Assembly: GCF_900637955.1 (NCBI RefSeq)
Contig: NZ_LR134476.1
Coordinates: 496,001 to 560,000, forward strand
From: Trueperella bialowiezensis
Lineage (GTDB): Bacteria > Actinomycetota > Actinomycetes > Actinomycetales > Actinomycetaceae
Length of the DNA stretch: 64,000 nt
Direction: 5' to 3'
The notes beneath the pieces were generated by a model, which was not told the origin of the DNA, made no database searches, and was given only the letters and a program-made list of their open reading frames with translations. Numbering within the stretch: position 1 is the first letter of the stretch; each line of letters starts with the position of its first letter. The position numbers and the translations under genes are program-made. This document shows, piece by piece, positions 1-64,000 of the stretch.

Positions 1-302
1 AGGTTGACGACGACGATATCGATCGGCTCGATACCAAGTTCGGCCATCTGCTCTCCGTGCGCGTCACGCCGGGCAAGAATCCCGCCGTGAATATGCGGGT
101 GCAGGGTTTTGACCCGCCCGTCGAAAGACTCCGGAAACCCAGTCACGGCTTCGACGGGCGTCACATCAAGCCCCGCGGATTCGAGCACGCCCGCTGTCGA
201 TCCAGTCGAGACGAGCTCGTAGCCCGCGCCGGTCAATGCCTGGGCGAACTCGGTGATACCTGTCTTGTCGGATACCGAAATTAGCGCACGCTTTGCCAAC
301 AT
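1..302 (-). CDS. purH: Bifunctional purine biosynthesis protein PurH, N-terminal part (cut by window edge)
   Basis: The minus-strand frame opens with [16 protein letters not shown], continues through [15 protein letters not shown] and [18 protein letters not shown], and runs off the left edge in frame. These are the N-terminal IMP-cyclohydrolase (MGS-like fold) motifs of PurH, which closes the purine ring to IMP after AICAR formylation. About 100 of roughly 520 residues are present; the transformylase domain lies outside. The ATG at 300-302 has a GGAGG ribosome-binding site a few bases upstream. In mycobacteria purN-purH lie beside perM and sucDC, and here perM and sucDC follow as well, with an ABC pair in between. 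Identity is secure from motifs. Confidence 0.93.
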
Positions 303-359
303 AACCTCCAACGCTCAATGCGCCCAGTCTACGCCCTCACCACCGACACACCTGCGAGG

Positions 360-2882
360 CTAGTCCTCGGCAATCGCGTCCAGCACGTCCAGTTTGGCGG
401 CCTTGCGGGCCGGCAAGAAGGCGGCTAGCGCGCCCACGATCACGGCAACAACGATCACCACACCGATCGCCTGCCACGGGATCACGTAGGTGGTGGCGAC
501 GTCGTCGGCCATAAACCGGGTGAGCCCAAGCCCAAGCGCAGTGCCGAACACAACGCCCACCAAGGTGCCGAGCAGCGTGATGATCACGGATTCTTGTAAC
601 ACCATGCGCCGCACGCCCGAGCGCTGCATGCCAACGGCGCGGAGCAGTCCGATTTCGCGGGTGCGATCCACGACCGACAGCGTAAGCGTATTGACGACGC
701 CGATCACGGCGATCACCACTGACAGCGCGAGCAGCGCATACAGCATGGTGAGCAGCATGGTGACCTGGCCTCCGGCAATATTCTTAATGTCTGCGCGATC
801 ATTAACGAGCCACACATACTGGTCTTTGACCAGGTCTTTAATCTCGTCTTTGATCGCGGCGATGTCCGCGCCGTCGTCAGTGAATACCGCCACTAGTGGT
901 GTGTACGACTGCGCGGGCTGCAGTTCCTCCGCCAGCTGCGGCGGTAGAAGGATCTGTGGCTGGCCGAAGGTGAGCGTGCCGGTCTCGATGATGGCACCCA
1001 CCGGCACGACGATCGTTCCGGCTGGCGAGGTCAAAGCGACGTCGTCGCCCACCCCCACGCCGATGCTCTCTGCCACGTTGTCGAAAATCGCGGCTTGCCC
1101 GGAATCGAGCACGCCCGGTGTGCCCTCGAGGAACCTCATGCCCAAGGAATCAATGGCCCGCGCCGACGAGGCGCCCGTCATCGCCGTCATCGTGTTCGGC
1201 TCGGCCGCTGTCACCGGGTTGGCGACAGCCCAGCCGTTCGTCATCGTGGCATCCACAGCAGCCACGCCGGCGATCTTCTCGACTTCCTTCGCGATCTCGG
1301 GAGCGTTGTGCACCTCCACCGGAGATAGCATCACGATGTCAGCGGAAATCTCCGTGTCAACGTTCTGGGTAATCGTCTCGTCCAGTGACGCAGCCACCGA
1401 GCTTCCCGCACATACCAGCGCGACGCCGATCGCGAGCGCCACCGACGTCGTCGCCGTTTTGCGCGGGCTGGCACTCAGCGAACGTGACGCCAGAACGCCG
1501 GTTGCCGGGGCGATCTTCTTGGCAGCCCAGCCAGCCGTGCCCGCAACCGGATGCACGAGTGCAGGCATGACGTCGATGACTCCGATAAACATGGCGGCCA
1601 CACCCGGGCCGAACAGCGGCGACGCACCGTTCACCGCGCCAACCACCATCGCCACCGTGCCGGCCACAAGCAGGACGACCGAGATGATCGTCCGCCTAGC
1701 AAGCGGCTTCTCCTTTTGCCCGCTGCCCTCACGCATCGCTTCGATCGCTGGGGTGAGCGCGGCACGCCGCGATGGGACGATCGTTGCCAAGAATGTGACA
1801 ACGGTACCCGCAATGATTGAGATGATGGCGGTCTTGCCGGTGACGAGGACCGACCCGCCGAGCGGCATACCGGCAGCTTCTAGCCCACCCTTAATCAAAA
1901 ACAGTAGACCTTGGCCGACAACCACGCCGATGATCGATCCGATGAGGCCAATGAGCAACGCCTGCAGCATCACGGCTTGGAAAACCTGACGCGGTGAGGC
2001 GCCAATCGCACGCAAAAGCGCGAACTGCCGTTGGCGCTGGCGCACCGAAATCGTGAACGTGTTCGTGATGATGAACGTGGAAATCGTGATCGCAATGATC
2101 ACAAACACGAGCAAGAACGTGTTGACCATGTCCAAGATTTCACTGACCGCGTCATCAGTTTCTGCGCGCGTTTCTTCAACAGTGTGCACGACGTAGTCGG
2201 CAGGAAGCTGGGCAGCGATCCGCTCTTTGACAGCCTGCCGTGTCTGCCCATCCTCGATCTTCACCGCGACCTCGGAAAACTCCTCGCCTATCCGGGCGAT
2301 GAGATCGGCCTCGTCCATCAAGATGACGGACGCGCCTGCCATCGGAGTGCCATATTCGACGATGCCCACCACGTTAGCCGGCGACGGCTCGCCAATGACG
2401 ACGTGCACCTCGTCGCCCACCTCGATACCCGCGCGGGTAGCGGCGGAGCGTTCGATGACGATCTCTCCCGACGCCGGGGCGCGACCTTCCACAAGAAGCG
2501 GGTCGTCCGTGTCCGACTGATACGAGTAACCGAGCCCGGGCGCACCATACATGTTCGCCTGCTGGCCGTCGTCGTCATACACGTAGGCCATCGTCTGACG
2601 TACCGGATACGCCACGCGCACGCCCTCAACGCCCGCAATCGTTTCAAGGTCGGCGGGCGTCATGTCGTCGTTGAGCGGTATCGGATCGGTAGCGATCTGC
2701 GGGCCGGAGACGTAGATGTCGTCGCGGTATGTTGACGACGTCAAGTCAGAAAACGACGCCGATAGCAGGTCGCGTAGCGAGAGCGTGCCACACAAAAATG
2801 CCACGCCGATCGTCACGGCGATAACGGACATGAGGAACCTGCCGAAATGTTCCTTCGCGTCACGAAGGGTCACTTTCCACAC
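360..2882 (-). CDS. ABC transporter permease, FtsX/MacB type with two FtsX domains
   Basis: An 840-residue membrane protein starting at GTG. A first membrane segment lies at about residues 17-35, followed by an extracytoplasmic domain, then an FtsX-like domain with three membrane helices whose cytoplasmic loop reads RQRQRQFALLRAIGASPRQV. A second extracytoplasmic part is followed by a second FtsX domain with loop DRTREIGLLRAVGMQRSGV near the C-terminus. This duplicated architecture is typical of actinobacterial exporter permeases working with a LolD/MacB-type ATPase, which is encoded directly upstream with only 3 bases between the genes. Such systems move lipids, peptides or antimicrobials or do mechanotransduction; the substrate cannot be told from sequence. 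The long open frame on the opposite strand is a shadow. Confidence 0.9.
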   Translation of the reverse strand: MWKVTLRDAKEHFGRFLMSVIAVTIGVAFLCGTLSLRDLLSASFSDLTSSTYRDDIYVSGPQIATDPIPLNDDMTPADLETIAGVEGVRVAYPVRQTMAYVYDDDGQQANMYGAPGLGYSYQSDTDDPLLVEGRAPASGEIVIERSAATRAGIEVGDEVHVVIGEPSPANVVGIVEYGTPMAGASVILMDEADLIARIGEEFSEVAVKIEDGQTRQAVKERIAAQLPADYVVHTVEETRAETDDAVSEILDMVNTFLLVFVIIAITISTFIITNTFTISVRQRQRQFALLRAIGASPRQVFQAVMLQALLIGLIGSIIGVVVGQGLLFLIKGGLEAAGMPLGGSVLVTGKTAIISIIAGTVVTFLATIVPSRRAALTPAIEAMREGSGQKEKPLARRTIISVVLLVAGTVAMVVGAVNGASPLFGPGVAAMFIGVIDVMPALVHPVAGTAGWAAKKIAPATGVLASRSLSASPRKTATTSVALAIGVALVCAGSSVAASLDETITQNVDTEISADIVMLSPVEVHNAPEIAKEVEKIAGVAAVDATMTNGWAVANPVTAAEPNTMTAMTGASSARAIDSLGMRFLEGTPGVLDSGQAAIFDNVAESIGVGVGDDVALTSPAGTIVVPVGAIIETGTLTFGQPQILLPPQLAEELQPAQSYTPLVAVFTDDGADIAAIKDEIKDLVKDQYVWLVNDRADIKNIAGGQVTMLLTMLYALLALSVVIAVIGVVNTLTLSVVDRTREIGLLRAVGMQRSGVRRMVLQESVIITLLGTLVGVVFGTALGLGLTRFMADDVATTYVIPWQAIGVVIVVAVIVGALAAFLPARKAAKLDVLDAIAED

Positions 2883-2885
2883 GTC

Positions 2886-3647
2886 TTATTCGCCTTCCTT
2901 CAGCGCGTCCAAGATCTGTTCCTTCGTGGGGTTCAGGATCTCGCCAGCGATTTGGCCATCGGCAAGGAAGATCACGCGATCAGCAATCGCGGCCGATTCG
3001 GGTTCGTGGGTGACCATGACGACCGTCTGCCCGTCCTCATCAACCGAACGACGCAAGAACTCAAGCACCTGTTGGGTGGCCGTCGAGTCCAGGTTTCCCG
3101 TAGGTTCGTCGGCGAGCACGACGGCGGGCTTACCCACCATTGCACGTGCACAGGCGACGCGCTGCTGCTGACCACCCGACAGTTCAGATGGCCGGTGAGT
3201 GAGCCGATCTTCGATCCCCAGCGAGCGCACGACGTGGTCGAACGCCGCTTGGTCTACTTTGCGCCCGGCGATCGTGGCGGGCAGTTCAATGTTTTCCCGC
3301 GCGTTGAGCGTGGGCACCAAGTTGAACGACTGGAAGATGAAACCCACCTCGTCGCGTCGAAGCGCGGTAAGCCCCTTTTCGTTCAAGTCAGTGACCCGCT
3401 TGCCCGCGAGATCCACCGTGCCCGAGGTGGCCTCCTCCAGGCCGACCACACAGTGCATGAGCGTCGATTTTCCTGAGCCGGATGGTCCCATGACAGCGGT
3501 GAGCTGACCTTTGGCGAAGTCGACATCAACCCCGCGTAGTGCACGCACCTGCGCCTGGCCCGTGCCGAACGTTTTCGTCAAGCCACGAACACTAATAATG
3601 GGGTCTGCTATGGGTGAGAGTTCAGTTATTGCCGCAGTTGAAAGCAT
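2886..3647 (-). CDS. ABC transporter ATP-binding protein, MacB/LolD type
   Basis: About 253 residues with Walker [10 protein letters not shown], signature [14 protein letters not shown], Walker B VVLADEPTGNLDS and the H-loop VTHEP. The EPTGNLD wording and length are those of the LolD/MacB/FtsE group, matching the FtsX-type permease encoded just downstream. I chose the ATG at 3645-3647 because GGAG sits 6 bases upstream; an in-frame TTG 24 bases earlier (3671) is possible but lacks a clear ribosome-binding site. With the permease it forms a two-gene exporter operon inserted between purH and perM. Confidence 0.92.
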   Translation of the reverse strand: MLSTAAITELSPIADPIISVRGLTKTFGTGQAQVRALRGVDVDFAKGQLTAVMGPSGSGKSTLMHCVVGLEEATSGTVDLAGKRVTDLNEKGLTALRRDEVGFIFQSFNLVPTLNARENIELPATIAGRKVDQAAFDHVVRSLGIEDRLTHRPSELSGGQQQRVACARAMVGKPAVVLADEPTGNLDSTATQQVLEFLRRSVDEDGQTVVMVTHEPESAAIADRVIFLADGQIAGEILNPTKEQILDALKEGE

Positions 3648-3715
3648 GAATAGCTCCAAAGATGTAACCAATGTGTGTCTTTAAGGTTACACCTGTTATT
3701 TAAACGGAATGTGAA

Positions 3716-4903
3716 CTATTGCCCGTCTTGGCGTGGTTCAGGTTCGACGTCGTCCGGTTCGGACTCGGCCTTCGTGTCCTGGCGCCGCTCACGTGCCTCC
3801 GTAAACTTAGTCCGGATGAAAGTGTGGGTCGTGCTGTGTGCGAAAAGTGTGGCAGCCATATACGGCAGGCCGATCACGGCCAGTGCGTATCCGAAGACCT
3901 CGGCGGCGACCGGGCCTACCTCGGCCATGTTCTGCGGGCCGATCGCTCCGCTGGCCATCAAACTCAACACGGCAAGAACGAGGCTGGTAGCAAGCGTTGC
4001 CACGGCTGTGTTCTTGAGAGTCACGCCAAGAGCGGCCTGTTCACGCCGCGTATTCACCACTGCGAGGGCCGCAAAAATCACGCATACGCCTGCCACGATC
4101 CACGGCGAGCCGTCAGATACTTGCGGTAGTGCCCCGAAAATTGGAATGGCTGGCAGTGGCGCCGATTCCACGCCAAGCGATGAAAACTCGGTTCCCGTGC
4201 CGACGGCGAAACCAGCACCGAGCAGCCACGCAAGCGCCCACACCGCCCCCACCGGAAGATAGGCGAGCTGTAACACCACGAGTCCTGCCCCGCCGAGCAC
4301 GCCCGTCAGGTAGTAGCCGTGGATTTGAGTGATGCGCGACCAGCCCAGAGCAATAGCGACAACCAACACCAGGCACGCCAGTAGGGTCAGCACAACAAGG
4401 AGATAGCGCAGCCGCGGCTTGGCGGCGTCCCACCAGCTCACGTGTATAAGCTCGTGGCGTGCCGCACACAGCGCGCTGCCAAAGCCGAGCGCAAACGCTC
4501 CGAATATGGCCGGCCACCACGCCCCATTCGGTCGGATGAGCACGCCGAGGAGCGCAACCACGAGCGCCTGCGTGATCCCGGCGGTCACCACTTCCGACCA
4601 CCGTGCCACTTCACGTTTGCGGAAGAGCATGTAACTGACATAGACCACGATGATCGTAAACGTGAGAGGCATCAACGATACTGGCACGCCGCCAATCGCA
4701 GTTTCACCACCGAAAGTGGTCATCCACCATCCCGTGCCCACGCGGGCCGCATCCGCCCAGGTGGTATCCCCCAGCATGGGCGCCGACGCCGTGAGCGTAA
4801 ACGCGACCACCGCAAATGTGACCATCGCAAGCCACGTGAAAAAGGGCGCGGTAAGACCCGCGCGCACGACGGTCATTTCACGGGAAAGATCGATGGTTTT
4901 CAC
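3716..4903 (-). CDS. PerM-like polytopic membrane protein (DUF6350 family)
   Basis: A 395-residue hydrophobic protein with roughly ten predicted membrane segments (for example around residues 20-40, 75-95, 110-150, 165-190, 200-235, 265-285 and 300-355) and a charged cytoplasmic tail ending EPDDVEPEPRQDGQ. No catalytic motif is visible. Position is the main evidence: in mycobacteria sucC-sucD are followed by perM, then purN-purH, and PerM is described there as a membrane protein linked to cell division under stress. Here the order is sucC-sucD-this gene-ABC pair-purH. The start is GTG with GGGAG upstream. A strong hairpin separates it from sucD, so it probably has its own promoter or depends on read-through. 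Function is by family and context only. Confidence 0.7.
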   Translation of the reverse strand: MKTIDLSREMTVVRAGLTAPFFTWLAMVTFAVVAFTLTASAPMLGDTTWADAARVGTGWWMTTFGGETAIGGVPVSLMPLTFTIIVVYVSYMLFRKREVARWSEVVTAGITQALVVALLGVLIRPNGAWWPAIFGAFALGFGSALCAARHELIHVSWWDAAKPRLRYLLVVLTLLACLVLVVAIALGWSRITQIHGYYLTGVLGGAGLVVLQLAYLPVGAVWALAWLLGAGFAVGTGTEFSSLGVESAPLPAIPIFGALPQVSDGSPWIVAGVCVIFAALAVVNTRREQAALGVTLKNTAVATLATSLVLAVLSLMASGAIGPQNMAEVGPVAAEVFGYALAVIGLPYMAATLFAHSTTHTFIRTKFTEARERRQDTKAESEPDDVEPEPRQDGQ

Positions 4904-4942
4904 ACTCCCATCGTTCCTGAAGCGCCCATGGTGGAATGTAAA

Positions 4943-4975
4943 GCGGTGGCGGCGTGTTGCTCACGCCGCCACCGC
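4943..4975 (-). terminator. Hairpin terminator after sucD
   Basis: A perfect 14-bp stem (gcggtggcggcgtg / cacgccgccaccgc) with a 5-base loop lies 75 bases beyond the sucD stop. On the minus strand it is followed by TTTACATT, a short U-rich stretch, so it fits termination of the sucCD transcript before perM. Confidence 0.7.
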
Positions 4976-5050
4976 GATAGGCTCCAACCACGGCTCGCAC
5001 CCATTGGCACGCTCGATGCCGCGCACGTTCAGGCGAGTTCGCCCTCAACG

Positions 5051-5974
5051 TTAGTTTCCGAGCAGGATCTCCCTAGCGAGGTTAGCGGTTTCGGTTGGTG
5101 TCTTACCCACCTTCACACCCACGGCTTCAAGGGCTTCCTTCTTGGCCGCCGCGGTTCCTGCCGAACCGGAGACGATTGCGCCCGCGTGGCCCATCGTTTT
5201 GCCTTCCGGCGCGGTGAAACCAGCAACGTAACCGACCACTGGCTTAGTCACGTGCTCCTTGATGTAGGCAGCCGCGCGTTCTTCGGCGTCGCCCCCAATC
5301 TCGCCAATCATGACGATCAGCTCGGTGTCCGGGTCCTCTTCGAAAGCCTTGAGCGCATCGATGTGTGTGGTGCCAATGATCGGATCTCCACCGATACCGA
5401 TACACGTGGTGAACCCGATGTCTGACAGCTCGTACATCATCTGGTAGGTGAGCGTGCCGGACTTCGACACCAGCCCGATCCTGCCCGGACCGGTAATATC
5501 CGGCGGCGTGATGCCCACATTGGACTGGCCCGGCGTGATAATTCCTGGGCAGTTCGGGCCAATGAGCTGCACACCCTTTTCCTTTGCGTAGGTGAAGAAC
5601 TCCGAGGCGTCCTTGACCGGAATGCCCTCGGTGATGATGACGACGAGCCGTAGCCCCGCGTCCACTGCCTCCACCACGGCTGCCTTCGCAAACGCTAGGG
5701 GCACGAAGATCACCGAAACTTCCGCACCCGTCGCTTCTTTCGCCTCGCGCACCGTGCCGTAGACGGGCACGTTCACCGTTTCGGCCTGGCGGTTTTCCTT
5801 GCCGTATCCGATCGGTTCGACGTCGAACGTCACCTGCTGGCCTGCCTTGCGCGGGTTCGTTCCCGCAACAATTTTTGTTCCCGCTCCGAGCATTCGCAGC
5901 GTGTGCTTTTGGCCTTCCGCCCCTGTTATTCCTTGGACGATTACTGAATCGTCTTTCGTCAGAAAAATAGCCAT
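5051..5974 (-). CDS. sucD: Succinate–CoA ligase [ADP-forming], alpha subunit
   Basis: 307 residues, the usual length. It catalyses the substrate-level phosphorylation step of the TCA cycle (succinyl-CoA to succinate, or the reverse) with SucC. The CoA-binding N-terminal Rossmann domain contains [13 protein letters not shown] and GTNPRKAG; the ligase domain contains [12 protein letters not shown] and the phosphohistidine segment [23 protein letters not shown] with its active-site His. The ATG lies 3 bases after the sucC stop with GGGGAT upstream, so the two are one operon. A hairpin follows the gene. Confidence 0.97.
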
Positions 5975-5977
5975 CTG

Positions 5978-7150
5978 TTATCCCCTTGCCAGCTCGGCGG
6001 CCTTCGCGGCAGCGCCATCCATCGTTTCTTCCAGCGTGACCAGCGGATGGTTCGCCTCTTCCAAAATTGCGCGCCCCTGTTCCACCCGGTTGCCATCAAG
6101 CCGTACAACAATTGGCTTCGCGGCCTTATCACCCAGGATTTCCAGCGCTTCCACAATGCCGTTCGCCACTTCGTCACACGCGGTAATACCACCGAAGACG
6201 TTGACAAACACGGATTTAACGTCCGCGTCGTTGAGCACGACGTCGAGCCCATTCGACATCACTGTGGCCGATGCTCCGCCACCAATATCGAGGAAGTTCG
6301 CCGGCCCCACGCCGTAGTCTTCGCCCGCGTAGGCGACGACGTCGAGGGTCGACATAACGAGGCCCGCACCGTTTCCGATGATGCCCACTGACCCGCCGTC
6401 GAGCTTGACATAGTTGAGACCGAGGCTCTTCGCCTTGGCTTCGAGCGGGTTTTCTGTTTCCTTATCGACGAGCTCGTCGTGTTCACCGTGCCGGAAACGC
6501 GAGTTGTCGTCTAACGTGAGTTTGCCGTCGAGTGCGATGATTTCACCGTCTGTGGTCAACACGAGCGGATTGACCTCCACAAGCGTGGCATCTTCAGACC
6601 CGTAAACCTGGCCCAGTTTGACGATGACGTCGCTCACCGCGTCTTTAATATCGTCTGGAAAGCCTGCCGCGGTAACAATCTCGTTTGCTTTCGCCGCGTC
6701 AATCCCCACGTTTGGATCGACGGCGATGCGTGCCAGCTTTTCGGGATGCTCCACGGCCAGCTGTTCGATGTCCATCCCGCCCTCTGTGGAGCACATCGCC
6801 AAGTAGCGCCGCTCGGAGCGGTCGAGGAGGATCGAAAAATAGTATTCCTCTGCAATATCGGCGCCCGCCGCAATGAGCACCCGATGCACGGTATGGCCCT
6901 TAATGTCCATACCGAGGATTTCGCCTGCCTTTTCACGTGCTTCTTCTGCGGTGCGTGCCAGCTTAACGCCGCCTGCCTTGCCGCGCCCGCCCGTTTTCAC
7001 CTGTGCTTTGACGACCACGAGGTCGCCGTCTTTAAGCAGCTCTTGTGCTGCTTCGTATGCTTCATCTTCTGTGGTTGCGACCTTGCCAGGAAGCACAGGC
7101 ACGCCGTGCTTTGCTAGTAGATCGCGCGCTTGGTACTCGTAGAGATCCAC
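5978..7150 (-). CDS. sucC: Succinate–CoA ligase [ADP-forming], beta subunit
   Basis: 390 residues. It starts [22 protein letters not shown], followed by the ATP-grasp domain ([18 protein letters not shown]) and the C-terminal CoA-ligase domain with [20 protein letters not shown]. It binds nucleotide and succinate and pairs with SucD. The start is GTG with AAAGGA 6 bases upstream. It is the first gene of the sucCD operon; a promoter-like pair lies in the preceding 140 bases. Confidence 0.97.
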
Positions 7151-7209
7151 GAAGTGTCCTTTCGCTTGCCGAACAACCCGGATTATCTCGCCGTCGAGAC
7201 ATCTCCTTG

Positions 7210-7238
7210 AGCATACCTAAAAACGTCGGCTGTGACAC
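7210..7238 (-). promoter_or_regulatory. Candidate promoter of sucCD
   Basis: On the minus strand GTGTCA (7233-7238) and TATGCT (7210-7215) are separated by 17 bases, about 60 bases upstream of the sucC start. The boxes resemble sigma-70 type -35 and -10 elements. This is pattern matching only. Confidence 0.4.
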
Positions 7239-7292
7239 ACTTTTTGGGAAACTTCCAATCTTTACTTTTCGCTGACGATACGCGGGAAAACC

Positions 7293-9266
7293 CTAGCCCT
7301 CAGCCGGACTATCTCCACTGCTTTCTGCGCCCTGAGCCTGTTCCTTACCAGCTTTTTGTGCGGACAGCTCCGTGGTGAACTCGGCTATTGATTCTGCCAT
7401 GAGGTTTCCGTAGTAGTTCGCGCCTTCTATCGACGTGTGCGTCTGGTCCACTTGCAGCAAATCGGGATTCTCCGATGCTGCCTTGTGCCAGTCCACGAGC
7501 CGCACATTCGGATACTCGCCAGCGATCTTGGCGAGCACGTCGTTCGAGTCGTCAATGAACGTCGACGGCGAGTACAGGTTAACGAGCAGGATGATGCGTT
7601 CTTGGCCGAGCTTTTGGATGACTCGGTAGACGTCGTCGGCATCTGGCACGCCTGCGTTAGTTCCGAAGTGGACGATGACCACTCGCCCAATCGAATCTTC
7701 GGCAAGCGCATTATTGACGACGTCGAGCGCATCGGCCCATTGCAAGTTTGATTTGGCGTGGAAGTTCATCCCGGGCATCGCCGCTTCTAGGCCGGTCTTC
7801 GATGCCACAACCATCGAATCGCCAATCGCCGTGACCTGCTCCCACGGCGGCATTGAGGTGTCCAGAGTCGGGGAAATTTCTTTTGGCGGGGGCAAGATCG
7901 CGTCGTCGTCTGCCGGTTGCGCTTGCTGCTCGGCCGCTTTCGCAGTTTCTGCTTCGTGCCGTTCGATCATCAACTGAGTCTGGCTCTTGGCAGGTGCAAC
8001 AATGAGCCCGACGACGGTTGCCACTGCGAGCACAGCAACAATTCCGGCTGCGATCTTCCCTCCGGTCGTGTCGACGACGGCGTTCCGGTATGCTCGCAGG
8101 CTGGCGCGGATGCCGTTTTTGCGGACCGGCGTCTCGATAAACCGATATGACAGCTCGCAGATAATGCCTGTGATAACCAGAGCAATAAGCGAGCGTACCA
8201 GGTATTGGGCGGATCCTACCGCTGCCGGAAAGAGCACGCTTGCGATCACAAGTGCTGGCCAGTGCCATAGGTACAGGCCATAGGAGCGGGTGCCGAGCCA
8301 GTGGAAGATGCGCGCCTCACCAAGAGTTGCCATGCGAGAGCCAGGCGCGATCATGGCGGCGATGATGACCGCGGTTGCAAGCGAGGCGCAGAACATTCCC
8401 CCGCGGTAGGCGAACGCCCCGGTATCAGGCATGAGCGCCATGAACACAACGAGCAGCGCGAGCGCTGCCCAGCCGTACCACGAGCTGTATCGACGCCAGT
8501 GCACGTGCCCGAGCACGGTCGCTTTCCTGTCTGACCAGAGGAACGCTAGCCCGACCCCGATGAGGATTCCAAACGCGTGAGTGTGGGTGCCGTAGTACAG
8601 GTTCGTCTGGTTAGTGCCGTTGTAGAGCACGGCCATCAGCGTTGCGGAGATGAGGCTTAATGCGATGGCGATTCCCACGCGCACACGCCACCCGGGGATG
8701 AGCGCGAGCACAACGAGAATAATCAGCGGCCACACCAGATAGAACTGTTCTTCGATTGCCAGTGACCACAGGTTCTTGAACAGATTGGGCGTGGTTTGGT
8801 CGAAGTAGCTCGAGCCGTGAATGATTTCCAGCCAGTTCGTGGAAAATGTGAGCGCGCCGAGCACTTGGCGTGGTGTGCCAACCAGTAAGTCGCGGTGGGT
8901 GGCAAGCGCAGCCGGCACGACTGTAATGACCAGCGCCACGAGTGCGGGCAACAGCCTGCGGATGCGGCGTTGCCAAAAGCCTTTGAGGTCGATGTAGTTG
9001 TTCGCCCTGTCTTCACGCAGCAAAAGGGTGGTGATAAGGAAGCCGGAGATGACGAAGAAGACGTCCACACCCAAAAAGCCACCAGGGACGGCGCCTGGAA
9101 ACACGTGATAGAGGATCACTGCTGCCACGGCGATTGCGCGCAGGCCATCAAGGCCGCGAATGTATCCGCCCGGATCGGACATCGCAGATCGTTTGCTACG
9201 CGCGGGCGTGGGCGTGCTTTCGGATTGCCGCGAGCGCCCCGGTGTTCTCAGACCGTACTTGTTCAT
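7293..9266 (-). CDS. Membrane acyltransferase (OafA/YrhL type) with C-terminal SGNH-like domain
   Basis: 657 residues. After a basic 30-residue leader comes the acyltransferase-3 domain: GYIRGLDGLRAIAVAAVILYH (contains the conserved RAIAV motif and His), FFVISGFLITTLL, ten or so membrane helices, and SLAIEEQFYLVWPL. After the last helix (about residue 410) a soluble extracytoplasmic domain has VTAIGDSMVVAS, VVIVHFGTNAG and the late DQTHTSIEGANYYG, which fit the Ser, Gly/Asn and Asp-x-x-His blocks of SGNH hydrolases. Such proteins acetylate cell-envelope polysaccharide or peptidoglycan. Its ATG overlaps the pcrA stop by 4 bases (ATGA), so it is translationally coupled to the helicase gene. A second Met at residue 29 could be the true start. 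Confidence 0.88.
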   Translation of the reverse strand: MNKYGLRTPGRSRQSESTPTPARSKRSAMSDPGGYIRGLDGLRAIAVAAVILYHVFPGAVPGGFLGVDVFFVISGFLITTLLLREDRANNYIDLKGFWQRRIRRLLPALVALVITVVPAALATHRDLLVGTPRQVLGALTFSTNWLEIIHGSSYFDQTTPNLFKNLWSLAIEEQFYLVWPLIILVVLALIPGWRVRVGIAIALSLISATLMAVLYNGTNQTNLYYGTHTHAFGILIGVGLAFLWSDRKATVLGHVHWRRYSSWYGWAALALLVVFMALMPDTGAFAYRGGMFCASLATAVIIAAMIAPGSRMATLGEARIFHWLGTRSYGLYLWHWPALVIASVLFPAAVGSAQYLVRSLIALVITGIICELSYRFIETPVRKNGIRASLRAYRNAVVDTTGGKIAAGIVAVLAVATVVGLIVAPAKSQTQLMIERHEAETAKAAEQQAQPADDDAILPPPKEISPTLDTSMPPWEQVTAIGDSMVVASKTGLEAAMPGMNFHAKSNLQWADALDVVNNALAEDSIGRVVIVHFGTNAGVPDADDVYRVIQKLGQERIILLVNLYSPSTFIDDSNDVLAKIAGEYPNVRLVDWHKAASENPDLLQVDQTHTSIEGANYYGNLMAESIAEFTTELSAQKAGKEQAQGAESSGDSPAEG

Positions 9267-11800
9267 ACCTTCTCCAAAGGCGCGAAACGGAGCATGAGGC
9301 GTTTGGTCGGCCCTGAGTCGAAGGTGACCTTGGCGATTGTGGATCTGCCTTTGCCTTCAAAAGACACCACTTTGCCAGTGCCGAACGACTTGTGGCGTAC
9401 CCGATCACCTACGGCCAAGCCGCCCGTTTCCGGTGCGTTCGATTCGGCTTTATCCTGCGCGGGTGTGCCTTGGCCAGCCGACCCACTAACCGATCCGGCG
9501 CTACTGGTGGCACCAAACTTGCTTGGCGTGAACGTGCGGGAGCCGGTAGCGCTTGCACTGCGACGCCCAAACGTGCGCCCTGTGCCCGTTCCGAAAGCCG
9601 GGGCGAAATCGTCGTCGTCATCCCAGCGTTGCTGACGCGACCTGCCCCACGACGCCGAACCACGCAGAGTCTGCATCGCTGATTCGGTGCGCCGCCAGTC
9701 GATCGTCTCTTCAGGAATCTCTTCCAAAAACCGGGAGGCCGGTAGCTCTTGCGGGGCGCCCCACTGGGACCGCGACCCGGCGCGGGAAATGTAGAGTCTT
9801 TCGCGCGCCCGCGTGAAGGCCACGTAGGCGAGCCGGCGCTCTTCGGCCAGCTCCTCGGGGGAATTCATCGCGCGAATGTGTGGGAACGTGCCGTCTTCCA
9901 TGCCGGTCACGAACACCACCGGGAATTCCAAGCCTTTGGCGGTGTGCACTGTCATGAGAACCACTTCGCCTTCGCCGCCGTCTTCATCCGGGATTTGATC
10001 CGAATCGGCTACGAGCGAGACTTGATCGAGGAAATCGCCAAGCGTGCCCTCAGGGTTGACCACTCGGAAGTCGGAGGCCACAGAGTGAAATTCGGCCAGG
10101 TTGTCTACGCGCACTTCGTCTTGTGGGTCGCGTGATTCTTGGAGCACGGCAAGATAATTCGACCGGTCCATGACGGCGTCGAGAATATCGGCCGGAGCCG
10201 CCCCGGCCTCGGCCTGCGCGCGCAAGTCTTCGAGCATGAGGACGAATTCTCGCATCGTCTTCTCAGCACGCGCCTGCAAACCGAGCACTTCACTACGACC
10301 GGCTTCGGATGCGGCCTCGGGGTGGGCCACATCCGTCAGCGCTGCACCAAACGAGATGCCGTAGCGTGAGGCGTGCATGGCCACCGCCTCTTCCGCTTTC
10401 GCACCCAGCCCGCGGCGCGGCTCGTTGAAGATTCGCCTGATCGACACCGTGTCATCAGGATTGGCGATCGCCTGCAGGTACGCGATCGCGTCCTTGATCT
10501 CCTTGCGTTCGTAAAACTTCGTGCCGCCCACAACCTTGTACGGGATGCCCGAGCGCACAAACATTTCCTCCAAGGCTCGCGACTGCGCGTTCGTGCGATA
10601 GAACACCGCCACGTCGCCATACGTGTAGCCCTGGTCGCGAAGCGCATCGATCTCTTCGACGACGAAGCCAGCCTCGTCCGACTCGGCATCCGCCACGTAC
10701 CCGACGATCTTTTCGCCGGCTCCCGAGTCCGTCCACAACCTCTTCGGCCGCCGCCCTGAATTATTGGCGATGACAGCGTTCGCCGCCGACAGGATGTTCT
10801 GGGTGGAGCGATAGTTTTGCTCCAGCAAAATCGCTGTGGCGTTCGGGAAGTCCTGCTCAAAATCCTCGATGTTGCGAATGGTTGCGCCCCGGAAGGCGTA
10901 GATGGACTGATCGGCGTCGCCCACCACGGTGAGCTCGCCGTGCGGGTCGTCCGTCTCCTCGCCCACGAGCTCGCGGATCAACTGGTACTGGGCAACATTC
11001 GTGTCCTGATATTCGTCCACCAACACATGGCGGAAACGACGCCGGTAATGTTCGGCAATCTCCGGATTGTTGCGCAGCAGCTGTACGGCCAGCATGATGA
11101 GGTCGTCAAAATCCACCGCGTTGGCAGCCCGCAGCCTGCTCTGGTAGTCGAGATACGCTTCGGCCAGCACGGTTTCGTCCCGATCCTGAGCGCGCCTGGC
11201 GAACTGTTCGGCGCTCACCATCTCGTTCTTCAGGTCCGAGACCTGGCGCAGCAGCTTCTTCGGCGGATACGCCTTCGAATCGATGCCCTCTTCCCGCACG
11301 ACCATCGTCATCAGCCGAGTCGAATCAGCCGAATCGTAGATCGTGAACGTTGAGCGCATGCCGATGGCCTTGTGTTCGGCGCGCAGAATGCGCAGGCATG
11401 CCGAATGGAATGTGGATATCCACATCCGGCGAGCGGTTGGCCCGATCATCTGCTCGAGCCGCTCTTTCATCTCTTTAGCTGCCTTATTAGTGAACGTGAT
11501 CGCGAGGATTTCGCTCGGGCGCACCCGCCCCGTCGAAATGAGATGGGAAATCCGCGTGGTGAGCACGCGGGTTTTGCCTGAACCTGCACCGGCGACGACG
11601 AGCAGGTGCCCGCCGTCGTGAACCACCGCTGCCCGCTGCTGCGGATTGAGCCCCTCGAGAAGAGCAGGATCACCCTGCCCGTGCGCCGCCACGCTCGGTT
11701 TAGCAGGTGATGCAACGCTTGGGCGCGCCGCTTGTGCCTCTTGGGCGGCCACAAGCTTGGCGCGTAGGCGGTCAGCTGGAGACATGTTGTGTTCAGACAT
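9263..11800 (-). CDS. pcrA: ATP-dependent 3'-5' DNA helicase, UvrD/PcrA family
   Basis: 845 residues with the complete SF1A helicase set: LVVAGAGSGKTRVLTTRI (motif I), VLVDEYQDTN (II), VVGDADQSIYAFRGA (III), EQNYRSTQNI (IV), MTVHTAKGLEFPVVF (V) and LAYVAFTRARERLY (VI). A basic N-terminal extension of about 50 residues precedes NPQQRAAV. The C-terminus ends in a small beta domain (VGDRVRHKSFGTGKVVSF) as in PcrA/UvrD, where it contacts RNA polymerase. Expected roles are mismatch and excision repair and removal of replication barriers. The 3' end overlaps the acyltransferase start. Confidence 0.95.
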   Translation of the reverse strand: MSEHNMSPADRLRAKLVAAQEAQAARPSVASPAKPSVAAHGQGDPALLEGLNPQQRAAVVHDGGHLLVVAGAGSGKTRVLTTRISHLISTGRVRPSEILAITFTNKAAKEMKERLEQMIGPTARRMWISTFHSACLRILRAEHKAIGMRSTFTIYDSADSTRLMTMVVREEGIDSKAYPPKKLLRQVSDLKNEMVSAEQFARRAQDRDETVLAEAYLDYQSRLRAANAVDFDDLIMLAVQLLRNNPEIAEHYRRRFRHVLVDEYQDTNVAQYQLIRELVGEETDDPHGELTVVGDADQSIYAFRGATIRNIEDFEQDFPNATAILLEQNYRSTQNILSAANAVIANNSGRRPKRLWTDSGAGEKIVGYVADAESDEAGFVVEEIDALRDQGYTYGDVAVFYRTNAQSRALEEMFVRSGIPYKVVGGTKFYERKEIKDAIAYLQAIANPDDTVSIRRIFNEPRRGLGAKAEEAVAMHASRYGISFGAALTDVAHPEAASEAGRSEVLGLQARAEKTMREFVLMLEDLRAQAEAGAAPADILDAVMDRSNYLAVLQESRDPQDEVRVDNLAEFHSVASDFRVVNPEGTLGDFLDQVSLVADSDQIPDEDGGEGEVVLMTVHTAKGLEFPVVFVTGMEDGTFPHIRAMNSPEELAEERRLAYVAFTRARERLYISRAGSRSQWGAPQELPASRFLEEIPEETIDWRRTESAMQTLRGSASWGRSRQQRWDDDDDFAPAFGTGTGRTFGRRSASATGSRTFTPSKFGATSSAGSVSGSAGQGTPAQDKAESNAPETGGLAVGDRVRHKSFGTGKVVSFEGKGRSTIAKVTFDSGPTKRLMLRFAPLEKV

Positions 11801-11929
11801 AGCTCTCTCAGCCTAATTCAGGCCTCCGACAATTCTGGGAGGCGCCCCGCTTTGAACTGTGCCACCCGTAGCAGGCGTTGCCGTGCACGGATTCGGCGTC
11901 GCAATCCGGGCGCTACACGCTCCGGTGTA

Positions 11930-13378
11930 TTACGCAGGAAAGTCGAGCTCGTCGGCCACCTGGCGCGACCAGTCCACCATTCGCTGAGCGTCTGCCGGCA
12001 ACAGCCAACCGTCAGCCACCTGCTGGTCCACCGCCGCGGCGAAGCGAGTCAAGTAATCATCTTTACTCGCGTAAAGCTTGGCAAGTGTCGGCCCGTCGAA
12101 ATATTCCATCGATCCATTCACGCCGAGCTCGAAGCCGATCTTGCTCAGCTTCGTCTCCTCGTTGGGGCGATAGGTGGCAATCGGCACGTCCACGTACGGG
12201 CTGCGCAAACCGCCCACGCCGTTGCCGTGCTCGTCGCTAAGCGGATCGCCGTCGTCGTCGCGCTCGATGAGCAGCGACGCCGGTGGCTCCACGCCGTTCA
12301 CCGCCCACTCGTGAAGGTGCTCGAGAGCCGCGTTCACGTAGTAGGCCAGTTTGATCGAGTTGACCTCGAAGTCGTAGTCGCCATCGAGCAGCCGCGGCCT
12401 GTTGCCCGTCTTTTCCACTTCCCTGTTGTCCGGGATGAGCGGCGACGTCGGATCGGTGTGCGGCGCCGAAGCCATCTCGTAGTGGCGAATCTTGCTGCGA
12501 TCCGCGCCAAGCTCACGGAGGATCTCCAGTTTGGAACGGAATAGATTGATGTCCCCGTGTGCCGACACAAGAATGAACGGCACCTCGCTGTCTGCGATGA
12601 GCTGGTCACGTATGCCAGCCAGCGTGATCAGGCGTTCGTTTTGCCGCAGGTCGCGCATCCGCCCCGCGCCCACGACCGTCAGGAAGCCGTCGTAAATATC
12701 GCGCACGTACCTGTGGAAGAAATACGCGTAGGTGTTGAGGTAGACGCCCGACTGCGACTGGCCAGTCAAGTACAGCTCGGTCACGTCGTAATCGGCAAGG
12801 AAGCTCGCCCGGTTGCCTTTCACCATGTAGCCCAGCTGGGAAAGAATATCCCACACCAGACCTTCTTCCATGCCCTTGATCGACTTGAGCGGGTTGACTT
12901 TCTTCGGAAGCGGCGCTGGTTTTTGGCCATCCCAGCGCAGGCTTGCGTAGCGCTCGGGATCGAACTTCTTGAGCGAGACGACGTTGATCGGCTTGGCCGT
13001 GACGCCAACATACACGTGTCCGCCTGCCATGTAGTACTCGTACGAGCGCCGCCACACGTCCTCGATGTCGTAGCCGTTCGATGCGTTATAGATGTCGATG
13101 TACACCCGCCCCGAAAACTTCTCCGCAGCAGGCTTGCGCACCATGATGCGCGTCGTATACGGCTGCTCGCGGTACTTGACGGCGAGCTCGCTTTGGCCCT
13201 CGTAGACGTTCGCGGTACCCGAGATGAAATACTCTTCCTCGGTGTAGCCCGCCGCCGCCAAGTCGAGCGGCTGCTTGGCGTGAGCCATCGAGCAAAACGG
13301 ATGGCTCGTGGCGGTCACCGGTATTGGGCCGTCAACCTCCGGGACTTGACGTATTGATTCAAGCACAGTTTGTGACAT
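11930..13378 (-). CDS. Alpha/beta hydrolase domain-containing protein (Abhydrolase_10-like)
   Basis: 482 residues without signal peptide or membrane segment. The nucleophile elbow is LTGQSQSGVYLNTYAYFF (G-x-S-x-G at about residue 220), placed after an N-terminal half with YFISGTANVYEG and RIMVRKPAAEKFSGRVYIDI. A late His (YEMASAPHTDP, about residue 305) may complete the triad. The whole resembles the uncharacterised large alpha/beta hydrolase family often annotated as alpha/beta hydrolase domain-containing protein. Substrate unknown. It lies between guaA and pcrA on the same strand with 68 and 129 bases on either side; no functional link is obvious. Confidence 0.75.
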   Translation of the reverse strand: MSQTVLESIRQVPEVDGPIPVTATSHPFCSMAHAKQPLDLAAAGYTEEEYFISGTANVYEGQSELAVKYREQPYTTRIMVRKPAAEKFSGRVYIDIYNASNGYDIEDVWRRSYEYYMAGGHVYVGVTAKPINVVSLKKFDPERYASLRWDGQKPAPLPKKVNPLKSIKGMEEGLVWDILSQLGYMVKGNRASFLADYDVTELYLTGQSQSGVYLNTYAYFFHRYVRDIYDGFLTVVGAGRMRDLRQNERLITLAGIRDQLIADSEVPFILVSAHGDINLFRSKLEILRELGADRSKIRHYEMASAPHTDPTSPLIPDNREVEKTGNRPRLLDGDYDFEVNSIKLAYYVNAALEHLHEWAVNGVEPPASLLIERDDDGDPLSDEHGNGVGGLRSPYVDVPIATYRPNEETKLSKIGFELGVNGSMEYFDGPTLAKLYASKDDYLTRFAAAVDQQVADGWLLPADAQRMVDWSRQVADELDFPA

Positions 13379-13446
13379 CTCTACTTCCTAGGCAAACACG
13401 GGCAGGCTCTCGGCGAGAACCTCAAGAACACAGAGCAGGGAATCGA

Positions 13447-15012
13447 TTACTCCCACTCGATGGTGCCCGGCGGCTTGCTCGTCACGTCGAGCACCACCCG
13501 GTTGATGTCCTTAACCTCATTGGTGATCCGGTTCGAAATCTTCGCCAGCAGATCGTAAGGAATGCGCGACCAGTCCGCGCTCATCGCATCTTCCGAGCTC
13601 ACCGGGCGCAACACGATCGGATGCCCGTAGGTGCGCCCATCGCCTTGCACGCCCACCGAGCGCACGTCTGCCAGCAGCACCACCGGGCACTGCCAAATCT
13701 CACGGTCGAGCCCTGCCGCGCTCAACTCCTCGCGTACGATCGCATCCGCCTCACGCAAAATGTCGAGGCGCTCGCGGGTGATCTCGCCGACGATCCGGAT
13801 TCCCAGACCCGGCCCTGGGAACGGCTGGCGCCACACCAACTTCGGACCGAGGCCCAGTTCTTCGCCAATCGCCCGCACCTCGTCCTTAAACAGGTCACGC
13901 AGCGGCTCGATCAGCTCAAACTCAAGATCGTCCGGCAGTCCGCCCACGTTGTGGTGCGACTTAATGTTCGCCGTGCCGTCTCCGCCACCGGACTCTACGA
14001 CGTCGGGATAGAGCGTTCCCTGCACGAGGAACTTGATGTCCTTGCCCTCGGCGCCCGCCTCCTCGACGAGCTTGCGCTGCGCCGCCTCGAAGGAGCGAAT
14101 AAACTCCCGGCCGATAATCTTGCGCTTTTCCTCCGGGTCGGTCACCCCGGCGAGCGCGGAAAGAAAGCGTTCAGATTCGTCGACGGCGAGGATACGCATG
14201 CCGCGAGCGCCCGCATAATCACGTACCACCTGCTCGACTTCGCCCTTGCGCAGCAAGCCATGGTCAACAAACACGGCAGTCAGCTGATCGCCAATCGCCC
14301 GGTGAACGAGGGCGGCGGCTACCGAGGAATCGACGCCGCCAGACAGCCCGACGATCGCGTGCTTATCCCCCACCTGCTTTCGGATTTTCGCTATCTGCTC
14401 GTCAATGACCGACGACGCCGACCAGTTCGGCTCCAGCCCCGCGCCATCGCGCAAGAACGCCACGATCTGCTCTTGGCCTGCCTCAGAATGCTTCGCCTCC
14501 GGATGCCACTGCACGCCAAACAGCCGTGCCTGGCGGTTCTCGAACGCGGCCACCTTCGCGCCTGGGCTCGTGGCTGTGACGGTAAAACCCTCGGGCGCGG
14601 CAGTCACCGAATCGCCGTGGCTCATCCACACGTTCACGTTCTGCCCGGCCGCACCGGTGACGAGCGAATCGGCAACGGTCTGTACGCCCGTCTGCCCGTA
14701 TTCCTGCTTGCCGGTTTCTTCCACCGTGCCGCCGAGCACGTGCGTCATCTGTTGGAAGCCGTAGCAGATGCCCAGCACGGGGATTCCGGCCTCGAGCAAA
14801 GCGCGGTCCAGCTGCGGCGCGCCCGGGGCGTAGACGGACGCCGGCCCGCCAGACAGGATGAGCGCCAGCGGCTCCTTAGCCAAAATCTTTTCAGCCGGCC
14901 ACGAATGCGGCACGAGCTCCGAGTAATAGCCCGCGTCACGCACGCGCCGGGCGATGAGCTGCGCGTTCTGCGCGCCGTTATCAATCACAAGTACAGGGCG
15001 AATTTCACTCAC
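13447..15012 (-). CDS. guaA: GMP synthase (glutamine-hydrolysing)
   Basis: 521 residues. The N-terminal class I glutamine amidotransferase has the Cys in [11 protein letters not shown] and the His/Glu in [10 protein letters not shown]. The ATP-pyrophosphatase domain has the P-loop [15 protein letters not shown], and the C-terminal dimerisation domain ends [11 protein letters not shown]. It converts XMP to GMP using glutamine and ATP, the step after GuaB (encoded at 36-38 kb here). The start is GTG with a GGGG-containing upstream sequence. A long open frame on the other strand is a shadow. Confidence 0.97.
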
Positions 15013-15085
15013 GCCCCGATCCTACCGCGCCCGTGCGGCTCACAAAAAGCGCTAGCTGCGTGTTCCGCGCAATTGACGTCTTGGC

Positions 15086-16039
15086 CTACGGAATATCGGG
15101 CGCGAGCGCCAGGCGGCGCCGGGTCCGCACGTGTACATGGCTGCCGTCCACGGGATCGGTGAATGCCAACTCGGTGGCAAGTAGCTGGGTGGGAAGATCG
15201 CGCGCGGCGGTCTCTTCCAACGACAGCACCGTCGGGTACAGCGGGTCGCCAACAATCGGCGCGCCGAGATGGTTCATCGTCGCGCGCAGCTGGTGCAGCC
15301 TGCCCGAGATCGGGCGTAGCTCGTAGAGCGCCAGCCCGTCGCCGAGCTCGCGCGCCAGCCGGATGTGCGTGCGCGCGTTCGGCTCACCATCTACCACCGA
15401 CACCGCGAGCGCCCCCGGTTCGCGCTCCAAGCGCAGGTCAACGGTCAGCCAGCCGTCCTCGCCGCCGCCTAGGTCAATAACGGGCGCCACCGCCACGTAC
15501 ACCTTCGTCACCGCCCGCTTGGCGAACATGTCCTGATAGGCCCCGCGCCAGCGTGGCTCTCCGGTCAGCAACACGAGTCCGGCGGTTTCCGCATCTAGGC
15601 GGTGAGCGGCGACGACGTCGTCGTTCGAAAACTGCCGACGTGCGGCTATCGTCACCGATTTCGCCACGTACATCCCCCGCGGAATCGTGGCGATCCCGTG
15701 CGGCTTGTCAACGACCATGAAGCGCGGGCCGCGGTGGACGACGTCGAGGATGATCGGCTCGGCGGGCTCGTCCGGGACCGGGCGGAACAGCCACACGCGC
15801 TGTCCAGGGCGATACGGGTCGGCGGCGTTCGCGGGCACGGAAAAGTCGTAGAACACGTCCCCGCGGTCGAAAGCCCGAGCACCCTCGGCACCAAAACGAT
15901 CCTCCGCCCACTCGCCGAGCGTGCCAAAATCTGCTTCCGGCAGCGTCACCGGCGTGGCATTAATCCCATGGCGAAATGCCGGGCGCACCGCACGCTGATA
16001 CTCTGAACGGCGCTGAGAACGCGGACGTCGTCGACTCAT
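15086..16039 (-). CDS. RluA-family RNA pseudouridine synthase
   Basis: About 317 residues from the ATG at 16037-16039, chosen because GGAGG lies 5 bases upstream; an in-frame start 42 bases earlier has no such signal. The N-terminus is very basic (SRRRPRSQRRSEYQR). The catalytic motif is AAHRLDAETAGLVLLT, with the Asp of the H-R-L-D signature; FMVVDKPHGIATIP and GRLHQLRATMNHLGAPIVGDPLY are further family blocks. It isomerises uridine in rRNA or tRNA; the target site cannot be assigned. It is divergent from pta. Confidence 0.9.
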   Translation of the reverse strand: MSRRRPRSQRRSEYQRAVRPAFRHGINATPVTLPEADFGTLGEWAEDRFGAEGARAFDRGDVFYDFSVPANAADPYRPGQRVWLFRPVPDEPAEPIILDVVHRGPRFMVVDKPHGIATIPRGMYVAKSVTIAARRQFSNDDVVAAHRLDAETAGLVLLTGEPRWRGAYQDMFAKRAVTKVYVAVAPVIDLGGGEDGWLTVDLRLEREPGALAVSVVDGEPNARTHIRLARELGDGLALYELRPISGRLHQLRATMNHLGAPIVGDPLYPTVLSLEETAARDLPTQLLATELAFTDPVDGSHVHVRTRRRLALAPDIP

Positions 16040-16193
16040 GAGACCTCCTTCGCCCAGAAAATCTAGCCCATTCGTGCCCATTTCTTGGCATTATTTCCAA
16101 CTTCACCACCGAGCGAGCCAAAACGTGGGACTATTAGACTGTATTAGTGAACGGGATTACACCCGCTCACGTATCAGTATCAGAGAGGATGAC

Positions 16194-17825
16194 ATGACCA
16201 AGAGCGTCTACTTCACAGCAGCAGAAGGGAATGCCGGCACGCGCGCCGTTGCCCGTGTCGTGATCGAACAGCTCAAGAACGACTATCCGAACCTTGGCCT
16301 TTTCCGGGCCTTCACAAACGGCCCCATTACCGCCGATCAAGAATTTATTGACCTCCTCGAGTTGGTTGGCCGCAGCGACGACCTCGAGCGCGCTTGGGGC
16401 ACCACGCGCCAGGCCTACGTCGCAGACGAAGACGCCGCGATGACAGACCTCGTCAAGCGCTACACGGATTACGCTCACGATTTCGACGCCGTCGTGATCC
16501 TCGGCCTGCTCGACGGCGATCCGGTCAACCCCGGCTTCCTCGCACGTACCGGCCGCGCCGCAGCGAACCTCGGCACGTCCGTGTTCACGGTGTTCTCCGG
16601 TGCGATGCGCACCCCGAACCAGATCGTCGACACCTCGCACCTGGCCGCAATGGAAATCCAGAACGAGAACGCGCCGATTTCGGCTATTGCCGTCACGCAT
16701 GCGGATCGCAAGCTCGCCGCCGCTCACGGCCCAGAAGGCGACCACACGCCGATCATCTACTTCTACGACGACGAGGAAGTGAAACTTGAAGATCGCGACC
16801 GGGATATTATCCGCGGCGCGATGGAGCACGGTTCGCCCGTCGTCACGCCGCTGAGCTTCCAGTCGTCTCTCATCGCACGGGCGCGCGCTGACCGCAAGCG
16901 GATCGTGCTGCCGGAGTCCTCCGACGAACGAATTTTGCGCGCAGCCGACGAGCTGATCGCCCGCGAGGTTGCCGACATCATCTTGGTTGGCGACGCCGAC
17001 GAGGTGCGTTCGCGTGCAGCTGACCTCGGGCTTGACCTTTCCAAGGCCGAGATCGTCTCTGCTGACGACCCGGAGCGGATCGCCAAGTACGCCACCGAGT
17101 TCGCCCGCCTGCGCGAGAAGAAGGGCGTCACCTACGACAAGGCGGTCGAAACGCTCAAGGATCTTTCCTACTTCGCCACGATGATGGTTCACATGGGCGA
17201 TGCCGACGGCATGGTCTCCGGCGCCGTCAACACCACTGCGAACACTATCGTGCCGTCCTTCCAGATCATCAAGACCAAGCCGGGTGCCAAACTGGTCTCC
17301 TCGTGCTTCCTCATGCTCATGGAAGACCGCGTATACGTGTACGGCGACTGCGCCGTGACCACGAACCCGAACCCGGAGCAGCTGGCCGGCATCGCCGTCT
17401 CCTCCGCAGAGACCGCCGTACAGTTCGGCGTCGACCCGCGGGTTGCCATGCTCTCGTACTCCACCGGCTCCTCCGGTGCGGGCCCGGACGTCGACGCCGT
17501 CATCGAAGCCACCAAGCTGGCCAAGGAGATGGCACCCGATCTTCCGATCGAAGGCCCGATCCAGTACGACGCCGCAGTCGAACCGAAGGTCGCCGCGAAG
17601 AAGCTCCCCGGTTCGGAAGTTGCTGGCCGGGCGACCGTGTTCATCTTCCCCGAGCTCAACTCGGGCAACATCGGCTACAAGGCCGTGCAGCGTTCGGCTG
17701 GTGCCGTCGCCGTCGGGCCCGTGCTGCAGGGGCTGAACAAGCCGGTCAACGACCTGTCGCGTGGTGCGCTCGTCGAAGACATCGTCAACACGGTGGCTAT
17801 CACCGCGATCCAGGCGCAAAGCTAG
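16194..17825 (+). CDS. pta: Phosphate acetyltransferase
   Basis: 543 residues from the ATG at 16194 (GAGAGGA upstream). It interconverts acetyl-CoA and acetyl phosphate. The N-terminal ~235 residues resemble the P-loop-like regulatory domain of long Pta proteins (YFTAAEGNAGTRAVARVV, without a Walker lysine); the DRTGG domain of the 714-residue enterobacterial form appears to be missing, giving the intermediate length seen in some actinobacteria. The catalytic PTA domain begins near FQSSLIARARADRKRIVLPE and contains DADGMVSGAVNTT, YSTGSSG and EGPIQYDAA. ackA follows 80 bases downstream, so the pair makes ATP from acetyl-CoA by overflow or fermentation. Confidence 0.96.
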   Translation: MTKSVYFTAAEGNAGTRAVARVVIEQLKNDYPNLGLFRAFTNGPITADQEFIDLLELVGRSDDLERAWGTTRQAYVADEDAAMTDLVKRYTDYAHDFDAVVILGLLDGDPVNPGFLARTGRAAANLGTSVFTVFSGAMRTPNQIVDTSHLAAMEIQNENAPISAIAVTHADRKLAAAHGPEGDHTPIIYFYDDEEVKLEDRDRDIIRGAMEHGSPVVTPLSFQSSLIARARADRKRIVLPESSDERILRAADELIAREVADIILVGDADEVRSRAADLGLDLSKAEIVSADDPERIAKYATEFARLREKKGVTYDKAVETLKDLSYFATMMVHMGDADGMVSGAVNTTANTIVPSFQIIKTKPGAKLVSSCFLMLMEDRVYVYGDCAVTTNPNPEQLAGIAVSSAETAVQFGVDPRVAMLSYSTGSSGAGPDVDAVIEATKLAKEMAPDLPIEGPIQYDAAVEPKVAAKKLPGSEVAGRATVFIFPELNSGNIGYKAVQRSAGAVAVGPVLQGLNKPVNDLSRGALVEDIVNTVAITAIQAQS

Positions 17826-17905
17826 GTTCGTCGTCAATTACAAGGAGTAGCCCGGGCGGCACAGGAGCCGCCCGGGCGCACACAGAAACAGGATAGGAGA
17901 CCCCA

Positions 17906-19078
17906 GTGACAGTACTGGTTATTAATTCCGGATCGTCGTCGATCAAGTACCAGCTCGTGAACCCCGAGTCGGGCGAATCGATTGCTTCCGGCCTCGTGGA
18001 ACGCATTGGTGAAGAAACCAGCCACCTCGAGCACGACTACAACGGCGAGACCACCGAGCTGAACCAGCCGATCGCTGACCACGGCGAAGGCCTGCGCCTC
18101 GTCATCGACATGTTCAACGACGTCGGGCCCAAGCTCGCAGACGCGGGAGTGCAGGCTGTTGGCCACCGCGTCGTCCAGGGCGGTAATCATTTCAGCAAGG
18201 CCGCCATCATCGACGACGAGGTCCAGGCGCTCATCGAAGAACTCGCGCCGCTGGCACCGCTGCACAACCCGGCCAACCTCAAAGGTATTGAAGTTGCTCG
18301 CGAACTGTTCGACGTGCCGAACGTGGCCGTGTTTGACACCGCGTTCTTCCAGAGCCTGCCCAACGAGTCGGCCACCTATGCTCTGGATCGCGAGACGGCA
18401 GAGAAATACCAGATCCGCCGCTACGGCGCTCACGGCACCTCGCACATGTTCGTCTCGCAGAAGGTCTCGGACATTCTCGGCCGCGATGACCTCAAGCAGA
18501 TCGTGCTCCACCTCGGAAACGGCGCTTCGGTGTCTGCCGTCAAGAACGGCAAGGCTGTTGACACATCGATGGGCTTGACCCCTCTCGAAGGCCTGGTTAT
18601 GGGTACCCGTACCGGCGACATCGACCCGGCGGCCGTGTTCCACCTGGCCCGCGTGGGTGGCATGTCGATTGATGAGATCGACACGCTGTTCAACAAGAAG
18701 TCCGGCATGAAGGGCTTGGCTGGCGACAACGACATGCGCAACGTCAACGAACTTGCTGGCAAGGGCGATGAGAACGCCATTGAAGCACTCGAAGTGTACG
18801 TACATCGCCTACTGCACTACATCGGCGCCTACTCCGCGGTGATGGGCGGGCTGGATGTCATCACGTTCACCGCCGGCATTGGCGAGAACGACAACTCGAC
18901 CCGCGCCTCGGTGATCAAGCGCCTGGAGCCCTTCGGCATCAAGCTTGACGAGGAGAAGAACAACACGCGCTCGAAGGAGCCTCGCGTGATCTCGACCGAG
19001 GACTCGACCGTCAAGGTCATGGTTGTGCCGACCAACGAAGAGCTCTCCATTGCCCAGCAGGCGGTGGCCCTCCTCTAG
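17906..19078 (+). CDS. ackA: Acetate kinase
   Basis: 390 residues starting at GTG with AGGAGA upstream. Motifs run in order: VLVINSGSSSIKYQL (phosphate-1), AVGHRVVQGG, VFDTAFFQSLP (catalytic Asp), YGAHGTSHMFVS, VLHLGNGASVSAV (phosphate-2) and FTAGIGENDNS (adenosine). It transfers phosphate from acetyl phosphate to ADP. Same transcript as pta by spacing and direction, closed by a strong hairpin 55 bases after the stop. Confidence 0.97.
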   Translation: MTVLVINSGSSSIKYQLVNPESGESIASGLVERIGEETSHLEHDYNGETTELNQPIADHGEGLRLVIDMFNDVGPKLADAGVQAVGHRVVQGGNHFSKAAIIDDEVQALIEELAPLAPLHNPANLKGIEVARELFDVPNVAVFDTAFFQSLPNESATYALDRETAEKYQIRRYGAHGTSHMFVSQKVSDILGRDDLKQIVLHLGNGASVSAVKNGKAVDTSMGLTPLEGLVMGTRTGDIDPAAVFHLARVGGMSIDEIDTLFNKKSGMKGLAGDNDMRNVNELAGKGDENAIEALEVYVHRLLHYIGAYSAVMGGLDVITFTAGIGENDNSTRASVIKRLEPFGIKLDEEKNNTRSKEPRVISTEDSTVKVMVVPTNEELSIAQQAVALL

Positions 19079-19132
19079 GCTGCGGTATGCGCCGAATGCT
19101 GCTCTAGGCTGAGGTCTTAGCTGATTGCAAGC

Positions 19133-19167
19133 GGTGCCCGGCAGATCGAACCGATCTGCCGGGCACC
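19133..19167 (+). terminator. Terminator of pta-ackA
   Basis: A perfect 16-bp stem (ggtgcccggcagatcg / cgatctgccgggcacc) with a 3-base loop lies 54 bases after the ackA stop and is followed by CTTATGTTG. The T-run is weak but the stem is very stable. Confidence 0.75.
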
Positions 19168-19194
19168 CTTATGTTGAACTCGTGCTTTTCACAG

Positions 19195-19275
19195 TTCCCG
19201 GGGTACACGTTCACTTCCGGGGGTACCAAATCCGGCGATTTGTCTACCCCGCGAACGAAACAGATACCCCCGGAA
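19195..19275. repeat. Symmetric array of four 11-bp TTCCSGGGGTA sites
   Basis: Two direct copies, TTCCCGGGGTA (19195-19205) and TTCCGGGGGTA (19215-19225), face two inverted copies, TACCCCGCGAA (19245-19255) and TACCCCCGGAA (19265-19275). Copies on each side are exactly 20 bp apart and all pairs share one centre at 19235. The array lies between the convergent ends of ackA and the giant activase gene, just after the ackA terminator. It could be a multi-dimer protein-binding site or a folded RNA/DNA structure; no known element is recognised. Confidence 0.6.
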
Positions 19276-19292
19276 CGCAAAGCGTTACGTTC

Positions 19293-22200
19293 TTAGCGCG
19301 CATCCGACGGCGCGCCTACCCTAATTCGCGGCATGCCGAGCCCCACCTTGGTGGACTGGCCGGCACCCGCAGAACCGGCGCCCGCAGGAACACCTCCGCC
19401 TGCACACCCACAGCCACAACCGCCGCCGAGCATGCCGCCCTGCAGTTCTGAAGGGTCGTATTCGCTCGGATCGGTCAGATCCAGATCCACGTCCCCGGTG
19501 AGATCAAGCTTCTGCTCGCCTTCCTTATGGTTGATGAACGCGGTGGAGATCATGAGCTTGATCCGGTTGAGCTGGTTAACCTCGGAGGCACCCGGATCGT
19601 AGTCGATCGCGGTGATGTTGGCCTGCGGGTACTTCTGGCGCAGCGCACGGAACATGCCCTTACCCACCACGTGGTTGGGCAGGCAGGCGAACGGCTGAGC
19701 ACAAATAATATTGGGCGTCCCGTTTTCGATCATGTCCATCATGTCGGCAGTCAGATACCAGCCTTCACCGGCCTGGTTGCCAAGCTGGGCGATCTCCTGA
19801 ACCTTCTCAGCCAGCTCTTGGATGGTCGGCCCGGCCGTGAACCGCTCCGATTTTTCAAGCGCCCGGCGGTAGGGCTTCTCGTATTGCTGGAGCACCCACA
19901 GCGCAAGATTGTTGAGCTTGCGCTGCCTGTTCGTCAGCGATCCGAGCGTCTCATACTTCCAGTCGGCAGTCACCAGCGAGTTGTGGAAGAACTGCGCCAA
20001 GCTCGGCAGCTCAGCCTCACACCCTTCAGCTTCAATCACGCCAACCGCGTCGTTATTCGCATCCGGATGGTATTGCACAAGGATCTCGCCCACCATGCCC
20101 ACTCGTGGCTTGCGCGGAATATCCTGCAACGGAACCGTGTCGAACTCGCGGGTGATCTCTTTGATCAGCGCGTGGAACCCAATCTTGCGCCCGAGCGTGG
20201 GCGAATAGCCCTTGTATTCGAAGAACTCCCGGACAACGAGGTCCCACTTTTCGTAGAGCGCCACCACGTTGCCGTCGATCTGATAGGGGCGCGTGCGCAG
20301 CAGCACCTTCTGCAAAAGATCACCAAGCGTCACCGCCTGGATCGCACGGTGCAGCATCGGAATCGTGAACTCGAAGCCCGGATTGTCTTCCAACCCCTGC
20401 GCAGACACCGCGATCACTGGCACCTGGCTGTATCCGGCGTCGCGCAACCCCTTGCGCAAAAGCCCCGCATAGTTCGTGGCGCGACACATCCCACCGGTCT
20501 GCGTGATCGCAACTGCCGTGCGGTCTGGATCGGCGCGCCCAGCCACGAATTCGTCGATGAGCTGCCCGATCACCACGATGGCCGGATAACACGAATCGTT
20601 ATTGACGTACTTCAGCCCGGTCTCAATGTTTTCCTTCGTCGTCTTTTCCAGCAGCTTCACGTTATAGCCGCCACGGCGGAGCACCGGCATGAGCAACCGG
20701 AAGTGGATCGGCGCCATCTGCGGCACGAGGATCGTGTAGCCGTCCTCGCGCATCTGCTTGGTAAACGGCACGGGTTCGTAAATATGCCCGGCCTTCTTGT
20801 ATTCCACCATTCCGGCCTGCGACGGCGCGATCGCGTTGCGGCGCCTGCGCCCATCGCCGTCGGCCTGCGCATCCAACTGCGCCGGATAGGTGAGCACTTC
20901 TTCTGACTCGGGCGGGGTGTCCATACCCATCCGTTCCGCTCGTTCGTCAACGGCAGCAGCCAGCGACCGCAGCCGAATACGCGCCGCGCCCAAGTTGGAG
21001 ATTTCGTCGATCTTGAGCGAGGTGTAGACGTCTCCCCTGCCCTCCAAGATTTCCTGCACCTGATCGGCGGTAATTGCATCCAGACCACACCCGAACGACA
21101 CAAGTTGCACAAGCTGCAGGTCCGGATCATCACCGGCGGTGGCGGCCGCCTCGTAGAGTCGCGAATGGTACGACCACTGGTCGCGCACGCGCAACGGGCG
21201 TTCGAGTTTGTTTTCGACGACGGCGTCCTCCGTCAGTACCGCCGTTCCCAGCCCCACGATGAGCTCGGGGATACCGTGGTTGATCTCCGGATCAAGGTGG
21301 TAGGGCCGCCCGGCGAGCACCACGCCCTTGATGTTGTTCTCGCGAATGTAGTCGAGCGCCTCTTGCCCCTTGGCTTTGACTTCGGCGCGCACGGCCGCCA
21401 TTTCCTCCCAGCCGGCCTCACAGGCCTCCCGGGCTTCTTCTTCGGTCACGCCCCAATCCGCGAAGGTTTCGGCAATTCGCCTCGGCAAGATTTCACGGTT
21501 CGACAGCGAGAGGAACGGCGAAATGAACGTCGCCTTCTCCTCCGTCAGCCGTTCCATATTGTTGCGGATGACCTCGGGATAGGTGGCCACAATCGGGCAG
21601 TTAAAGTTGTTGTCTTGCCCGCTCGTCGTCTCTTCAGAGTAGGACACGCACGGGTAGAAGATCGTCTTGATCCCCTTGCTCAGCAGCGATTCAATGTGTC
21701 CGTGGGCGAGCTTGGCCGGATAGCACACGTTTTCAGACGGGATGGATTCCATGCCGTCCTCGAATAGGGCGTGGTTCGAGCGCCCCGAAATCATCACCCG
21801 GAACTTGAGCTTGGTCAGTACCGTGAACCAGAACGGATAGTCCTCGTACATGTTGAGCACGCGCGGGATGCCGATATCGCCGCGTTCGGCGTCGGCTTCA
21901 CGCAAGCGGCGGTAGCCGAAAATACGCTTGTACTTCCACTCGTACATGTTCGGGATCGGCGACTTCGCCGGCACGCGTTCCAGCGACGCCCCACGCTCAC
22001 ACCGGTTACCCGACACGTGCCGCTCACCGGTGGAAAACTTCGAGATCGTCATGTTGCAGTGGTTTTGGCACAGACGGCAGGTCTTCAGCTCGGTTTCCAC
22101 CGTCAGCCCATCAAGCTCTTCGACGGTGAGCAACGACGACGGACGGGCCTGATCCACTTCGTCCGGCTTGTAGTGCCGCTTGGCCGTGAGCGCCGCTCCG

Positions 22201-23894
22201 AAAGCGCCCATGAGTCCGGCAATGTTAGGCCGGACTACTTCCCGGCCGGTCAGCAGTTCGAAAGCCCGCAAAACGGCGTCGTTCAAGAACGTTCCGCCTT
22301 GGACGACGACGTGGTCGCCGAGCTCGTCCGCATCCTTGAGCTTGATGACCTTGTACAGCGCGTTGCGAACCACGGAGTAGGACAGGCCTGCGGAAATGTC
22401 GGCCACGCTCGCGCCTTCCTTCTGCGCCTGCTTGACCGAGGAGTTCATGAACACGGTGCAGCGGGTGCCGAGGTCCACCGGCGCAGTGGATTCGGTGGCG
22501 GCCTTCGCGAAGCTCTGCACGTCGGTATTCATGCCCGCGGCAAAGGTCTGCAGGAACGATCCACAGCCCGAGGAGCAAGCCTCGTTGACGGAGATCGAAT
22601 CGACCACGCCGTTCTTAATCCGCAGGTACTTCATGTCCTGGCCGCCAATATCAATGACGGACGTGACGCCCGGCTGCAAGTACTCGGCCGCGCGGAAGTG
22701 AGCCATCGTTTCGATCTCGCCCTCGTCCACACCAATCGCGGACTGCACAATACCTTCGCCGTAGCCGGTCGAGCACGAGCGCACGATTCGCGCCGTGTCA
22801 GGTAGCTCGTTTTGGATGCGCGTGACGATCTCCACCGCCGCGTTCACCGGATCGCCCTCATTCGAAGCGTAGTGCGTGAACACAATGCGGTCGTCTTCAT
22901 CAATGACGACGGCCTTGATCGTCGTCGACCCGGCATCAATACCGAGGAAGCAATCACCGCGAGCCTCCGACGTCGGCACGGACTCCACCCTCGCCTTGTC
23001 GTGGCGGGCGTAAAACTCGGCGCGTTCGGCGTCGTTTTCAAAAAGCGGACGAAGCCGGTTCGTCTCGATCCCGGCGTTGCCTGCCTCGCGCAGGGTGGTC
23101 GCCATCGTGTCGAGTTGTTTAACGTTGTTTTCGTCAGCGAGCATGGCAGCACCAATTGCAACGTAGAGCTGTGCGCGCTCGGGAGTAACGTAGGATTCGA
23201 CCTTGTCGAGAATGCGCTCGTAAGCTTTACGCAGTTCGGGCAGGAAGTGCAACGGACCGCCGAGGAACATAACATTGCCGCGGATCGGACGGCCGTTCGC
23301 AAGGCCAGCCACCGTCTGCGTTGCCACCGACTGGAAGATGGACGCTGCGAGGTCTTCGTGCGCCGCACCTTGATTGAGCAGCGGCTGGACGTCCGTCTTA
23401 GCAAACACTCCACAGCGGGAGGCGATCGGGTAAATCGTTTCGTAATTCTTGGCCAGTTCGTTCAGCCCGGCGGCGTCGGTGTTGAGCAGGGAGGCCATTT
23501 GGTCGATGAAGGCGCCCGTGCCTCCCGCACACGTACCATTCATGCGCTGTTCAGGGGTGGGCTTGAGGTAGGTGAGCTTGGCATCCTCGCCGCCGAGTTC
23601 GATGATGACGTCGGTGTCCGGGTAAGCGCGGCGGGTGGCCTCGGTTTCCGCGATGACCTCTTGCACGAACGGGATGTCGAGCACGTTGGCAACAGCCATA
23701 CCACCCGAGCCCGTCACCGCGGCACTCACATCAATACCGGGATGCTCGAACGCGATATCGGACAGCAGTTTGGCAAGCTCCGCACGCACGTCGGCATGGT
23801 GGCGCCGATAGTCTTCGAAAACGATGTCCTCGCCGTCGAGCAACACTGCCTTGACTGTCGTCGACCCGACGTCAATCCCTAATCGATACACCAT
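19293..23894 (-). CDS. 2-hydroxyacyl-CoA dehydratase activator/dehydratase-type fusion protein (BadF/BadG/HgdC + DUF2229)
   Basis: About 1533 residues from the ATG at 23892-23894 (GGGGG upstream; a TTG 21 bases earlier is possible). Two consecutive ASKHA ATPase modules: the first opens LGIDVGSTTVKAVLLD and has Cys122 (GTCAGGTGAF) and Cys161 (SRCGVFAKTD), matching the two Cys that bridge the [4Fe-4S] cluster in HgdC-type activases; the second opens FLGIDAGSTTIKAVVID (about residue 316) with Cys440/444 and Cys479. A long C-terminal part has the DUF2229/CoA-dehydratase-like segments (SENVCYPAKLAHGH, FYPCVSYSEE, VSFGCGLDAITADQ). The end is a Gly-Cys tail (GGGCGCGCAGGG). Family members use ATP to inject electrons into radical dehydratases in anaerobes; the substrate of this one is unknown. 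Divergent from tetR with two shared operators. Confidence 0.88.
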   Translation of the reverse strand: MVYRLGIDVGSTTVKAVLLDGEDIVFEDYRRHHADVRAELAKLLSDIAFEHPGIDVSAAVTGSGGMAVANVLDIPFVQEVIAETEATRRAYPDTDVIIELGGEDAKLTYLKPTPEQRMNGTCAGGTGAFIDQMASLLNTDAAGLNELAKNYETIYPIASRCGVFAKTDVQPLLNQGAAHEDLAASIFQSVATQTVAGLANGRPIRGNVMFLGGPLHFLPELRKAYERILDKVESYVTPERAQLYVAIGAAMLADENNVKQLDTMATTLREAGNAGIETNRLRPLFENDAERAEFYARHDKARVESVPTSEARGDCFLGIDAGSTTIKAVVIDEDDRIVFTHYASNEGDPVNAAVEIVTRIQNELPDTARIVRSCSTGYGEGIVQSAIGVDEGEIETMAHFRAAEYLQPGVTSVIDIGGQDMKYLRIKNGVVDSISVNEACSSGCGSFLQTFAAGMNTDVQSFAKAATESTAPVDLGTRCTVFMNSSVKQAQKEGASVADISAGLSYSVVRNALYKVIKLKDADELGDHVVVQGGTFLNDAVLRAFELLTGREVVRPNIAGLMGAFGAALTAKRHYKPDEVDQARPSSLLTVEELDGLTVETELKTCRLCQNHCNMTISKFSTGERHVSGNRCERGASLERVPAKSPIPNMYEWKYKRIFGYRRLREADAERGDIGIPRVLNMYEDYPFWFTVLTKLKFRVMISGRSNHALFEDGMESIPSENVCYPAKLAHGHIESLLSKGIKTIFYPCVSYSEETTSGQDNNFNCPIVATYPEVIRNNMERLTEEKATFISPFLSLSNREILPRRIAETFADWGVTEEEAREACEAGWEEMAAVRAEVKAKGQEALDYIRENNIKGVVLAGRPYHLDPEINHGIPELIVGLGTAVLTEDAVVENKLERPLRVRDQWSYHSRLYEAAATAGDDPDLQLVQLVSFGCGLDAITADQVQEILEGRGDVYTSLKIDEISNLGAARIRLRSLAAAVDERAERMGMDTPPESEEVLTYPAQLDAQADGDGRRRRNAIAPSQAGMVEYKKAGHIYEPVPFTKQMREDGYTILVPQMAPIHFRLLMPVLRRGGYNVKLLEKTTKENIETGLKYVNNDSCYPAIVVIGQLIDEFVAGRADPDRTAVAITQTGGMCRATNYAGLLRKGLRDAGYSQVPVIAVSAQGLEDNPGFEFTIPMLHRAIQAVTLGDLLQKVLLRTRPYQIDGNVVALYEKWDLVVREFFEYKGYSPTLGRKIGFHALIKEITREFDTVPLQDIPRKPRVGMVGEILVQYHPDANNDAVGVIEAEGCEAELPSLAQFFHNSLVTADWKYETLGSLTNRQRKLNNLALWVLQQYEKPYRRALEKSERFTAGPTIQELAEKVQEIAQLGNQAGEGWYLTADMMDMIENGTPNIICAQPFACLPNHVVGKGMFRALRQKYPQANITAIDYDPGASEVNQLNRIKLMISTAFINHKEGEQKLDLTGDVDLDLTDPSEYDPSELQGGMLGGGCGCGCAGGGVPAGAGSAGAGQSTKVGLGMPRIRVGAPSDAR

Positions 23895-23962
23895 CCGATA
23901 CCCCCACACTGCCAAAGAAGATGGTCGTGACCAATAGTTAGACCGTAACCAGTCAAGATATC

Positions 23963-23983
23963 AATTTCAATGGCAGTGAAATT
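23963..23983. promoter_or_regulatory. Operator 1 for the TetR-type regulator
   Basis: Palindrome AATTTCA-N7-TGAAATT, extended on the right to TGAAATTAGT. It lies 69 bases upstream of the activase start in the divergent activase/tetR region. An equivalent site with the same N7 spacing sits next to the tetR start, which makes a chance palindrome unlikely. Confidence 0.65.
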
Positions 23984-24046
23984 AGTTCTGCTAAACGACG
24001 AAACCGCTGACCTAAGGCGGTAAACTCACTAGGACTTTTGCCCTAA

Positions 24047-24067
24047 AGTTTCAGCGGCGTTGAAATT
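24047..24067. promoter_or_regulatory. Operator 2 for the TetR-type regulator
   Basis: Palindrome AGTTTCA-N7-TGAAATT, again extended to TGAAATTAGT, 22 bases before the tetR ATG. It shares the right arm and a CTTGCT/TTCTGCT flank with the first operator; centres are 84 bp apart. Placement suits autorepression of tetR and joint control of the divergent activase gene. Confidence 0.65.
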
Positions 24068-24088
24068 AGTCTTGCTTCAGGGAGGAAC

Positions 24089-24706
24089 ATGACACGCACA
24101 ACAGAAACCCGAGGGCCCGCGGGCAGGCGCGGCGAAGTCCGCAACAGGCTCATCGAAGCCGGTCGCGAACTGTTTACGAAAAAAGAATTCTCCGCCGTCA
24201 CACTCCGTGAAATCGCAGCCAAAGCAGACTGCGACGCCGGGCTCATCAACTACTACTTCGGCGGCAAAGCCGGGCTCTTCCGCGAGGCGATGTCCCTTCC
24301 CCACGACCCCATCGAAGTCATCCACGAAGCTTTCGGCGACGGGCGCCCCGGCGTCGGCAAACGCGTATGCCTCGCCGTCCTCAAACTCTGGGAAGAATCC
24401 ACCGTCCCCTCCTACGCGAAAATCTATATTTCCACGCTTCTATCCTCAGAATCCACGTTCGAGATGTTCTCTTCGTGGGTGGTCAACGAAATGCTCGAAC
24501 CCATGGCCGCCAAACTGCCCGTCTCGAACGCGAAACTACGCGCCGAACTCGCCTTCGGCCAGGTCATCGGCCTGTGCTCGGCACGCTACGTTTTCGCCCG
24601 CGAACCCTTAGCATCCCTTCCCCGCGAGCAAGTCGCCAACATTTACGGCCCGCTCGTCGACGCCGTCCTATTCGGTAAACTCCCGCAAACCAACGTTTCC
24701 CCGTAG
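24089..24706 (+). CDS. TetR-family transcriptional regulator
   Basis: 205 residues with GGGAGG upstream of the ATG. The N-terminal helix-turn-helix is typical: RNRLIEAGRELFTKKEFSAVTLR, then EIAAKADCDAGLINYYFGGKAGLF (recognition helix region NYYFGGK). The C-terminal ligand domain shows no recognisable effector type. Its position divergent from the activase gene, with two matched palindromes between them, indicates local control of that gene and of itself. The inducer may be a CoA- or acid-type metabolite, but that is a guess. Confidence 0.92.
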   Translation: MTRTTETRGPAGRRGEVRNRLIEAGRELFTKKEFSAVTLREIAAKADCDAGLINYYFGGKAGLFREAMSLPHDPIEVIHEAFGDGRPGVGKRVCLAVLKLWEESTVPSYAKIYISTLLSSESTFEMFSSWVVNEMLEPMAAKLPVSNAKLRAELAFGQVIGLCSARYVFAREPLASLPREQVANIYGPLVDAVLFGKLPQTNVSP

Positions 24707-24741
24707 AATCTACTTCGTTAGCACAACGCGGAAGGAACGCC

Positions 24742-25173
24742 ATGATTGAACTCGCTAGCTTCGCAACGCCAGAACTCGAGGAAGCCTTCGCAAGGCTCAT
24801 CCCCCAACTCTCGACGTCGACCACGCCGATGGTGGAAGAAGAGATCGACGAGCTGCTCAGCCAAGAAGCCTCTGACCTCATCCTCTACAAAGACGACGCC
24901 GGCAAGATTCAAGGCATGCTCACCCTCGTCACATTCACCATCCCCACGGGTACACGTGCGTGGATCGAGGACGTCGTCGTTGATAGCGCAGCACGCGGGC
25001 AAGGCGCAGGCATGCAGCTCGTGGAAGCAGCACTCGAACTGGCGGCCAAGCGCGGAGCGAAGACAGTCGACCTCACCTCCCGCCCGGCACGCGAAGCTGC
25101 GAACCGGCTCTACCAGCGTGCAGGCTTCGAACGGCGCGACACCAACGTCTACCGCTACACGAAGACGGACTAG
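24742..25173 (+). CDS. GNAT-family N-acetyltransferase
   Basis: 143 residues, AAGGAA upstream of the ATG. The acetyl-CoA-binding motif A reads IEDVVVDSAARGQGAGMQLVEAAL (Q/R-x-x-G-x-G/A form), followed by the C-terminal GNAT strand-helix segment LTSRPAREAANRLYQRAGFERRDTNVYRY. The acceptor substrate cannot be predicted. It begins 35 bases after tetR on the same strand and ends just 1 base from the convergent epimerase gene. Confidence 0.9.
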   Translation: MIELASFATPELEEAFARLIPQLSTSTTPMVEEEIDELLSQEASDLILYKDDAGKIQGMLTLVTFTIPTGTRAWIEDVVVDSAARGQGAGMQLVEAALELAAKRGAKTVDLTSRPAREAANRLYQRAGFERRDTNVYRYTKTD

Positions 25174-25174
25174 C

Positions 25175-25861
25175 CTAGCTGCGGAACTCGCGCTCGGCCT
25201 GCTCCATCTGGTCGGCAAACTTCTTCACGGCCGCGGTGATACCTTCCGGGTGATTGAACGTCACATAGATACCCGTGACCAGCCAGTCTGCACCCCGCTT
25301 AACAAGCTCCGGAGCAAGCTCAGGGGTCACGCCGCCGTCGATCTCAATCTTGAAATCACTTCCGGTTTCCGCACGCAGAGCCGACAGCTCCGAAAGACGT
25401 TCGAGCGAGCCATCAAGGAAAGGCTGCCCGGAAAAGCCCGGCTCCACCGTCATAAGAATGACGTAATCAAGAAGGTGCACATACGGGCGAATGATGTCGA
25501 TGGGCATCGACGGATTGATCGCCACACCCGCACCCATTCCGCGCTTCTTGCAAGCACTCAGCGTGCGCACAGCGAACGACGTCGCATCCGCATGAAACGC
25601 CATGTGCGTGGCGCCCGCGTCAGCTAACTCATCGATGTAATCCGCCGGATTGTCCACCATCATGTGAGCATCAAACTGGACGTGCGGATGCCGTTGCTTA
25701 ATATCGGAGATCACCCTGACGGGGAAGCACAGGTTTGGCACGTAGTGGCCGTCCATCAGGTCAATATGGAACATCGTCACGCCAGCTGCCACAAGCTCAT
25801 CGACCTGCTCAGGCAATTCCATCAGGTCACAGTTAGCTAGCGAAGGAAGATTGAGAATCAC
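25175..25861 (-). CDS. Ribulose-phosphate 3-epimerase family protein (Rpe/AlsE)
   Basis: 228 residues, a TIM-barrel sugar-phosphate epimerase. Metal and catalytic motifs are present: FHIDLMDGHYVPNL (His and Asp), DAHMMVDNPADY (His), MTVEPGFSGQPF and KIEIDGGVTPE (catalytic Asp). The N-terminal PSLANCDLMEL replaces the PSILSADF typical of housekeeping Rpe and is closer to allulose-6-phosphate epimerase-like members, so the exact substrate (ribulose-5-P, allulose-6-P or similar) is open. The start is GTG with GGTGG upstream. No pentose-phosphate genes lie next to it. Confidence 0.85.
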   Translation of the reverse strand: MILNLPSLANCDLMELPEQVDELVAAGVTMFHIDLMDGHYVPNLCFPVRVISDIKQRHPHVQFDAHMMVDNPADYIDELADAGATHMAFHADATSFAVRTLSACKKRGMGAGVAINPSMPIDIIRPYVHLLDYVILMTVEPGFSGQPFLDGSLERLSELSALRAETGSDFKIEIDGGVTPELAPELVKRGADWLVTGIYVTFNHPEGITAAVKKFADQMEQAEREFRS

Positions 25862-25950
25862 TGGTCCACCTCGATCAGTTAATTTTGCCGTCCCCTTAAC
25901 CTATCACGGCAGGTTCTAGCCTTGGCCGCGTTTAACAGACGAGCCGCCCC

Positions 25951-26075
25951 GCATTGTTGCTGTGGTGCCCGGCGTTATTGCCGTGGTCCTCGCCATTATT
26001 GCTAAATAAGCAGAAATGAAAGGGTTGGGAGCCCTCGAGTCCCCCATTACTGCTAAATAAGCAGAAACGAAGGGG
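25951..26075. repeat. 21-bp periodic units plus a 32-bp direct repeat
   Basis: ATTGTTGC (25953), GTTATTGC (25974) and ATTATTGC (25995) recur at exact 21-bp steps. The third unit opens a 32-bp block (25993-26024) repeated at 26044-26075 with 4 to 5 differences; both contain TGCTAAATAAGCAGAAA, itself a small TGCT/AGCA dyad. Origin and role unknown. Confidence 0.6.
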
Positions 26076-26106
26076 CGGGGGCGAACGCCACCGCGTTCGC
26101 CCCCGC
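26075..26106 (-). terminator. Probable terminator of fumC
   Basis: A perfect 14-bp stem (gcgggggcgaacgc / gcgttcgcccccgc) with a 4-base loop, 82 bases after the fumC stop. On the minus strand it is followed by CCCTTCGTTTC, so the U-tract is poor. Confidence 0.6.
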
Positions 26107-26187
26107 TTACAGTCCGCCAGCTTTTCACCAGCTTGTAGCTGGCAGATCACCAGCTAGCCACTGGCCGATAAGCCAGCTCACAGGTTC

Positions 26188-27573
26188 TTAGTAGTCGCCT
26201 ACCATCGTGGTCACGTCGAGTGCCTTCGTCAGGGTCTCCTCGTCGATCTCCCCGCGCTCAACGAATCCGAGATCGAGGGCGGCTTCCTTGACCGTGATGT
26301 TCTCGGCCACCGAGTGCTTGGCGATCTTCGCCGCGTTCTCGTAGCCGATGTGCCGGTTCAGTGGAGTCACGATCGACGGCGAGGACTCGGCAAGTTCGAG
26401 CGCGCGCTCGCGGTTCGCCTCCGCGCCGTCGATGGTCTTGGTGGCGAGTACCTCACACATGTTGCCCAGAATGTTGATCGATTCGAGCAGGTTCTGTGCC
26501 ATCACAGGGAGCATGACGAGCAGGTCGAAGTTGCCCTGAGCACCCGCAAACGCGATCGCAGAATCGTTGCCGATTACCTGAGCGGCAACCATGACGGCCG
26601 CTTCCGGAACCACCGGGTTGACCTTGCCCGGCATGATCGACGAGCCCGGCTGCAGATCGGGCAGGTGCAGTTCGCCGATGCCGGCGCGCGGGCCAGAGCC
26701 CATCCAGCGCAGGTCGTTCGCGATCTTCACCAAAGAAACAGCAACCACGCGTAGCGCACCCGAGGTCTCCACCAGCGAGTCCTGCGCCGCCTGCGCTTCA
26801 AAGTGGTTGGCTGCCTCCACGAACGGCAGACCCGTGTTCTCCGCGATCAGCTCGATCACACGCTGCGAGAAGCCCTCCGGCGTGTTGATACCGGTACCCA
26901 CGGCCGTGCCACCCAAGGGCAGTTCGGCCAGCCGCTTTTCCGTGTCCTTCACCCGCTCGATGCCGTAGCGGATCTGCTGAGCGTAGCCGGAAAACTCCTG
27001 ACCCAGGGTGATCGGCGTGGCATCCATGAGATGGGTGCGGCCCGCCTTAACCACGTCCTTCCACTCGTCAGCCTTCGCCTCGAGGGAAGCAAGAAGAACT
27101 TCCATCTTCGGGTAGAGGTTCTCCCGCAGAGCAGCCAGCGCCGCGATGTGGATCGACGACGGGAACACATCGTTCGACGACTGCGAGGCGTTCACGTGAT
27201 CGTTGGGGTGGATCTCAAGTTCGTCAGTTGAGGCGAGTGTTGCGATCACCTCGTTCATGTTCATGTTCGACGACGTGCCCGAGCCGGTCTGGAACACGTC
27301 AATCGGGAAATGATCGTCATGCTTGCCGGAGATCACCTCGTCGGCAGCAGCAACAATCGCATCCTTCCGCTCATCCGAAATCACGCCGAGTTCGTTGTTC
27401 GCGATCGCGGCCGCACGCTTGATCTGTGCGAGTGCGTGAATATGCGGTGGTTCGAGCCTCTTACCAGAAATCGGGAAGTTCTCCACGGCCCGCTGGGTCT
27501 GTGCCCGGTAGAGGGCGTCCTTGGGCACTTTCACTTCGCCCATCGTGTCGTGTTCGATCCGGTACTCAGTCAT
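26188..27573 (-). CDS. fumC: Fumarate hydratase, class II
   Basis: 461 residues, full length. It starts with AAAGGAG upstream of the ATG. Motifs: [13 protein letters not shown] (substrate loop), [29 protein letters not shown] and the superfamily signature [11 protein letters not shown] with its catalytic Ser. It interconverts fumarate and malate. With sdhCAB and sucCD in the same window it covers three consecutive TCA steps, which could also run in the reductive direction. Confidence 0.97.
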
Positions 27574-27684
27574 AACTCTCCTTTGAGACCTGATAGTGTC
27601 TGTACCTCGTTTTTACCATGCTCAGCCCACTCGTTCTAGCCTCCACGCGCAGGTTCAGCCATCGGCAAGAAGACTATGTACTCG

Positions 27685-28794
27685 TTATACGCCGACGGAG
27701 ACGAGCACGCGCTGGAACTCTTTCAGATCCGAATAGCCGGTCATCGCCATTGCGTGCCGGAGCGCGCCGGTGAAGTTCGTCAGTCCGTTCGCGGATGTGG
27801 ACGGGCCGTTAATGATCGTCTCCAGGTTGGCGACCGAGCCGACTTCCACGCGCTCGCCGCGCGGTAAGTCTTTGTGGTAGACCTCGGCACCCCAGTGGTA
27901 TCCGCGCCCAGGTGCTTCCGTGGACCTGGCCAGCGCGGTGCCGAGCATGACGCCGTCGGCGCCGCAGGCAATCGCCTTTACCAGATCACCCGACGTGGAT
28001 ACCTGCCCGTCGGCGATGACGTGCACGTACCTCCCGCCGGTTTCGTCCATGTATTCGCGCCGAGCAGCGGCGACGTCGGCCACCGTCGTTGCCATCGGAA
28101 CCGCGACGCCGACTGTGCGCCGGTTCGCCGTCGTCGCCCCGCCGCCAAACCCGGCCAAAACGCCTGCCGCGCCCGTGCGCATGAGGTGCAGTGCCGCCGT
28201 GTACGACGCCGCGCCGCCCACCACAACCGGCACGTCGAGCTCGTAAATGAAGCGCTTCAGGTTGAGCGGCTCGCGGTTCGACGACACGTGTTCGGCGGAC
28301 ACGGTGGTGCCCCGGATAACGAATAGGTCGACACCAGCGTTGACTACGGTACGCCAGTGTTCTTGCGTGCGCTGCGGCGAAAGCGCGCCGGCCACCAGCT
28401 GCCCGGAGGCCCGAATCTGCGCCAGGCGTTCAACAATGAGCTCCGGCTTGATCGGCTCCCGGTAAATCTTTTGCATGAGCGCAGTCGCAGTAGCGGCAGG
28501 CTCGGCGGCGATCTGCTCGAACAACGGCTCAGGATCCTCGTAGCGCGTCCACAGGCCTTCTAGGTCGAGCACGCCCACTCCCCCAAGCTCACCGATCTTA
28601 ATTGCGGTATGCGGCGAGGTCACCGAATCCATCGGGGCGGACAGGATGGGGATGTCGAGTAGGGAGGCGTCGAGCTGCCAAGAGATTGACACGTCCGCGG
28701 CATCCCGAGTGCGCCGTGAGGGCACCACCGAAATGTCGTCGAAGGAATAGCCCACTCGTGCGCGTTTGCCGCGTCCAATATCAATTTCGCTCAC
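27685..28794 (-). CDS. guaB3: GuaB3-type IMP dehydrogenase-related protein
   Basis: 369 residues, about 130 shorter than the true IMPDH at 36-38 kb and lacking the CBS pair. The barrel has DDISVVPSRRTRDAADV, ILSAPMDSVTSPHTAI, GVGVLDLEG and FGGGATTANRRTVGVAVPM; the IMPDH active-site Cys loop (GSICTTR) is not present. This matches the actinobacterial GuaB3 branch, a guaB-like paralogue of uncertain enzymatic role (a GMP reductase-like activity has been suggested for some members). The start is GTG with a weak ribosome-binding site. Confidence 0.88.
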   Translation of the reverse strand: MSEIDIGRGKRARVGYSFDDISVVPSRRTRDAADVSISWQLDASLLDIPILSAPMDSVTSPHTAIKIGELGGVGVLDLEGLWTRYEDPEPLFEQIAAEPAATATALMQKIYREPIKPELIVERLAQIRASGQLVAGALSPQRTQEHWRTVVNAGVDLFVIRGTTVSAEHVSSNREPLNLKRFIYELDVPVVVGGAASYTAALHLMRTGAAGVLAGFGGGATTANRRTVGVAVPMATTVADVAAARREYMDETGGRYVHVIADGQVSTSGDLVKAIACGADGVMLGTALARSTEAPGRGYHWGAEVYHKDLPRGERVEVGSVANLETIINGPSTSANGLTNFTGALRHAMAMTGYSDLKEFQRVLVSVGV

Positions 28795-28952
28795 GCTGCC
28801 ACTCTACCGCTTCCCGCCGTCCGACTTCCCCATCACAATTGCCCCGCCACGATTTTCCCCACGGTCGTTCCCGTAGTTGCTCGCAGGTGCTGCAACTTCG
28901 CATACGCCCGCCAAATCGGCATATGCTGGTAGGCAACTAAAAAGGAGATGAC

Positions 28953-29645
28953 ATGTGGACCACCCTGCCACGCGCCGGATTCGACACGGAGACGACGGGC
29001 GTTAACGTCCTCGCCGATCGCATCGTCACGGCCGCGATTATTATCGACGACGGCGAAACCGAAGAACGCTACACGTGGCTGGCCGATCCGGGCGTGGAGA
29101 TCCCCGAGGGTGCCGCCGCCATTCACGGTGTGACCACGGAGATCGCCCAGCGCGACGGCGAGCCGGCGGAGAAAGTGCTCTCCGAAATTGCGGACATCTT
29201 GGAGCACCACATGGCAGGTGGCAATCCGGTGGTCGCCTATAACGCGTCCTACGATTTCACGTTGCTCGAAAACGAACTGCGCCGCCACGGTATCGCTACG
29301 CTTGAAGATCGCCTTGGCGGGCGGGTCTACCCCGTTGTTGACCCGTATTTCTTGGACCGGCACGTGGACCGCTACCGGCGTGGCAAGCGCACGCTCGCCC
29401 ACCTTGCCGCCCACTACGAGGTGCCTGCCGACGAAACATTCCACGAAGCCGAGGGCGACGTGCGGATGACCCTGCGCGTCCTGGACGCGATCTTGGAGCA
29501 GTATCCGCAACTAGCCGAGATGCCGCTCGACGTGCTCGACGCCAATCAGCGCGTGGCCTACAACGAGTTTCAGGACTTTATTTCTCGGCGCTACCGCCGG
29601 GCGGCAAATGAACCGCGCGGGTGGCCCGTTGCCACAGTCCAATGA
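28953..29645 (+). CDS. DnaQ-like 3'-5' exonuclease (DEDDh)
   Basis: 230 residues with AAGGAG upstream of the ATG. The three exonuclease motifs are visible: Exo I GFDTETTGVNV (Asp, Glu), Exo II VAYNASYDFTLLENEL (Asp) and Exo III HEAEGDVRMTLRVLD (His, Asp), placing it in the DEDDh group with polymerase III epsilon and RNase T/oligoribonuclease-like enzymes. It is a stand-alone exonuclease domain; proofreading or nucleic-acid turnover are possible roles. Its stop overlaps the ATG of the ABC binding-protein gene (ATGA), so translation is coupled to a transporter with no evident connection. Confidence 0.9.
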   Translation: MWTTLPRAGFDTETTGVNVLADRIVTAAIIIDDGETEERYTWLADPGVEIPEGAAAIHGVTTEIAQRDGEPAEKVLSEIADILEHHMAGGNPVVAYNASYDFTLLENELRRHGIATLEDRLGGRVYPVVDPYFLDRHVDRYRRGKRTLAHLAAHYEVPADETFHEAEGDVRMTLRVLDAILEQYPQLAEMPLDVLDANQRVAYNEFQDFISRRYRRAANEPRGWPVATVQ

Positions 29646-30634
29646 GAGCCGTCAGGTCGCGGTGGGGGCGGCGTTTTATTCGGCGTGGCGGGCTTGTGCT
29701 CGCGGTGGTTGCGCTGGCGATCACGGGCGGGGTGGCACTGTCGCCGCGCCCGGACCTCACCGTGCTGTGCTCGAACAATCTGGACTCATGCGAGGCAGTG
29801 GCCGATAGCTTTTCTGCCCGCTCCGGGCACCGGGTGAAGATCCTGCGCGTGTCGACGTCGCAGGCCCTGGAAAGGCTGAAGGGCGCCGGCAAGTCGAGCG
29901 AATTTGACGTGTGGATCGGCGGGCCGACGCACGCCTATGCGACGGCGGAGGCCGCCGGGCTGCTCGAGCCGTTGCCGGACCTGCCCGCCGGGCCATCGGC
30001 AACGAATTCCTGGTTCGAAGTCTACGGCGGGATCCTCTCCCTGTGTGTGGCGGCCGATCATGACGTACGCTCCTGGGAGGAACTCGCCACCCGGCCGTTG
30101 CGCATCGCCGCGCCCAGCCCGCTCACCTCGGGCACGGCCGCCACGTTCCTCGCGCTGCAGCACATGCGCCTGCCGGACGCCACCCCGTATTTGCGCGGGG
30201 TCGACGCGCGTGTTGTCACCTACACGGACTCCGGAATGGCGCCGGCCCGGCTCGTGGCCACCGGTTTTGCCGACGTCGGCATCACGTTCGCTCCCTACTG
30301 CGACGCGGCGCGGGCACGCGGGGCGGCGGTGAGAACCGTTTTCCCCAGCGAGGGAACCGACTACGAGGTGGGCGGGGCCGCGGTTCTGGCCGGGTCGCCG
30401 CGCCGCGACATCGCTATCTCCTTCCTCAAGTTCGCGTTGAGCGCGCACGGCCAACACGTCAGCGCCGAGGCGGCCTTTCAGGCGCCGATCGCGTCGACGC
30501 GCCAGCCCACCCTGTACGAGCAGCTCGACGGGCTGGCCGTGCCGGTGCTGCACACCGATCCCTACCTGCTGTCCGAAACCCTGACCGGCCTCGTCGAACA
30601 GTGGGAGCGGGAGGTTTACCATGCGCGCCCGTAG
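29642..30634 (+). CDS. ABC importer substrate-binding protein, iron/sugar-phosphate (AfuA/FbpA-like) class
   Basis: 330 residues from the ATG at 29642 that overlaps the exonuclease stop. An Arg-rich start (RSRWGRRFIRR) and one hydrophobic segment (about residues 17-34) give a signal peptide or N-terminal anchor; there is no lipobox Cys. The mature part begins LTVLCSNNLDSCEAVADSF, contains FDVWIGGPTHAYATAEAAGLL and FADVGITFAPYCDAA, and fits the type-2 periplasmic-binding fold of the AfuA/FbpA/PhnS class, whose ligands range from ferric iron to 2-aminoethylphosphonate and hexose phosphates. The downstream GlpT/UhpT-like antiporter makes an organophosphate ligand attractive. Overlaps the permease gene by 14 bases. 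Confidence 0.78.
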   Translation: MRAVRSRWGRRFIRRGGLVLAVVALAITGGVALSPRPDLTVLCSNNLDSCEAVADSFSARSGHRVKILRVSTSQALERLKGAGKSSEFDVWIGGPTHAYATAEAAGLLEPLPDLPAGPSATNSWFEVYGGILSLCVAADHDVRSWEELATRPLRIAAPSPLTSGTAATFLALQHMRLPDATPYLRGVDARVVTYTDSGMAPARLVATGFADVGITFAPYCDAARARGAAVRTVFPSEGTDYEVGGAAVLAGSPRRDIAISFLKFALSAHGQHVSAEAAFQAPIASTRQPTLYEQLDGLAVPVLHTDPYLLSETLTGLVEQWEREVYHARP

Positions 30635-32069
30635 CGTGGCAGCCGGTAGCCTCCTGTTGCTCGGCGCGGCCTGGTTAATCGACGCCGACGCCCTACGCGC
30701 GCTGCTCTCCTCACTAGCCGTGACCTTCCCGGTGGCATTGGCCTGCTCGATTATTGCCCTTCCCATCACGGTGTACGGGCGCGGATTCCACCGGCCGGCA
30801 GGCACATACATGGCCGGTGCCGCGGTCGCTTTCGTGCTCATTCCTATACCGGCGATCACGCATGTTCTTTCCATCTTCCTGGTGCCCTTCTCGCGGCCAA
30901 TTCTTGTAGCCACCTTGCTACTGGCGAGTTTTCCGGTGGCTTTCTTGGTCCAGTACGCCACCTTCCACGTGTCAGCGACGGCGATCATGCTGGCCAGCCA
31001 CAGCACACGTGCGAGCCTGTGTTCGCTGTGGCGCATCTACCCCGGCCAATTGTCACGCTCGTTGCTCGGACCCGCCGTTGTCGCAAGCCTTGTCATGGCA
31101 TTCGACCCCGGTCTGGCACTTGCCGCCGGCACTTCGCAACCGGTTTTCGGGCGGGTGATCCTCGATTCGATCTCCTACTATGCCGCACCTTCGGCCCCGG
31201 GCACGATCATCGTTTTGTGTGCCATCGCGAGCGCATGGCTGGTCCTCGCACTGGCACCTAGGGCAAGCTCATCTGCCAACACCGATAACGATTCTTCGCA
31301 TTGGCGCTTCGTGCCGCCGCGTTGGCTGACGATTCTCGCCCGTCTTATCTGCACAGTGGCCACGTGCGTCTACGGCGCGATCGTGGTGAACCTGGCTTTT
31401 CATGTTGCAGGCAGTCATCTTGGCGATGCGGTGAGCACGCTCGGCACGTCACTCATCTTGATCACGGTGAGTCTTGGCGTGGCAAGTGGGTGTGCGGCGT
31501 GGAGTTGGTGGTTGAATGTCAGTGCACGCTGGCCGCTGCGCGCGGCTCACCTGTGGCTGGCTGGACTCGGCCTCACGGGCGGCGGCCTCATTATCGCGGC
31601 GCTCTCCCGCGGTCTCATTCACATGGGCGCTACTCCACTCGCTGGCGGGGCCGGGTTTGCCGGCGGGGCGTTGGGCATCGTGTGTGCCCAATTCCTGCTC
31701 GCTTATCCGGTGTTCTTCCTCATCATGGCTGCGTTACGGGAGCGGCACCGCACCACCATCGGGATTGCCTACGACGCCGGTGCCAGCCCGCTTCGTGTTT
31801 TCGCCACCGTTTTCTTACCCGCCACGCGCAAGTATTGGGTGGCCGCATGGGCTGGCCTAGCCTCATTCTTTATGACTCACGCCGCTCCCACGATTTTTGT
31901 GGACAGCCCGGCGTGGCCGCAGCTCGGGCACGTGATCGCGCTGGCTGCTGGGAGTGGCGACCACGCGGCACTCGCAACGTTTTCACTGGTCGGTTTCGGG
32001 GCGAGCGTGCTGATCGCGCTCGCGTTTGCTGGTTTTATCTTCAGGAGGTCGCATGCCAACCGGGCTTAG
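30621..32069 (+). CDS. ABC importer permease with two fused membrane domains
   Basis: 482 residues with about 12 membrane segments, i.e. two BPD_transp_1 halves in one chain as in FbpB, ThiP and AfuB. The second half has a recognisable EAA-type loop, GIAYDAGASPLRVFATVFLPAT, near residue 380; the equivalent loop in the first half (TRASLCSLWRIYPGQLSRSL) is degenerate. It forms the membrane channel of the importer with the flanking binding protein and ATPase. The ATG lies inside the binding-protein gene and the stop lies inside the ATPase gene, so all three are translationally coupled. Confidence 0.83.
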   Translation: MRARSVAAGSLLLLGAAWLIDADALRALLSSLAVTFPVALACSIIALPITVYGRGFHRPAGTYMAGAAVAFVLIPIPAITHVLSIFLVPFSRPILVATLLLASFPVAFLVQYATFHVSATAIMLASHSTRASLCSLWRIYPGQLSRSLLGPAVVASLVMAFDPGLALAAGTSQPVFGRVILDSISYYAAPSAPGTIIVLCAIASAWLVLALAPRASSSANTDNDSSHWRFVPPRWLTILARLICTVATCVYGAIVVNLAFHVAGSHLGDAVSTLGTSLILITVSLGVASGCAAWSWWLNVSARWPLRAAHLWLAGLGLTGGGLIIAALSRGLIHMGATPLAGGAGFAGGALGIVCAQFLLAYPVFFLIMAALRERHRTTIGIAYDAGASPLRVFATVFLPATRKYWVAAWAGLASFFMTHAAPTIFVDSPAWPQLGHVIALAAGSGDHAALATFSLVGFGASVLIALAFAGFIFRRSHANRA

Positions 32070-33123
32070 TATCTCGGACTTGCGGGTACCGGGCAGGTTC
32101 GCAGGCAGCCTGCATGTCAGTGCCGGGCAGGTGCTCGCCGTCGTTGGGGCTTCAGGAAGCGGGAAAACCACGCTCGTCGAAGCCATCGCCGGTCTCATCC
32201 CGGCTCGTGGCTCAATTTCGTGGAATGGACACGACATCTCCCATCTGCCTCCGCAAGAGCGGCCGACGGGACTGGTTTCGCAAACCCCGGTGGTCTTTCC
32301 CGCAATGACAGTGGCTGCCAACGTGGGTTTTGGTCTCGACGACGCCGATATGGCCGACCACGTCCGTACAGCCCGGATCGACATCGCGCTCGCAGACATG
32401 CGAATCACCGGGCTTGCGGCGCGCTCGGCAAACACCCTGTCTGGTGGCCAAGCCCAACGCACAGCCCTCGCGCGCACGCTCGCCCGCCGCCCACAGATCC
32501 TCCTCCTTGACGAACCGCTCGCCCACGTTGACTCCCACCTCCGCCCCGATCTACAAGAAGTACTCGTGGGTTACACGCGGGAGCACGCCGCAGCCACGAT
32601 CTACGTGACCCACGACGTCGACGAGGCCTTCCACGTGGGCGATAAAATCGCGATCCTGTATCGCGGACGCCTACTGCAAGTGGCCACGCCAGCGCAGCTG
32701 TACCGGCAGCCGTCCTCACGCCATGTTGCTCACATGCTCGGAATCACGAACATTTTTTCATGCTATGTGCGTGACTCGGACGGTTCCGGGCGGGTATCGG
32801 TGCTCGTTGGCGAGCACAACATTCACGCCCGCGGATCTGCTCAGCGCGGCCAGGCGCTCGTGAGCTTCGCACCGGAAGCCGTGCGGATAAGTCCGCGCGG
32901 GCAGATTCCGGGGCATGTGTTACACGCAAGATTCGTCCGCTCGCACATGTGGTACAACGTTGAAACGGACGTCGGAACAGTTCACGTGCAAACAGACACC
33001 TCCTGCGAACTTCCCGCTGGCAGCGAAGTCCGCCTCGACATCACGGACGCGTGGATCATTCCCGACGACGTCGTCGCACCAGCGAACTCCCGCCGCGATG
33101 ACCCGGATGGTCCGCGCGGCTAA
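32053..33123 (+). CDS. ABC importer ATP-binding protein
   Basis: 356 residues from the ATG at 32053, preceded by AGGAGG; an upstream in-frame start at 32026 is less likely. Walker A VGASGSGKTT (residues 31-40), signature LSGGQAQRTALARTLA, Walker B ILLLDEPLAHVD and switch His in VTHDVDEAF. A C-terminal TOBE-like domain follows (about residues 240-345), as in FbpC/PotA/UgpC-type importers. It overlaps the permease gene by 17 bases. The sensor-kinase gene starts 27 bases after its stop. Confidence 0.92.
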   Translation: MPTGLSISDLRVPGRFAGSLHVSAGQVLAVVGASGSGKTTLVEAIAGLIPARGSISWNGHDISHLPPQERPTGLVSQTPVVFPAMTVAANVGFGLDDADMADHVRTARIDIALADMRITGLAARSANTLSGGQAQRTALARTLARRPQILLLDEPLAHVDSHLRPDLQEVLVGYTREHAAATIYVTHDVDEAFHVGDKIAILYRGRLLQVATPAQLYRQPSSRHVAHMLGITNIFSCYVRDSDGSGRVSVLVGEHNIHARGSAQRGQALVSFAPEAVRISPRGQIPGHVLHARFVRSHMWYNVETDVGTVHVQTDTSCELPAGSEVRLDITDAWIIPDDVVAPANSRRDDPDGPRG

Positions 33124-33150
33124 CGGCGAATAGGAGAGAAAGGAAAACCG

Positions 33151-33951
33151 ATGGTTGTTGCGTTCACGTGCCTCACCCTCGTGTGTGGGGCGCTTGCGAT
33201 CGCGTGCGTGTACCTGTGGCGGGAACGACGCCGCGCCCGGGCCACTGCTCCTGCGCCGGCGGAGACCCAGCCTCTTGCCATTATTTCGCACGAGCTACGC
33301 ACCCCACTCGCGCTCATTCGCGGAGCCGGCGAACTGCTGGCTGAAGAAAGCCCCGGCAAGCTCAATCGCCAACAACGCGAATTCGTCTCCACTATCGTCA
33401 CCAACAGCCAGCTCGCTATCGATATTGCCGAAAACCTCGTGTCCGACCTACGCCTGTCCACCACGCACATCGCGGTATCGCGGGTGGACGTGCGTCAAAT
33501 TATCGCCCGAGCAGTTCGCGACATGCGCCGATTTACTGACGTCAACATTGAAGTCGACGCGCCCGGCGGCCTCCTACCGATCTATGCCGATCCACAACTC
33601 ATCCACCAACTGGTGTGGAATCTTGTCAACAACGCGGTTCGCCACGCCGGGCCGGATGCGCGAATCCGGGTGCGGGTAGCTAACGGCGAGGCCGGCGGCC
33701 TCCACTTGCGTATTTCCGACGACGGGCGGGGCATGAGCACCGAGGAGCTCGAGCAGCTTTTCGTCCCGTTCGTGTCCGGGTCCGCGCGGCGCCCGGGCGC
33801 GGGAATCGGCATGATGATCTCCAAACGCATCGTCGACGCCCACAGCGGGCAGATCATCGTCGACTCCGAAATTGGACGCGGCACCACGATCCACGTCGTC
33901 CTGCCCCACGCGCCTTCCGAACGCACATTGCTAGACTCTGGCCATGGCTAA
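33151..33951 (+). CDS. Sensor histidine kinase lacking an extracytoplasmic sensor domain
   Basis: 266 residues, AAAGGA upstream of the ATG. A single hydrophobic segment (residues 3-22) is followed directly by a basic linker and the HisKA domain with IISHELRTPLALI (His47). The HATPase domain has the N box WNLVNNAVRHAG, the G1 box SDDGRGMS, the F box LFVPFVSG and the G2 box GAGIGMMISKRI. There is no periplasmic loop, PAS, GAF or HAMP domain, so a signal must reach it through the membrane helix or a partner. The coupled importer upstream is the obvious partner, like HptA with HptS in staphylococci; this is inference. The stop overlaps the regulator start by 8 bases. Confidence 0.92.
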   Translation: MVVAFTCLTLVCGALAIACVYLWRERRRARATAPAPAETQPLAIISHELRTPLALIRGAGELLAEESPGKLNRQQREFVSTIVTNSQLAIDIAENLVSDLRLSTTHIAVSRVDVRQIIARAVRDMRRFTDVNIEVDAPGGLLPIYADPQLIHQLVWNLVNNAVRHAGPDARIRVRVANGEAGGLHLRISDDGRGMSTEELEQLFVPFVSGSARRPGAGIGMMISKRIVDAHSGQIIVDSEIGRGTTIHVVLPHAPSERTLLDSGHG

Positions 33952-34636
33952 GCCGCTCGCGCTCGTCGTCGACGACGAGGAACAGATGCTGGCAATCGTC
34001 ACCTTCGCACTGAATACGCAAGGATTCGACACTCGCACCGCAGGAGACGTTGCCCAGGCATGGAACCTGCTGAGCACCACGAAATTCGACCTCGTGGTGC
34101 TTGACATCATGCTCCCCCACGGCTCCGGACTCGATCTCACGCGTCGAATCCGAGCCCGATCTGCACATCCGCCGATTATGTTGCTCACGGCTCTCGACGC
34201 CGAACACAACCGGATCGCCGGCCTCGAAGCAGGTGCGGACGACTACGTGACCAAACCGTTTTCCCCGCGCGAACTGGCGTTACGCGCTGAAGCGATCTAC
34301 CGGCGCACGGCCACCAACGAACCGCCCAAACATTCTTTCGGCCAGCTCGTAGCCACTGATCAGGGCGTGTATTGCGGTGCGGACCTACTTCCGCTCACCG
34401 CACGCGAAGCCGACCTGCTCACCGTCCTCATCCGCTACGCACCCAAACCGGTGTCGCGAACCCGACTACTCAACGAAGTGTGGGGCACGACGTCACTTTC
34501 CGGCGGCGCTGACATGATCAAAACAACGATCTATCGGCTGCGGCGCAAACTAGACCACCACTGCGTGGACGACGTCGCGATCGCCACAGTTCCAAGCGGC
34601 TACCAACTAGTCGGCGCGCAACTTTCCACTGATTAA
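33944..34636 (+). CDS. OmpR-family response regulator
   Basis: 230 residues. The receiver domain has the acidic pair VDDEEQ (residues 9-14), the phospho-acceptor Asp54 in VVLDIMLPHGSG, Thr in LLTALDAE and Lys104 in YVTKPFSP. The C-terminal winged helix (LLPLTAREADLLTVL through MIKTTIYRLRRKL and VPSGYQLV) is OmpR/PhoB type. Overlap with the kinase gene shows they are a pair. The antiporter gene follows 175 bases later, preceded by 10-bp-spaced GTTAC repeats that could be its binding site. Confidence 0.95.
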   Translation: MAKPLALVVDDEEQMLAIVTFALNTQGFDTRTAGDVAQAWNLLSTTKFDLVVLDIMLPHGSGLDLTRRIRARSAHPPIMLLTALDAEHNRIAGLEAGADDYVTKPFSPRELALRAEAIYRRTATNEPPKHSFGQLVATDQGVYCGADLLPLTAREADLLTVLIRYAPKPVSRTRLLNEVWGTTSLSGGADMIKTTIYRLRRKLDHHCVDDVAIATVPSGYQLVGAQLSTD

Positions 34637-34702
34637 CAACGACGACGTGAGCGCGCTTACCTTAACCGCGCCACCAGAACACCGCCACATCAAGAACCCT
34701 GT

Positions 34703-34729
34703 GGTAACGGCGTCGTTACCAACTGTTAC
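34703..34729 (+). promoter_or_regulatory. Candidate response-regulator binding site upstream of the antiporter gene
   Basis: GGTAAC-N6-GTTACC (34703-34720) is followed by a further GTTAC (34725-34729), giving two GTTAC direct repeats with a 10-bp step, the spacing typical of OmpR-family tandem sites. It lies about 83 bases upstream of the antiporter ATG. Binding by the adjacent regulator is inferred. Confidence 0.45.
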
Positions 34730-34811
34730 TTAGTCGAGTATTTTTGCCACCGGCCCAGACCAACAATGGAGTTCAACGCACAAACGATGCTGTTTGAATG
34801 GAGGACTTCAC

Positions 34812-36227
34812 ATGGCACACACCGAGGGCGGCTCGGACCGCCACGCAAAATCCAAATGGGGCGTTTTAGCAGCCCCACCACCGGCTCCGCGCCTACCTAA
34901 AGAAAAAATCGATTCCACCTTCCGCCGATACCGAGCATCAAGCTTCCTGGGCATCTTCATCGGTTACGCGGGCTTCTACCTGATCCGCAACAACGTATCG
35001 CTGGTATCAGGAATCCTCAAAGAATACGACATCATGAACACCGTAGGCATCGGCATCGTGGCCAACGCCGTGCTGTTTTCCTACGGGCTATCCAAATTCT
35101 TCATGGCGATGCTGTCCGACCGAGCCAACGCACGCTTCTTCCTGCCGATCGGCCTCGCGCTATCCGGCCTCATTAACATCCTCATCGGAACGGTACCCGC
35201 ACTCAGCGCAACAGTCGGTATCTTTGCGACGGTGATGTTCATCAACGGCTGGGTGCAAGGCATGGGCTGGCCGCCAAGCGGGCGCACCCTCGTCCAATGG
35301 TTCTCAACCAACGAACGCGGCACAATGACCGCCATCTGGAACACGGCACACAACGTCGGCGGCGCTGGCGTTGGTGCAGCCGCCGCATACGCATTACACC
35401 ACTGGGCGGCCTCGCCCGCCGACTGGACTCCAGCCTTCTGGTTCCCCGGCGCGATCGCGATCGTCGTCGCGTTCATCGCCTTCCTCCTCATGCGCGACAA
35501 CCCGGAAGCCATGGGTCTGCCACCCGTCGAAGAATGGCGTAACGACCCGGCCAAGGTTGAAGGCAGCGTTGAAGAAGCTCAGGGCTCGTGGTGGCACATC
35601 GTGCGCACGCACGTGCTCACCAACCCGGTCATCATCCTGCTAGCGGTAGCCAACGTGTTCGTCTACACCCTGCGCTACGGCGTACTTAACTGGATCCCGG
35701 TCTACCTGACCGACGAAGTGGGAGCCGCGAACATTACCTCCGGCCTCGCGGGCTTCGCCATCTACGAGCTCGCAGGCATTGTCGGCACGCTCCTGTGCGG
35801 TTGGGTCTCGGACAAGATCTTCAAGGGCTGGCGCTCCGGCGCTGGTATCCTCTTCCTCGTCCTCACCGGGGTGGCCATCGTCATCTACTGGCAGCTCCCC
35901 CAGGACGCTCCGCTATGGATGTACTACACGCTGATCGGCGTGATCGGCGGCCTCATCTACGGCCCGGTCATGCTTATCGGCCTGCAGGCCATCGACCTGT
36001 CACCTAAGTATGTGGCGGGCACGGCCGCCGGGTTCACCGGTCTGTTCGGCTACCTGCTCGGCGCCTCGCTCGCCTCGACCGGTGTTGGTGTGCTTATCCA
36101 CAACTACGGTTGGGACGTCACCTACATTGCGCTCAGCGTGGTCGTCATCCTCGCTGTGGTGCTCATGATCATCGTAGGCCGCTATGAACGCCGCCTCATG
36201 GACGATCACAAGATGCGCACCAGCTAA
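34812..36227 (+). CDS. Organophosphate:phosphate antiporter, GlpT/UhpT/PgtP family (MFS)
   Basis: 471 residues from the ATG at 34812 (TGGAGG upstream), 12 predicted membrane segments. The N-terminal part carries hallmarks of the OPA family: FRRYRASSFLGIFIGYAGFYLIRNN (the Arg of the substrate site lies in the first helix region), GLSKFFMAMLSDR, FINGWVQGMGWPPSGRTLVQWF and TAIWNTAHNVGG. Family members exchange inorganic phosphate for glycerol-3-phosphate, hexose-6-phosphates or phosphoglycerates; which one is used here is not determinable. The adjacent two-component genes recall uhpABC-T, pgtPCAB and hptARS loci. A strong hairpin follows. Confidence 0.93.
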   Translation: MAHTEGGSDRHAKSKWGVLAAPPPAPRLPKEKIDSTFRRYRASSFLGIFIGYAGFYLIRNNVSLVSGILKEYDIMNTVGIGIVANAVLFSYGLSKFFMAMLSDRANARFFLPIGLALSGLINILIGTVPALSATVGIFATVMFINGWVQGMGWPPSGRTLVQWFSTNERGTMTAIWNTAHNVGGAGVGAAAAYALHHWAASPADWTPAFWFPGAIAIVVAFIAFLLMRDNPEAMGLPPVEEWRNDPAKVEGSVEEAQGSWWHIVRTHVLTNPVIILLAVANVFVYTLRYGVLNWIPVYLTDEVGAANITSGLAGFAIYELAGIVGTLLCGWVSDKIFKGWRSGAGILFLVLTGVAIVIYWQLPQDAPLWMYYTLIGVIGGLIYGPVMLIGLQAIDLSPKYVAGTAAGFTGLFGYLLGASLASTGVGVLIHNYGWDVTYIALSVVVILAVVLMIIVGRYERRLMDDHKMRTS

Positions 36228-36251
36228 CCCCTGCCTGAGCAGGGCCTCCAC

Positions 36252-36290
36252 AAGAGGGGGTGTGAACCGCAATGGTTCACACCCCCTCTT
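36252..36290. terminator. Bidirectional terminator between the antiporter gene and guaB
   Basis: A perfect 17-bp stem (aagagggggtgtgaacc / ggttcacaccccctctt) with a 5-base loop between the convergent genes. The ends AAGAG and CTCTT give partial A/U tracts on both strands. Confidence 0.8.
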
Positions 36291-36307
36291 ATGTCTTATG
36301 GTGACTG

Positions 36308-37822
<1,515 letters not shown>

Positions 37823-37965
37823 TTAAGCATGGAACAGCCTTTCACCCAAGACGTTTAGCCGAACTCGACACGCCGCGCCACCTGCATTTTCGCGCAGATA
37901 GCAAAATGTGAACTTGGACTATTCCAAAAAGCAAGAAATTCCGATACTCTCATATGTATGTTTCA

Positions 37966-38007
37966 CGCAGGTGGTCAGCGATGACTCGCAGGTGGTCAGC
38001 GGTGACT
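37966..38007. repeat. Tandem 21-bp repeat with two GTCA-N4-TGAC dyads upstream of whiB
   Basis: CGCAGGTGGTCAGCGATGACT (37966-37986) is immediately repeated at 37987-38007 with one change (A to G). Each unit contains GTCA-N4-TGAC, so two dyads sit exactly two helical turns apart about 40-80 bases before the whiB start. They look like adjacent operators for a dimeric regulator. Confidence 0.6.
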
Positions 38008-38048
38008 AACGTGCACGACGCCCGCAAGGGCATGATAAGGACGTGGTT

Positions 38049-38345
38049 GTGGTAGCTCGCATCAGGGACGTGCAGGGCGCGCTCGTGGATTTTTGGGACT
38101 GGCAGTCGTTGGGATCGTGCAACACGATGGACCCCGAATTCTTCTTCCATCCGGAAGGTGAAAGGGGCGGGCCGCGGCGGCGCAGGATTGAACGAGCTAA
38201 GCGGATATGCCAATCATGCCCGGTCATTGACGACTGCCGCGAGTACGCGCTCGATCACCGTGAACCTTACGGCGTGTGGGGCGGTATGAGCGAAGAAGAG
38301 CGCAGCCGCGAAAATAACCGGCGGCGTCGTTCACGCGCAAGCTAG
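38049..38345 (+). CDS. WhiB-family redox-sensing regulator
   Basis: 98 residues from the GTG at 38049, 7 bases after AAGGA; the in-frame GTG at 38043 is too close to that site. The four iron-sulfur Cys are Cys24, Cys54, Cys57 and Cys63 (C-X29-C-X2-C-X5-C), followed by the GVWGG turn (residues 75-79) and a basic tail RENNRRRRSRAS for DNA binding. WhiB proteins bind a [4Fe-4S] cluster and partner with the principal sigma factor region 4. It is the actinobacterial signature gene of this window. Tandem dyads upstream suggest tight regulation. Confidence 0.93.
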   Translation: MVARIRDVQGALVDFWDWQSLGSCNTMDPEFFFHPEGERGGPRRRRIERAKRICQSCPVIDDCREYALDHREPYGVWGGMSEEERSRENNRRRRSRAS

Positions 38346-38425
38346 ATCAGCGCGTGCCAACCAGGCTCGCCTGGCCGGCACAGCGCCGCCGGCACTAGGT
38401 AGCTTTGCCGACACCAGATAGCAAA

Positions 38426-38454
38426 GCGGGCTCCCGCAATCTGCGAGAGCCCGC
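38426..38454. terminator. Bidirectional terminator between whiB and groES
   Basis: GCGGGCTC (38426-38433) pairs with GAGCCCGC (38447-38454); inside, CCGCA/TGCGA nearly extends the stem. On the plus strand CCTTAATTTTG follows, and on the minus strand TTTGCTAT follows, so both convergent genes can use it. Confidence 0.7.
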
Positions 38455-38469
38455 CCTTAATTTTGACGC

Positions 38470-38766
38470 TTAGCGAGTTACAACTGCGAGCACGTCACGC
38501 TGGCTGAGAATAATGTATTCGTCGTCGCCATACTTGACTTCCGTGCCTCCGTACTTGGAGTAGATCACCGTATCACCTACGGCAACGTCCACGGGCACGC
38601 GGTTGCCGTTGTCGTCAACGCGGCCGGGGCCAACTGCGACAACAGTGCCCTCCTGCGGCTTTTCCTGGGCGGTGTCCGGTAAAACGAGTCCGGATGCGGT
38701 GGTTTCTTCAGCTGCAACCTGCTGGATGACGATACGGTCATCGAGCGGCTTAATGGAGACCGACAT
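38470..38766 (-). CDS. groES: Co-chaperonin GroES
   Basis: 98 residues, normal length. It begins [25 protein letters not shown], with the mobile loop [15 protein letters not shown] that docks on GroEL, and ends [20 protein letters not shown] precedes the ATG. No groEL lies next to it, so the large subunit must be encoded elsewhere. A CIRCE element upstream indicates HrcA control. Confidence 0.96.
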
Positions 38767-38870
38767 TCGGTTCCCCCTTCTTTCTCGAATCTTCTTTCTC
38801 GATTATCTCGCTGGCTAACCGCCGTCGCGGGGGTCGGTAAAAACCAGACGTAGCTTTTGCTACCTGTATA

Positions 38871-38899
38871 AGGCTAAGCCGGTTTTGGCACTCGGTCAA
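38871..38899 (-). promoter_or_regulatory. Candidate groES promoter overlapping CIRCE
   Basis: On the minus strand TTGACC (38894-38899) is followed after 17 bases by TAGCCT (38871-38876). The -35 box lies in the loop of the CIRCE dyad, so HrcA binding would block RNA polymerase. About 105 bases upstream of the groES start. Confidence 0.45.
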
Positions 38900-38911
38900 G
38901 GCGAGTGCCAA
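38885..38911. promoter_or_regulatory. CIRCE element (HrcA operator) of groES
   Basis: TTGGCACTC-N9-GAGTGCCAA, a perfect 9-bp dyad with 9-base spacing. It differs from the consensus TTAGCACTC-N9-GAGTGCTAA only by one symmetric change in each arm. Confidence 0.9.
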
Positions 38912-38979
38912 TTCGTACTGGCGCGCCTCGCTAACTGCGAACGCTGCCGCGCCAACACATAGTGTGAGACGATTAAGCT

Positions 38980-40176
38980 GTGTCTTTATCCGAACTCTTG
39001 ACTGTCGATGGGCTCGAGCTTCTCGATTCCCTTCCGCCTTACAATCCTGCCAACGTCATGGCGCTGTCTGAACAGTTACAAAGGGAAGGGTATGCTCCCG
39101 GGCTCGTGGCGGAGGCACTCACCCAGTCCCGTTTACGTGAGCGGGCCGCAGACAAGTTCGGCCCGTTCGCTCAGCGCATGGTGTTCACCAAGGACGGCCT
39201 TGAGCAGGCCACACGGCTGTCCGTCGGCGCCTTTCACGCACAGCGCTTCCTCGAGACCGGCGCCACGCACGTCATCGACTTCGGTGCCGGACTTGGCGCA
39301 GATTCGATGGCGTTTGCAGGGCTCGGCCTGCGGGTGACGGCGATTGAGATGGACGACGTCGCCGCAGCCGCAGCCACTCATAACCTGCGTCCTTTTCCGG
39401 AGGTCGAGGTCATCCACGCGGACGGATTTAGCGTTGACCTCGCGGCCTTGGATGCTGATGCGATATGGATTGATCCAGCACGCAGGCTAAACGGGAGGCG
39501 TCTGAAAAATCCCGCGGATTGGATGCCCTCGCTCCACGACGCCGTCGCGCTCGCCCGTCACTTCCCTGCCGCTGGTATCAAGGTGGGTCCGGGGATTGAC
39601 TACGCGCAACTGCCCGAGGACGCGCTCGTCGAGTGGATATCGGCCGGCGGCGATCTCGTTGAGGCCGTCATATGGCTCGGCAGCTGCGCTCCGGAGCCGG
39701 GTAGGCACGCGCTTGCCGTGGGAGCGACATCAGGCGCGGCACGGTGGGATTCGGGTGTCAGCGACCCGCGCCTGCCAGCAACCCAAGTGATCCCGGACGC
39801 GCTCGGGCTTGTCATCTACGAACCGGATCCGGCGATCATCCGCTCCGGGTCTATCGCCACACTATGCGAAAAATATGGGATCTCCCCCGTTGCAGACGGG
39901 ATCGCCTATCTGACCGGCAATGAGATCATCGATTCGCCGTTCCTCACCAACTTTACGGTTGCCACCACGCTCCCGCTGGAGCCGAAGCCGATTCGCCGGG
40001 CGCTGCGCGAGCTGGGAGTCGGGCGTGTGGAGATCAAGAAGCGGGGCACCGATCTCGATCCGGAAAAGTTCCGCAAGAAACTCAAGCTTGACCCCAAACT
40101 GCCGGGCGAGATGACACTCATCGCCACGCCAACCATTTCTGGCAAACACCGGGCCATTCTCTGCGAGCGCGCCTAG
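38980..40176 (+). CDS. Class I SAM-dependent methyltransferase with THUMP-like C-terminal domain
   Basis: 398 residues starting at GTG without an obvious ribosome-binding site. The SAM-binding region is THVIDFGAGLGADSMAFAGLG (motif I), followed by VTAIEMDD and the DAIWIDPARR segment, which resembles a D/N-P-P-type catalytic motif. The C-terminal quarter (LREL through VEIKKRGTDLDPEKFRKKLK) matches the small THUMP-like domain of this actinobacterial family. An RNA or other nucleic-acid target is plausible, but the substrate is not known. It sits between groES and tsaD, opposite in strand to both. Confidence 0.82.
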   Translation: MSLSELLTVDGLELLDSLPPYNPANVMALSEQLQREGYAPGLVAEALTQSRLRERAADKFGPFAQRMVFTKDGLEQATRLSVGAFHAQRFLETGATHVIDFGAGLGADSMAFAGLGLRVTAIEMDDVAAAAATHNLRPFPEVEVIHADGFSVDLAALDADAIWIDPARRLNGRRLKNPADWMPSLHDAVALARHFPAAGIKVGPGIDYAQLPEDALVEWISAGGDLVEAVIWLGSCAPEPGRHALAVGATSGAARWDSGVSDPRLPATQVIPDALGLVIYEPDPAIIRSGSIATLCEKYGISPVADGIAYLTGNEIIDSPFLTNFTVATTLPLEPKPIRRALRELGVGRVEIKKRGTDLDPEKFRKKLKLDPKLPGEMTLIATPTISGKHRAILCERA

Positions 40177-40237
40177 GCCATCTGGACTCTGGGCACGTGC
40201 ACACGCCTCGCGCACGACGGCGAAGTATCGAGCGTTC

Positions 40238-41275
40238 CTAGCGCAAGACGATCTGTTCGCGCGGCAACCCGGTATTGACTGTGACGCTAAGCGGCGAGGG
40301 GTCTACACCTTCGCGGGCGAGCGACCACCCCAGGGCCGCGATCATCGCACCGTTGTCCGTGCAGTAACGGATGGGCGGGATCCGCACGGTCACGCCGTAC
40401 TTGGCTGCACGCTCGGCCGCGATTTCCCGAAGCATCGAGTTGGCGGAGAAACCGCCACCGATCACGAGCGTGTCCGATTCGAAAGTTTCGCACGCGTTGA
40501 ATGCTTTTTCTAAGAGCACGTCAACGACGGCGTAGGAGAAGCTTGCTGCCACATCGGCCTTTGGAATGTCTTCGCCGCGGGCTTCACAGCCTTCAACATA
40601 CCTGGCCACAGCCGTCTTGAGACCGGAAAACGAATAGTTGAACTGGTGGCGCACCTTGTCTTTGCCGCGCGAAAGCCCGCGCGGGAATCCGATCGCGTAG
40701 CGGTCGCCCTGCTGGGAGAGTCGATCGATGTGCGGCCCGCCCGGATATGGCAGGCCAAGGAGTCTGCCGACCTTGTCGAAGGCTTCACCAGCGGCGTCGT
40801 CGAGTGTGCCGCCAAGTTCCGTGATGTCGGTGGCAATGTTGCCCACTCGCAGAAGATGCGAGTGCCCGCCGGAGACCACGAGCCCGATAAAACGCTCCGG
40901 GAATTCTCCGTTGACTAGCTGATCTACAGCGAGGTGGCCAACGATGTGGTTGACGCCGTACAGCGGCTTTCCCAGTGCGAGGGCGAGTGCTTTTGCGGCA
41001 GAGACGCCGATGGTGAGCGGGCCGACCAGACCCGGGCCTGCCGTCACGGCGATCGCGTCGACGTCGCCGAGCTCGACTTCCGCCTTCTCAAGAGCCGCAT
41101 CCAGAGTCGGCACGAAGGATTCGAGATGTGCCCGAGATGCGATCTCAGGGATGATGCCGCCGAATCGCGCATACTCGTCCATCGATGTGGCGGTGACGTC
41201 GGTAAGCAGCTCGCCATCGCGGACGAGGGCGACGCCCGTCTCGTCGCATGAGGTTTCGATACCAAGAACTAACAC
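40238..41275 (-). CDS. tsaD: tRNA N6-adenosine threonylcarbamoyltransferase TsaD
   Basis: 345 residues. MLVLGIETSCDETGVALVRDG opens the ASKHA fold; the metal-binding His pair is in GVNHIVGHLAVDQ (H-x3-H) and the metal Asp in PIRYCTDNGAMIA. With TsaB and TsaE it completes t6A37 modification of ANN-decoding tRNAs. The start is GTG with a weak ribosome-binding site. tsaB, rimI and tsaE are 4-7 kb away on the same strand, split off by the sdh operon. Confidence 0.96.
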   Translation of the reverse strand: MLVLGIETSCDETGVALVRDGELLTDVTATSMDEYARFGGIIPEIASRAHLESFVPTLDAALEKAEVELGDVDAIAVTAGPGLVGPLTIGVSAAKALALALGKPLYGVNHIVGHLAVDQLVNGEFPERFIGLVVSGGHSHLLRVGNIATDITELGGTLDDAAGEAFDKVGRLLGLPYPGGPHIDRLSQQGDRYAIGFPRGLSRGKDKVRHQFNYSFSGLKTAVARYVEGCEARGEDIPKADVAASFSYAVVDVLLEKAFNACETFESDTLVIGGGFSANSMLREIAAERAAKYGVTVRIPPIRYCTDNGAMIAALGWSLAREGVDPSPLSVTVNTGLPREQIVLR

Positions 41276-41373
41276 AGGGGTTAGTCTACCCCTCCACGGC
41301 CAGCGGTTAAACGCCGATCGGTTATCGTGCGATCAGCATCATGCTAGTACGGCAGAAAGAACACGAGGTATTC

Positions 41374-41397
41374 ATGAGCAAGGAGGCTCTGCGATAG
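41374..41397 (+). CDS. Possible 7-codon peptide MSKEALR
   Basis: An ATG at 41374 preceded by CGAGGT opens a seven-codon frame ending in TAG, on the plus strand between two minus-strand genes, upstream of a plus-strand terminator hairpin. It may be a leader peptide or simply chance in a small RNA; length is too short for sequence evidence. Confidence 0.15.
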   Translation: MSKEALR

Positions 41398-41425
41398 GGG
41401 TGCTCCTCTTTCAACTGCATGCGAC

Positions 41426-41458
41426 GGGGCGGCACGGGAATGATTCCCGTGCCGCCCC
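41426..41458. terminator. Strong hairpin followed by TCTTTT on the plus strand
   Basis: A perfect 15-bp stem (ggggcggcacgggaa / ttcccgtgccgcccc) with a 3-base loop. It lies 32 bases past the sdhB stop and can end that transcript, but the U-rich tail TCTTTT is on the plus strand, where no gene is annotated upstream. Confidence 0.7.
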
Positions 41459-41489
41459 TCTTTTGAGTTAACACCTGCCTGGTGAACGT

Positions 41490-42233
41490 CTATCTACCGT
41501 GTACGCCGGCTTTCATCAGCTCGCGGTTCAGCAGCGAGATGAGCTCGAGCGGAACCTCCTTCGGGCACGCATCGTGGCATGCACCCACGTTCGTGCACCC
41601 GCCGAAGCCTTCGGCGTCGTGCTGTGCCAACATGTTGACAACGCGGTCGTAACGCTCGGGCTGCCCCTGCGGCAAAAGCCCGAGGTGCATGACCTTAGCC
41701 GAGGTGAACAGCATCGCCGAACCGTTCGGGCACGCGGCCACACACGCGCCACAGCCGATGCACGCTGCCGCCTCGAACGCGCGATCCGCGTTCTCCTTCG
41801 GAACTGGCACCGAATGAGCATCCGGGGCCGCGCCCGTGTTCACGGAAATGTAGCCGCCGGCCTGCACAATACGATCAAGCGACGTGCGATCAACCACGAG
41901 ATCCTTGAGAACCGGGAACGCAGTGGAGCGCCACGGCTCAATCGTGATCGTGTCGCCATCCTTGAACGTGCGCATGTGTAGCTGACACGTGGTGGTCACC
42001 TGCGGACCATGCGGGTCGCCATTGATCACGAGGCCGCACTGGCCACAGATGCCCTCACGGCAATCCGAGTCGAACGCCACGGGCTCTTTACCCTCCGCAA
42101 ACAACTCTTCGTTCAGCTGATCAAGCATCTCCAAGAACGAGGAGTCCTCATCAACATTCGCGAGGGTATGAGTATCGAAGTGGCCGGTGTCCCCCTGGCC
42201 GCTCTGCCGCCAAAATTCCAGGTTAATTTTCAC
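41490..42233 (-). CDS. sdhB: Succinate dehydrogenase / fumarate reductase iron-sulfur subunit
   Basis: 247 residues. The GTG at 42231-42233 overlaps the sdhA stop (GTGA); a longer open frame upstream lies inside sdhA. The [2Fe-2S] domain has [10 protein letters not shown] (Cys58, 63, 66) plus Cys83. The C-terminal ferredoxin domain has [14 protein letters not shown] and [16 protein letters not shown] for the [4Fe-4S] and [3Fe-4S] clusters. It passes electrons from the SdhA flavin to the cytochrome b subunit. A strong hairpin follows the gene. Confidence 0.96.
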
Positions 42234-44224
42234 TTGTAGCTCCGCTGCTTCATCTCGACGAATTCGTAATTGAGGTCTTCCTTGTGGAGGACGGGCGCTT
42301 CGCCGTCGCCGGTGAACTCCCACGCTGCCACGTACGCGAACTTGTCGTCATGGCGTAGGGCTTCGCCTTCCTCCGTCTGGGATTCTGCCCGGAAGTGCCC
42401 ACCACAGGACTCTTCACGGTGCAGGGCGTCAATACACATGAGCTCTCCCAGCTCGAGGAAGTCGGCTACACGGCCGGCCTTCTCCAGCGACTGGTTAAGC
42501 TCGTTAGCCTTGCCGGGCACGCGCACGTTCTTCCAGAAATCAGCGCGCAGCTCTCGGATCATGCCGATCGCCTTCTTTAGCCCGGCCTCGGTACGTTCCA
42601 TACCGCAGTACTCCCACATGATCGTGCCGAGTTCCTTGTGGTAGGAATCAACGGAACGGTTGCCGTCGTTCGACATGAAGAAGTCCACGCGGTCTTCAAT
42701 ACCCTTGCGGACCTTCGCAACCTCCGGGTGATCCTCGGACAGCTTCTCAAACGGGCCGTCGGCCAGGTAGTCGTTGATCGTGTTCGGAAGCACGAAGTAG
42801 CCATCGGCAAGACCCTGCATGAGCGCCGACGCACCCAGGCGGTTTGCTCCGTGATCGGAGAAGTTCGCCTCGCCCGTCACGAACAGTCCCGGGATCGTGG
42901 ACTGCAGATCGTAATCCACCCACAGGCCGCCCATCGTGTAGTGCACGGCCGGGTAGATACGCATCGGCACCTCGTAAGGGTCCTCGTCCGTGATGCGCTC
43001 GTACATGTCAAACAGGTTGCCGTACTTGGCAGACACCGCGTCCTTACCCATGCGTTCAATGGCTTCTGCAAAGTCGAGGTACACGCCTCGGCGCACGTTG
43101 CGTGCCACGCCATCCGGGCCAACTTCCGCGATCGCCGGGCCAACCCCACGCCCCTCGTCACACATGTTCTTCGCCTGCCGCGAAGCAATATCACGCGGCA
43201 CGAGGTTACCGAAAGCCGGGTAGATGCGCTCCAGGTAGTAGTCTCGATCCTCTTCGGGAATATCGCGCGGATCCTTCGTGCAATCCTCGGCTTTCTTCGG
43301 AACCCAGATCCGCCCGTCGTTACGCAGAGACTCGGACATGAGCGTCAGCTTCGACTGCGACTCGCCCGTCTGCGGAATACATGTGGGGTGAATCTGCGTG
43401 TAGCACGGGTTGCCGAAGTATGCGCCCTTACGGTGAGCCCGCCACACGGCGGTACCGTTGCAGCCCATCGCGTTCGTCGACAGGAAGAACACGTTTCCGT
43501 ACCCACCGGTAGCTAGCACGACGGCATCGGCCAAGTGAGTTTCGATCTCGCCAGTCTTCATGTCGCGGGCAATGATGCCGCGGGCACGCCCGTCGACGAC
43601 GATGAGATCCACCATCTCGTGGCGATCGTAGGCTTTCACCGTGCCGGCATTCACCTGCCGCATGAGCGCCTGGTATGCGCCGATGAGTAGCTGCTGGCCC
43701 GTCTGGCCACGCGCATAGAACGTACGGGATACCTGCACGCCACCGAATGACCGGTTGTCGAGAAGGCCGCCGTATTCGCGTGCGAACGGTACGCCCTGCG
43801 CCACGCACTGGTCGATAATCGCGGCCGAGACTTCCGCGAGCCGGTACACGTTCGATTCGCGAGCGCGGAAATCGCCGCCCTTGATCGTGTCATAGAAGAG
43901 CCGGTAGGTGGAATCGTTGTCGTTCTTGTAGTTCTTCGCCGCGTTGATACCGCCCTGAGCGGCAATCGAGTGGGCGCGCCGCGCGGAATCCTGGTAGAAG
44001 AACGCCTTGACGTTGTAGCCCATCTCGCCAAGCGAAGCAGCACCAGCGCCGCCTGCCAGGCCAGTGCCCACCATGATGATGTTGAGCTTACGGCGGTTAG
44101 CCGGGTTCACGAGCCGGGCTTCAAACTTGCGCTTCTCCCAACGCTGCGCCAACGGACCAGAGGGCGCCTTGGTATCCGCGATCGATTCGCCTTCGCGGTA
44201 TAGGCCGTTAATCAGTTCAGTCAT
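42230..44224 (-). CDS. sdhA: Succinate dehydrogenase / fumarate reductase flavoprotein subunit
   Basis: 664 residues from the ATG at 44222-44224 (GGGGAG upstream). The FAD-binding motif is [21 protein letters not shown]; His85 in [14 protein letters not shown] is the expected covalent FAD attachment site. Later blocks include [20 protein letters not shown], the substrate-site region [10 protein letters not shown] and [13 protein letters not shown]. The sequence type (with a 5-helix SdhC and no SdhD) is the class shared by menaquinone-linked succinate dehydrogenases and fumarate reductases, so direction is not fixed by sequence. Middle gene of sdhCAB. Confidence 0.96.
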
Positions 44225-44238
44225 GTTTAACACTCCCC

Positions 44239-44949
44239 CTAGGAAATAAATCCGACGAGAATAGCGGTGGGCGGCGCTAGGAAACCAACGAAGATTGCGA
44301 GCGCAACCAGATCGGCAATGATCTTGTAGGCACGTTCGCGGCGGGTGCGCGACAGGCCGAGGGTTGCCAGAGCGGACCACACGCCGTGGCGGATGTGGTA
44401 CGTGATAAGCGCCAGTGCCACAAAGTAGATGACGTAGATGTACCAGTGCTCTGGCGAGAACGACTGCACCATGCGCTCGTACGGTGTGATCTCGCGGAAG
44501 TTCTCCCCCACCTCTACGTGCAAGGTGGTGAAGTGCAGGATGTGGAACACGATAAAGAAGAAGATGCCAAGGCCACCCACCCGCATCATCGTGCCGGTGT
44601 ACTTCTGTGCCGTGGTTACTTTCTTACCCGTGTTGATCTTATAAGCCCGGCCACGTGCAGTATTCGCGCGCCGCCACAGCGTGATCGCAGAGAACACATG
44701 CACAATGAGCGACACGCCCAAGACGACGCGCAAGATCCACAACAGCGCTTCGTGAGGGATGAACGGATATCCGAATTCGCGCATCCACCCCGCGTAGCCG
44801 TTGTAGGCGTCGGCGCCCACAAACATCTTGAGGTTGCCATACATGTGTACGAGCAAGAACAAAACAAAAATAGTGCCCGTGACGGCCATGGCGATCTTAA
44901 GCGCCACGGTGGTGCGACGAGCTCTCACATGATCTTTAGTAGTACCCAC
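44239..44949 (-). CDS. sdhC: Succinate dehydrogenase cytochrome b subunit
   Basis: 236 residues with five membrane helices: about 17-38 ([20 protein letters not shown]), 68-90, 112-135, 160-180 and 205-230. The conserved His residues in [24 protein letters not shown] and [10 protein letters not shown] are likely haem ligands. It is the single-chain anchor of the sdhCAB (di-haem, menaquinone) type. The start is GTG with no ribosome-binding site; a TAAATT box 8-13 bases upstream would place a transcript start at or near the GTG, so it may be leaderless. Confidence 0.9.
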
Positions 44950-45107
44950 GTTTTGAATTTAGCAAAATATTCCGGTTTATACCGCCACTAAAGACCCGTT
45001 TTCTGGGACGGCTCCAAAGACCAAAAACAGTGAGTTTTCCTTGACTTTACGCGGAAGTCAGCGAGTATTCACATGGTATTTTGACGGCTTAAGGAGCAAA
45101 TTTTGTG

Positions 45108-45132
45108 GCCTGAATTTCGTGAGACTTCAGGC
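45108..45132 (-). terminator. Weak hairpin after rimI
   Basis: GCCTGAA (45108-45114) pairs with TTCAGGC (45126-45132) over an 11-base loop, directly after the rimI stop. On the minus strand CACAAAATTTG follows; the stem is short, so this is tentative. Confidence 0.35.
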
Positions 45133-45135
45133 GCG

Positions 45136-45615
45136 TTATTCACCTAGAGCGTCGAGGTCGAGTTTCATGATGACCGCGTCGTCGCCGTGATAGTAGTTTT
45201 TACGCAATCCGACCCGGCGAAAACCCGCTTTTTCGTAAAGATGCTGGGCGACGTCGTCGGCGGCTCTCACTTCTAAAAACACGGCCTGCGCCCGATGCGT
45301 TCGGGGTATCTCAAGAAGTCGGGACAGCAAGAACTTACCTAGACCGCGGCCACGGAAGGGCTGCGCTATTCCAATCGTGAGCACTTCGGATTCGGGGCCA
45401 TGCGTGATCCCGCCCATCCCAACGAGCGTACGCGCCCCTCGAATCGGGCTGGGCTCAGACATTAACGCGAGATAACTGCGGTCGGTTGCCACAAGCTCGT
45501 GGCGCCACATGTTACGCGGCCAAGCGTCGATGCCGAAGGTTTTCCGATCGAAAGCGGCAATAGCCCGCCACGATTCAGGCTCCGGCGTGACGAGTTCGAA
45601 TCCGGGCAGATTCAT
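45136..45615 (-). CDS. rimI: RimI-type ribosomal protein alanine N-acetyltransferase
   Basis: 159 residues, single GNAT domain. Motif A is VLTIGIAQPFRGRGLGKFLLSRLL, followed by AVFLEVRAADDVAQHLYEKAGFRRVGLRKNYY, the RimI wording (EVR, YEKAGF, R-K-N-Y-Y). RimI acetylates the N-terminus of ribosomal protein S18 in E. coli. The ATG overlaps the tsaB stop (ATGA). It is the last gene of the nnr–alr–tsaE–orf–tsaB–rimI operon. Confidence 0.93.
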   Translation of the reverse strand: MNLPGFELVTPEPESWRAIAAFDRKTFGIDAWPRNMWRHELVATDRSYLALMSEPSPIRGARTLVGMGGITHGPESEVLTIGIAQPFRGRGLGKFLLSRLLEIPRTHRAQAVFLEVRAADDVAQHLYEKAGFRRVGLRKNYYHGDDAVIMKLDLDALGE

Positions 45616-46310
45616 GCTGTAGCAGCCGGCTGCGGGCTACCCCCGTGGGTGTCCGGGCGGCGCAAATAGAGCGGCTCAGTATCGAGAGTTAGTTCTTCAC
45701 CGGCCGCAATCCGGGCGAGTCGCGATTCCACGAGGCGGGCCATCACCGCCGGCGAGATCTGCACAACCTCCCGCTCGGCACCCGGTTCCTCGCCAAGTTC
45801 GGGATACAGATCGGGGTTCGTCGTTGCGACGACGGCGGGCTGGCGCCCCAAAATCTGTGTAAGATCTGCTGGCTTCATCACCGAATACGGAGCCAGTGGC
45901 GTCACGTCGTCGGCACCCATCGGCCGCAGTCTCATCGCATACACCTCACGGCGGCGCGCATCAATCATCGGGACGATCTCCTGCGCTCCCCGATCCGCTG
46001 CGGCCAGTCCCACCACCTCTAGAGACGACACGCCATAAACCGGAACGCCCCAAGCCCGGGCAAGCGTGCGCGCAGTGACTAGCCCGGCACGCAAACCGGT
46101 GAACGCGCCCGGCCCGGTGCCAACAATCACGGCGTCCGGAGCGTCTATCCCAGTCTTTTCCATGACCTCACGCACGAGCGGAGCCAACTTTTCGGCGTGC
46201 TCCCGAGTCGAATCAGATGAGCTCACCGCGAGCTCACGAAACTCTCCCATGTGAACCTGGCACACTCCCACCACGATCGTGGTCGAGGTATCAATCGTCA
46301 AATAATGCAC
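45612..46310 (-). CDS. tsaB: tRNA threonylcarbamoyladenosine biosynthesis protein TsaB
   Basis: About 232 residues from the GTG at 46308-46310, which has GAAGGA 6 bases upstream; the open frame extends further but without support. The sequence YLTIDTSTTIVVGVCQ, then VIVGTGPGAFTGLRAGLVTARTLA (the TsaB signature GPGSFTGLR-like) and MIDARRREVYAM are diagnostic. TsaB is a catalytically inactive ASKHA partner that dimerises with TsaD for t6A synthesis. It overlaps the preceding membrane-protein gene by 20 bases. Confidence 0.94.
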   Translation of the reverse strand: MHYLTIDTSTTIVVGVCQVHMGEFRELAVSSSDSTREHAEKLAPLVREVMEKTGIDAPDAVIVGTGPGAFTGLRAGLVTARTLARAWGVPVYGVSSLEVVGLAAADRGAQEIVPMIDARRREVYAMRLRPMGADDVTPLAPYSVMKPADLTQILGRQPAVVATTNPDLYPELGEEPGAEREVVQISPAVMARLVESRLARIAAGEELTLDTEPLYLRRPDTHGGSPQPAATA

Positions 46311-47220
46311 TGTCGTCCTTCGTTTTCTTCGTGCGATACACATTCACTTTTGTGGCAGAATCCCGGAATTTTCTCTTAGTGCCGCGATCCTGCGTCACGC
46401 CCTCGGAAACCTGGCCACTTGCGTGTTGCTCACCCGCGTCAGCGCCAGGCGCCCGGCCCGCACTCTTCACAGTAGAGCCGGCGTCAGACTCATCTGAGTC
46501 ATTTTCCGAACGCAACCACACGAGCGATCCAATAAGCAAGGCTGTCGCAATCAAAACTGCCGCGAGCGTCAACGGCAAGTTTCGCGATTCCGATTCTTTG
46601 GGACCCACAGGATCTTCATTCGCAGGCTTCACAGAATCAGTATTCGAGATAATGCGCTGGCGCTGAAGAAGAAAATCGCTGGTCGGAACGCCGCCCAACA
46701 AAATTTTCGCCGCGGCAGAATCAGCCGGCTCAATCGTATTTGCCCGCAGTAAAAACCATGCGCTCAGCTCCGGATCCCACATGAGCCGTGCTTCTGTTTC
46801 GCGGGCGACGGTCGAACCAAGGCGGGCATCTCCGCGCACGATCTCATCGCTCGCTATCCCGTCCGTCACATTCACTGATATTGCGCCGACGACGGTATCC
46901 CCATCAGAAATTGGTGCAATCCACCGGGTAGCCGGATCGATCGCTACTTGCCCGCCCGTTTCTTTACCCAGCACAACAGTAGGGGTAGGCGTGCCAATCA
47001 CAAACCCAGCCACTTGTTCCACGCTGTACTCGGGGAAAGCATCGGCACCATACGACCGTACAGTCGCGGATGCCTTGTCCTTAAACCAAGCGTTAACCTC
47101 GGCCGGGATCTCACCCGGCGGGGGCAGAGTCGGCGTGGCGTGGCTCGGCTGCACGGCACCGATCCCCCACCAGACGGTGAGGAACGCGCTTAGCAGTAGT
47201 GACAGCAGCCGGGAGATCAT
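46291..47220 (-). CDS. Secreted/anchored protein of unknown function between tsaE and tsaB
   Basis: 309 residues. A signal peptide (residues 1-28, ending SHA) precedes an extracytoplasmic region of about 190 residues with no recognised domain (PTPTVVLGKETGGQVAIDPA, MWDPELSAWFLLRAN). One membrane helix follows (about residues 218-240) and a hydrophilic cytoplasmic tail of about 70 residues ending KKTKDDSALFDD. Orientation is type I (N-out). It lies 2 bases after tsaE and overlaps tsaB by 20 bases, so it is expressed with the t6A genes, yet nothing in it suggests a tRNA role. I do not recognise the family. Confidence 0.75.
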   Translation of the reverse strand: MISRLLSLLLSAFLTVWWGIGAVQPSHATPTLPPPGEIPAEVNAWFKDKASATVRSYGADAFPEYSVEQVAGFVIGTPTPTVVLGKETGGQVAIDPATRWIAPISDGDTVVGAISVNVTDGIASDEIVRGDARLGSTVARETEARLMWDPELSAWFLLRANTIEPADSAAAKILLGGVPTSDFLLQRQRIISNTDSVKPANEDPVGPKESESRNLPLTLAAVLIATALLIGSLVWLRSENDSDESDAGSTVKSAGRAPGADAGEQHASGQVSEGVTQDRGTKRKFRDSATKVNVYRTKKTKDDSALFDD

Positions 47221-47222
47221 GC

Positions 47223-47738
47223 TTATTCCGCCGTTTCCACAAGGTCGCCAACCGCATCGACAACGCTACGTGCAAGTGCTTCGGCTCTGGGGCCAACAGG
47301 ATTCAACGTCAGCGTACGCGGCTCGTCTGCTGCTAGGTCTGTGCTCGAATCTGCACCTCCGAGCGGCCGGGCGATGTCAATTTCGAGCCGCGAAGACGCT
47401 AAAGATTCCACCTTGCCCGTTCCCCATTCAACAACCGTGAGAGATTCATCGAGCGAGGTATCAAGATCGAGCGCGTCCAGTTCATCCATGGATTCAAGCC
47501 TGTAAGCATCCACGTGGACGAGGTCGAAGCGTCCTTGGTGAATCTGTGCAATGACGAATGTTGGCGATGAGACGTGGCCGCTCACGCCAAGGCCGCGTGC
47601 GATCCCTTGGGTCATCGTCGTCTTCCCTGCCCCAAGTGGCCCGCTGAGCATGACGAGATCACCCGGCATGGCATGGGTTCCGATGGCCTGACCAACCCGG
47701 TGCATTGCTTCAACCGTCGGTGCCACGATCCGCACCAT
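47223..47738 (-). CDS. tsaE: tRNA threonylcarbamoyladenosine biosynthesis ATPase TsaE
   Basis: About 171 residues from the ATG at 47736-47738 (AAAGG upstream). A frame-extending Met at 47807 would add 23 residues rich in Gly and Lys with no ribosome-binding site. Walker A is LSGPLGAGKTTMTQGIA, then SSPTFVIAQIHQG, VHVDAYRLES (Walker B region) and VVEWGTGKVE. TsaE is the ATPase that resets TsaB-TsaD during t6A synthesis. Fourth-from-last in the nnr–rimI operon. Confidence 0.93.
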   Translation of the reverse strand: MVRIVAPTVEAMHRVGQAIGTHAMPGDLVMLSGPLGAGKTTMTQGIARGLGVSGHVSSPTFVIAQIHQGRFDLVHVDAYRLESMDELDALDLDTSLDESLTVVEWGTGKVESLASSRLEIDIARPLGGADSSTDLAADEPRTLTLNPVGPRAEALARSVVDAVGDLVETAE

Positions 47739-47900
47739 AACCACTGCCTTTCTCGGCTTATCGCCATTCTTCCCACGCCCGGCACCCTGCTCGCCGTATG
47801 ACGACATGCTGCCAGCGCTGCCTTGCCCTATTCTACGCGTCTAGCGCCCGGGAACATATTCTCCTTCACTCTGCTGCTGAGGACTAGTTGGGGCGTGCTT

Positions 47901-49016
47901 TTAGCCGCCGACCCTGGGCACCCGCGCGCCGATCCGCGTGACGATCTCGTAGCCGATCGTACCTGCAGCCGCGGCCCAGTCGTCTGCGGTGGGCACGCCG
48001 TCGGCATAATCGCCGAAAAGTACGGCCTTCTGACCAGCAGCAAGATCTTCACCTTCGATAATGAATTGATCCATGCAGATTCGCCCACGAATCGGACACC
48101 GCGCTGCCCCCACTTGCACACTGGCCCTGTTCGAGGCGTGGCGCGGAATCCCGTCCGCATAGCCAAGCGGCACCACGGCCAACCGTGCACGATCCGGGGT
48201 GACGTAAGTATGCCCGTACGAGACGCCGGTTGCGGCGTCAAAATCACGAGCGGTCAGCAGGCTAGCTTCCACGCGCATGACGGCCTGCAACCCGATCTCG
48301 TGAGCAGGCTGAACCTGCGGGTTCGGGCTCACGCCGTAGGTGGCGATCCCTAGACGTACCATGTCGTAGTGCGCGGCTGGATGCCACAGCGTTCCGGCTG
48401 AGGCCGCAAGGTGGAACAGCGACGGCGTGAGCCCACTTTGTTGCGCTATGCCACGCGCCTGCTCGAACGCGTCGATTTGACGCATAGTCTGGCCGCTATC
48501 CGGATCGTCCGCACATGCCAAGTGTGACCACAAGCCGACCACGTCCACCACGCCCTCGGCAGCAAGCCGGGCGATAGTATCGGCGACGTCGGCAAACTCG
48601 GCGAGCGAGAGCCCGCCACGGGCCATACCCGTATCAACTTTGATGTGTACGCGAGCCGTGATACCCGTGGCTCGGGCGGCCGCCTCTATCTCCTCTAAAG
48701 CCCACCGGCTCCCGATCGACAGATCCACATCCGCCCTGAGCGCTCCTGCAAGGTCAGCGCCCGGAGTGAAAATCCACGTCAAAATCCGGGCATGTGGCAA
48801 ATGTTGGCGAAGTTGGAGCGCCTCGGTCAATTGGGCGACCCCAAACCAGTTGATGCCCGCCGCGTGAGCCCATCTGGCAATCCACTCAAGACCATGCCCG
48901 TAAGCATCTGCTTTCACCACGATCATGGCGTCAGCCGCTGTGAGGCTGCGAAGCACGTTGAGGTTGTTCTCGAGCGCGCTTCGCGAGATCAACGCCCGCG
49001 CTGGATAGTCGGTCAC
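47901..49016 (-). CDS. alr: Alanine racemase
   Basis: 371 residues. PLP-binding Lys in IVVKADAYGHGLEWIA near residue 35; the second catalytic base, Tyr, is in GVSYGHTYVTPDRA; C-terminal domain GRICMDQFIIE. It supplies D-alanine for peptidoglycan. The start is GTG, overlapping the stop of the upstream NAD(P)HX repair gene (GTGA). Pairing of alr with nnr and tsaE is common in actinobacteria. Confidence 0.96.
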   Translation of the reverse strand: MTDYPARALISRSALENNLNVLRSLTAADAMIVVKADAYGHGLEWIARWAHAAGINWFGVAQLTEALQLRQHLPHARILTWIFTPGADLAGALRADVDLSIGSRWALEEIEAAARATGITARVHIKVDTGMARGGLSLAEFADVADTIARLAAEGVVDVVGLWSHLACADDPDSGQTMRQIDAFEQARGIAQQSGLTPSLFHLAASAGTLWHPAAHYDMVRLGIATYGVSPNPQVQPAHEIGLQAVMRVEASLLTARDFDAATGVSYGHTYVTPDRARLAVVPLGYADGIPRHASNRASVQVGAARCPIRGRICMDQFIIEGEDLAAGQKAVLFGDYADGVPTADDWAAAAGTIGYEIVTRIGARVPRVGG

Positions 49017-50509
49017 GTCAGTATCCTTTCAATCACCGGCGGGATGTGGGCAGCGATGTCGAGCGCCCTGATTGGTCGCCCAGAGCCTGCCGCGAGCGCG
49101 GCGGCCTGCCCGTGAATGTGCGTGGCAGCTGCAGCCAGCAGGCTCGCCTGGCCAGGTTCACACGCGTGCTCGGCGTTCATGGCGAGCACGGTTCCGATGA
49201 GGCCGGCAAGTACGTCTCCCGCTCCTGCGGTTGCCCGCCACGCGGGCGCACCTCCTTGGGCATACAGCTGACCGCTTGGTGAGGCGATCACGTCTGTTGC
49301 GAATTTTGCGACGACGCTCGCTCCCGTGAGCGTGGCCGCGGTGCGTGCAGCCCACGCGGGCCGAGATTCAACCTCCGCCCGATCCGTTTGCAGGCCGCGA
49401 GCGCTCAGCAACGCTGTGAGTTCGCCAGCATGCGGGGTGAGGACCGCCCATTCGGGAAGTTTGCGCGTATAGGCCAGCTCGATTGCGCCGGCATCGAGGA
49501 CGACGGGAATACCGGCGTCAAGTGCAGCCGTGACCTCGTTAGCCACGCCAGTCAGGTCGTCCAACCCGCTTCCGACTACGAGGCTGTGCACCTGCCCAGA
49601 ACCGGGCACGACCTCCGGATAAGCCTGCACCACGTGCGGGCTGCCACCCCAGTAGCGCACCATGCCGGGCCCAGCCGCGAGCGCTCCGGCCACGCTCAGC
49701 ACACCCGCACCCGGGTAGGTCTGCGAGCCGGTGATCAGGCCGACCACTCCGCGCGTATATTTGTGATCTGCCAGGCCGGGTACGGGCCACAAATCTGCGA
49801 CGTCGGCATCCGATAGCTCGCATACTTCGGCTTGGGCTGGCAGATGCGCGTCAAAGCCGAGGTCAACGACGTCGACATCACCGCACACGTACCTCGCAGG
49901 AGGCAGGAGGTGTGCGGGCTTGGCACACCCGGTGGCAACAGTGAGCGAGGCGGGAAGCACCGGGCCGGGCAGTTCGCCGTCGTCAACACTCACCCCGGAT
50001 GGCACGTCGACGGCGATGATGAACGGTTCGTCGGGGCTGGCGCGGCGTCCGGCGTCGAGTACTGAGATCCACGTGGCGAATGGTTCGCGTGCTGCCCCGC
50101 GCGCGCCGATGCCGAGCAGGCCGTCGATCCAAATGCCACCGTAGGCCGCCCAATCGCGTAGCTCGGCAAGGGACCTGGCCGACGTCGGCTCAACAAGTTC
50201 GATAAGCCGCACGCCTGCCCGCCTAGCCGCGGCGAGCCCGGCGTCGTGAACCGTTCCCGTATACAGCGCGGTCACGTCAAGGCCGCGGTCGGCGAGAAAC
50301 GCGGATGCGAATAGGGCATCTCCCCCGTTGTTGCCCGGCCCCACGAGGGCGAGCACGGTCGAGCCAGGGATCGTAAAACCGCCAGCCCGCAGGTAGCTGA
50401 TTGTCCTGTTCGCGATCGCATACGATGCTCTGCGCATGAGCGGCTCGCCGGCCGCCAACAGCGGCGCTTCAGCAGACCGTACCGCCTCAGCCGAAAACGC
50501 TCGAATCAT
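49013..50509 (-). CDS. nnr: Bifunctional NAD(P)H-hydrate epimerase / ADP-dependent dehydratase
   Basis: 498 residues combining two repair enzymes. The N-terminal YjeF_N epimerase domain (about 1-215) has [22 protein letters not shown]; the C-terminal carbohydrate-kinase-like dehydratase domain (about 235-490) has [29 protein letters not shown], and the catalytic block [18 protein letters not shown]. It converts damaged NAD(P)HX back to NAD(P)H. GGAGTGGA precedes the ATG. First gene of the operon running to rimI; divergent from coaA. Confidence 0.95.
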
Positions 50510-50608
50510 TCCACTCCCTTCCCTACTCCCCTACTGTACGCCGAATGGTTCGGCTTTGATCTGCCTATTGAACGTGCGAAAGCGCGGCGATCTTGGCAAG
50601 ATTTAAGA

Positions 50609-51544
50609 ATGGCCGATGGAAGTTCCGCTTTTGTTACGTTTTCGCACGACGAATGGGCCGAGCTCGCCCAGAACGCGCCGTTGCCGCTCACCCAGGCTGA
50701 TCTGGACCGACTCTCTTCGCTCGGTGACCCGATCGATTTGCAGGAGGCCGACGCCGTCTACCGGCCACTATCCGCTCTCATGCAAACATATGCGAAACAC
50801 ACCTCTGGCCTGTACCGGGAAACAAGCGCATTCTTCCGCCGTGACGTGGAACGCACGCCGTGGATCGTGGGGATCGCCGGCTCTGTCGCCGTCGGCAAAT
50901 CAACTGCCGCGCGTCTGCTACGCCAGCTACTTTCCCGCTGGCCGCACACACCCAACGTCGACCTCGTGCCCACCGACGGCTTCCTCTACCCGAACGCCGT
51001 CCTCCACGAACGCGGCATCATGGGCCGCAAAGGATTCCCCGAATCCTACGACAGGCGGGCGCTCATCGACTTCCTCCACCGAGTCAAATCCGGCGAAGAG
51101 GAAGTCACCGTTCCCGTCTACGACCACGTCTCCTACGACATCGTGCCCGGCGAAAAGATCGTCATCCGCAAACCAGATATTTTGATCGTCGAAGGCCTCA
51201 ACGTGCTCCAACCGGCACATCCCAAGTCACGATCGCAGCTCACCGTTTCGGACTACTTCGACTTTTCCATCTATCTCGACGCCGCCGAATCCCACCTGGT
51301 TGACTGGTACGTCTCCCGTTTCCGCTCACTACGCTCAACAGCGTTTTCTGACGAACGATCCTACTTCCGCTCGTATGCCAACCTGTCCGATGAGGAAGCC
51401 ACAGCCACGGCGCGGCAAATCTGGTCGTCCATTAACCTGCCCAACTTGCGCGAGAACATTGCCCCCACGCGCTCGCGCGCGAAAGTCATCCTCACGAAAG
51501 GCGCCGACCACCTCATCGAACGCATCCAACTGCGCAAAATCTAG
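50609..51544 (+). CDS. coaA: Pantothenate kinase, type I
   Basis: 311 residues. The P-loop is [15 protein letters not shown] (about residues 88-102), followed by [12 protein letters not shown], the [17 protein letters not shown] block and [13 protein letters not shown], all typical of bacterial type I (CoA-inhibited) enzymes. It phosphorylates pantothenate at the start of CoA biosynthesis. The ribosome-binding site (TTAAGA) is weak. Confidence 0.96.
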
Positions 51545-51589
51545 TCAGGCTCGCGGCCTTACTTATCAGCCGGCTGACGCACGCGCCGG

Positions 51590-52918
51590 TTAGAGCGACA
51601 GGCGTTCCTTGACAAGCGCAGCCAAATCTTCAGCCACCTCGTCGGTGAGCTCCTGGGTTTTCGCCTCGACCATCACCCGAATCAGTGGCTCTGTACCCGA
51701 CGCGCGGATCAGCACACGGCCCGCCTCACCCAGTTTCGCTTCCGCCTTGTCCACAGCATCAGAAATCTCATCGACACGCGTCTTGTCGACGTCGGCCACA
51801 TTGATCAGGCGCTGCGGGAGTTCCTCCACGAATGACACCGCCTGCGCGAGCTTTTCTTGCCGGCGAGCAACCTCAGAAGCAATGAGAATTGCGGTCAGCG
51901 TGCCATCGCCCGTCGTCGAATGATCAAGATTAATGACGTGCCCGGACTGCTCGCCACCAAGCACATAGTTACCGGCGAGCATCTCCTCCAACACATACCT
52001 GTCACCCACGCCGGTAATCTTGTAGTTGATGTCCTTTTCCTGCAACGCGAGCCGCAAACCCAGATTCGACATGACGGTGATAACGAGCGTGTTATTGCGC
52101 AACTCCCCGCGCTCTTTCATCGCGAGTGCCAACAGACCCATAATCTGATCGCCGTTGACGAGGTTCCCATAATGGTCAACGGCTAGGCACCGATCGGCGT
52201 CGCCATCAAACGCAAATCCCATATCGGCGTCAGCAGCCTTCACCATTGCTTGCAAACGATGCGTGTGCGTTGAGCCGGAGTTGAGGTTAATGTTGCGGCC
52301 GTCTGGGCTCGCATTAATCACGACGACGTCAGCGCCCAACTCTTGGAACACCTTCGGCGCGACCCGAGAAGCAGCACCATTCGCGCAATCAAGCACGATA
52401 CTCAGCCCCTCCAGCGGCTGGCCACAGCGCACGAGATGATCCATGTACACCCGGTCAGAGACCTCTGACGATTCAGAAATGTGGCCGACGTCCGCGCCAA
52501 CCGGGCGTTCCCACGAATTAGACATGTTCGCTTCAATACGGTCTTCAATCGCGTCGTCGAGCTTAAAGCCTTCCGCGTTAATGAACTTAATGCCGTTATC
52601 CGGCATCGCGTTGTGCGAAGCGGAGATCATGACGCCAAGATCGTAACCACGCTCGGACGTCAGGTAAGCAATTCCGGGTGTGGGGATTTCACGCACGTGC
52701 TCCACATCCACACCTGCCGATGCAAGCCCGGAGCCCACCGCGTGCGAGAGCATCGCCGACGACTGGCGAGTATCACGCCCAATAATCGCCTTCGGCCGCC
52801 CCGTCGCATCCTCCGCAAGGACCCGCGCGGCAGCCTGACCGAGCAGGAGGGAAAACTCCGGAGTGATTTCACGATTCGCAAGCCCGCGAACGCCGTCGGT
52901 TCCAAATAACCGTGCCAT
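51590..52918 (-). CDS. glmM: Phosphoglucosamine mutase
   Basis: 442 residues from the ATG at 52916-52918 (GGAGA 6 bases upstream); a longer frame begins 21 bases earlier. RLFGTDGVRGLANREITPE opens the protein, the phospho-serine loop is VMISASHNAMPDNGIKF, the metal loop is FAFDGDADRCL and the C-terminal phosphate loop RASGTEPLIRVMVEA. It converts glucosamine-6-P to glucosamine-1-P for UDP-GlcNAc. It follows rplM-rpsI, as in many actinobacteria. Confidence 0.97.
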   Translation of the reverse strand: MARLFGTDGVRGLANREITPEFSLLLGQAAARVLAEDATGRPKAIIGRDTRQSSAMLSHAVGSGLASAGVDVEHVREIPTPGIAYLTSERGYDLGVMISASHNAMPDNGIKFINAEGFKLDDAIEDRIEANMSNSWERPVGADVGHISESSEVSDRVYMDHLVRCGQPLEGLSIVLDCANGAASRVAPKVFQELGADVVVINASPDGRNINLNSGSTHTHRLQAMVKAADADMGFAFDGDADRCLAVDHYGNLVNGDQIMGLLALAMKERGELRNNTLVITVMSNLGLRLALQEKDINYKITGVGDRYVLEEMLAGNYVLGGEQSGHVINLDHSTTGDGTLTAILIASEVARRQEKLAQAVSFVEELPQRLINVADVDKTRVDEISDAVDKAEAKLGEAGRVLIRASGTEPLIRVMVEAKTQELTDEVAEDLAALVKERLSL

Positions 52919-53061
52919 ATAGTTCTCCTTCGCATCCACGCACGTTCGCGCGGCGATAACTAGACGCGAAAATTATCGCACGTTTAGCCCACATCTTTGG
53001 CAGGCGCCCCGAAGTTCACGTCAGGTGCGCATGCCGGGAAAGCCGGCCGGTGGGGAAAGCA

Positions 53062-53092
53062 AAGGGCGGCTCCGCCGTGCGGAGCCGCCCTT
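53062..53092 (-). terminator. Terminator of rplM-rpsI
   Basis: A 14-bp stem (aagggcggctccgc / gcggagccgccctt) with a 3-base loop 14 bases past the rpsI stop. On the minus strand it is followed by TGCTTTCCCC. It separates the ribosomal operon from glmM. Confidence 0.75.
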
Positions 53093-53105
53093 GTTCGCTG
53101 ATTCT

Positions 53106-53591
53106 TTAGCGCTTGGAGTACTGCGAAGCCTTACGAGCCTTCTTCAGTCCTGCCTTCTTACGCTCAACTGCGCGGGCGTCGCGTGTGAGGAAGCCAGCCT
53201 TCTTCAGGGCCGGGCGGTTCGCCTCGCGGTCGATCTCGTTGAGTGCACGCGAAATGCCGAGGCGCAGCGCGCCGGCCTGGCCGGACGTGCCGCCACCATG
53301 GATGCGGGCAACAACATCGAAGCGCCCCTTGAGGTCAAGAAGCGTGAACGGATCGTTGACGAGCTGCTGGTGCAGCTTGTTCGGGAAGTAGTCTTCCAGC
53401 GTACGGCCGTTGATCTTCCACTGGCCGGTGCCAGGGAGGAGGCGGACGCGGGCGACCGCTTCCTTACGGCGGCCAAGGCCAGCACCCGGCGCGGTGAGCG
53501 AAGCGCCCTGGCCGGTCTGTTCCTCGGCAGTCTCAGTTGTGTACGAGCTCAGATCTTCGAGCTCTTCAGTTTCGACGGTGGTCTCAGCCAC
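53106..53591 (-). CDS. rpsI: Small ribosomal subunit protein uS9
   Basis: 161 residues with an acidic N-terminal extension of about 35 residues ([20 protein letters not shown]) before the conserved [17 protein letters not shown]. Core motifs [20 protein letters not shown] and the C-terminal [11 protein letters not shown] tail that reaches the P-site tRNA are intact. The start is GTG with GGAGAACC upstream. Co-transcribed with rplM 33 bases upstream. Confidence 0.97.
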
Positions 53592-53624
53592 GGTTCTCCT
53601 TACAAATAAAAGTTCTGGCCAGAA

Positions 53625-54068
53625 TTACTTGACTGGCGGCTTGAGTTCAAAAACTTCTGGCTGCTGAGCACTATGTGGGTGCTCGCTGCCACGGTAGATC
53701 TTGAGCTTCTTCAGCTGCGTACGGCCCAGCGTGTTCTTCGGAAGCATGCCCGCGATCGCCTTGTAAACGGCGCGTTCGGGGTTCTCTTCGAGGAGTTCAG
53801 CGTAGGACGTGGCCTTGAGTCCACCCGGGTAACCGGAGTGGCGGTAGGCCATCTTCTGCTCGTGCTTCATGCCGGTCAGGGCGACCTTTTCAGCGTTGAT
53901 AATAATGACGTGGTCACCGCAGTCAACATTCGGCGTGAAGGTCGGCTTATGCTTCCCACGGAGCAGAGGGGCAACCTGAGCTGCCAAGCGGCCAAGAACG
54001 ACGTCGGTGGCGTCGATGACGTACCACTTCGACTCGATGTCTCCAGCCTTCGGTGTAAAAGTGCGCAC
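53625..54068 (-). CDS. rplM: Large ribosomal subunit protein uL13
   Basis: 147 residues. [63 protein letters not shown] and [18 protein letters not shown] are standard uL13 blocks. The start is GTG with AAAAGG upstream. First gene of the rplM-rpsI operon; a promoter-like pair lies about 125 bases upstream. Confidence 0.97.
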
Positions 54069-54364
54069 TTGCGTAGCCTTTTCTTCTATGTCTGGCTAGC
54101 GGGATGGCTTAACCGCTATATGCCAATGGTCAAATCTTGTTCGCCGCGCCCTGTGGAGTGGGAATTGCATCAGGGCACAACGGTTGTCAATTCTAATCGG
54201 CTCTCGGTAACGAGGTCAAAGGTCAATTGCTCTGTGTGGCAAGATTAACCCACGCATGCCCCTCAGCGCGTTCATATCGCGAAAATTTTAAGTCCATATC
54301 CCGAAATCTCTCGTGTGTACCGACTTCTTAGTTTATTGTCTAAGGACATCGTAAGGAGGCTCAC
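54069..54364. other. Divergent leader region between rplM and the AbgT-type gene
   Basis: 296 bases without a gene. The minus-strand promoter candidate for rplM (54190-54219) leaves an untranslated leader of roughly 115 bases that could contain a ribosomal-protein feedback site; I see no clear conserved fold. AAGGAGG for the transporter lies at the right end. Confidence 0.5.
54190..54219 (-). promoter_or_regulatory. Candidate promoter of rplM-rpsI
   Basis: On the minus strand TTGACC (54214-54219) and TAGAAT (54190-54195) are separated by 18 bases, close to the sigma-70 consensus. A second TTGACC lies just upstream. Confidence 0.5.
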
Positions 54365-55903
54365 ATGTCACAGCAATCTAAGACAGCGCCACGCAAAGGT
54401 CTTCTCAACAGGTTCTTAAACTTCGTTGAATGGTCCGGCAATAAGCTCCCGGATCCCATTGTTATTTTCTTCCTCTTGTGCGTGGGTGTTCTCGGCCTAT
54501 CCGCCGTCGCCGGGCTCGCCAACTGGAGTGCGGTCCACCCTGGAACTGGCGAAATAATCACGGCCGTCAATCTTCTATCAACTGACGGCATGCGCCTCGT
54601 GATCGGCGAATCCACAAAGAATTTCGGTGCGTTTCCGCCGCTTGGCATGGTGCTTATCGTCATGCTTGGCATCGGCGTGGCTGAACGTTCAGGGTGGTTT
54701 GAAGTCGCGTTGCAGAATGCGGCCACGTCCGCACCGAAGGTATTGATCATCCCGTCGATCGCGTTCATCGGCTTGCTCGGCAACATTGCTGGCGACGCCG
54801 CTCCCATCGTTTTGCCGCCGCTTGCCGCAATGATTTTCCTCAAGATGGGCTGGCACCCAGTGGCCGGTATCGCGCTCGGTTACGCGTCCGCCACCGGCGG
54901 CTTCGCAGCCAACCTGATGATCGGCATGTCCGACGCCCTCGTCCAAGGTTTCACACAGCCGGCCGCCGAAATGATCGACCCGACCATCACCACGAACGTG
55001 GCCATGAACTGGTACTTCATCGCAGCCTCCGTATTCGTACTACTGCCCGTGTTCTGGTTCGTCACCTCGAAAATCACGATCCCACGGCTTGGCGTCTACA
55101 ACCCAGCCGACGGCGACGACGTCGGGTCCAGCTCCGTTGAGATCAATGCCGCGCAACGGTCTGGAAACCGGTGGGCCTTCGTGTCCATCGCGGTCATGGC
55201 CGTGATCCTCGTTGCCCTATGCATCCCGGAAAACTCGTTCATGCGCAATGCCGAAACCGGCTCGCTGACCACGAATTCGCCACTCATGAACGGTATCGCA
55301 CTGCTGCTTGCCATCTTCTTCTTCGTCCCCGGCCTCATCTACGGCATCAAGGCAGGCACGATTAAGAAGTCTTCGGACGCCACCCGAATGATGACTGAAT
55401 CCATGGCGCAGATGGCATCGTTCATCGTCATCGTGTTCTTCGCCTCGCAGATGCTCGCCTACATCACGGCCTCTAACATGGGCGCGATCTTGGCCGTTCA
55501 CGGAGCCAACCTGCTCAAGGGCCAGCACGGGATTGTGCTCATCCTCGGGATTATCATCATCTCGTCTTTTATCAACATTTTCATCGGTTCGGCCTCGGCA
55601 AAGTGGGCAATCCTCGCGCCGATCTTCGTGCCGATGATGATGCTACTCGACTACCATCCGGCCTTCACGCAGATGATCTACCGGATCGGCGACGGCATCA
55701 CGAACCCGATCACGCCGATGTTCCCCTACTTCGCACTGGTGCTGGCCGTCGCACAGCGCTACGTGAAGAAGATTGGCATGGGCACGTTCATCGCAACGCT
55801 ACTGCCCTACTCGATCGCAGTGGGCGTGGTGTGGACTGCCATGATGATCGTGTGGTACCTGCTCGGCCTGCCACTGGGCCCGGGCGGACCGATCTATCTG
55901 TAG
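54365..55903 (+). CDS. AbgT-family transporter
   Basis: 512 residues, about 12 membrane segments, AAGGAGG before the ATG. AbgT-family features: FVEWSGNKLPDPIVIFFLLC at the N-terminus, LGMVLIVMLGIGVAERSGW, GNIAGDAAPIVLPPLAAMIF, SATGGFAANLMIGMSDAL and SASAKWAILAPIFVPMMMLL (re-entrant loop region). Known members import p-aminobenzoyl-glutamate or export sulfonamides. The next gene encodes an M20 amidohydrolase, the usual partner for cleaving imported aminoacyl compounds, supporting an uptake role. Confidence 0.93.
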   Translation: MSQQSKTAPRKGLLNRFLNFVEWSGNKLPDPIVIFFLLCVGVLGLSAVAGLANWSAVHPGTGEIITAVNLLSTDGMRLVIGESTKNFGAFPPLGMVLIVMLGIGVAERSGWFEVALQNAATSAPKVLIIPSIAFIGLLGNIAGDAAPIVLPPLAAMIFLKMGWHPVAGIALGYASATGGFAANLMIGMSDALVQGFTQPAAEMIDPTITTNVAMNWYFIAASVFVLLPVFWFVTSKITIPRLGVYNPADGDDVGSSSVEINAAQRSGNRWAFVSIAVMAVILVALCIPENSFMRNAETGSLTTNSPLMNGIALLLAIFFFVPGLIYGIKAGTIKKSSDATRMMTESMAQMASFIVIVFFASQMLAYITASNMGAILAVHGANLLKGQHGIVLILGIIIISSFINIFIGSASAKWAILAPIFVPMMMLLDYHPAFTQMIYRIGDGITNPITPMFPYFALVLAVAQRYVKKIGMGTFIATLLPYSIAVGVVWTAMMIVWYLLGLPLGPGGPIYL

Positions 55904-55973
55904 TAATGCCGCAAAGACTCCGGCCACGGGGGCTGCCAAGCGGCGGTATCATCGGAAGAAGAAAGGTGGACTC

Positions 55974-57155
55974 ATGAGTGAAACAGCAAAATATGTACCC
56001 GACATGATTGCGTGGCGCAGGCATCTGCACATGTATCCGGAAGCTTCTTTTGAGGAGCACGAGACCGTCGCCTATTTGCGTGACGTGCTCACGAAGCGTG
56101 CCCCGAGCGCGAAGCTGTCGAACCCTACACCCACCTCTCTGCTCGCTACCTTTGATACCGGCAAGCCGGGCCCGACGATCGGGATCCGCTCGGACATTGA
56201 CGGGCTCGTCATGCAAGAAGACCGCCCCGATCTTGAGTTCGCATCGCGCAACGAGAATCGGATGCACGGCTGCGGGCATGACGGGCACATGGCCGTTGTG
56301 CTGTCTGCTATGGCCTGGGTGGAAGACAACCTGGCCGATCTTAACGGCCAGGTCGTCGGCATCTTCCAGCACGCTGAAGAAACCCCGCCAGGCGGCGCTA
56401 AGGAAATGGTGGCAACCGGCCTGTTCAATGATTTCGACTTCATTTTCGGGTTCCACCTGTGGTCGACCATGCCCACCGGCCTGATCGACATCAAGGAAGG
56501 CCCGGCGTCAGCCAATTCCGATCTGTGGCAGATGACGTTCACCGGCAAGGGCGCACACGCGTCCACGCCGGAGGATTCGATCTCGCCGGTTATTGCCGCC
56601 GCCAACATGACCAGTCAGCTCATGAGCATCGCCGCGGTACGCGTGAACGGACTGCAGCCCGCCGTCGTCACCACCACCTACATGGAAGCCGGGAGTGCTA
56701 ACGCGCTCAACGTCATCCCACCGACCGCAAAAATCGGTGGCGTGGTACGCACACACTCCGACGACGTGCAGGCGAAGGTCCGCGACGTGATGGGCGACCT
56801 GATTGCCGGCGCGGAGCGAGCCAACCCTGGCATGGAGATCGAGCTCGACTACCTTGTGGGATACCCGATGGTATGGAACGATCCTGCACGCACCGCGATC
56901 GTCCACGAGCTTGCCGAGGAGCGTTTCCCAGGCAAGATCGTCACCGAGCCGGCCATGCTTGGCGGTGAAGACTTCGCCGAGTTCTCCCGCGTGGCCCCGT
57001 CTACTTACGTGTTCGTGGGGGCGGGCAACCCGGATAAGGGGTTCGATGCGGGCCATCACAACCCGCGTTTCGGGATTGACGAGGACTCGCTAGAAATTGC
57101 ATTGCAATTGACCATTGACGTGCTGAAGAATCGCGAGCGCCTCGCCTCCGGCTAG
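55974..57155 (+). CDS. M20-family amidohydrolase (AbgA/AbgB or hippurate hydrolase-like)
   Basis: 393 residues, GAAAGG upstream of the ATG. WRRHLHMYPEASFEEHETV opens the M20D group; metal ligands are in HGCGHDGHMAVVL, FQHAEETPPGGAKEM and the late GGEDFAEFSRVAPS; the dimerisation domain spans about 180-295 (GKGAHASTPEDS). Substrates in this group are N-acyl amino acids or p-aminobenzoyl-glutamate. It follows the AbgT-type transporter by 70 bases on the same strand, indicating a transport-and-cleave pair. Confidence 0.92.
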   Translation: MSETAKYVPDMIAWRRHLHMYPEASFEEHETVAYLRDVLTKRAPSAKLSNPTPTSLLATFDTGKPGPTIGIRSDIDGLVMQEDRPDLEFASRNENRMHGCGHDGHMAVVLSAMAWVEDNLADLNGQVVGIFQHAEETPPGGAKEMVATGLFNDFDFIFGFHLWSTMPTGLIDIKEGPASANSDLWQMTFTGKGAHASTPEDSISPVIAAANMTSQLMSIAAVRVNGLQPAVVTTTYMEAGSANALNVIPPTAKIGGVVRTHSDDVQAKVRDVMGDLIAGAERANPGMEIELDYLVGYPMVWNDPARTAIVHELAEERFPGKIVTEPAMLGGEDFAEFSRVAPSTYVFVGAGNPDKGFDAGHHNPRFGIDEDSLEIALQLTIDVLKNRERLASG

Positions 57156-57177
57156 GCGCCCGCACGCTAAGCAAAAA

Positions 57178-57211
57178 GCCGGGGTGGGAAGTGTGTACTT
57201 CCCGCCCCGGC
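57178..57211. terminator. Bidirectional terminator between the amidohydrolase gene and mgsA
   Basis: A 15-bp stem (gccggggtgggaagt / acttcccgccccggc, one G-T pair) with a 4-base loop. On the minus strand TTTTTGC follows, and on the plus strand AGTTCTTTGTT follows. Confidence 0.85.
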
Positions 57212-57231
57212 AGTTCTTTGTTGGCCGCCTC

Positions 57232-57684
57232 TTAGATGACTGCTTGCTCGGCCTGGTCGATCACGGCGTAAGGATCGCGCATCTGCGGGTTGTACAGTGC
57301 ACGTTCATAGCCGTCTTCGTAGAACAGCGGGCTGCCGACGAGGATGTCGGCGGTTGCGCGGTTCATCGCGACCGGGATGTTGTATTGGGTAGCAAGGCGT
57401 AGCAACGCCTTGACGTCAGGATCGTGCGGCTGTGCCGCTTCGGGATCCCAGAAGAAGAACAGCGCGTCTAGGCGGTCTTCTACGATTCGTGCGCCGATCT
57501 GGGCGTCGCCACCCTTCGGGCCGGATTTCAAGATTTCAACGTCGAGGCCTGTCTCGTTGCGAATCAGCGTCGCCGTCGTTCCCGTACCGCACAAAATGTG
57601 CTCCTTGAGCACGGGGAAATTGTACTGCGTCCATTCCAGCAGTTCCTGCTTCTTACCATCGTGGGCAACAAGCGCGATTCTCAT
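57232..57684 (-). CDS. mgsA: Methylglyoxal synthase
   Basis: 150 residues. [29 protein letters not shown] (phosphate site), [17 protein letters not shown] with the catalytic Asp, and [20 protein letters not shown] are characteristic. It converts dihydroxyacetone phosphate to methylglyoxal, a bypass used under phosphate limitation or sugar-phosphate overload. That fits loosely with the organophosphate uptake locus elsewhere in the window. AGAGG precedes the ATG. Confidence 0.95.
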
Positions 57685-57777
57685 ATGACACCTCTTTCCT
57701 TTTCTTGTGTCAGCCTTACGGCCGAGCCAGGCGGATGCCCGGCAGGGTTCGCGGGCTGTGCCGCGGGCAAGACGAAA

Positions 57778-57800
57778 CCCCTCGGCTTTGTGCCGAGGGG
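57778..57800 (-). terminator. Probable truA terminator
   Basis: CCCCTCGGC (57778-57786) pairs perfectly with GCCGAGGGG (57792-57800) over a 5-base loop; on the minus strand it is followed by TTTCGTC. It is the first classical terminator downstream of truA. Confidence 0.6.
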
Positions 57801-57926
57801 CTTCCTTGCGCAGACCACACTACCGCCGGTGGCGCGCAGACGTAAGTTCTGATCCGGTGATTCTCGCCACCACCGGCCCAGCCGCGCTGGCTCCCACCCT
57901 GTGCCCGGCCCCTTGCCGAGCTTCAG

Positions 57927-57980
57927 ATTGAGATTTTCGCCTGTCTTGCACATAGTTGCAGCGAAACGCAAAATCTCAAT
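57927..57980. repeat. 11-bp inverted repeat directly after truA
   Basis: ATTGAGATTTT (57927-57937) and AAAATCTCAAT (57970-57980) form a perfect AT-rich dyad around a 32-base centre; TTTTCGC and GCGAAA inside it add a partial second stem. It begins 12 bases beyond the truA stop. Confidence 0.5.
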
Positions 57981-57991
57981 TTGAATCTCGC

Positions 57992-58888
57992 TCAACCCCT
58001 GTTACCTCGGTATCGGCGAGCCGCGCGGGCCTGTTGTGCGTAGTTTGCCGGATCCGGATAGCCAACTTCCTCCAAGGTGAGCGGGTGAGCCGGTGCCACA
58101 ATCACTTCTCCAGTGCGAGCAGCCTCCGCAAGCCTGTGTGCTGGCCAGTCTTCGCTACGGGCTCCCCTGCCGACCTCGATCAGAGTGCCCATGAGCGTAC
58201 GCACCTGCGAGTGGCAGAACGCATCACCCTTCGCATAACCGACAATCAACCCGCCACCGCCAGTCTCACAACTAGCCCCACCGGCTGCGCTCCCAGCGCT
58301 TTCTCGGCGAAAGCCGAGGTCTAACAGCGTCCGCACGGTGGACGCTCCTTCGCGTGGCTTACAAAAGGACAAAAAGTCATGTTCACCTAGTAGTGGCTGG
58401 GCTGCCCGGTTCATTGCGTCGACATCGAGCTCGCTCTCCAGCCACAGCACGTCTGAGCGGCGGGGATCCCAGTTCGCCACGCCGTCGGCGATCCGGTAGG
58501 AATAGCTGCGCCACAGCGCGGAAAAGCGGGCGTCAAAATCGCTACTTACCTCTATTGCACGTTTGACGACGACGTCCGTATACCCGGGCGGCCCATCCGC
58601 GCCCCGGGCGGTGATCGCGTTGAGTTTGCGCACGAGCGACTCCCCCGGCTCCCGGTCGGAACGCCCGGGAAGCCTAGCCCATGCGCTTTCGGCCACGTCG
58701 AAGTGTGCGGTCTGCCCGGCGGCATGCACGCCCGCGTCGGTACGCCCGGCCACGGTGAGAACAATTGGCTCCTGCAACACCATCGAGAGAGCTTCTTCGA
58801 GCACGCCTTGCACGGTGCGCAGGCCGGGTTGGGCGGCCCAGCCGTGAAAGCCCGCGCCGTCGTAACTGAGGTCAATCCGAATTCGCAT
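57992..58888 (-). CDS. truA: tRNA pseudouridine(38-40) synthase
   Basis: 298 residues. IDLSYDGAGFHGWAAQPGLRTVQGVLE opens TruA; the catalytic Asp lies in VAGRTDAGVHAAGQTAHFD; HDFLSFCKPREG and QVRTLMGTLIEVGRG are further conserved blocks. An internal 40-residue stretch (NAITARGADGPPGYTDVV and around) is slightly longer than in E. coli. It modifies U38-U40 of the anticodon stem. The gene stands apart from rplQ-rpoA, which it often follows in other bacteria, by about 4 kb. Confidence 0.95.
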   Translation of the reverse strand: MRIRIDLSYDGAGFHGWAAQPGLRTVQGVLEEALSMVLQEPIVLTVAGRTDAGVHAAGQTAHFDVAESAWARLPGRSDREPGESLVRKLNAITARGADGPPGYTDVVVKRAIEVSSDFDARFSALWRSYSYRIADGVANWDPRRSDVLWLESELDVDAMNRAAQPLLGEHDFLSFCKPREGASTVRTLLDLGFRRESAGSAAGGASCETGGGGLIVGYAKGDAFCHSQVRTLMGTLIEVGRGARSEDWPAHRLAEAARTGEVIVAPAHPLTLEEVGYPDPANYAQQARAARRYRGNRG

Positions 58889-58953
58889 GTTCCCAGCCTA
58901 CGGCGCGCCCGGAGATTATCCCAGATCGGCGTTTTTGCGCTACCGTCTAACGT

Positions 58954-59748
58954 ATGGAACAAGAAGGGACACTGGTGACGCTGTCCGTTGATTGCGGCGG
59001 GGGCGGCATTAAGTCGACCCTGTTGGATGCGGGCGGCTTCCAGATCAGTGGCGTGGTGCGCACGCCTGTTCCATACCCGTTCTCACCAGCTGATTTGCTG
59101 CACGTGGTGGAAGATCAGCTCGCACAAATTGGGGAAGGAACCCCGGCTCACATTGACCGGATTACTCTGGGAATGCCCGGGATGATTCGCCGCGGAGTGG
59201 TCGTCTATACCCCGCATTACATTCGCCGAGCCGGGCCGCACACACGGATTTTGCCGAATCTCGAGCATGCCTGGACTGGTCAGGATATGCAGGCCGCTCT
59301 CGAAGCACGCTTCGGCGTCCCAGCGCTTGTTCTCAACGACGCCGAAGTTGCCGCAGCAGGTATTGTGTCCGGGCGCGGACTGGAACTCGTGCTCACGTTG
59401 GGCACCGGGCTTGGTTCTGCTTTTCTTGACGACGGCGTGCTCGCACCTCACTTAGAGATTTCACACGCTCCGATGCGGTGGGGTCTCGTTTACGACGACG
59501 TCGTGGGCGAACATGAACGGATCCGGCTTGGTGATTCGGCGTGGTCGCGTCGCGTGCTTAAGGCGGTGGAGTCGCTGTGGCCGGTGTTCCGCTGGGATGC
59601 CCTCTACATTGGCGGTGGTAATGCCTGCCGTATTTCAGATTCGGTGCGTGCGCGTATGCCAGAAGTTAATTTTGTGCCGAACATGGCGGGCATGCAGGGC
59701 GGGGTGCGCGCTTGGTCGATGGTCAGCCGTGAGGATCGCGCACTTTAA
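58954..59748 (+). CDS. ROK-family protein, polyphosphate-glucokinase-like
   Basis: 264 residues from the ATG at 58954; a GTG at 58975 with AGGGA upstream is an equally good start. The ATP/phosphate motif is SVDCGGGGIKSTLLDAGG, the substrate region ITLGMPGMIRRG, the expected catalytic Asp in LVLNDAEVAAAG, and the phosphate-2 loop LTLGTGLGSAFLDDG; WDALYIGGGNACRI matches the adenosine motif. It resembles actinobacterial polyphosphate/ATP glucokinases but is divergent, so sugar and phosphate donor are uncertain. Confidence 0.78.
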   Translation: MEQEGTLVTLSVDCGGGGIKSTLLDAGGFQISGVVRTPVPYPFSPADLLHVVEDQLAQIGEGTPAHIDRITLGMPGMIRRGVVVYTPHYIRRAGPHTRILPNLEHAWTGQDMQAALEARFGVPALVLNDAEVAAAGIVSGRGLELVLTLGTGLGSAFLDDGVLAPHLEISHAPMRWGLVYDDVVGEHERIRLGDSAWSRRVLKAVESLWPVFRWDALYIGGGNACRISDSVRARMPEVNFVPNMAGMQGGVRAWSMVSREDRAL

Positions 59749-59882
59749 AATTATCGCGCTTCGCGTAGGCGTTGTGGCTCCGTTAGACATCTCACGCGAA
59801 CCACCTTGAATAGTTATACGCGCCTGCGCATATACTTGGGGTTAGTTTCGCGCCGTTGGCGCCTGCACACTTTGGAGGAAAA

Positions 59883-60794
59883 ATGAAGCGCATCGCAGCG
59901 GCCATCACGGCCGCAACACTCGCACTAGCACTGGCCGCCTGTTCTGACAGCGATTCCGGTTCTGGCAACACGGGATCCGAGGCACCTCAGGAAGGCTACC
60001 TCGCCACCGATCTTTCCGGCGTGAAGAAGGTCGACGAGATCGCGGCCATGGTCCCCGAATCGGTAGCTGCCGATGGCAAGCTCACAGTGGGCACGAATAT
60101 TTTCTTTGCCCCCGCCGAATTCTATGCCCCTGACGGCGTGACTCCGCAGGGCTACGACATCGACATGGGCAAGGCAATCGCCCAGGTGCTCGGTCTTGAA
60201 TACGAGGTTCAGCAGGCCGAGTTCGCCTCGATCATTCCGGGTATCGGCACCCGCTACGAGATCGGTATCGCGAACTTTACGATCAATGCCGAACGTCAAG
60301 AGACTGTCAACATGCTCCAGTATTTCGAGGCCGGATCCGCATGGGCAGTCCCCCAAGGGAACCCGAAGGGCTTCGACCCTGCTGACGTGTGCGGCAAGGT
60401 CATCGGAGTCCAGTCCGGCACCTACCAAGACGAGGTGCTTGCCGAGATGAACACGACGACGTGCGCGAGCAACCCGATCCAGGTTCAGCAACTGTCCGAA
60501 CAGTCGGCTGTGACGATGCGCGTGGCCTCAGGTCAGATCGATGCCATGTACACCGATTCGCCCGTCGCCGATTACGCCGCATCCATCACGGATGGCAAGG
60601 TGGAACGTGTTGGCGAAGTGGAAGACTCGGCGGGCTTCGGCGTCGTCGTCGCTAAAGACGATGCTGAACTGACTGCCGCTATCGAAGCCGCAATGAACCA
60701 CCTGATGGAAGAAGGCCACATGGCTGACATCTTCGCAACCTGGGGTATCACCGAGGGCGTGTCGACGAAGGTGGCTGTCAACCCGGCAAGCTAA
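59883..60794 (+). CDS. Amino-acid ABC importer substrate-binding lipoprotein
   Basis: 303 residues from the ATG at 59883, GGAGG upstream. A lipoprotein signal with lipobox LAAC (Cys20) is followed by a Ser/Asp/Gly linker. The type-2 binding-protein fold has GKLTVGTNIFFAPAEFY, GYDIDMGKAIAQVLGLEYE, IGIANFTINAERQETVNM and VIGVQSGTYQDEV, typical of the polar amino-acid family 3 proteins. Linked to the permease and ATPase genes that follow. Confidence 0.93.
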   Translation: MKRIAAAITAATLALALAACSDSDSGSGNTGSEAPQEGYLATDLSGVKKVDEIAAMVPESVAADGKLTVGTNIFFAPAEFYAPDGVTPQGYDIDMGKAIAQVLGLEYEVQQAEFASIIPGIGTRYEIGIANFTINAERQETVNMLQYFEAGSAWAVPQGNPKGFDPADVCGKVIGVQSGTYQDEVLAEMNTTTCASNPIQVQQLSEQSAVTMRVASGQIDAMYTDSPVADYAASITDGKVERVGEVEDSAGFGVVVAKDDAELTAAIEAAMNHLMEEGHMADIFATWGITEGVSTKVAVNPAS

Positions 60795-60822
60795 CCGGAG
60801 CCTGCCCACCAAAGGAGAATTC

Positions 60823-61812
60823 ATGCACCGCAAGAAAGGCGAGTCGATCGAGCTTATCGACGCCGTACCCGTTCGCCACTGGGGCCGCTACATTTCGGCG
60901 CTCATCGCCGCAATCGTGGCCGTCATGATCGCCAACGCGCTGATCACCAACCCTAACTGGCATTGGGACGTCGTGTGGGAGAACCTGTTCCGCCCCGAAG
61001 TCATGCGGGCCGTGGGCTGGACCCTCGCCCTGACGGTCGGAGCCATGGTGCTCGGCATCATCATGGCGGTGACGATGGCGATCATGCGCCGCTCCACCAA
61101 TCCCGTTCTACGTGGGGTGGCGATGGCCTACATCTGGTTCTTCCGCGGCACGCCAATCTACACGCAGCTGATCTTCTGGGGTTTGATCGGAACCCTGTAC
61201 ACGACGATCACCGTGGGCATTCCGTGGACGAGCGTCGAGTTCTTCACGATCGACCCGAACCGGCTCGTACCCGGTGATCTGCAGCGCACCATGTTCATCT
61301 ACGCTGTGCTTGGCCTCGGGCTGAACGAGGGCGCCTACCTGTCGGAGATCGTGCGCTCCGGGCTCAACTCGGTCGACGCCGGCCAAGAAGAGGCCGCACG
61401 AGCGCTCGGCATGTCGCGTTCTCAGGTGTTGCGCCGGATCATTTTCCCGCAGGCGATGCGCGTGATCATTCCGCCTACGGGCAACGAGACGATTTCGATG
61501 CTGAAGACGACGTCGCTCGTCTCGGCCGTCCCTTTCACTCTCGACCTCACGTACGTTACGAACGCCATGGGCTTCGCCGCGCTGCGGCCTATCCCCTGGC
61601 TACTGATCGCCGTGATCTGGTACCTCGTGATCACATCTGTGCTCATGGTTGGCCAGCATTTCATCGAACAGTACTACGGTAAGGGCGTGAAAGACGCGAA
61701 CGTTGACACCCTGTCCCGGCGAGGCAAGGCGCGGCTGCGCAAGTCGCGCCAGGCTGCGATCAACTCGGCAGGTACTACCTCCGACGACCCGTTCATCGAG
61801 TACACCCCGTAA
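60823..61812 (+). CDS. Amino-acid ABC importer permease (His/Glu/Gln family)
   Basis: 329 residues, AAAGGAGA before the ATG. The HisM-type membrane domain (about 60-290) has the EAA loop [28 protein letters not shown] with five or six helices. A basic cytoplasmic tail of about 35 residues follows. It is presumably a homodimeric channel, as no second permease gene is present. Confidence 0.94.
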
Positions 61813-61826
61813 GGAAGGGCGAAGCA

Positions 61827-62588
61827 ATGCAGAACATGGTAGAAGTGCGTGACGTTCACAAGTTTTTTGGGGACCTGCACGTGCTGCGCGGGGTGAGTTT
61901 CGACGTCGCACGAGGATCAGTCACCACGATTCTCGGCCCGTCTGGATCTGGTAAATCCACGATCTTGCGTTGTATCAACGTGCTCGAACCGATTCAGGCC
62001 GGGTCGATCGTCGTCGACGGCGAACTTATGGGTTACGAAGAACGTAACGGTAAGCTTTACGAGCTGAGTGACAAGGCAATCGCGAAGCAGCGCAGCCATA
62101 TCGGCATGGTGTTCCAACGGTTCAACCTGTTTCCACACATGACAGCGTTGGAGAACGTTATGGAGGCTCCGGTCCAGGTCAAGGGGTTGAGCCAAGACGA
62201 GGCGAAAGCCGCGGCGAACGAGTTGCTGGCGCAGGTCGGCCTGGCGGATCGTGCCGAACACTATCCCAGTGAGCTTTCTGGCGGCCAGCAGCAACGCGTG
62301 GCGATCGCCCGGGCGTTGGCCATGGAGCCAGAGCTCATGCTTTTTGACGAGCCTACATCTGCACTTGACCCGGAGCTCGTCGGTGAGGTTCTTGCTGTCA
62401 TGAAGAACCTGGCAGCTCAGGGTATGACGATGGTGGTGGTCACCCACGAAGTGGGCTTCGCCCGCGAAGTCTCCGATCAGGTGATTCTCATGGACGAGGG
62501 AATGATCGTCGAGGCCGGATCGCCTGCAGACATTTTTGATAATCCGAAGAACCCGCGTACGAAGGATTTCCTCGGCAAGGTGCTCTAA
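61827..62588 (+). CDS. Amino-acid ABC importer ATP-binding protein
   Basis: 253 residues, GGAAGGG upstream. Walker [15 protein letters not shown]-loop [19 protein letters not shown], signature [16 protein letters not shown], Walker [20 protein letters not shown] and switch [12 protein letters not shown] are the GlnQ/HisP class. Completes the three-gene importer at 59.9-62.6 kb. Confidence 0.95.
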
Positions 62589-62603
62589 AAGATACACAGC
62601 AGC

Positions 62604-62638
62604 AGGTGGCCCGGTGTTTTTCAAACACCGGGCCACCT
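62604..62638. terminator. Hairpin between the importer operon and rplQ
   Basis: A perfect 16-bp stem (aggtggcccggtgttt / aaacaccgggccacct) with a 3-base loop between convergent genes. Neither strand has a U-run after it, but stability and position support shared termination. Confidence 0.65.
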
Positions 62639-62666
62639 GTATGTCAGCGAGCGCTATCGCGCCTAA

Positions 62667-63248
62667 TTACTTGCTGTCAGCCTCGTCAGCGGAATCAGCG
62701 CTTGGAGCCGAGTCAGCCGACTCAGCGGAGTCTGCCGACTCCGGTGAATCAGCACTCGGCGCCGACTCAGCGCTCTCGGCGCTCTCGGCACTTTCAGCAG
62801 ACTCTGCCGACTGTGCAGCCTCTTCCTCAGCGGCAGCAGCCTTCTGTGCAGCCTTCTCCGCTTCCTTAACAACTGCCTGCTTCGGCGACACCGGCTCAAG
62901 CACGAGCTCAACCATCGCCATCGGCGCGTTGTCGCCCTTACGGTGCGGAAGCTTCGTCAGGCGAGTGTAGCCGCCGTTACGCTCCGCAAACTTCGGAGCG
63001 AGCTCCTCGAATAGAATGTAGGCGCTCTCGCGGTCACCGAGAACCTTGAGGGCCAGACGACGATTGTACGTGTCACCCTTCTTAGCCTTAGTGATGAGCT
63101 TTTCCATGTGCGGACGCACCCGGCGTGCACGAGCCTCCGTGGTCACCACGGCCTCATTGTGGATGAGAGCCTTGCACAGGTTAGCAATAATCTTACGCTC
63201 GTTGGCCGGGCTGCCTCCGAGACGTGGACCCTTCGCGGGTTTGGGCAT
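62667..63248 (-). CDS. rplQ: Large ribosomal subunit protein bL17 with a long Ser-Ala-acidic tail
   Basis: 193 residues. Residues 1-120 are normal bL17: KPAKGPRLGGSPANERKIIANLCKALI, VTTEARARRVRPHMEKLI, YNRRLALKVLGDRESAYILF, NGGYTRLTKLPHRKGDNAPMA and VELVLEP. From about 122 an Ala/Glu/Lys-rich linker leads into a tail (147-193) made of SAE, SAD and SPE triplets. Actinobacterial bL17 often has an acidic Ala-rich extension; this repeat form is more regular. Follows rpoA on the same strand. Confidence 0.96.
   Translation of the reverse strand: MPKPAKGPRLGGSPANERKIIANLCKALIHNEAVVTTEARARRVRPHMEKLITKAKKGDTYNRRLALKVLGDRESAYILFEELAPKFAERNGGYTRLTKLPHRKGDNAPMAMVELVLEPVSPKQAVVKEAEKAAQKAAAAEEEAAQSAESAESAESAESAESAPSADSPESADSAESADSAPSADSADEADSK
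62670..62810 (-). repeat. Nine-base in-frame repeats encoding the bL17 tail
   Basis: Within rplQ, short units encoding SAE/SAD recur about a dozen times with synonymous variation (tcagcg, tcagcc, tctgcc). The variation argues that the repeat is maintained as protein rather than being a recent slippage product. Confidence 0.6.
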
Positions 63249-63319
63249 GATTTCTCCTAAAATTTTCCATGCGGCTAGACGCTAAGCCATCGCCGCCACC
63301 CCATGGGGCGAATCCAGAC

Positions 63320-64000
63320 TTATGCGTCGTCGCTGAACTGCATGCCGTAGGATTCTTCACCGAACCCGGACATGTAGCCGGCAGGCGAATCCTTCAAACG
63401 CAGATCAAGCTTGGCAAGCTCGTCCTTAACATCCTCGATTGACTTCGCACCGAAGTTACGAATATCAAGAAGATCAGCTTCAGAACGCATCACAAGTTCA
63501 CCGATCGTGTGAATACCTTCACGCTGCAGACAGTTCTGCGAACGAGCAGGCAGATTCAAGATCGTGATCGGGTGCTGCAGGTCCGAGGACTGCTGCTCGA
63601 CAACCGGGGCTTCCTTCAGTTCGAGGCCTTCGACTTCTTCGTTCAGCTCGGTGGTCAGCCCGAACAGTTCGACGAGCGTCTTACCGGCTGACGCAAACGC
63701 GTCACGAGGCGCAGTGGACGGCTTGGTCTCGACGTCGACGATCAGCTTGTCGAAATCGGTACGCTGGCCCACACGGGTGGCCTCCACCTTGTAGGAAACC
63801 TTGACGACAGGCGAGTAGATCGAATCAATCGGGATCCGACCGATCTCGTAGTCCGGGGAGTTGTTCTGCGCGGCAGAGACATACCCGCGGCCACGCTCGA
63901 CAGTCAGGTCAACCTCGATCTTGCCCTTGTCATTCAACGTGGCAATAACCAGATCCGGGTTGTGGATTTCCACGCCCGACGGCGGGGTGATATCCGAAGC
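63320..64000 (-). CDS. rpoA: DNA-directed RNA polymerase subunit alpha, C-terminal two thirds (cut by window edge)
   Basis: The frame is open to the right edge ([10 protein letters not shown] before [12 protein letters not shown]), so the N-terminus lies outside. Present are the end of the assembly domain ([29 protein letters not shown]), the acidic linker, and the alpha-CTD with [18 protein letters not shown] and [20 protein letters not shown], which binds UP elements and activators. rplQ follows 71 bases downstream as in the usual ribosomal operon. Confidence 0.97.

Follow-up and report, generated by a model that had tools for sequence, protein, structure and literature searches.

The four-box array beside ackA of Trueperella bialowiezensis is one copy of an interspersed 81-bp palindromic repeat

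Known palindromic repeats and the array of T. bialowiezensis

Palindromic repeats tagged with GTAG or CGTC are intergenic elements that lie mostly in convergent or tandem gaps, and some of them are species-specific (main text of PMC3733652). The same text places tagged REPs mostly in gamma- and alpha-Proteobacteria and describes the GTAG kind as thought to be moved by RAYTs; a word search of it for 'Actinobacteri' and 'Trueperella' gave no mention. The array described here was found in T. bialowiezensis, in a window of 64,000 nucleotides (contig NZ_LR134476.1). It resembles the REP, BIME and REPIN elements of that account in being a short intergenic palindrome with no coding capacity, with a bias to convergent and tandem gaps and with species specificity (PMC3733652). 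The architecture is different. REP, BIME and REPIN elements are described there as 20-40-bp units with GTAG/CGTC unpaired at one end (PMC3733652), whereas our element has 81 bp and four boxes on a 20-bp lattice. In 40/40 copies the central 6-bp hairpin has a GTAG next to it, internal to the 81-bp four-box element, and the counterpart in T. bonasi is GTAA. Unlike in the known systems, the arms are often non-complementary at fixed positions, and no RAYT-type transposase (Y1_Tnp, PF01797) was detected in nine genomes of the genus, its own included, while 5 of 14 control genomes were positive; this search for transposase types covered Y1_Tnp and serine recombinases. A RAYT origin is thus not supported. 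Because of the size, the four-box lattice and the missing RAYT, we regard the element as a variant of the REP-like kind outlined in PMC3733652 and not as a member of the GTAG family.

Three other systems were compared. Neisserial intergenic mosaics (dRS3/CGTC-1) are, like the surroundings of six copies of our element, mosaics of several repeat families (as described in PMC3733652). Their sequence and layout differ from those of the array, which has no link to Neisseria. The element is similar to MITEs in its 31-bp inverted terminal arms, its lack of coding capacity and its 40 copies, but it has no target-site duplication, and no parent with the same ends was found in its own genome. The attC sites of integrons vary between species, stand next to toxin-antitoxin genes and form imperfect hairpins in which two pairs of boxes occur with spacers that do not pair. 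The array shares these features; however, its conserved GTT/AAC are in the opposite order, and the arrays are dispersed rather than gathered in one cassette array. The integron integrase (TIGR02249) was found above cut-off in 0/9 genomes of the genus, so identity with attC is not supported; matches below the cut-off occurred in 9/9 of them and in 14/14 controls.

The array beside ackA and its copies in the genome

The first-pass annotation had described a perfectly symmetric array of four sites. Our analysis confirmed the positions: four 11-bp sites, two direct and two inverted, are placed 20/30/20 bp apart from centre to centre, and their starts and ends are equidistant from 19235 (Table 1). 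The consensus given with it, TTCCSGGGGTA, fits three of the sites, but the site at 19245 has one mismatch, so that TTCCS is not matched exactly.

Table 1. Parts of the array and its neighbours, in window coordinates
Feature	Position	Strand	Remark
Whole 81-bp element	19195..19275	-	Oriented so that the core reads GACAAATCGCCGGATTTGG; 1 of 40 aligned copies, sharp ends, mostly unrelated flanks
Outer site TTCCCGGGGTA	19195..19205	+	
9-bp spacer CACGTTCAC	19206..19214	+	Central GTT near-invariant, flanking triplets variable
Inner site TTCCGGGGGTA	19215..19225	+	
19-bp core GACAAATC-GCCG-GATTTGG	19226..19244	-	Both orientations relative to the arms among other copies
Inner site TTCGCGGGGTA	19245..19255	-	One mismatch
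9-bp spacer TCTGTTTCG (- strand reading)	19256..19264	-	Spacer type unlike that of 19206-19214
Outer site TTCCGGGGGTA	19265..19275	-	
Terminator-like hairpin after ackA	19133..19167	+	Separate from the element; identified by eye
ackA (acetate kinase), upstream neighbour	17906..19078	+	ORF; gene name from the first-pass annotation
Large activase-type ORF, convergent neighbour	19293..23915	-	ORF; name from the first-pass annotation

The array sits between the terminator-like hairpin of ackA and the end (19293) of the convergent activase ORF. The AckA protein is present in 9/9 genomes of the genus, its own included, and over 450 amino acids at its end the activase ORF has 85% identity in T. bonasi. 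Beyond the array the window shows no enrichment of the 11-mer (10 matches at up to two mismatches versus 24.3 expected), so that in it the four sites are on their own.

The whole genome gave another picture. At up to one mismatch the 11-mer produced 97 + 104 matches, versus 9 + 23 for the reversed control pattern, and a three-box composite pattern produced 40 + 41 (forward + reverse), versus 0 + 0. The 2.04-Mb genome holds 40 intact copies, which are all 81 bp long, share one internal spacing, occur in either orientation and mostly have unrelated flanks. BLAST with the consensus returned the same 40 places (40 of 44 first-look candidates scored). The script that read the copies demanded an exact inner GGGGTA-N19-TACCCC, and the 12 inner box positions are therefore invariant by construction; the outer GGGGTA boxes, which detection did not require, are intact on both sides in 40/40 copies. 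The array had first been taken for an isolated site of the ackA/activase locus. It is instead one copy of a dispersed repeat, and a one-off operator is not the favoured reading.

Uptake sequences occur singly in large numbers. An uptake sequence with a species dialect would be, as here, a species-specific short intergenic motif with inverted pairs. Outside the arrays, however, the 11-mer shows no clear excess (44 matches versus 32 for the reversed control at up to one mismatch); these counts do not support such a sequence, and we find this reading hardly credible.

Three decayed or half copies were found. The decayed copy at 292758-292839 and the half copy at 1337524-1337554 came from pattern searches at up to three mismatches, and the half copy at about 888358-888412 came from a flank search. 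Half arms matched at 83 places (up to three mismatches): 80 in the 40 arrays, two in the decayed 292758 copy and one in the 1337524 half copy. This search revealed no longer parent in the own genome with the same arms further apart, and a joined-flank search gave half copies only and no clean empty site. That intact copies far outnumber decayed ones suggests selection in place rather than a drifting repeat, and it counts against a mobile-repeat reading. The palindrome does not extend measurably into the flanks: of the 12 flank positions tested for complementarity, position 7 reached p=0.041 and the others (1-6 and 8-12) showed no excess. The array pattern was found in no viral contig and in no named genome contig, a set from which the own genome may be excluded; plasmids gave one 28-bp chance match.

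Gene contexts were assigned with a crude codon-based caller, by which 0/40 copies overlap a called gene; 19 lie in convergent, 17 in tandem and two in divergent gaps, with two undetermined. Convergent gaps exceed divergent ones significantly (19 vs 2, p=0.0002). Since the caller missed genes (for example an AbiEi-like ORF between the 637558/638919 pair), single context assignments may be wrong. The copy of the window probably serves as a neutral filler of the space that separates the ackA terminator from the end of the activase gene. Copies at 738459, 831095, 936571, 1667960, 1941624 and 1946970 are embedded in larger mosaic intergenic repeats with several further palindromic modules, which by eye are often near tRNA genes.

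Arms, core and transcripts

The TTC..GGGGTA boxes and the spacer GTT are nearly invariant across the copies. Variation is found mainly at positions 5, 13, 14, 18-20, 24, 25 and 48 and at the mirrors of the arm positions. A cooperative protein-binding geometry had been proposed for a lone site; the geometry is real, and near-invariant boxes beside freely varying spacers suit DNA recognition by a protein, but the lone site did not stand.

The inverted arms have 31 bp, and 22-28 of these are identical within a copy. The two arms of one array differ at positions 5, 13, 14 and 20 in 33, 35, 33 and 33 of the 40 copies, where free assortment predicts 20-22 (p<=7.2e-5 each, values that overstate the evidence because copies related by ancestry make the column statistics non-independent). 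The effect is weak at position 19 (32 vs 23.5 expected), and no difference beyond expectation was observed at positions 18, 24 and 25. Relatedness alone leaves unexplained that both arm arrangements are common (at position 5, 17 vs 15). Among informative copies, marker 13 goes together with marker 14 in 25/25 and with marker 20 in 23/24, while position 5 is independent of all three. This places the switches in the boxes: some lie between positions 5 and 13, the others between position 20 and the core.

In some copies the core has the reverse orientation with respect to the arms. Between the copies at 1941624 and 1946970, the left flank is alike at 52/60 positions, the left arm at 28/31, the right arm at 31/31 and, to a lesser extent, the right flank (38/60 in an ungapped comparison, with 18 matches by eye among its first 20 positions). 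The 19-bp core matches at 8/19 positions as it is and at 19/19 as the reverse complement; in this pair the inverted stretch reaches exactly from one inner box to the other. Spacers can be inverted by template switching at short inverted repeats, but the process also makes the repeat arms alike, according to the account in PMC8604942. The T. bialowiezensis arrays show the opposite, with arms that usually differ. From the sequences, a site-specific enzyme is conceivable as the cause of the core inversion.

It was also considered whether the element acts in RNA, as a 3' hairpin that would end or protect the transcripts of the adjoining genes. A strong hairpin is predicted for the activase strand, with -53.6 kcal/mol and z -3.7 (other strand -43.8, z -3.3), and many copies lie in convergent gaps. 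However, 84.5% of the cells across the arms pair, versus 87.7% in shuffles, and double changes occur in 10 cells versus 32.6; 500/500 shuffles were at least as high as the observed values on pairing and on double changes. A conserved RNA helix is not supported, because this arm-to-arm covariation is negative. Rfam gave no family at gathering score for the window stretch (18900-19600 had miRNA-, snoRNA- and glmS-like matches only, far below the gathering scores, which supports no identity), and five loci gave tRNAs only. Separate terminator-like hairpins were seen by eye near several copies. A role of the element in RNA is thus very improbable, and the structured 3' RNA of the activase transcript that had been offered as an option is disfavoured by the negative covariation and by the separate terminator-like hairpin after ackA (by eye).

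Relatives, gene modules and candidate mechanisms

The check proposed in the first-pass annotation, for further occurrences and for conservation in close relatives, gave a split outcome: there are many other occurrences in the own genome, but no conservation was seen in the relatives searched. At up to three mismatches the array pattern was found in the own genome only among 59 genomes, with 0/58 relatives positive, eight of them congeners, and BLAST with the consensus gave nothing at E<0.5 in the eight congeners. Trueperella bonasi DSM 17163 (genome G003; T. bialowiezensis is G000) carries a family of its own, with the same plan, another sequence, a 19-bp lattice, another site and a variable number of outer sites. 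Its sites, approximately GGRGRYCSRTA, stand around a hairpin core TAAGCC-N21-GGCTTA. Self-similarity was 0.505 at 19 bp and 0.24-0.32 at 15-18 and 20-25 bp. Among the 17 distinct arrays examined, the S of the inner site differs between the arms in 12 (p about 0.07, one-sided, calculated by hand for equal frequencies).

Gene order was compared with T. bonasi by tblastn over a 200-kb block. Two array loci, 1126900/1127665 and 1175490, are without an array in T. bonasi, where the genes that flank them stand side by side. Conversely, the T. bonasi array at 1037289 has no counterpart after the matching gene in the own genome. At the ackA-activase locus both species carry arrays, each of its own family, and near 1056806/1057163 a T. 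bonasi array is a single gene away. The position of arrays is therefore sometimes shared or near, which argues against full turnover.

Several further features were observed in other genomes. In G003, two 12-mers TCTCGCGGGAAG stand exactly 20 bp apart at 972496-972527, in a region matching the own YefM/YoeB locus; they are possibly a relic, or chance. A pair of arrays at 959431-960877 of the same genome adjoins a gene-order break relative to G000 at about 1139300. At about 1095008-1095217 and 1096887-1097075, G003 has a variant of its lattice with another core, adjoining a separate long hairpin family GCACCAAACG...CGTTTGGTGC, and another hairpin repeat family (GGCCATTTGTTGTGAGAAAA or similar) occurs near 1066185, 1070422 and 1103902. 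G007 has long intergenic-looking palindromes with TTAAGCTGATTCGCGCTGTATTAAC, AGCTTAATACGG or CGCGCTGTAGTAA near 996720, 1082961 and 1094626. After ackA, where the window has the array, G002 has a 21-bp direct repeat GGGCATTTCCTTATCTTGCGC in two full copies and a third partial one; no other copy of it was found in G002. In G007 and in G008 a single block of 200 kb was examined for repeats, and neither block showed a family of the same plan.

Neighbouring arrays of T. bialowiezensis are unusually similar. The nine adjacent pairs within 6 kb are alike at 74.9/81 positions on average, versus 71.0 for random pairs (permutation p=0.0002), and 7/9 are in direct orientation, versus 25/39 of all adjacent pairs. 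The four pairs within 2 kb are all direct and 78-80/81 identical, and each encloses one small gene module: an AbiEi-like protein (weakly matched in PADLOC, E 3e-6, and without a family in Pfam or NCBIfam), a DUF4143/AAA_14 protein (PDC-S01 in PADLOC), an ORF of 60 aa that matched no family, and a Phd/YefM-YoeB pair. Three of these four modules are toxin-antitoxin or defence-like. The link between array pairs and small gene modules is suggestive only.

These pairs bear on the possibility that the array is a recombination (attachment) site between whose copies small toxin-antitoxin or defence-like modules are inserted or exchanged, the boxes being the crossovers that also flip the core. The direct, near-identical pairs around single modules and the core inversion agree with it. 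So does T. bonasi, where three direct arrays lie between ackA and the activase gene (447485-449914) with an AbiEi-like gene between the second and the third, while the own genome has one array and no gene there. But the own genome offers four cases only, and each of the five pairs 3-6 kb apart holds several genes, some of which look by eye like transport and metabolic genes, with 2/5 inverted. Furthermore, no integron integrase lies above the cut-off (0/9), the two serine recombinases of the own genome are at 1.697-1.699 Mb, where no array was found, and homologous recombination between repeats or local duplication would yield the same picture. We consider an attachment site quite unlikely.

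The best explanation, to which we give a probability of about 0.6, is that the array is a copy of a species-specific, non-coding, interspersed 81-bp palindromic repeat of REP/BIME/REPIN-like kind, probably mobile, with the boxes as putative recognition sites of an enzyme. The element would have spread by copying, through transposition or recombination, by means of such a putative enzyme. On the DNA it would recognize the four 11-bp boxes, of which each arm has two, set about two helical turns apart, and exchange between opposite boxes may flip the core. Target-site duplications were not in significant excess at k=1-10 in the 40 copies; one 5-bp match had p=0.075.

The near-invariant boxes beside variable spacers, the fixed 20/30/20 spacing and the few decayed copies would also fit an array for a nucleoid-associated or chromosome-organising protein, bound cooperatively to four boxes on one helix face at sites scattered over the chromosome, with protein and motif diverging between species. 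A stretch of 281 kb spanning record position 0 has no copy, which would fit too; however, this gap is not significant (p=0.078 for 29 clusters). Moreover, no copy was found in congeners, the array is absent at two matching T. bonasi loci, and the T. bonasi architecture differs in its 19-bp lattice and variable number of sites. We hold a nucleoid-protein array to be unlikely; a partitioning role, which the first-pass annotation had listed as well, is conceivable.

A bolder combination is improbable in our judgement: the arrays could be active site-specific recombination sites of a Trueperella system not yet described, with an enzyme that acts on the 11-bp boxes and keeps inverting the core together with the inner arms, with array pairs through which small toxin-antitoxin or defence modules are gained, lost or exchanged, and with a fresh divergence of boxes, lattice and enzyme in every species. 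If true, several isomers of each array would exist in one culture. The kept difference between the arms and the exact inversion of the core make a read-level search for isomers a cheap test.

A literature search for REPIN, RAYT and Actinobacteria together gave no match, which is no proof of absence from print. Among the matches listed, no paper dealt with repeats in Trueperella; one of them is on Actinomycetaceae and, going by its abstract, on T. pyogenes (PMC4224338). What is new here is an unusually regular variant of the intergenic palindromic repeats already known in other bacteria. A four-box family in an actinobacterial genus without a detected RAYT, with a differently built counterpart in T. 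bonasi, raises the question of what spreads such repeats, and its tie to small toxin-antitoxin and defence modules could reveal a route of gene exchange.
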